DNA of 20,846 bases from a virus. Position numbers and translations under genes: made by a program. This document shows positions 1 through 20,846 of this stretch, one piece after another. How positions within the stretch are numbered: the stretch's first letter is position 1; every line of letters starts with the position of its first letter. The notes below the pieces were generated by a model that did not search any database, was not told the origin of the DNA, and saw only the letters and a program-made list of their open reading frames with translations. The stretch is from positions 1-20,846 of the IMG/VR virus record IMGVR_UViG_3300035670_001432. One strand, 5' to 3'.

Positions 1-5
1 CTCCT
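1..5 (-). promoter_or_regulatory. Possible ribosome binding site of a gene beyond the left edge
   Basis: On the minus strand the last bases of the window read AGGAG, a good Shine-Dalgarno core. It follows an A-rich stretch after the tRNA. The gene it would serve starts outside the window, so this is only a suggestion. Confidence 0.3.
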
Positions 6-17
6 ACTTTTGTTTAT

Positions 18-35
18 TTAGAGTGTGAACTCTAA
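18..35 (-). other. Perfect 7-bp hairpin directly 3' of the tRNA
   Basis: TTAGAGT and ACTCTAA form a perfect 7-bp inverted repeat around a 4-nt loop. It begins at the base after the tRNA discriminator position. No U-run follows on the minus strand (ATAAACAAAAG), so it is not a standard intrinsic terminator. It could instead be a 3' processing or stability element for the tRNA. That role is inferred from position only. Confidence 0.35.
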
Positions 36-108
36 TACCTGTGGTGAGATTCGAACTCACGCTTGAAGGTTTTTAAGACCTTTGCCTCTTCCGCTGGGCT
101 ACACAGGC
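36..108 (-). tRNA. tRNA-Leu, anticodon UAA, with a short variable loop
   Basis: The minus strand folds into a complete 73-nt cloverleaf. The acceptor stem is GCCTGTG/CACAGGT, with G1-U72 as the only wobble pair. The D arm closes with GCC/GGC and has GG in its loop. The anticodon stem AAGGT/ACCTT is perfect, with loop CTTAAAA and anticodon TAA at 73-75. The T arm is GTGAG-TTCGAAT-CTCAC and the discriminator base is A. The 3' CCA is not encoded. The anticodon reads the leucine codon UUA, and A73 agrees with leucine identity. The odd point is the 5-nt variable region (CAAGC): bacterial tRNA-Leu is normally class II with a long variable arm. It lies 7 nt after the 68-aa gene on the same strand, so it is probably co-transcribed, perhaps from the promoter at 137-166. 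Confidence 0.9.
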
Positions 109-115
109 ATAAAAA

Positions 116-322
116 TCATCCTTGATATGTTTTGGGATGATATTTCAAATACTCATAAAATGTCAACTTCATTTCTTTTTGTGTCATACCACAGTGTTTT
201 GCTGCAGCAGGAAGAGTCATTTTAGAATAAAACAAACCTTCGTTTGCCTCTTGAACGTTTTCTGGTGTTGTTTTGACAGGAGGTTCCCAAAGATTTGTTA
301 GATTGATTTTAAATGGATACAT
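116..322 (-). CDS. Small conserved phage protein of unknown function (68 aa)
   Basis: I cannot assign a function. The ORF runs from an ATG preceded by GAAAG to a TGA 7 nt before the tRNA. The protein is soluble, with no signal peptide or membrane segment. The N-terminal half is polar and proline-containing. The C-terminal half, from about residue 35 (MTLPAAAKHCGMTQKEMK), reads like two short helices with a turn: small residues, then CGMTQKEM, then aromatic YEYLKYHP. That resembles a compact helix-turn-helix, but the match is too short to call it DNA-binding. The position between a sigma70-like promoter and a tRNA suggests early expression. From memory, similar short proteins occur in marine T4-like phages. 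Confidence 0.6.
   Translation of the reverse strand: MYPFKINLTNLWEPPVKTTPENVQEANEGLFYSKMTLPAAAKHCGMTQKEMKLTFYEYLKYHPKTYQG
137..166 (-). promoter_or_regulatory. Candidate sigma70-like promoter for the tRNA
   Basis: Minus strand: a perfect -35 TTGACA (161-166), an 18-bp spacer and -10 TATCAT (137-142, 5 of 6 matches). The predicted start is near 130, about 20 nt before the tRNA 5' end at 108. It lies inside the 68-aa coding region. The spacer is one base longer than ideal, so it is weaker than the other three of this type in the window. Confidence 0.4.
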
Positions 323-348
323 ACTTTCAAAAAGTATCGTGCGTAAAA

Positions 349-370
349 TTTTACCGGAAATTTTTTGACC
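349..370 (-). repeat. Intergenic motif, copy 1 (second copy at 17978-18000)
   Basis: On the plus strand this copy is TTTT-ACCGG-AAATTTTTT-GACC. The copy at 17978-18000 is the same except for two A/G changes and one inserted C. Both sit in minus-strand gene junctions, about 10-12 nt after the previous stop codon and about 22-27 nt before the next start. An AT stem (345-351 with 358-364) can form here but not in the second copy, so the sequence rather than a hairpin is conserved. The function is unknown. Confidence 0.5.
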
Positions 371-382
371 CCTAAAGGGATT

Positions 383-634
383 TTAAAGTGGATTTACATA
401 CGAAACTGTTGTTTCATCCAGTGTATCACGAACATATTGTAATACATTCATAAATTCATCAACAGTCTCACAGGACACTTGTCGTTCCGATCCCTCATTG
501 GAATAAAGATACACTATTCGCTTTACAGGGTCAACCACGCAACGTGTTAAGTACTCTTGATTGCCATCGGTTGATTGAGTTTCTGTCAACGATTCGTCTT
601 GCATTGGTTCGTTTGTTGATTGCTTAGTTATCAT
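383..634 (-). CDS. Small conserved phage protein of unknown function (about 83 aa)
   Basis: The open frame extends to 739, but the upstream part lies inside the tail-tip gene. ATG 634 is the better start (83 aa) and leaves an 11-nt overlap with that gene. If the sigma70-like promoter at 630-658 is used, transcription begins downstream of this ATG and the internal ATG at 604 (73 aa) would be the start. The N-terminal 30 residues are polar and low-complexity. The core (about residues 30-83) contains VDPVKRIVYLYSNEGSERQV, then a helix-like DEFMNVLQYVRDTLDE, and the protein ends in VNPL. No catalytic motif, membrane segment or metal site is visible. The function is unknown. It shares an operon with the 68-aa gene and the tRNA. 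Confidence 0.6.
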   Translation of the reverse strand: MITKQSTNEPMQDESLTETQSTDGNQEYLTRCVVDPVKRIVYLYSNEGSERQVSCETVDEFMNVLQYVRDTLDETTVSYVNPL

Positions 635-1313
635 AGCACGATGGGGTTTCACTGTCAACCCCTCTAATTCCATAGTCATATCCAGAAATGGAGAACTGAG
701 ATGAGTCACCAGGATAATCTGCAGGAGTTTGACCTTCATACTCCACGATTAACTTTTGACCATCGATTCGAGATGCTTGTATCGTATAATAACAGTCAAT
801 ATTTGAACCTGTTCCAGACTTAACAATAATATTTTTTCCCCATTCAATTTTTTCAACAATGAGATCTTGAGAATAACCAATCTGCGTCAATACAACAGTA
901 ATGCTTTCCGGATCAATCAGTCCAATCCAATACTCAGGAACACTAATCATATTCGAATTAGTAAGTCTTCCTCTATGATATACTCCAGCTTCTGGACCCT
1001 CCAAACAAATATGTCTTAATCGATAATTTTCTTTATTTGGGTGTCGAATATCAAATCCCTTCCAAGACTGAACATTAATTACTCCCTGAAAAGTTGTGGC
1101 CGTAACAGTCCCAGCAACATCAACATCGTCAGTAACTTCAAGATTATCAAACTTTCCATTTACCTGAAGATATCTTGAACAGGCATCTGCAGGATAATTG
1201 TCATCCCCCGTCGTAGAACGAATAATATAATCAAAATTGGGATGTGGTGTTCCAGTTATTGGAGCATCGCAATTTCTATTTCCTATACTTCTTGATACAA
1301 ATTCGTTAGACAT
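624..1313 (-). CDS. Tail-tip/baseplate structural protein, paralogue B (229 aa)
   Basis: This is probably a virion protein at the baseplate or tail tip. Residues about 45-80 (YLQVNG, LEVTDDVDVAGTVTATTFQG) look like the short beta-repeat shaft found before terminal domains of phage fibres and spikes. Residues 87-212 form a compact domain shared with the upstream neighbour at about half identity by eye. The shared anchors are FDI-HP-K, RLRH-C-EGP-VY-RG, PEYW, EYEGQ-PADYPG and SGY-Y. The ending after residue 212 (GIRGVDSETPSCYDN) is unique. The start ATG has GGAG 5 nt upstream, and the gene begins 2 nt after its paralogue. No enzymatic motif is seen. The domain recurs in marine phage structural proteins, from memory; its exact role is not known to me. 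Confidence 0.7.
   Translation of the reverse strand: MSNEFVSRSIGNRNCDAPITGTPHPNFDYIIRSTTGDDNYPADACSRYLQVNGKFDNLEVTDDVDVAGTVTATTFQGVINVQSWKGFDIRHPNKENYRLRHICLEGPEAGVYHRGRLTNSNMISVPEYWIGLIDPESITVVLTQIGYSQDLIVEKIEWGKNIIVKSGTGSNIDCYYTIQASRIDGQKLIVEYEGQTPADYPGDSSQFSISGYDYGIRGVDSETPSCYDN
630..658 (-). promoter_or_regulatory. Strong sigma70-like promoter before the left-end small genes and tRNA
   Basis: Minus strand: -35 TTGACA (653-658, perfect), a 17-bp spacer, and -10 TATGAT (630-635, 5 of 6) with an extended -10 TG one base upstream. The predicted start is near 623. It lies in the last codons of the tail-tip gene and overlaps ATG 634 of the next gene. It would separate an early-type unit (small genes and tRNA) from the late tail operon upstream. 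Confidence 0.6.
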
Positions 1314-1315
1314 AA

Positions 1316-2092
1316 TTACTCCTTAGTATCATAATGATATCCAGAAACTGAATATTCGTCGTTGTTTCCTGGATAATCTGCTGGTGATTGTCCTTCATAT
1401 TCAGGAATTAATCGTTCACCATCAGCACGAGTTCCAAAAATATGATAGAAACAATGAATGGGCATTCCTCCTCTTGCTTGAAGATACACTTTATCTTCAT
1501 CAATTCTTTTTACGATTACATCTTGATGTGCTCCGATTGGTGTAAGAGATACAGTGATTGTCGTAAAATCGACCAGTTTCTTCCAGTATTTTGGAAGTTC
1601 AATTTCAGTTCTGTTCAGAACTTTACCTCTTACATAAACATCATTGGATGGTCCTTCGGGACAGGTATGTCTTAATCTCCATCCTCCTTTTGTTGGATGT
1701 GGAATATCAAAGTTCTTTTTTGCAGAAAGAATATGACCACCACAACGAGACACTACTTCACCTTGAGCAATTAAATCTCTACCAACATTAATATCTTCAT
1801 TTGTATCGACCATCCCAAAGAATGCAGAAGGTCCATCAATAGCAAGAGAATATGGATTATTAGATCCAGTACAAAGTGCTCCAGCAATCAAAGGTGAAGT
1901 TGCTTCTACATTAATATTTGGACCCACCATTAATGTTGCTTCAACGGTAGTAAACTTTTGAGGATCTCCAATAATTGCAGGCCCTTCAATATAAGCAGAT
2001 CCTCTTGCCTCTGTTGGACCCAATCCCAATGCAATTGGATTTCCACATCCTACGAATAATCTTTTTCCTACAAATAAATCAGGTACTTTCAT
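1316..2092 (-). CDS. Tail-tip/baseplate structural protein, paralogue A (258 aa)
   Basis: The N-terminal part (residues about 10-125) is rich in Gly, Ala, Val and Ile in short beta-like strands (AYIEGPAIIGD, TLMVGPNINV, INVGRDLIAQGEVV), as in trimeric fibre or spike shafts. Residues 128-252 are the domain shared with the next gene (FDIPHPTKGGWRLRH, EGP, VYVRG, EYEGQSPADYPG, SGYHY). The start overlaps the stop of the upstream spike-like gene as ATGA, which indicates translational coupling. Position right after the gp5-like and beta-helix genes suggests attachment to the central hub or tip rather than to long tail fibres. This is inference from order. No membrane or enzymatic motif is visible. 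Confidence 0.7.
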   Translation of the reverse strand: MKVPDLFVGKRLFVGCGNPIALGLGPTEARGSAYIEGPAIIGDPQKFTTVEATLMVGPNINVEATSPLIAGALCTGSNNPYSLAIDGPSAFFGMVDTNEDINVGRDLIAQGEVVSRCGGHILSAKKNFDIPHPTKGGWRLRHTCPEGPSNDVYVRGKVLNRTEIELPKYWKKLVDFTTITVSLTPIGAHQDVIVKRIDEDKVYLQARGGMPIHCFYHIFGTRADGERLIPEYEGQSPADYPGNNDEYSVSGYHYDTKE

Positions 2093-2673
2093 TTTTTGTT
2101 TTGCTCCTCATTTGTGTATGGACCAGAACAAGGTTTAGATCCATTAATTTTTGTTGCACCATCTGCAGCATCAATTAATCCTCCGTATATATTTAAGATT
2201 GCTTTACCAATTACATCCACAGTTTTCTCAGAGAAAATTTTGGTTGATATTGTAGATCTTATATCAATTGTTGGTGATTTGAGAATAATTTTTTCATTAC
2301 CCTCAATGTAAACAACACCATTTTTTCCATCTGGACCATCGGCAATGATGTCAATATTTTCTGCAAGTAATCTAATTCTACCATTTTTTGCATTTAAAAC
2401 CAAGTCCCCATTAATTGCATCAATATAAACTGCAGGAACTTCATCTGGAACATTATCACCAGCAATCACCTGATAAGATCCTGTGCATCTTGAAATCGTC
2501 CCGTGCTTTCTTGTAGCACCTCCAGTTGAATCTAAAGTTATATAATGATTTGCTTCGTGCCCACTTCTCAAAATAGTAGATGAAACTACCCCATCATTAT
2601 GAATGTGTCCGAATTTTAATTCTCCATCTTTAGTTCCATACCCAATCGTATGGTAATTTTTAGTTTCAGCCAT
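2089..2673 (-). CDS. Beta-helix spike-like protein, counterpart of the gp5 C-terminal domain (194 aa)
   Basis: The middle of the protein (residues about 80-165) is a run of alternating short strands: VYIDAINGDLVLNA, GRIRLLAENIDIIAD, VVYIEGNEKIILKSPTIDI, KTVDVIGKAILNIYG. This alternation is typical of the triple-stranded beta-helix that forms the central needle in T4 gp5 (gp5C) and VgrG-type spikes. The N-terminus (GYGTKDGELKFGHIHNDGVV, RSGHEANHYITLD) would be the adaptor. The ATG overlaps the gp5-like stop as TAATG, so the two are probably translated together. I infer that this phage splits the gp5 functions into an OB-fold protein and this spike. No T4 sequence match beyond the repeat pattern is claimed. 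Confidence 0.65.
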   Translation of the reverse strand: MAETKNYHTIGYGTKDGELKFGHIHNDGVVSSTILRSGHEANHYITLDSTGGATRKHGTISRCTGSYQVIAGDNVPDEVPAVYIDAINGDLVLNAKNGRIRLLAENIDIIADGPDGKNGVVYIEGNEKIILKSPTIDIRSTISTKIFSEKTVDVIGKAILNIYGGLIDAADGATKINGSKPCSGPYTNEEQNKK

Positions 2674-4880
2674 TAAACTTTACCAACACAGTCTACTACA
2701 GAAATAATTTGCGATGAAGGTGGTGCTTGAATTTCATCTTCAACACGAATTACTTTTAATACTGGTATAAATGATGCATTATAACCTGATTCCGTTTCAA
2801 TTTCAATAGTTGGTCTTTCTGTATAACCAACTCCAGTCTTTGCTACATTTATTGAAGTTAGAGATCCAAAGGAATCGAAAGATGCATTTATAACTGCACC
2901 ATTATCTGGAGTCACAATCACTCTATCAGTTTCTGGATTGTAATTAATTCCAGGATTATCAATCACAACATTTTCTAATTCTAAGAAAATTGAGTAATTA
3001 TCGTTATTAATTGGTTGTGTTGTTCTTTCAGGTGCAGTCAGTGTTTCTGGTTGAGTAATAATATTTGTGTTTCCTTCAGAGTACACTTCATCTCCTGGAT
3101 TTACGTTAAAAGTTTCTCCTGGATTATAAGGACGATCATATTTCCCATCAGATCGTTTCACAACGGTTTGATTTGATGTCGCAAATGTTGATCCATCACC
3201 ACCCAAATCTCCGTTTGGTGATGGCAAATATCCAAATCCAGGATCATCGATAATCACATTTGCAACCTCACCAGATTCATTAATAACTGCTCTACCAACA
3301 GCACCTTTTCCTTGACCACAATTATCAACAAATCTAATGACTGGTGCAGATTGATACCCAAACCCTAAAGATGTTAAATCAACTCCAAGAATATCACCAG
3401 TTGCACTTACAATTGCATTTCCTGCGGCACCTGAACCACCACCACCATAAAATTGAACAATTGGTGGACCACAAAAAACAGGACCAACATTACACGAATT
3501 TTGAAAAATATTATCAAAGTCCAAATCAAAATTAAAGTTATTGGGATCGATAAATTGAGTTGCAGTTGATGCAATTTCATTCACTTTTTGAATTAAATTT
3601 GGAACATTAGATCCCAAATTAAATTTTGTTGCCCCCTGCCAAGGAGTCCATCCAGTCACACCAGGACACTCTGGTTTTTCTTCACAAGAAAGAAAAGATA
3701 ATAAGTCAGTGATAAAGTTGATCACACCACCAGCAACATCAAAAATTCCACCGACAAGAACTTCAATTGGACGAATTATACTTGAAACAAATGATGAAAT
3801 TAATCCAGTTAAACTTCCTAACAGAGAGGCAAGAATATTTTCTACAGCACAAAGAGGAGTATTGATAAATCTTTCAGCAACCGCATTCAAAGCATTACTT
3901 GAAATTTGCAAAAGATTTGAAACGATTCTTCGGAACAAACAAGCTAGTAAATCATTTGCAGTTTCTATGGATTTTTTTAATCCAGGTCTTTGATTTGGGA
4001 ACAAAGAATAATAACTATTCTTTGCTGCTTCATTTACATTTCTTACAATACCTTTTTGAATTTCATCTATGATTTTTTTAATTTTACTCGATACCCACTT
4101 TGCAACATTTTGAGATTTGCGTTGAATGTATTCTGAGATAGAAAAGTCTCTTCCTTCTTCACTGATTGGTCTTAAAATAGTATACTTCCAACTGTTTACT
4201 CTTTTCTTAAATCCTTGAATATCTTGAATGAACTTTTTAATTTCGACTTGAATTGCACCAAGTTGAAGTTTATCGCAATCTGACGGTAGTGTTATGTAAG
4301 TTTCTTTTGTGCAGTCTATTTCAGTTTCATCATCGGACTGTACAGTTTCTCTTGCAGAATTTGAAGTACAAGATTCTCTTGGAGATTCTCCTGAAGGTGG
4401 AGCAGATCCTTCAGAAGGAATGTCATTTATAGATACTTTTTCTTTTACATATCCACTAAAAGGAACAAAACCTTTCAATGGTATTGATTGTGCTAATTTT
4501 GTTTGATCATTATTACTCAAAGAACCCATAATGATGGGTTCTGACATATCAATTCCGTCTTTATAAAAACCAACAACAAAAGCACCTTTTCTCAAATTTG
4601 ATGTTTGATAACTTCCTGCGTGCCCAGAACCCGCAGTAACTGGATATAAAAGTTCTGCCATTTCCAGTTGTCCATCAGGAACATCCTTAGTTTCAGTGTC
4701 CCTACCTAAAATGCGAACTTTATATCGGTCTGCCCATCCAGGAATTCTATCTGTTCCTTTCCATTTAGTTGGTAAAGCATTATCTTTCCAAACAGTATCA
4801 TCGACTATTTGGCCGATCCACCAAATAAACTTTCCTGTTGCTATTGATTCACTGTTAAATAAGTTTTCGTTCATTAACAT
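2673..4880 (-). CDS. gp5: gp5-like baseplate hub protein with N-terminal OB-fold and no lysozyme domain (735 aa)
   Basis: Residues about 17-125 match the N-terminal OB domain of T4 gp5 in layout: FIWWIGQIVDDTVW, then DRYKVRILGRD, MAELLYPVTAGSGHAGS, RKGAFVVGFYKDG and EPIIMGSL. Residues 150-200 are a polar linker. Residues 205-400 are helical, with a hydrophobic stretch at 345-395. Residues 470-700 hold four variants of a G-[FVI]-[GN]-Y repeat (GFGYQSAPVI at 506, GFGYLPSP at 548, GINYNP at 644, GVGYTERPTI at 684), a beta-rich repeat I associate with marine phage structural proteins. No T4-lysozyme-like domain or catalytic Glu region is found, unlike T4 gp5, and the beta-helix needle is on the next gene. 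It starts at ATG 4880 or 4874. Confidence 0.7.
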   Translation of the reverse strand: MLMNENLFNSESIATGKFIWWIGQIVDDTVWKDNALPTKWKGTDRIPGWADRYKVRILGRDTETKDVPDGQLEMAELLYPVTAGSGHAGSYQTSNLRKGAFVVGFYKDGIDMSEPIIMGSLSNNDQTKLAQSIPLKGFVPFSGYVKEKVSINDIPSEGSAPPSGESPRESCTSNSARETVQSDDETEIDCTKETYITLPSDCDKLQLGAIQVEIKKFIQDIQGFKKRVNSWKYTILRPISEEGRDFSISEYIQRKSQNVAKWVSSKIKKIIDEIQKGIVRNVNEAAKNSYYSLFPNQRPGLKKSIETANDLLACLFRRIVSNLLQISSNALNAVAERFINTPLCAVENILASLLGSLTGLISSFVSSIIRPIEVLVGGIFDVAGGVINFITDLLSFLSCEEKPECPGVTGWTPWQGATKFNLGSNVPNLIQKVNEIASTATQFIDPNNFNFDLDFDNIFQNSCNVGPVFCGPPIVQFYGGGGSGAAGNAIVSATGDILGVDLTSLGFGYQSAPVIRFVDNCGQGKGAVGRAVINESGEVANVIIDDPGFGYLPSPNGDLGGDGSTFATSNQTVVKRSDGKYDRPYNPGETFNVNPGDEVYSEGNTNIITQPETLTAPERTTQPINNDNYSIFLELENVVIDNPGINYNPETDRVIVTPDNGAVINASFDSFGSLTSINVAKTGVGYTERPTIEIETESGYNASFIPVLKVIRVEDEIQAPPSSQIISVVDCVGKV

Positions 4881-4906
4881 TCTGTTGTTATAGTGTTCTT
4901 GACATA

Positions 4907-6250
4907 TCAGAAAGATTTTCTTCCAATAGATTCTCTTACTAAATTCAGATTAGTAAAAGTTTGTCCTGGATTAGAACGTATTAAATGGCACAAATCTACT
5001 ATCATATATATTCCACTTTTTCTATAACTATAAACTTGATTTTGTTTGTCTGAAATTTCTGGGAAATCACAATGAATTAAATCACCAACGTGCAAACTAA
5101 AATCTCCAACAATTGTTATTAAAAGTTTTGTAGTAAATAGATTATTATATCTCATATATGACTGTCTTAAAATTGATTCAATTTCGAAGTTAATATTTTT
5201 TGATCTATCTAATTGCTCCTTTATAGTTACACCTACCGGTAAAGTACCAGTATCTTTAAATTTTGTCGATATTCGTGTGGTTTTATTTTGAAGATCTAAA
5301 TCAGAACCTATTTTTGGAATTTCTAATCCTCCAATATTTTTTTCCCTTAACTGGGAATTGACATTAAAACCAATATTTTCCCCAGAATAATTATTTGTGT
5401 ATGGATCAAAAGTTCTCAATTCAGTTTGGACCAATCCACCGGAAAGTAATTGCTGCTGAAGATCTACAGTATTGTCGAAAGCATAATCCAAAATTTTAGC
5501 ATCATATTCTTGAGGAAGAGATGTTGTATTGTTAAAAATCAATTTTTTCTTTGGAGTTTGTTCAAATAATTTATCTATAGATTTAAATTTGTACCCCCCA
5601 GAGCCAGTGCCATCATCTGCAGTTTCATAGAAAAAATATCCAGCTAAAAATCCCTTAGAATTTTGAATTTCTGGGACACATCTTTTTGCTAACCAGGGTA
5701 TTTTATGAAATGGTTTTTCAACGTGTCCCAAAAAATTAAAATTATTTAATCCAGGATCAACTTCAACTTTTTTTGGAGTTTTAATACAATCTGTTTTTAA
5801 AATTTTATAAACCGAATCTGTGATTATTCCATCATATCTTTTTGTAATTCTAGTGTCTGAAAGTTCGTTATCAATACACTCTTTTGAATAAAAATCAATT
5901 GTAAAAACTGTTTTTTGGGTGTTTTCCATAATATTTCTTACTTCTTTTATTCTCAAATGGTAATCTTCTTTAAATACCAATTTATTTCCAAAATTGTCTT
6001 CGATAACAAGTTCTGCTTTTTCTCCAGCAGTAAGTTGAATATCACCTCTTTCTAAAGAACCAAGACCTTCACCAATTCTTATGCCAGTATCTGCAAATAA
6101 AGCAGTTACTCTTACAGTATTATCAAGAATACTTTCATAAAAATGAAGTTCAGATATTCCACCAAGCACAGGAATCTTCTTATTCCCATAGTTTGAGTAA
6201 ATATCAAACATTGTTATATTTGAAGATTCCGCCTGTTGATTAGCACCCAT
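4907..6250 (-). CDS. gp27: gp27-like baseplate hub protein (447 aa)
   Basis: The length is near T4 gp27 (about 390 aa), and the position between the tape-measure-type genes and the gp5-like gene fits the hub. The N-terminus (MFDIYSNYG-KKIPVLGGISEL-FYESILDNTVRV) is a beta-rich start typical of gp27/gpD-type hub proteins, which form the ring that holds the gp5 spike. The C-terminus (residues about 370-440: LLITIVGDFSLHVGDLIHCDFPE, then YRKSGIYMIVDLCHLI) has the pattern of the phage D-protein beta-domain, in which a low-affinity-looking loop precedes SG-Y-I-. No enzymatic motif is visible. The start could be ATG 6250 or the internal Met at residue 14. Assignment rests on pattern and gene order. 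Confidence 0.6.
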   Translation of the reverse strand: MGANQQAESSNITMFDIYSNYGNKKIPVLGGISELHFYESILDNTVRVTALFADTGIRIGEGLGSLERGDIQLTAGEKAELVIEDNFGNKLVFKEDYHLRIKEVRNIMENTQKTVFTIDFYSKECIDNELSDTRITKRYDGIITDSVYKILKTDCIKTPKKVEVDPGLNNFNFLGHVEKPFHKIPWLAKRCVPEIQNSKGFLAGYFFYETADDGTGSGGYKFKSIDKLFEQTPKKKLIFNNTTSLPQEYDAKILDYAFDNTVDLQQQLLSGGLVQTELRTFDPYTNNYSGENIGFNVNSQLREKNIGGLEIPKIGSDLDLQNKTTRISTKFKDTGTLPVGVTIKEQLDRSKNINFEIESILRQSYMRYNNLFTTKLLITIVGDFSLHVGDLIHCDFPEISDKQNQVYSYRKSGIYMIVDLCHLIRSNPGQTFTNLNLVRESIGRKSF

Positions 6251-6251
6251 T

Positions 6252-9014
6252 TTATCTTATCGTAAGTTGAGACTTGTTGCTAATTATATTTACACCTCCA
6301 GATCTTGGAAATGATATTGATTTGGGAATTTGTGTTTGAGATGAAACTGGTATTTTTTTCTCAATTATAATTGGTTGTATCATAACAATAGATTCTGATT
6401 GATTATCATACGATGCTCTAGATTGTATAGACTTAACTTTTTTCCCAATTAATCCACCGCCTTCAAAAGCAACATGAACGTGATTATAATGATTATTTGG
6501 ATCTATGGGGGAAACTTTTTTTCCATCCTTTATACTAAATCCTAAAGGAGTGTAAAATATTTCTTTTGCCGTAGATCCAAATTTTTTTACTAGTTCTTTA
6601 GCCAGTTTCATTTGTTCTGGAGTTCCTCTACCAACTGCATCATTAGAAAAGTCCATTGCTCTACCCATTCCATGATAACCAGGATCATTCGGTCTTATAT
6701 AAGAATATAAAGGAACACCAAAACTTTCTGCAATTTTTTTAGCTAATTGAAGATTTCCTTGTTCTGTTCCTAACTGAACACTTGTTGGTGGTTGATAAGT
6801 TCCTTGTTCACCTTTCTGCAATGCTGCAAAAATCTGTTTGGAATACTTCCAACGATCTCCGAGATGACCCCATTTAATATAATTGTAAGAAGCATCCTGC
6901 AATTGCTTTTCTGTTGCTTGAGGATTCATAAATTCATCGAGTAATCCATATTGCCTCAATTCTTCCTTAATCCATTTGATTTGTTCAGCATTACTTGCAG
7001 TTTCTAATGGTTTTCCTAAAAATTTTTCAGCATTTGCAATTCTACCACTATTACTTGTCCAACTCATTAATCCTTTATTAGTTCCTCCACCATCATTAAG
7101 AACCCAAGGAGTTCTTTGCCCCTTCCATCCAGATTCTTGTTGAATATTTCCAGCAAGAATTGCAGCAGCAAGAGGAGGAAATCCAGCAGCCATTAATAAT
7201 CTAGCACCACCAATAGCATCACTAGCAGATCCAAGTTCCATAGCATCATCAGTGATATCTAAACCAGAAGAAAATTCTTGCAATGGTTTTAATCCAAGAT
7301 TTTTTCTCAAATCATTAATTGCATTTGTAACTTTATTTTTTACTAATTCTTCCACGGAGGATGAAACCCAACCACTAATATCTTTCATCATATCATTTCC
7401 AATCATTCCACCATTAGCAAAAGCTTGAATTAAATTTCCTTGAAGTATACCTTTAGAAATTGCATTGTTTATCCATGCATTTATTCCTTTCCCAATGATT
7501 TGATAATCTGTTCCATCTGGAATTTGTCCAAGTAAAACCTTCCCAAAAAGATTAAAAATTGGTCCTAAAAATGGAATCATTCCCATTTGTTTCGCAGTGT
7601 CATTCAAAAATCCAAAAGGATTCATTACTTTTCCAATCTGGTTTTTTGGTGGTTCTGGAAAAATACTTTTAATTTTCTTTTCTCCACCAACAGATGAACC
7701 GGGTTTTATTTGTCTTGGTGGGGGAGAACTATATGATTTTCTGACAGTTCTCTTAATTTTTCCACCAACTACTTGCCCCTTTCTAGTAGTTACTTTACCA
7801 CCAACTGCCATTTTCTTTGGCTTATTTGCCGTCAAAGTATCATAGAGTGCTCCACCAACAATATCACCCAAAATACCACCCAAAATTGTACCCACAAAAG
7901 GCACAGGAATAAAAGTTCCAAGGGCAGAACCAATAGTTGACCCAACTGCTTTTGCAGCAGCTCTTCCAGGATCTTCTCTAAAAATTACTGTGCTAATAAT
8001 AAAATCAATAAGACCACCAATAATTGGAACTCTACCAAGCATTTTAGTAGCACCACTAGCAAATTTTGATCCACCTTTGCCAACAAATTTTCCGGTATTA
8101 TATAAAGATTTTTGAAATCCTGCACCTTTTTTAAATAGTGTTCCTGTTTCAAGTTGTGCGGTTGCCCCTCTAAAACCACGACCAACTCTATCTAAAGGAC
8201 CTCTTGGACCAGTTGGTGCAAGCATTCTCTCTCTCGTAAGAGATTGCCTTTGAAGATTTTCTTGAAATGTTCTCCCAGCAGCTGCTTGTCCTGGAGAACG
8301 ATATCTGGGACCTTTACCACGAGAAGCAACTCCTGCAGCATATCCAGAAGCATATCCAGAAGCATATCCACCATCACCTTTTTTAGTAAAATCAGTCCCA
8401 CCCATTGTTGCCATTCCAGCAACAATAGCAAGATTGATAAAAGTGTTTAAGTTACTAGAAAAATCATCAAAAGTTTTTTGAAAATCTTCACCACCTATAC
8501 TTTTAGTAAATGATCTAACACGATCATACGCATCATACCCAAAGTCAATAAAATTAATTATTCCTTTTAAAACATTACCAGAAAATTTTTCAAAAAACGA
8601 AATAACTGGGTCTATTTTTTTTGTAAATTCAATTAATTTTGGAAGGTATGGAAAAAGTTTATTAACTATAAATCCAATGATACTATAGACAAAAAATCTT
8701 TTAATAGAGTCTAATATATTTGTTCCTGGAATAGAAACAGACATTAATTTTGGGACTTTTAATCCTTGTTTAGTCTCTAATTTTTTTTCTTTTTTAATTC
8801 TTTCTTGATTTTTCTTTTCTTCTTTATCTTCTTTTTGCTTTTTCTTACTTTGAAGTGTTTTATTTTTTAAAATTTTATCAACTTTAATTACTTTTTCTTT
8901 TATTTCATAATTCAAAACATCATCCACCATCTTATCGTATGCTGAAGACATTCTATCAGCAGTTGACAAATACTTTGATGGAGGTAAAAGTTTTTTAGGA
9001 TTTATTACTGCCAT
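6252..9014 (-). CDS. Large tail protein with lysozyme-like and LAS/M15-type peptidase-like domains (920 aa)
   Basis: A multidomain tail or hub protein. Residues 40-85 are a highly charged Lys/Glu helix and 105-130 a hydrophobic segment. Residues 216-228 are a GYAS repeat. Residues 325-395 are Gly-rich and hydrophobic (VPIIGGLIDFIISTVIF, GTFIPVPFVGTILGGILGD), as in tape-measure proteins. Residues 600-735 resemble the phage tail lysozyme fold (PPLAAAILAGNIQQESGW with candidate catalytic Glu 627, KGLMSW, then IKWGHLGDRW). Residues 750-850 resemble LAS metallopeptidases: HGMGRAMDFS (His781, Asp788) and HYNHVHV (His845/His847) would be zinc ligands. Tape-measure-like GG motifs follow (FANGGMIG, FEGGGLIG). 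It would cut glycan and peptide bonds of peptidoglycan during DNA entry. Activity is inferred. Confidence 0.7.
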   Translation of the reverse strand: MAVINPKKLLPPSKYLSTADRMSSAYDKMVDDVLNYEIKEKVIKVDKILKNKTLQSKKKQKEDKEEKKNQERIKKEKKLETKQGLKVPKLMSVSIPGTNILDSIKRFFVYSIIGFIVNKLFPYLPKLIEFTKKIDPVISFFEKFSGNVLKGIINFIDFGYDAYDRVRSFTKSIGGEDFQKTFDDFSSNLNTFINLAIVAGMATMGGTDFTKKGDGGYASGYASGYAAGVASRGKGPRYRSPGQAAAGRTFQENLQRQSLTRERMLAPTGPRGPLDRVGRGFRGATAQLETGTLFKKGAGFQKSLYNTGKFVGKGGSKFASGATKMLGRVPIIGGLIDFIISTVIFREDPGRAAAKAVGSTIGSALGTFIPVPFVGTILGGILGDIVGGALYDTLTANKPKKMAVGGKVTTRKGQVVGGKIKRTVRKSYSSPPPRQIKPGSSVGGEKKIKSIFPEPPKNQIGKVMNPFGFLNDTAKQMGMIPFLGPIFNLFGKVLLGQIPDGTDYQIIGKGINAWINNAISKGILQGNLIQAFANGGMIGNDMMKDISGWVSSSVEELVKNKVTNAINDLRKNLGLKPLQEFSSGLDITDDAMELGSASDAIGGARLLMAAGFPPLAAAILAGNIQQESGWKGQRTPWVLNDGGGTNKGLMSWTSNSGRIANAEKFLGKPLETASNAEQIKWIKEELRQYGLLDEFMNPQATEKQLQDASYNYIKWGHLGDRWKYSKQIFAALQKGEQGTYQPPTSVQLGTEQGNLQLAKKIAESFGVPLYSYIRPNDPGYHGMGRAMDFSNDAVGRGTPEQMKLAKELVKKFGSTAKEIFYTPLGFSIKDGKKVSPIDPNNHYNHVHVAFEGGGLIGKKVKSIQSRASYDNQSESIVMIQPIIIEKKIPVSSQTQIPKSISFPRSGGVNIISNKSQLTIR
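8338..8369 (-). repeat. 12-bp in-frame tandem repeat encoding Gly-Tyr-Ala-Ser
   Basis: A 12-bp unit (GCATATCCAGAA on the plus strand) is repeated 2.7 times without mismatch. It encodes GYASGYASGYA at residues 216-226 of the 920-aa tail protein. The perfect identity at DNA level suggests a recent slippage expansion in a flexible linker. Confidence 0.8.
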
Positions 9015-9015
9015 T

Positions 9016-11262
9016 TTATATTAGAATACCATATCTTTGTGCATTTTGAATTCTAATTTCTTGAGCAGCAGAAGACACAACTGAAAATGAAGGAACTTTT
9101 GTTTCTGCTGTAAAATTCATAGATTGTTGAGTTTCAGATTGTTTAATTGGAGGAAGAGTTATCATTGCACCAGTTCCTCTTGATCTACTTGGGGGTTCTG
9201 GGACATTAATATTTACTTTTCTTTTTCCTAATTTTGCTGGAGTAGAATTGTTATCTAAATTAGCCGTCAATTTATCAAGAAAAGGGACTCCCAATTTATC
9301 AACAACATCTTTGGTAAGAATATATTCTCCCGGTTGTGCATCAATTCTTTGCCTATCTGCAGTGGCTCCCTTGATGTCTTTTCCAGTATTTTCTTTTATC
9401 AATCCACCACCCATAAAAGGCAAAGAAGTTGGCATCATAAATCCAACAGATTGCATTAATGATGGTTTTAATTTTGGTTTTGGTTCTTTCTTTTTAGTTA
9501 CTCCATATCCAGACTTTATTAATTGATTTGCGACTTTAAATCTATCTTCAAAGTGAGGAACGACTGCCTTTTCATAATCCATCAAGAAAATTTTAGTGGC
9601 TTCTTGAACAGTTTTTGAAGAATTCAATCTGGATTTTACCTTACGATATTCTGGATGATTATTCATTTCATGAAGAATAAAATCAATTTGGGTGGTTAAA
9701 TCATTCCAAGGTTTACTCATTTTCTTGGCAAAGGACAATAGATTAATATTATCAGTATCGTATCTTCCTCCCATTTCCCATTGAGCCAATCCTCTTCCAG
9801 GACCTCCACCCATTTGGCGAGTATTTGGATCATAAGTATACCCAGTTTCTACTCCAATGTTTGCAACGATTCCAGCAGCTGCTTGAGGAGTCATTCCACC
9901 TCTGAGTAGTCTATTATAAATTAAAATTGCTTTTTGATTAAGCAAATTGCCCATTGGTTGCTTTGTTCCAATAGTTCCACCTTTATTAAATCCCACTAAA
10001 CCACCAAATGCTTTTCCTATAATTTTATTTGTAATTGTTTTTGGTTTATTTGCGTTTGGTCCGACATTATATGAAAGTGGGTCAACTCCAGTATCCATAA
10101 TCATTCTTTCACGAGCACCAACTTGAAGAACTGATTCTCCTTTTTGAAGAACTGCACCGCCTCCACCCTCTATTGGGAAAAATTGCGTATCTTGCCCAGC
10201 ACCATCTACTCCGATTCCACTATTCCCATCAACAATTCCACTAAAAATTGAATCAATATTACCACCACTAGAATACAAGTTAGACATTCCTTGCCCAAAT
10301 ATCGCAAATGGAGATCTTTTTGATTTTTCCAATTCGTCCTTTACAACTTCTGGTTGAACTTTACGTCTAGATGCCTCGTTTTCAATTTGTTTTTTTTCTT
10401 CGTTTTGTCTTTGCATTTCGGCACCAAGAGTTGCTGTTCCTGCAATCACTCCAGCGGCAATTAAGGGATTACTCTTCGTAAAAGAAATTAATTTTGGAAT
10501 TGCAAACTTTGCAAGTCTGAGTGTTAACTTAGCAATAGTACCAACAATAGTACGAACGAATTTTCCAAGAGGAGTAGCAAATAATACCCAAGCCCCAAGT
10601 AATGAAGGCCACCAATCTTTTAAAAATCTACCAATAGTTTCTAATTTTTCTTTATTTTTTGGATCAGAAGCCCAATCCATGAACAACTTAAATGCTCTTC
10701 CAAGTAGTGTAAAAGTTATAAATCGAATAATATTGTCTAAAATATTTTGAACAGGCGATAACAATTTTTGTGCTGATTTTACAATATTTTTTCCTGCACC
10801 TTCTAATAACTCTTCTTTTCTTTTTCTTTTTAAATTTTCTTTTGTTTTTTTATCTTCTTGTAATTTTTCTTTATCAATTTTTTCTTGATTTGTTAATGAC
10901 TTTATAATAGAATCCAAACTTTCTTTAATGGGGACAATAGCACCCCTCACACCTTTTAGTTGATCTGTTGATATTTCTTTTGCTGGGGAAATAAGTTTTG
11001 TAGTTGCAATACTAGCAGCAGTTATTTTCTTTTTATTTACTTTAGGTATAAATCTTCCTTCTTTTCCTCTTATTCTTTTTCTTTCATTTGAAAGTAATGC
11101 AAGTTCTTCATCTGGTAATTTATTTTCACCAAAAGAACCTTTAACAATTCTTTCTTTTAATAAAGTAAGATAAGTATCATAATCTAAATCAAAAACATCC
11201 TCAAGACCTAACAGTCTTAATATTCTTTCATCAATAGTTTCGTTAATTGCCCTATCTGCCAT
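9016..11262 (-). CDS. Tape-measure-type tail protein with an embedded tail-lysozyme-like domain (748 aa)
   Basis: Residues 115-155 are a charged coiled-coil-like helix, followed by hydrophobic segments (178-195, 215-245, 262-282) as in tape-measure proteins. Residues 440-585 match the phage tail lysozyme pattern: GGMTPQAAAGIVANIGVETG (candidate catalytic Glu 472), GPGRGLAQWE (488-496), then a helical half ending FEDRFKVANQLI. Residues 615-665 carry the tape-measure-associated GGGLIKENTG and ATADRQRIDAQPGEYILTKD motifs, also hinted at in the 920-aa neighbour. It follows gp26 and the 58-aa ORF, the usual place of the tape measure after the chaperones, and overlaps that ORF by 11 nt. It has no clear Shine-Dalgarno, so it is probably coupled. 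Whether this or the 920-aa protein is the true ruler is open. Confidence 0.7.
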   Translation of the reverse strand: MADRAINETIDERILRLLGLEDVFDLDYDTYLTLLKERIVKGSFGENKLPDEELALLSNERKRIRGKEGRFIPKVNKKKITAASIATTKLISPAKEISTDQLKGVRGAIVPIKESLDSIIKSLTNQEKIDKEKLQEDKKTKENLKRKRKEELLEGAGKNIVKSAQKLLSPVQNILDNIIRFITFTLLGRAFKLFMDWASDPKNKEKLETIGRFLKDWWPSLLGAWVLFATPLGKFVRTIVGTIAKLTLRLAKFAIPKLISFTKSNPLIAAGVIAGTATLGAEMQRQNEEKKQIENEASRRKVQPEVVKDELEKSKRSPFAIFGQGMSNLYSSGGNIDSIFSGIVDGNSGIGVDGAGQDTQFFPIEGGGGAVLQKGESVLQVGARERMIMDTGVDPLSYNVGPNANKPKTITNKIIGKAFGGLVGFNKGGTIGTKQPMGNLLNQKAILIYNRLLRGGMTPQAAAGIVANIGVETGYTYDPNTRQMGGGPGRGLAQWEMGGRYDTDNINLLSFAKKMSKPWNDLTTQIDFILHEMNNHPEYRKVKSRLNSSKTVQEATKIFLMDYEKAVVPHFEDRFKVANQLIKSGYGVTKKKEPKPKLKPSLMQSVGFMMPTSLPFMGGGLIKENTGKDIKGATADRQRIDAQPGEYILTKDVVDKLGVPFLDKLTANLDNNSTPAKLGKRKVNINVPEPPSRSRGTGAMITLPPIKQSETQQSMNFTAETKVPSFSVVSSAAQEIRIQNAQRYGILI

Positions 11263-11428
11263 TTTGTTGTTGCTTGAGTTTTTCTTCCTCTAAATGATTT
11301 TTCAATAAAGCAACATACACATCCCTTTCCCAAGGCATCATATTTTCAATCTCCGTTAATGAGTATTTATGATACTGCATTAAGGCAAAATTTAATTGAA
11401 AATAATTTTCGAGGTCCATATGGACCAT
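11252..11428 (-). CDS. 58-aa ORF in the -1 frame of gp26, probable tail-chaperone extension
   Basis: This short ORF runs from ATG 11428 (or ATG 11419) to TAG at 11252 and overlaps the next gene by 11 nt. The protein is helical and charged: ENYFQLNFALMQYHKYSLTE, then MMPWERDVYVALLKNHLEEE. Neither ATG has a Shine-Dalgarno sequence. The frame is exactly -1 to gp26 and is open back across the slippery heptamer at 11437-11443. It may therefore be made as the tail of a gp26 fusion (238 + 61 = 299 aa), as lambda GT is. Its place matches T4 gene 51 (26-51-27), annotated as a hub assembly catalyst, but it is far shorter than T4 gp51 (about 249 aa), so I leave the symbol empty. Confidence 0.7.
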   Translation of the reverse strand: MVHMDLENYFQLNFALMQYHKYSLTEIENMMPWERDVYVALLKNHLEEEKLKQQQNGR

Positions 11429-11443
11429 GGCTATGCGAAAAAA
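11413..11443 (-). other. Candidate -1 programmed ribosomal frameshift site (slippery heptamer plus stem-loop)
   Basis: In the gp26 frame the last codons read AGT TTT TTC GCA TAG. T_TTT_TTC (11437-11443) is an in-frame X_XXY_YYZ heptamer, two codons before the stop. Ten nucleotides downstream lies the perfect palindrome GGTCCATATGGACC (11413-11426), which can form a 5-bp GC-rich stem with an ATAT loop. Slipping back one base gives CGC ATA GCC ATG and continues without a stop through the 58-aa ORF. All elements are seen directly; use of the site is inferred. Confidence 0.6.
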
Positions 11444-12150
11444 CTTGATAACCCTTCTAAAACAACTTCACTTTCAACTTCTGTTTTTGGATTTGTAACT
11501 TTGACTTTGTGAGAAAGTTTTGGCATTGTCTCAAAAAACTTTTCAATTTGTTTAAATTGCGACGAATTCATTTGATCTAAAAATTCCACTAATTCTTTTT
11601 TGGTCACATCATTTGCAGTCCAAACTTCGTCTTCCGTATAAATTTTATCAATACATGAAGCAATCAAATCAAATGATTGCTCCATATTAGTTTCACCAGA
11701 AAAATCAAAGTTATTTTTAATGAATTGATCCAATGATGGATATTTCATTTCCATCATTACTGAATCATCAACTTTAATTTTTTTATCGTGATTTTTATTT
11801 TTTTGAACTTTAATATTGTCTACATTAATTGAAACAGGAACCGCCGTTTCATTATCATCTGGACAAATAACATTAACTTCTATTTCTTCTCCAACAGATT
11901 TTCCACGAATATTCAGGAAAAGATATTCAATATCGAATGTAGGAAGAGACTCCACTTTAACATTTTTTGTTTCAATGCAATTTTTGATTACTGTTTTTAT
12001 TGCTGTTGTAATCTGTTTAACATCTTCAGATTCTAAAGCAAGGACAAGAAGTTTTTCTTCTCTTACTAAAAAGGGTCTATATCTTATTGTTTGTTCTGTA
12101 GATGGCAACTCAAGATCGTAAGTTGGCGTAGAAATCTTTGGTAAAGGCAT
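11431..12150 (-). CDS. gp26: gp26 baseplate hub subunit / tail chaperone-like protein (239 aa)
   Basis: Similar to T4 gp26 (208 aa; T4 baseplate protein family). The N-terminus, YDLELPSTEQTIRYRPFLVREEK, has the family's 'RPF-VKEEK' signature. It is followed by FDIEYLFLNIRGKSVGE (residues about 73-90), MKYPSLDQF, an acidic helical region with CIDKIYTEDEVW, and the ending RFFETMPKLSHKV...LEGLSSFF (here KFFETMPKLSHKV). gp26 is needed for hub assembly. In other long-tailed phages the gene in this place encodes the tape-measure chaperone. The start has AGGA 6 nt upstream, and a late-type AATAAATA lies 29 nt before it. The 3' end contains a slippery heptamer and may allow a 299-aa frameshift product. 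Confidence 0.85.
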   Translation of the reverse strand: MPLPKISTPTYDLELPSTEQTIRYRPFLVREEKLLVLALESEDVKQITTAIKTVIKNCIETKNVKVESLPTFDIEYLFLNIRGKSVGEEIEVNVICPDDNETAVPVSINVDNIKVQKNKNHDKKIKVDDSVMMEMKYPSLDQFIKNNFDFSGETNMEQSFDLIASCIDKIYTEDEVWTANDVTKKELVEFLDQMNSSQFKQIEKFFETMPKLSHKVKVTNPKTEVESEVVLEGLSSFFA

Positions 12151-12178
12151 AATGTCCTATAAAATGTTTCAGTAATAT

Positions 12179-12186
12179 TATTTATT
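12179..12186 (-). promoter_or_regulatory. Late-promoter-like element AATAAATA before gp26
   Basis: The minus strand reads AATAAATA, one base from the T4 late consensus TATAAATA and within the relaxed NATAAATA form reported for cyanophages. It overlaps the stop of the gp54-like gene. Transcription would start near 12173, about 23 nt before the gp26 ATG. It is AT-rich, so chance occurrence is possible. Confidence 0.4.
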
Positions 12187-12973
12187 ACCCCAAGTTTTGA
12201 TTAATTAAATTTAATTCTCGAAGTGTTCCAGGTCCTGTTAAAGTTCCTCCACCTGTTCTTACAGAAAGATTTTGTTCAAATCCAGTTTGAGCTTGAGTAA
12301 CTAAAGACTCTGTTGGAGCACTAATCCAATATCTGCTGTAAGAAAATGAAACAGTGCATTTTAAAAGATCAGATTGATCATAAGAAACTGGCATTGAATT
12401 TATATTAATTGGATATGCATTTTCAAAATTATAAGTTAATGCATTTCCTGTACCTACTTCAGATAAACTACTCAGATCATAATCTTTTTCAAATTTTGTT
12501 ACTGATAATGAATCTGCATAATAATTTCTTGGATAATTAACTCTGTAGTTGTAATTTTTTTGAGAAACTGGTGTTTTTGCAGTGTATTGTTCATTAACAA
12601 TATATCCAATCCACGCTTCAAAAAATTTAATTACATAATATTGTTTTTGATCGTTTATTGTAACATAAAAAGTAAAGTCTATTCTATCATCATATATTCT
12701 TCTATAAGCATGTTTTTCTGAAACACCATGATAATCATTATCAATATCAATTGTTGCTAGAGATGATCCAGGTAAAGATGCTTCAGCACAAGCCAATGAC
12801 ACGTAATCATAAGTATCATTAGCACCTAAAGTTGTTCTCCACAAAGTCATCCTATTTGATATAAACTCAGTACCAGGTGGTTGAAAGTTGCAAATGTATT
12901 GTGACGTTAAAGATGGTCTTAATAATTTACTTCTAATACTATCAATAGTGTGTCTTTGTACTATTGTTGCCAT
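12185..12973 (-). CDS. gp54: gp54-like baseplate tail-tube initiator, tail-tube fold (262 aa)
   Basis: The pattern is that of the gp19/gp54 tail-tube fold. An N-terminal arm is followed by strands, with PGSSLATIDIDNDYHGVSEKH (residues about 67-88). Then comes a strand-helix unit (DDRIDFTFYVTINDQ-KQYYVIKFFEAWIGYI), which in tube proteins forms the barrel and its flanking helix. A final strand pair is AYPININSMPVSYDQ-SDLLKCTVSFSYSRYW, closely parallel to the LWP...ALDYW ending of T4 gp19. In T4, gp54 sits on gp48 and starts tube assembly. Length (262 versus about 320 in T4 gp54) and baseplate context favour gp54 over the main tube protein gp19. It starts 29 bp from the divergent gp4 gene; no Shine-Dalgarno is clear. 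Confidence 0.6.
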   Translation of the reverse strand: MATIVQRHTIDSIRSKLLRPSLTSQYICNFQPPGTEFISNRMTLWRTTLGANDTYDYVSLACAEASLPGSSLATIDIDNDYHGVSEKHAYRRIYDDRIDFTFYVTINDQKQYYVIKFFEAWIGYIVNEQYTAKTPVSQKNYNYRVNYPRNYYADSLSVTKFEKDYDLSSLSEVGTGNALTYNFENAYPININSMPVSYDQSDLLKCTVSFSYSRYWISAPTESLVTQAQTGFEQNLSVRTGGGTLTGPGTLRELNLINQNLG

Positions 12974-12974
12974 C

Positions 12975-12982
12975 TATAAATA
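12975..12982 (+). promoter_or_regulatory. T4-type late promoter TATAAATA before gp4
   Basis: A perfect match to the T4 late promoter -10 element TATAAATA lies in the 29-bp divergent gap. The predicted start is near 12989, about 14 nt before the gp4 ATG. It would drive gp4, the 157-aa gene and probably gp48 and gp53. Use requires the phage late factors; gp33 is encoded in this window and gp55 is not. Confidence 0.75.
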
Positions 12983-13002
12983 TGTGTACTGATATATTAT
13001 GT

Positions 13003-13449
13003 ATGGCAGAAAGCATCAAGAGTCTTTACAAACCAGAATATCCAAAAAAATATAAAGGAAATCCTAATAATATTATTTGCCGTAGTAGCTGGGAAAGACG
13101 TTTTTGTAGATGGTGTGATCTGAATGAAAATATTCTTGAATGGGGAAGTGAGGAATTTTTTATTCCATATCTTTCCCCAATTGACAATAAAGTTCACAGA
13201 TACTTTCCAGATTTTTTAATCAAAGTAAAAGAACAATCTGGTCAAATCAAAAAATATGTTATTGAAGTAAAACCAAAAAAACAAACTATTCCCCCAGTTC
13301 AAACTTCAAAAAAGAGAACAAAGACATTTATCAACGAAGCAAAGACTTATGCTGTAAATGAAGCAAAATGGAGAACAGCAAAAGAATGGTGTGCTGATAG
13401 AATGTTAGAATTTAGAATCATTACCGAAGAAGAATTAGGTATCAAATAA
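13003..13449 (+). CDS. gp4: gp4 head completion protein (148 aa)
   Basis: Clear relative of T4 gp4 (150 aa), which acts after DNA packaging to make the head ready for tail joining. Shared blocks are YKGNP-NI-RSSWE-F-W-D (residues 17-39), LEWGSEEFFIPY (45-56), RYFPDFLI (66-73), YVIEVKPKKQT-PPV (85-99) and a C-terminal KWRTA...FRIITEE. Residues P69-D70 and E88-x-K90 form a PD...ExK arrangement like that of PD-(D/E)XK nucleases. The ORF is open 39 nt further upstream, but ATG 13003 matches the T4 length and leaves room for the late promoter. The stop overlaps the next start as TAATG, so the downstream gene is coupled. Confidence 0.92.
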   Translation: MAESIKSLYKPEYPKKYKGNPNNIICRSSWERRFCRWCDLNENILEWGSEEFFIPYLSPIDNKVHRYFPDFLIKVKEQSGQIKKYVIEVKPKKQTIPPVQTSKKRTKTFINEAKTYAVNEAKWRTAKEWCADRMLEFRIITEEELGIK

Positions 13450-13922
13450 TGGAAAAAAAGGTCAGCAGAGCAAAAAAACAAGAAGGCACTTTTCTTTCCA
13501 GACAAAGAGAAAAATTAGAGGAACAAAGAAATAGAAGAATTAATTTATTGAAAAAAAATTTAGACAAAGTTAGTGATCCTGAGGATATGATGTTAGAAAT
13601 TATGAGTGTTTTGACTGAAAAGGAGTTAATTCCAGATCCAGGAAATTATTATACTTTTGTTTATCGTGCTAAAACAATAAAGGATAAAGCAAAACAATAT
13701 TCAGGAATGCCTACTGAAGAAGTTTATTATGATCAACACCCTCTTGTTGCAGTGATGGAAATTAAATCGTGGGGATTTAAAGGTTTAAATTTTCATTGGG
13801 GAATGATGAGAAATTATACTTGGGAAGAGGTAATGGGTCAATTGCATTTAATTTATTCTCACGAAATTGATTACTTTAGATCTTTGAATTATGCAAAACT
13901 CATAAAATATAGCACTAAATAA
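13449..13922 (+). CDS. Conserved phage protein of unknown function in the gp4-gp48 operon (157 aa)
   Basis: I do not recognise a T4 counterpart. Residues 1-60 are charged and helical, probably a coiled coil (RAKKQEGTFLSRQREKLEEQ, then RRINLLKKNLDKV). Residues 63-75 (DPGNYYTFVYRAKT) and 95-128 (DQHPLVAVMEIKSWGFKGLN, FHWG, YTWEEV) form a compact beta-type core rich in aromatic and glycine residues. The last 25 residues are helical. A related 'D-x-x-P-L-V ... GFKGLNFHWG' pattern occurs in several T4-like marine phages, usually annotated hypothetical. It is coupled to gp4 by TAATG and precedes gp48, so a virion or head-tail joining role is likely but unproven. Confidence 0.75.
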   Translation: MEKKVSRAKKQEGTFLSRQREKLEEQRNRRINLLKKNLDKVSDPEDMMLEIMSVLTEKELIPDPGNYYTFVYRAKTIKDKAKQYSGMPTEEVYYDQHPLVAVMEIKSWGFKGLNFHWGMMRNYTWEEVMGQLHLIYSHEIDYFRSLNYAKLIKYSTK

Positions 13923-13942
13923 ATAAAAACTCCTTATAAATG
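13918..13942 (+). promoter_or_regulatory. Two overlapping late-promoter-like elements before gp48
   Basis: Plus strand: AATAAATA at 13918-13925 and TATAAATG at 13935-13942, each one base from TATAAATA. They lie at the start of the longest non-coding gap in the window (13923-14001). Either would give a leader of about 50-70 nt before gp48. Nothing else is recognisable in the gap except the strong ribosome binding site at its end. Confidence 0.4.
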
Positions 13943-13987
13943 TCTCACACTCTACAAAAAATTGAGATACTTAATCCCTTTGTAACT

Positions 13988-13997
13988 GGGGAGGGAG
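13988..13997 (+). promoter_or_regulatory. Strong ribosome binding site deciding the gp48 start
   Basis: GGGGAGGGAG ends 4 nt before ATG 14002. It is the most purine-rich Shine-Dalgarno in the window and supports ATG 14002 over the TTG one codon upstream. Confidence 0.7.
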
Positions 13998-14001
13998 TTT
14001 G

Positions 14002-15312
14002 ATGGCAGTAGAATTTACTCCTGTAGCGGGGAAAATAAAAGATAGTAGAGGTAGAGACAGAACAATAGAATTAAAAATTGGAATTGATAAAAATAATCCA
14101 TCAAATCCGCCTTATATAGTTGATGCATCCAACACTAATAAAATTTTATATCAGTGGAACTCTACAAACAAAGACTGGGAATCAACCGGATCTGGGTCTG
14201 CTACTTTACCTGTTTCTATACCATCGGGAGGAATCCAACCAACATATGATGATTTTTTGAACAGCAATAAGCAAATGTTCACTGAAAATACAACAACAGT
14301 CATTAATAAATTTTCAAATCAACAGAAAGAACTTTGGAAAGAATCGAATACATATCAACCATATAATACTTTTGTAGAAAGATCACAAGCTGCAGCAGCA
14401 ACAGCAACCCCATCGGCGACATTAGAAAATTTAAATACTTTGGCAAAAGAAGGAATTGCTGGAATTCCTCCAAGAAAGGTATATGGAGACTACACTTATC
14501 CAAAAGATATAGGATCGACTGATCTTGATGTAATTAAATTTACGATGTTGCAATATGGAACTAAAGCGCTAAATGAAAAAACATTAGGATTCGATGACAG
14601 GAAAAATAAAAAAATAACTGGAAGTGTTGTGATGGCTGTTCAACCAACAATTTCGGATTATAACTCTGTCAATTGGACTGGGATGGAAATGGGAGCAATT
14701 GCTCAAGGGGCAGGTGGTATCGGGTTAGAATTCATAGAAACAGGACAACTTGGATCATCGGCAGATAAAATTTTAAATACTTTGAATCTTGAACCTGGTA
14801 TTAAAAATGCAATTATTGCAACAATTGCTCAAGAAGCAGCAGGAACAAAAGGGTTGCTCTCCAGAATCACTGGTGCAATGCTAAACCCAAACTTAGAACT
14901 TTTATTTCAAGGTCCTTCACTAAGGCCATTCAATTTTAGTTTTCAGCTATCACCTAGATATAAAGAAGAATCTGATGAAGTTCGACAGATCATAAGATTT
15001 TTTAAACAAGGTAGTGCTGTTCAAAGATCAACCACTGGGTTATTTTTAAAAGCACCTAACGTTTTTGACATTGAATATTTGTTTAGAGGTGCAAATGGAC
15101 CTAAACACCCATCATTAAATAAAATTAAAACGTGTGCTCTCGTTAATTGTGCTGTTGATTATACCCCAACAGGTTCTTATATGACATTTAATAGAGATGA
15201 TGGTGAAGATGGTGGAATGGTTTCTTATAAATTATCATTAACTTTTAATGAACTTGAACCCGTATATGAAGATGAGTATAATAAATTTAGCAATAACGAC
15301 GTAGGTTACTAA
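14002..15312 (+). CDS. gp48: gp48-like baseplate tail-tube cap (436 aa)
   Basis: In T4, gp48 caps the baseplate and seats gp54 and the tail tube. Here the N-terminal 140 residues are polar and variable, with an Ala/Thr-rich patch at 133-142. The C-terminal third (residues about 290-430) has the tube-like fold: NPNLELLFQGPSLRPFNFSF, SPRYKEESDEVRQIIRFFKQ, VFDIEYLFRGA, KIKTCALVNCAVDYTPTGSY, and a final strand MVSYKLSLTFNELEPV. This resembles the gp48/gp54 family. It is larger than T4 gp48 (364 aa). It lies 1 nt before gp53, also a baseplate gene, and is probably co-transcribed. gp54 remains a possible alternative name, since both share a fold. Confidence 0.75.
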   Translation: MAVEFTPVAGKIKDSRGRDRTIELKIGIDKNNPSNPPYIVDASNTNKILYQWNSTNKDWESTGSGSATLPVSIPSGGIQPTYDDFLNSNKQMFTENTTTVINKFSNQQKELWKESNTYQPYNTFVERSQAAAATATPSATLENLNTLAKEGIAGIPPRKVYGDYTYPKDIGSTDLDVIKFTMLQYGTKALNEKTLGFDDRKNKKITGSVVMAVQPTISDYNSVNWTGMEMGAIAQGAGGIGLEFIETGQLGSSADKILNTLNLEPGIKNAIIATIAQEAAGTKGLLSRITGAMLNPNLELLFQGPSLRPFNFSFQLSPRYKEESDEVRQIIRFFKQGSAVQRSTTGLFLKAPNVFDIEYLFRGANGPKHPSLNKIKTCALVNCAVDYTPTGSYMTFNRDDGEDGGMVSYKLSLTFNELEPVYEDEYNKFSNNDVGY

Positions 15313-15313
15313 A

Positions 15314-16033
15314 ATGGTAAGACCCTATTTTAGACAAGTACCAAATTTTGAATATGTCAATAGAAATGCTGATAGTCAAGACATTTCAAATTATATAAGT
15401 GTAAAAAATTTATTTAAACGTGGAAAACTTCGTGAAGATATTTTTGGAAATTTAAATTTCTTTACAAAATATCAAATTATTGGAGATGAAAGGCCAGATA
15501 ATGTTGCGTATAAAATTTATAACGATGAAACTTTAGATTGGGTTGTACTTCTTTCTAATAATATTTTGAATATACAAACCGAGTGGCCATTATCTCAGCA
15601 GTCATTTGATAGCATTATGTTGGAGAAATATGGAAGTTATGAAACTCTTTATAGTGGTATTCATCACTATGAAACCTTGGAAGTAAAAAATTCAAATGAT
15701 GTTGTTTTACTTTCACAAGGACTACAGATTCCAAGTACGTGGCAAACAAACGGCAATTTTATAAAATCTGGATCCGCATATTACTATGAATACTATGATG
15801 ATGGTCTGGGTTATTATGTAACTCTTCCATTTTCTCAGATTACAATACCAGTCACAAATTATGATTATGAATCAAAAATTGAAAATGATAAAAGAAATAT
15901 TTTTATTCTTAAACCAAATTATTTAAATGTAATCTTTAATGATCTTGATGGATTTATGCCCTATAAAAAAGGTGCTGCTCAATATGTAAGCAGCACCTTG
16001 AAGAAAGGAGAAAATATTAGACTTTATTCCTAA
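15314..16033 (+). CDS. gp53: gp53 baseplate wedge protein (239 aa)
   Basis: Matches T4 gp53 (196 aa), the wedge component with a LysM-like region that links neighbouring wedges. The recognisable blocks are the YQIIGDERPDNVAYKIYNDE segment (residues about 53-73), TLDWVVLLSNNILN (73-86) and EWPLSQQSFDSIMLEKYG. In T4 these correspond to YYIKGSPRPEELANAIYG, YWVLLMCND and YYGW...YKN. The C-terminal part ends with a helix and KKGAAQYVSSTLKKGEN. The start is 1 nt after gp48. The stop codon directly abuts the convergent gp32 stop, and its last 65 bp also hold the gp32 terminator on the opposite strand. Confidence 0.88.
   Translation: MVRPYFRQVPNFEYVNRNADSQDISNYISVKNLFKRGKLREDIFGNLNFFTKYQIIGDERPDNVAYKIYNDETLDWVVLLSNNILNIQTEWPLSQQSFDSIMLEKYGSYETLYSGIHHYETLEVKNSNDVVLLSQGLQIPSTWQTNGNFIKSGSAYYYEYYDDGLGYYVTLPFSQITIPVTNYDYESKIENDKRNIFILKPNYLNVIFNDLDGFMPYKKGAAQYVSSTLKKGENIRLYS
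15965..15999 (-). terminator. Intrinsic terminator of gp32, inside the gp53 coding region
   Basis: AAGGTGCTGCT (15969-15979) and AGCAGCACCTT (15989-15999) form a perfect 11-bp GC-rich stem with a 9-nt loop. On the minus strand it is followed by a run of six T (15965-15970), the first two of which are in the stem. It begins 35 nt past the gp32 stop codon. On the plus strand no T-run follows, so it should act on gp32 transcripts only. Confidence 0.85.
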
Positions 16034-16972
16034 TCACTCCTCAGCAAGTTTTTGGAAATATGAGAGAGCATCATCTTCGTCCTCGTCTACCTCTGAAGTA
16101 ATTTGAGGAAGTGAAGGAGACTTAGAACGAGCATAGGACTCTTCAAGTTCTTTTACAACAGAACTTTCGACACTACTTTCAGAGTAATTATCATACTCAG
16201 TTTCATCATCAATTGACGATGAACGAGTTAATCCTTTTTGACCCAGAACATACTTCAGACGCTTTTCAAGATCTTCATAAGACTTGAATTGATCGGGAGC
16301 AGTAATTGCTGACAAAGAATATTGCTTCTTCCAAAGTGTTTCGAGAGCATCATCATCATCTAGCAAAGGAGCAACACGGTCAAACTCAGACTTGTCATAA
16401 TTCCAATACCCATCCTTTTTCACAATCTTCAGTTTAAAGTTTGCACCTTGCCAGAAATCAAAGGGATTGATGGGAGTTTCATCTTCAAACTCTGGTTGCA
16501 TCGCATTTAGAATCTTATCAAAGATCTTCTTGCCATACTTAAACAAAAAGACTTTACCTTCGTTAGCAGGATTCGTAGGATCTTTTACAACGTAAATGTT
16601 GCTGTAATAAGATAGTTTGCGCTTTTGCTTACGAACAGTTTCCTTGTTTGATTCAATACCCGTATTCCAGAGTTCACGATTGTATTCTCCCAGAGGATCT
16701 TTCTGACCAATAGTAGTCAGACTGTTCTCAATATACCATCCACCAGGACCTTGGAATGCGTGTGCATACATTTTAACCCAAGGAAGTTCTTCCCCTTCAG
16801 GAGCAGGAAGAAAACGAATAACAGCAGATCCAACACCTGTTTTATCCATTTCAGGTTTCCAGAACCGTTCATCTGCACCACCAGAAACGGTATTCATTTT
16901 CTCAACTTCTTTCACCAGTTTTTCGGTTAAAGAACCAAGTTTGGATTGCTTTTTAAGATTTTCGAAAGACAT
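16034..16972 (-). CDS. gp32: gp32 single-stranded DNA-binding protein without the zinc site (312 aa)
   Basis: Close to T4 gp32 (301 aa), which coats single-stranded DNA in replication and recombination. Shared blocks are VGSAVIRFLPAPEGEELPW (residues 47-65), HAFQGPGGWYIENSLTTIG (71-89), RKLSYYSNIYVVKDP-NP-NEGKVFLFKYGKKI (118-150) and FWQGANFKLKIVKKDGYWNYDKS (173-195). The C-terminus from about 255 is Ser-rich and acidic (SEVDEDEDDALSYF), as expected for the tail that contacts gp59 and polymerase. The T4 His-Cys3 zinc site is replaced by GQKDPLGEYNRELWN, and the whole protein has no cysteine. The start has GAGG 7 nt upstream. Its own promoter (17016-17044) and terminator (15965-15999) suggest a separate unit. 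Confidence 0.95.
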   Translation of the reverse strand: MSFENLKKQSKLGSLTEKLVKEVEKMNTVSGGADERFWKPEMDKTGVGSAVIRFLPAPEGEELPWVKMYAHAFQGPGGWYIENSLTTIGQKDPLGEYNRELWNTGIESNKETVRKQKRKLSYYSNIYVVKDPTNPANEGKVFLFKYGKKIFDKILNAMQPEFEDETPINPFDFWQGANFKLKIVKKDGYWNYDKSEFDRVAPLLDDDDALETLWKKQYSLSAITAPDQFKSYEDLEKRLKYVLGQKGLTRSSSIDDETEYDNYSESSVESSVVKELEESYARSKSPSLPQITSEVDEDEDDALSYFQKLAEE

Positions 16973-17015
16973 TTGTACCTCGTATTAGTTGGATTTGGCC
17001 TTTGTGTGCTTTATT

Positions 17016-17044
17016 ATTCTACAGATCAGAACCAGTTTTGTCAA
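17016..17044 (-). promoter_or_regulatory. Strong sigma70-like promoter of gp32
   Basis: Minus strand: -35 TTGACA (17039-17044, perfect), a 17-bp spacer, and -10 TAGAAT (17016-17021, 5 of 6). The predicted start is near 17009, about 37 nt upstream of the gp32 ATG. It sits in the last codons of the DUF1825-type gene, and the -10 overlaps that gene's stop. Confidence 0.65.
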
Positions 17045-17363
17045 TCTGTTCACGCATTACGTCAAGAAGTTTTGTCATATTATTAAAAATAATATTCATA
17101 TCAACATTTGGAGGAAGTCCCATTAAACGGGAAGACTCCGAAATTTTTTCTTTCATTCTTTTTGCTTCTTCGTCGTCAGACAAACTCAACCTTGTATATA
17201 AAACTTTTTGTCTTTCTAAAAGTCTTTGAAGAAGATCTACGTGTTTGATTTTATCCTCACGATTCATACGAGGAAACTCAAATACGTTATGATAAACTTC
17301 TTCCTGAAGTTCAGAAATTTCAGCCATTTCGGCACGGACGACTTCCGAATCAAAAAAACTCAT
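17019..17363 (-). CDS. DUF1825-type protein, cyanobacteria-like (114 aa)
   Basis: The pattern follows DUF1825, a small family of cyanobacterial proteins of unknown function. It starts M-FFDSE-V, has F-R-(D/N)RE-K (here FPRMNREDKIKHVDLLQRLL, residues 30-49), then ERQKVLYTRLSLSDDEEAKRMKE, and ends with GLPPNVDMNIIFNNMTKLLD and a charged helix. It is all helical, soluble and lacks any catalytic motif. It lies between gp59 and gp32: its start overlaps the gp59 stop as ATGA, and its 3' end carries the gp32 promoter. It was probably acquired from a host and kept in the replication block. A partner among the replication proteins or host polymerase is possible but unsupported. Confidence 0.75.
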   Translation of the reverse strand: MSFFDSEVVRAEMAEISELQEEVYHNVFEFPRMNREDKIKHVDLLQRLLERQKVLYTRLSLSDDEEAKRMKEKISESSRLMGLPPNVDMNIIFNNMTKLLDVMREQIDKTGSDL

Positions 17364-17956
17364 TTTCCTCCAATAACTGTTTCTCTTAGAATGTTTTTAT
17401 AACGTTGCACATCTATATGTAGGAAGGGAGAATATTTTTTCATTTTCATACTCACAGATTCCCACACAGGATCATTCAGTTTTTTATCAAAATTTTTCCC
17501 GAACAGTAATATTCTATCATAGATGACTAAGGTTTCAATACTAATATTCCCGTTCAGGAAATTCTTGAGAACTGGAGGATGACCTTTGGAGCAATTAAAA
17601 ACTTCGTCAACTTCTTTACCTTCAAATAAACTTTCAGTTTCTTGTTTAAAGATATAGGAAAGTGATTGATTTTTTTTCTTCCAGTCTTCGTATCTTTTTT
17701 CACCCTCTCGAATCATTTCACCGATCCATAATTTACTTGGATCTGTGCAAGAGATAAAATTTGCTACAAAGAAGTCTTCCACTTCTTGTTCTGTTTTTTG
17801 TCTTGTTACTTTTTCAAACCAAAATCTGTCTTTACGTTTATAAAAAGACTGAAGATTTGCTCTTGTTTTTTTGCAATACTTATAGTAGTCATAACTATCT
17901 TTCGTGAAATGATTTTTCAACGCAAGATACATTTTATAGGCATCAAAAGGCATCAT
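17360..17956 (-). CDS. gp59: gp59 loader of the gp41 replicative helicase (198 aa)
   Basis: Similar to T4 gp59 (217 aa), which binds forked DNA and gp32 and loads the gp41 helicase. Shared features in order are the N-terminal AYKMYLALKNHF (T4: VYKLYLMIKQHM), YKYC, KRKDRFWFEKV (T4: KRRDKYFFQKL), FVANFISCTDPSKLWIGEM (T4: FISNLVANQDAWIGD), HPPVLKNFLNGNISIETLVI-DRIL (T4: SSYIFKLLQSNIISFETFILLDSFL), DPVWESVSMKMKKYSPFLHI (T4: NLVWNNYSIKLKAYRKILNI) and RYKNILRETV. The start is ATG 17956 or the adjacent ATG 17953; the Shine-Dalgarno is weak. It lies downstream of gp33 and a conserved intergenic motif, and is coupled to the DUF1825 gene. Confidence 0.92.
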   Translation of the reverse strand: MMPFDAYKMYLALKNHFTKDSYDYYKYCKKTRANLQSFYKRKDRFWFEKVTRQKTEQEVEDFFVANFISCTDPSKLWIGEMIREGEKRYEDWKKKNQSLSYIFKQETESLFEGKEVDEVFNCSKGHPPVLKNFLNGNISIETLVIYDRILLFGKNFDKKLNDPVWESVSMKMKKYSPFLHIDVQRYKNILRETVIGGK

Positions 17957-17977
17957 TAAAAAAGTAATATAAGGATT

Positions 17978-18000
17978 TTTTGCCGGGAATTTTTTCGACC
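17978..18000 (-). repeat. Intergenic motif, copy 2 (first copy at 349-370)
   Basis: Plus strand TTTT-GCCGG-GAATTTTTT-CGACC, nearly identical to the copy at 349-370. It lies 10 nt after the gp33 stop and 21 nt before the gp59 start, the same arrangement as the first copy. The function is unknown. Confidence 0.5.
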
Positions 18001-18010
18001 GTAAAATGAA

Positions 18011-18268
18011 TTAAAAAACCAATTTTGCTCTGGAAGTCTTCTTAAGAAAGTTAAGTTCCATTGCTTCGTACTTTATTTTTTCTTTCAATGGTTTTGATAT
18101 TAACTTGGGAACAGACTCAACATCGATACTATTACTTTCACAAAAATAAACAATCGCATCAATATAATTCATATCTTCATTTGCGTGAACAAGATTTTCA
18201 ATTTCTTGAGCAAACTTTGATGGACAAAAGAATTTACTTTCTAATGCTTTTTCTAATTCATTCTCCAT
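18011..18268 (-). CDS. gp33: gp33 late-transcription accessory factor (85 aa)
   Basis: T4 gp33 (112 aa) binds host RNA polymerase and the sliding clamp and lets gp55 read late promoters. The C-terminal half here aligns along its length: NYIDAIVYFCESNSIDVESV against T4 SYLEATTAFLEENSIPETQF, then PKLISKPLKEKIKYEAMELN against AKFIPSGIIEKIQSEAIDEN. The N-terminal T4 extension is missing. T4 gp33 ends in a hydrophobic, acidic clamp-binding tail; this one ends RAKLVF, hydrophobic but basic. ATG 18268, with AGGT 4 nt upstream, is preferred over the in-frame Met at 18292. It overlaps the exonuclease end by 11 nt. A sigma70-like promoter lies 50-80 nt upstream. Confidence 0.85.
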   Translation of the reverse strand: MENELEKALESKFFCPSKFAQEIENLVHANEDMNYIDAIVYFCESNSIDVESVPKLISKPLKEKIKYEAMELNFLKKTSRAKLVF

Positions 18269-18938
18269 CTGACCTAGTATTGTGATGTACAAATTCTTTG
18301 ATATAACGAACTAATAATCTAATATAATCCCCTTTGTTCCTTTTGTCAAATACTTTAACTTCTCCTGCTGGAGTGACCATTAACGTAATGAGTTTGATAG
18401 GAGGAATTTTTGTCAATTCATAATATGCTGCCGCATAAAATGTTTCTTGGACGAAATAATTTTCAATCCACTCTTCTGGTTTAATTTTGTCTGAGGTTTT
18501 AAAGTCAATGACCGCAAGTTCTCCTTCATATTCAGCAATACAGTCAACTCGTCCTGCAAGTCCAAGGTATTCCGAATATAAAGTTCTTTCAATTGCGTGT
18601 ATGTTATTTATCTTATCAAGATATGGCTTTGCGTGATGAAACATAAACTTTGTCAGGGGCTGATAATCATCCCAGTTTAGTTCCTTGTTTTCAAGATAAT
18701 CCTGACAGACTTGGTGAAAATCTGTTCCTCTTGCAGTTGCTTTTTTAGTGATACGATTTGCTTCTTCAAGACCGACACGTTCTCTCCATTTTACGAAGAT
18801 CTGTCGATTATAGAAAGACGTTACAGAAGTGATAGAAGGCACCCACTGACCATCAGGAAGATGATACAGACGGATGCCATTTTGTTCTTTCTTTTCTAAT
18901 TCCAGTTCACCTAAGTAATTATGATGAATAAAATTCAT
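18258..18938 (-). CDS. RecB/MGME1-type PD-(D/E)XK exonuclease (226 aa)
   Basis: All signature elements of the RecB-like exonuclease family are visible in order: GTDFH (residues 71-75), Glu117 (AIERTLYS), GRVD (129-132), DFKTS (145-149) and QETFY (164-168). Asp132, Asp145 and Lys147 are the expected metal-binding and catalytic residues. There is no cysteine cluster, so it is not Cas4. Length and single-domain form fit the small exonucleases of marine T4-like phages, placed next to phoH. It probably processes DNA ends in replication, recombination or host DNA breakdown. It is coupled to phoH by ATGA and overlaps gp33 by 11 nt. Its last third contains the promoter for gp33. Confidence 0.88.
   Translation of the reverse strand: MNFIHHNYLGELELEKKEQNGIRLYHLPDGQWVPSITSVTSFYNRQIFVKWRERVGLEEANRITKKATARGTDFHQVCQDYLENKELNWDDYQPLTKFMFHHAKPYLDKINNIHAIERTLYSEYLGLAGRVDCIAEYEGELAVIDFKTSDKIKPEEWIENYFVQETFYAAAYYELTKIPPIKLITLMVTPAGEVKVFDKRNKGDYIRLLVRYIKEFVHHNTRSDGE
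18321..18349 (-). promoter_or_regulatory. Strong sigma70-like promoter of gp33-gp59
   Basis: Minus strand: -35 TTGACA (18344-18349, perfect), a 17-bp spacer, and -10 TATATT (18321-18326, 5 of 6). The predicted start is near 18314, about 46 nt before the gp33 ATG. It lies within the exonuclease coding region. Confidence 0.6.
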
Positions 18939-19684
18939 AAACCAAGTTCCATTTTAGCTATAATGTATTCTTTACAAAGACCCGAACGAACGATATCTTC
19001 TGGACCAAACTCAATAATATCAAAAGAAGGCATTACTCTCAAAATTCTCATAAAATCAATAATACCATTTTTCTCATTTGTTTTTACCAAGTCTGATTGT
19101 GTAGCATCACCACAGAACATAATTTTAGAATTTTCACCTACACGAGTGATAATTGAATCTAATTCGTGAAAGTTAAGATTTTGAAATTCATCTACAATAA
19201 TAATTGAATTATCCAAAGTAGTTCCACGAATAAAGGATGTGCTCCAAAAACTAATTGTTCCTTGAGTTTTTAGATTGCCATAAAGCATTTCAAATGCAGA
19301 ATCATCTGGCATTTCAAACATATACTTTACCATATTCTTATAGGGAATTTGATAAAGTGAAGATTTGTCTTCGTGATCTCCAGGAAGAAAACCAATTTCT
19401 CTTGTTGCTACAAGAGATCTAACAATATAAATTTTTTCATATGGAGACTTTTCATCAAGAACATTTTTTAGGGCATTATAAAGAGTAATAAAAGTTTTTC
19501 CTGTGCCTGCTGCACCATATGCAACAATATTTTGATCAAGTCTATATGATCTGAAAAGTTCCTCTTGATTGTCTGTCAAAGGTTCTATTTCTTTAATATA
19601 ATCTAAGTTAATTGGTTTTTTACGTTTCATCTGCCTATTGCTGGTTCCAAAGGGCACAGGATTTGTTACTTTTTTTCTTGCCAT
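18935..19684 (-). CDS. phoH: PhoH-like ATPase (249 aa)
   Basis: Single-domain PhoH family P-loop ATPase. The Walker A GAAGTGKT is at residues 57-64, with IVRSLVATREIGFLPGD at 87-103, the family motif FIRGTTLDN at 151-159, Walker B IIIVDEFQN at 161-169, and GDATQSDL at 192-199. Residues 34-42 (EPLTDNQEE) are the usual Q-motif-like start. PhoH is widespread in marine phages; its cellular function is uncertain (RNA or stress-related ATPase/helicase), and its link to phosphate starvation in phages is not established. It starts 3 nt after the 80-aa gene and is coupled to the exonuclease. No phosphate-regulon operator is visible upstream. Confidence 0.95.
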   Translation of the reverse strand: MARKKVTNPVPFGTSNRQMKRKKPINLDYIKEIEPLTDNQEELFRSYRLDQNIVAYGAAGTGKTFITLYNALKNVLDEKSPYEKIYIVRSLVATREIGFLPGDHEDKSSLYQIPYKNMVKYMFEMPDDSAFEMLYGNLKTQGTISFWSTSFIRGTTLDNSIIIVDEFQNLNFHELDSIITRVGENSKIMFCGDATQSDLVKTNEKNGIIDFMRILRVMPSFDIIEFGPEDIVRSGLCKEYIIAKMELGL

Positions 19685-19687
19685 AAG

Positions 19688-19930
19688 TTACTTAATAGGT
19701 TTTACTTTTGCACCAGGCATTTTGGATGCTCTGTTTAAAACATCATTCCAACCAGGATGTTTTTGTATGAGTTTATTTGCCCAGTCTCCAACTTCACCCA
19801 CATTCATTTGAGTTGGAATAAGTGGTTTGAGATGAGGATTATCTTTTAAGTATGGATCTTTCTCCGCCATATACATCCATTTCTCAAATATTTCCCCAGT
19901 TTCTATGTTTTCAAATCTATAAGTTGGCAT
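19688..19930 (-). CDS. FmdB-like small protein lacking the zinc cysteines (80 aa)
   Basis: The open frame extends to 20017, but ATG 19930 is preferred, because the upstream part lies inside thyX and MPTYRFEN is the expected start. The N-terminus MPTYRFENIETGEIFEKWM follows the FmdB-type zinc-ribbon hairpin (MPTY-Y-C--CG--FE), but the cysteine positions are E/N/T/G and the protein has no cysteine at all. The C-terminal half contains PPTQMN-like IPTQMN and GDWANKLIQKHPGWNDVL, a pattern I recall from marine T4-like phages. The function is unknown; the fold may persist without zinc. It lies between thyX and phoH, behind an AATAAATA element. Confidence 0.7.
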   Translation of the reverse strand: MPTYRFENIETGEIFEKWMYMAEKDPYLKDNPHLKPLIPTQMNVGEVGDWANKLIQKHPGWNDVLNRASKMPGAKVKPIK

Positions 19931-19952
19931 TTTATTTAATAATTTACAAAAA

Positions 19953-19960
19953 TATTTATT
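19953..19960 (-). promoter_or_regulatory. Late-promoter-like AATAAATA before the 80-aa gene and phoH
   Basis: The minus strand reads AATAAATA across the thyX stop, 22 nt before ATG 19930. It fits the relaxed cyanophage form NATAAATA but is one base off TATAAATA, in very AT-rich sequence. A late promoter here would be unexpected in a replication block, so chance is possible. Confidence 0.3.
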
Positions 19961-20645
19961 CAAGAGTGATGGAGGGAGCATCCATACACTCAGCACATCC
20001 TTCACGAGTCCAACCAAGTGCCTCAGATACTGCAGGAAACTGACAAGTAAAGATGCAACGAATTAGTTCTGCAATTTCCATATGTTCTTTCTGTGTTCCG
20101 TGTGCAGAACGTAGATCAATATAATGAATCCAAGAACGCACAGAACCCGTCATATAAAGACGTGTGGGAGTTGCCAGAGGCAGTACAAATCGAGCACACT
20201 CCTTGGCTACACCCTTGTCCAGAAGACGATTGTAGATGCTCTGAGAGTGCTCAAATAAAACACGAATATCCTCCAGCAAAACTAATTTTAAATAATCGGG
20301 AATATCGTCAATACTATTTTGACGATTTTTAGTATCCTGTCTACGAAGTTCTGGTAGAGGAATAGTTTTGCTTAAAAGACCAGTATCAGCATATCGTTGA
20401 GAAAACTCTTGAAATGTAAAACTACGATGCCTAAGAATTTGTGCTGCAATTCCTCTGGTTGTATTAATTTCAACAGTCATACTGGCTTGTTCAAAGATGC
20501 TCCAATGTTGGTGCTGAATACAATATTTAAGTAATCCAGAAAACTTTTCATTCTGTTGATTATTTGGATTACTTACCCGAGCACAGTATGCCATATGCTT
20601 TTCTGCATCTGGAGTAACACTAATGAGTTTAACTTCTGGTTTCAT
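19956..20645 (-). CDS. thyX: ThyX flavin-dependent thymidylate synthase (229 aa)
   Basis: Makes dTMP from dUMP with FAD, NADPH and methylenetetrahydrofolate. The signature RHR-x7-S-x-R is present as RHRSFTFQEFSQR at residues 72-84. The supporting blocks are YCARVSNP (20-27), H-HWS-FEQASMTVEI (46-60), R-x-IAAQILRHR, and the C-terminal LPLATPTRLYMTGSVRSWIHYIDLR with H-QKEH. The open frame extends to 20708, but that part overlaps the upstream 56-aa gene; MKPEVKLISV at 20645 is the expected start, 13 nt after its stop. Length fits phage ThyX proteins. It replaces the ThyA (td) of T4 and supplies thymidine for phage DNA synthesis. Confidence 0.95.
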   Translation of the reverse strand: MKPEVKLISVTPDAEKHMAYCARVSNPNNQQNEKFSGLLKYCIQHQHWSIFEQASMTVEINTTRGIAAQILRHRSFTFQEFSQRYADTGLLSKTIPLPELRRQDTKNRQNSIDDIPDYLKLVLLEDIRVLFEHSQSIYNRLLDKGVAKECARFVLPLATPTRLYMTGSVRSWIHYIDLRSAHGTQKEHMEIAELIRCIFTCQFPAVSEALGWTREGCAECMDAPSITLE

Positions 20646-20658
20646 AAACTCAAATTCA

Positions 20659-20829
20659 TCAATCTGCGTATCCATCGTCATCTTCATAAAAAACTTCGTC
20701 GTAATCATTTATATGTGGGGCAATTTCTTCATATTTGTATGAAGAAGCATCAGAGTAAATCTCTGTCTTAAGACAATCAACTAAAGACTCAAGATTTCTT
20801 ACAATTAGTTTAAGTTTTTCTTTATCCAT
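20659..20829 (-). CDS. Small acidic protein of unknown function upstream of thyX (56 aa)
   Basis: A complete short ORF from ATG 20829 to TGA 20659, 13 nt before thyX. The first 22 residues are a probable amphipathic helix (MDKEKLKLIVRNLESLVDCL). The rest is acidic and Tyr/Asp-rich (YKYEEIAPHINDYDEVF, then YEDDDGYAD). No known motif or membrane segment is seen. The strict position before thyX and the good coding pattern suggest a real gene. From memory, short acidic proteins of this look occur before thyX in marine T4-like phages; the function is unknown. The thyX frame is also open here, but this frame is the more protein-like. Confidence 0.6.
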   Translation of the reverse strand: MDKEKLKLIVRNLESLVDCLKTEIYSDASSYKYEEIAPHINDYDEVFYEDDDGYAD

Positions 20830-20846
20830 TTTGCAAGTTCCATTAA
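20805..20846 (-). CDS. Possible 3' end of an upstream gene, cut by the window edge
   Basis: An open frame enters from the right edge and ends at TAA 20805, giving LMELAKWIKKNLN as its last residues. It overlaps the 56-aa gene by 25 nt. Only 13 codons are visible, so it may be a chance frame. Confidence 0.25.
   Translation of the reverse strand, partial: LMELAKWIKKNLN

Follow-up and report, generated by a model that had tools for sequence, protein, structure and literature searches.

A programmed -1 frameshift very probably joins gene 26 to the short gp51-like open reading frame (ORF) that follows it in a virus DNA of 20,846 nucleotides (20.8 kb; IMG/VR virus record IMGVR_UViG_3300035670_001432; hereafter the window), in which the relevant genes lie on the minus strand (Table 1); the same is very probably true of most phages related to T4. 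The two-ORF architecture, the -1 frame, the conservation of the site, the selection acting on the stimulators and the colinearity with T4 gp51 are shown by the sequences, and the slippage in vivo and its rate are inferred from their comparison. In the proposed mechanism, some of the ribosomes translating gp26 would slip back one base at T_TTT_TTC, aided by a Shine-Dalgarno-like G-run located 8 nt upstream and by a stem-loop about 10 nt downstream, and would continue in the -1 frame into the gp51 tail, so that one gene would yield two products sharing their N-terminus, the 239-aa gp26 and a 299-aa gp26-51 fusion. These products would have the two hub assembly chaperones of T4, gp26 and gp51, as their counterparts and would most likely act as lambda G and GT do, i.e., many short and few long copies would handle the tape-measure/hub proteins at tail initiation and leave before completion. 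We regard this explanation as a whole as highly probable, in the absence of ribosome profiling, mass spectrometry or reporter data; a chaperone role of both products like that of G and GT is probable, the chaperone action and the product ratio being inferred.

Table 1. Features of the gp26/gp51 junction and of the neighbouring genes (positions in the window).
Feature	Position	Strand	Basis
Preceding gene, tail tube protein	12185..12973	-	PF23849 E 6.8e-15, phrog_45 E 2e-30
gp26, short product, 239 aa	11431..12150	-	PF12322 T4_baseplate E 4.9e-77, phrog_150 E 2.8e-82
GAAGGG, putative Shine-Dalgarno-like stimulator, 8 nt upstream of slippery site	11452..11457	-	Glu-Gly codon bias
Slippery heptamer T_TTT_TTC	11437..11443	-	Sequence; conserved in relatives
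TAG, zero-frame stop of gp26	11431..11433	-	Sequence
Stem-loop GGTCC-ATAT-GGACC, 10 nt after heptamer	11413..11426	-	Fold, recoding test, covariation
-1-frame extension (RIA + 58-aa ORF 11428..11252), gp51 tail of the predicted 299-residue fusion	11252..11437	-	phrog_634, phrog_150, -1 frame
Next gene, 748 aa, tail-lysozyme domain, tape-measure-like position	9016..11262	-	PF18013 E 7.6e-29, phrog_9570 E 1e-13

The heptamer lies in gp26 in the phase (AG)T_TTT_TTC and is followed by GCA and then by the stop, so that the junction reads, in the mRNA sense, GAAGGG TTATCAAG T_TTT_TTC GCA TAG CCAT GGTCC ATAT GGACC. After the 10-nt spacer, the palindrome GGTCCATATGGACC (11426..11413) folds as a 5-bp stem. 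The 58-aa ORF is in the -1 frame of gp26, this frame is open across the site, and a Shine-Dalgarno-like 4-mer is absent at both ATGs of the ORF; the predicted fusion would have 238+3+58 = 299 residues. All these base-level features (heptamer, palindrome, -1 ORF, lack of a Shine-Dalgarno sequence and fusion length) had been claimed in the initial annotation, and all of them held. Only 4 in-frame T_TTT_TTN were found in the 5467 codons of the minus-strand genes of the window. Two families were matched by the 58-aa ORF: phrog_634, 'baseplate hub assembly catalyst' (E 3.8e-28), and, within columns 240-280, phrog_150; the second match indicates that phrog_150 holds natural in-frame gp26-51 proteins. 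The 748-aa gene overlaps the gp51 tail by 11 nt; it is tape-measure-like by size and place, its profile match comes only through the lysozyme part, and its identity as a tape measure is weak. A scan for promoters and terminators gave no excess over the chance expectation.

Relatives were gathered with three divergent queries and one KVP40-type query, plus isolate phages; a mixed 15-sequence gp26 alignment was unable to seed the collection scans, and single proteins were used instead. A locus was counted when its gp26 was closed and a gp51 tail could be detected, and five T4-type loci were counted separately. The gp51-like tail was in the -1 frame of gp26 in 252 of the 253 related loci, in all gp26 clusters below 50% identity (28/28), and in 7 further isolates. 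The sole exception was the isolate S-SCSM1, which keeps the heptamer and carries an 11-nt insertion after the stop that shifts the frame of the tail; its relative S-SCSM2R follows the -1-frame rule. An in-frame T_TTT_TTN was present in 25 of the 28 clusters below 50% identity, and the T6 heptamer was missing in three Ackermannviridae-type lineages (phiA8-29, phiMAM1 and K357), where the -1 frame is kept, with NTT TTC. The position of the heptamer relative to gp51 is unchanged even in loci whose gp26 stop lies as many as ten codons further downstream (L195, L221). The heptamer is conserved beyond the mere conservation of Phe-Phe, because T_TTT_TTN was used at the site in 113/113 of the 90%-clusters having the T6 site, as against T_TTT_TTY in only 3 of the 120 other Phe-Phe pairs of the same genes, and because the preceding codon, which varies (AGT, AAT, TCT, GAT, GCT, CAT or ACT), always has T as its final base. 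The residue at this position is Ser, Asn, Asp, Ala, His or Thr, with Ser being encoded by both AGT and TCT.

Folding was analyzed in sliding 40-nt windows over the region, and a sharp minimum was observed immediately 3' of the heptamer (mean z -1.89, n=113); the values at other offsets were mostly between -0.6 and +0.7, with -1.32 at the adjacent offset and a secondary minimum of -1.0 at +100. When random synonymous recodings that preserve the -1 protein were taken as the reference, the folding gave a mean z of -2.23 (p 7e-17), and over the clusters below 50% identity a z of -0.97 (p 0.012). Here and in the tests below, the p-values overstate the certainty because related sequences are not independent, and the 50%-cluster figures are safer. 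The folding energy was lower than that of the recodings in the clade of the source sequence (mean z -1.27, p 6e-7, n=32), and the z in the S-CAM4 clade was -3.73; no significant effect was observed for the phiM12-type group (z -0.28 vs recodings) or for the hairpin of the source sequence alone (z -0.85). The -1 peptide ALFHNTLEGY of the S-CAM4 clade is encoded by two synonymous codings that give two stem registers. In the first one (GCA CTC TTC .. TTG GAA GGG) TTC and GGG are invariant, and in the second one (GCC CTC TTY .. CTA GAG GGN) TTY and GGN lie outside the stem and are variable. Covariation was observed in the clade of the source sequence, where GTC occurs with GAC (17/17) and ATC with GAT (5/5; p 4e-5). 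The exact palindrome was rejected as the conserved signal, since it is absent from many relatives, which form a different stem or use a different register. Hence, the hairpin originally proposed was right in kind, but the unit that is conserved is a stem that changes register or covaries, not the palindrome sequence. Upstream of the site, GAGG or AGGG was present in the Glu-Gly codons located 8 nt before it in 49/56 clusters, as compared with 31/97 at other places in gp26 (Fisher p 1e-11). The idea that a Shine-Dalgarno-like stimulator is universal was rejected, since in 36 of 113 clusters the 25 nt preceding the site contain no such motif, and the G-run is not universal at deeper divergence levels. 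Within the clade of the source sequence, both the upstream G-runs and the downstream stem-loop are under synonymous-site selection.

Separate, weak initiation of the tail is possible in the window itself, where ATGs are present, yet it cannot be the general mechanism. Upstream of the tail domain, the -1 frame contains no ATG, GTG or TTG in 32 of 115 clusters (~28% of lineages), only GTG or TTG in 30, an ATG without a Shine-Dalgarno-like 4-mer in 39, and an ATG with such a 4-mer in 14. The tail has no ATG/GTG/TTG start in Aeh1, 65, S13, phiAS5 and AS-zj, and the annotations of Aeh1 and S13 leave the stretch from gp26 to the next large gene empty. In the ~28% of lineages without a start codon, Aeh1, 65 and S13 included, frameshifting is thus the only evident route to the tail. 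The -1 frameshift had been read as a candidate from a single sequence, and the frame, the heptamer, the hairpin and the synonymous conservation in many T4-like phages now support that reading on comparative evidence. Relatives without the heptamer, with the tail in other frames or with good independent ribosome sites would have refuted it, and none were found except for the frame of S-SCSM1 and the three Ackermannviridae-type lineages without T6.

In T4, genes 26 and 51 are separate and divergently oriented. T4 gp26 matched the whole PF12322 model (E 8.8e-64), and residues 1-201 of T4 gp51 also matched the full model (E 3.9e-52), while its residues 147-246 matched phrog_634 (E 1.2e-23) and a tail profile built without T4 sequences found residues 207-246 (E 3e-7). 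When a marine gp26 profile, also free of T4 sequences, was compared with T4-type gp51 by hhalign (97.1% probability, E 6e-11), gp26 21-238 aligned with gp51 13-200, and the end of the alignment was the slip-site Phe. T4 gp51 therefore combines, within a single frame, a gp26-type domain with this same tail, and its layout is colinear with that of the predicted fusion; it is the zero-frame version of that fusion, and T4 gp26 is the short form. The T4 link that had been suggested thus held, and is stronger than claimed. Gene 26 of T4 ends in GAG TTC TTT GAG, with the heptamer lost, and gene 51 has its own ribosome site, AAGGAG. In a tree, T4 gp26 formed one group and the gp51 N-domain another; with the sister grouping only weakly supported (82/44), the timing of the gene 26/51 split was not settled. 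A bolder reading, which we consider likely, is that a lambda-type frameshifted chaperone pair, gp26 / gp26-51, was present in the ancestor of the T4 superfamily (cyanophages, Aeromonas, Vibrio, Stenotrophomonas and Rhizobiales T4-likes, and probably Ackermannviridae), and that the gene was duplicated in the Tevenvirinae and its long form fixed in a single frame, so that 26 and 51 became separate, essential genes. If this is true, T4 is no exception to the universal chaperone frameshift, and gene duplication, as inferred here, replaced the frameshift there.

The AlphaFold model of gp26 had a pLDDT of 86. With VIA-align 2, its N-terminal domain matched 3fgx (Z 8.2) and YqbN (3klu, Z 7.3), which we take to be a member of a tail-chaperone family, and residues 1-86 matched the HK97 tail assembly chaperone 2ob9_A (Z 7.9, 84 aligned, rmsd 3.8); the next matches were 5ir0 (Z 5.2) and unrelated chains (Z 4.2 and below). 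The model thus predicts a tail-assembly-chaperone-like fold for the N-terminal ~90 residues of gp26. This is supportive and not proof, because Foldseek alone was not significant: nothing significant was found in the PDB for the gp26 model or for a T4-type gp51 model. VIA-align on the latter gave nothing above Z 4.2, so that its N-terminal chaperone fold remains unconfirmed by structure. No relative of gp26 was found by sequence search of the PDB, the Phage_TAC Pfam models did not match it, and nothing sensible was matched in NCBIfam. In a comparison with viral models, the fold of gp26 matched the 'baseplate hub assembly catalyst' of Acinetobacter phage ZZ1 (E 2.5e-5). The link to the lambda chaperones, also raised in the initial annotation, is based on synteny, the -1 architecture and this predicted HK97-chaperone-like fold, and its biochemistry is untested.

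Among the alternatives, the one that survives best, although we consider it unlikely, is that the frameshift is real but its products are hub-specific, with no mechanistic kinship to lambda G/GT. T4 gp26 has been reported as a possible hub component (PMC3004832), the lack of a Phage_TAC match would agree with this, and Z scores of 7-8 may reflect a common arrangement. However, in the same review both gp26 and gp51 are classed as hub assembly chaperones and gp51 is not in the particle, the HK97 chaperone and two other small phage-type proteins head the fold list well apart from the unrelated rows, and the order of the genes, with gp26/51 between the tail tube and a large tail protein, is that of V-G/T-H. 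Much less probable is a separate small gp51 started from an ATG near the gp26 stop, through reinitiation or translational coupling, with the T-run being incidental. In its favor, the stop is followed 2-5 nt later by an ATG in the source sequence and in many relatives, TAATG/TGATG overlaps occur in Vibrio, Stenotrophomonas and Rhizobium phages, and annotators call the tail a separate gene. Against it stand the clusters and isolates without any start codon and the scarcity of ATGs with a Shine-Dalgarno-like 4-mer (see above), and it leaves the invariant heptamer, the hairpin and the constant -1 frame of the tail unexplained. Transcriptional slippage in the T6 run, which the homopolymer of 6 or 7 T might suggest, is very unlikely, since the T_TTT_TTC codon phase is preserved, most sites remain six T followed by C without lengthening, and the downstream stem and upstream G-run suit ribosomes; such slippage normally requires longer runs.

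Frameshifting at the gp26/gp51 junction accounts for several statements in the literature. A comparison of 26 T4-like genomes described cyanophage gp51 as only ~20% as long as the others, with cyanophage and marine vibriophage gp51 lacking the first ~200 residues and gp51 missing in Aeh1 (PMC3037559): the ~200 residues seem to be lacking because they are those of gp26, and the apparent absence of gp51 from Aeh1 is due to a tail without a start codon. A 2016 recoding review considered G-T frameshifting widely conserved 'except T4' (PMC5009743), which is explained by T4 gp51 being the one-frame form and T4 gp26 the short form without the heptamer. In the T4 tail review, gp51 is essential and its function unknown (PMC3004832). 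The initial annotation was not aware of a previous description for gp26/gp51, and we found no earlier proposal of a gp26-gp51 frameshift in the searchable literature, with most subscription papers lying outside the search. The annotation of hundreds of genomes in an abundant group of ocean viruses is affected, and hub assembly becomes testable via the ratio of the two products.

Among known systems, T4 itself provides a gp26 homologous to the marine one and a gp51 colinear with the predicted marine fusion, but there the two genes are divergently oriented, no slippery site is present, and the N-terminal domains have strongly diverged. As in lambda gpG/gpGT, the marine locus would encode a short protein and a rare -1 extension with a common N-terminus, with the heptamer near the 3' end of a gene flanked by those for the tail tube and a large tail protein, and a chaperone-like N-terminal fold is predicted for gp26. 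In contrast to gpG, gp26 has a larger size (about 240 aa) and an extra beta-rich C-terminal half, the shift occurs at its last codons, and the long form is a separate gene in T4; the lambda heptamer is G_GGA_AAG, vs T_TTT_TTC in gp26. The tail chaperone genes of the myoviruses P2 (E/E+E') and Mu also use backward frameshifting, P2 on a T-run, and their likeness to gp26 rests on this alone. In Escherichia coli dnaX, as here, a Shine-Dalgarno-like stimulator (at ~10 nt in dnaX) precedes the heptamer and a stem-loop follows it, but the dnaX shift on A_AAA_AAG yields the shorter product, whereas the gp26 shift would yield the longer one.

The gp51 tail was also observed in the -1 frame at the gp26 3′ end of the Ackermannviridae-type loci (L089, L091 and L093/L271), and in two of these three lineages it has no start codon. 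The T6 slippery heptamer (T_TTT_TTN) was absent from the gp26 3′ end of these loci, where just NTT TTC is found ahead of the stop. S-SCSM1 was the sole isolate in which the heptamer was retained and yet gp51 was in a different frame, owing to an 11-nt insertion 3′ of the gp26 stop; a sequencing error, separate initiation or a different type of shift might each account for it. In one IMG/VR record the T4-type gene 51 was interrupted by a frame change, with a stop reached after ~120 codons, which could be an assembly error.

When folding energy was analyzed along the relatives, another local minimum (mean z -1.0) was detected ~100-140 nt 3′ of the heptamer, within the gp51 tail and across its conserved MMPWER codons.

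Elsewhere in the window, two tandem paralogous genes share 41% identity over 172 aa and an RLRH-C-EGP-VY-RG motif. A divergent ORF has its TTG start inside the 5′ end of the tail tube gene, and relatives have equivalents of this ORF whose annotation reads either head completion protein or TnsA-like endonuclease.

Coordinates of the individual features
Sequence	Positions	Strand	Feature
Synechococcus phage S-SCSM1 (L082)	3715-3740		heptamer with gp51 in different frame
IMG/VR record (L107)	3001-3746		interrupted gene 51
Window	624-1313	-	tandem paralogue
Window	1316-2092	-	tandem paralogue
Window	12964-13449	+	divergent ORF

Zinc ribbon-like CxxC pairs are present in the C-terminal half of many non-cyanophage gp26 homologues (e.g., L086-L094) and have been lost from the gp26 of the window; T4 gp51 proteins likewise carry such pairs.
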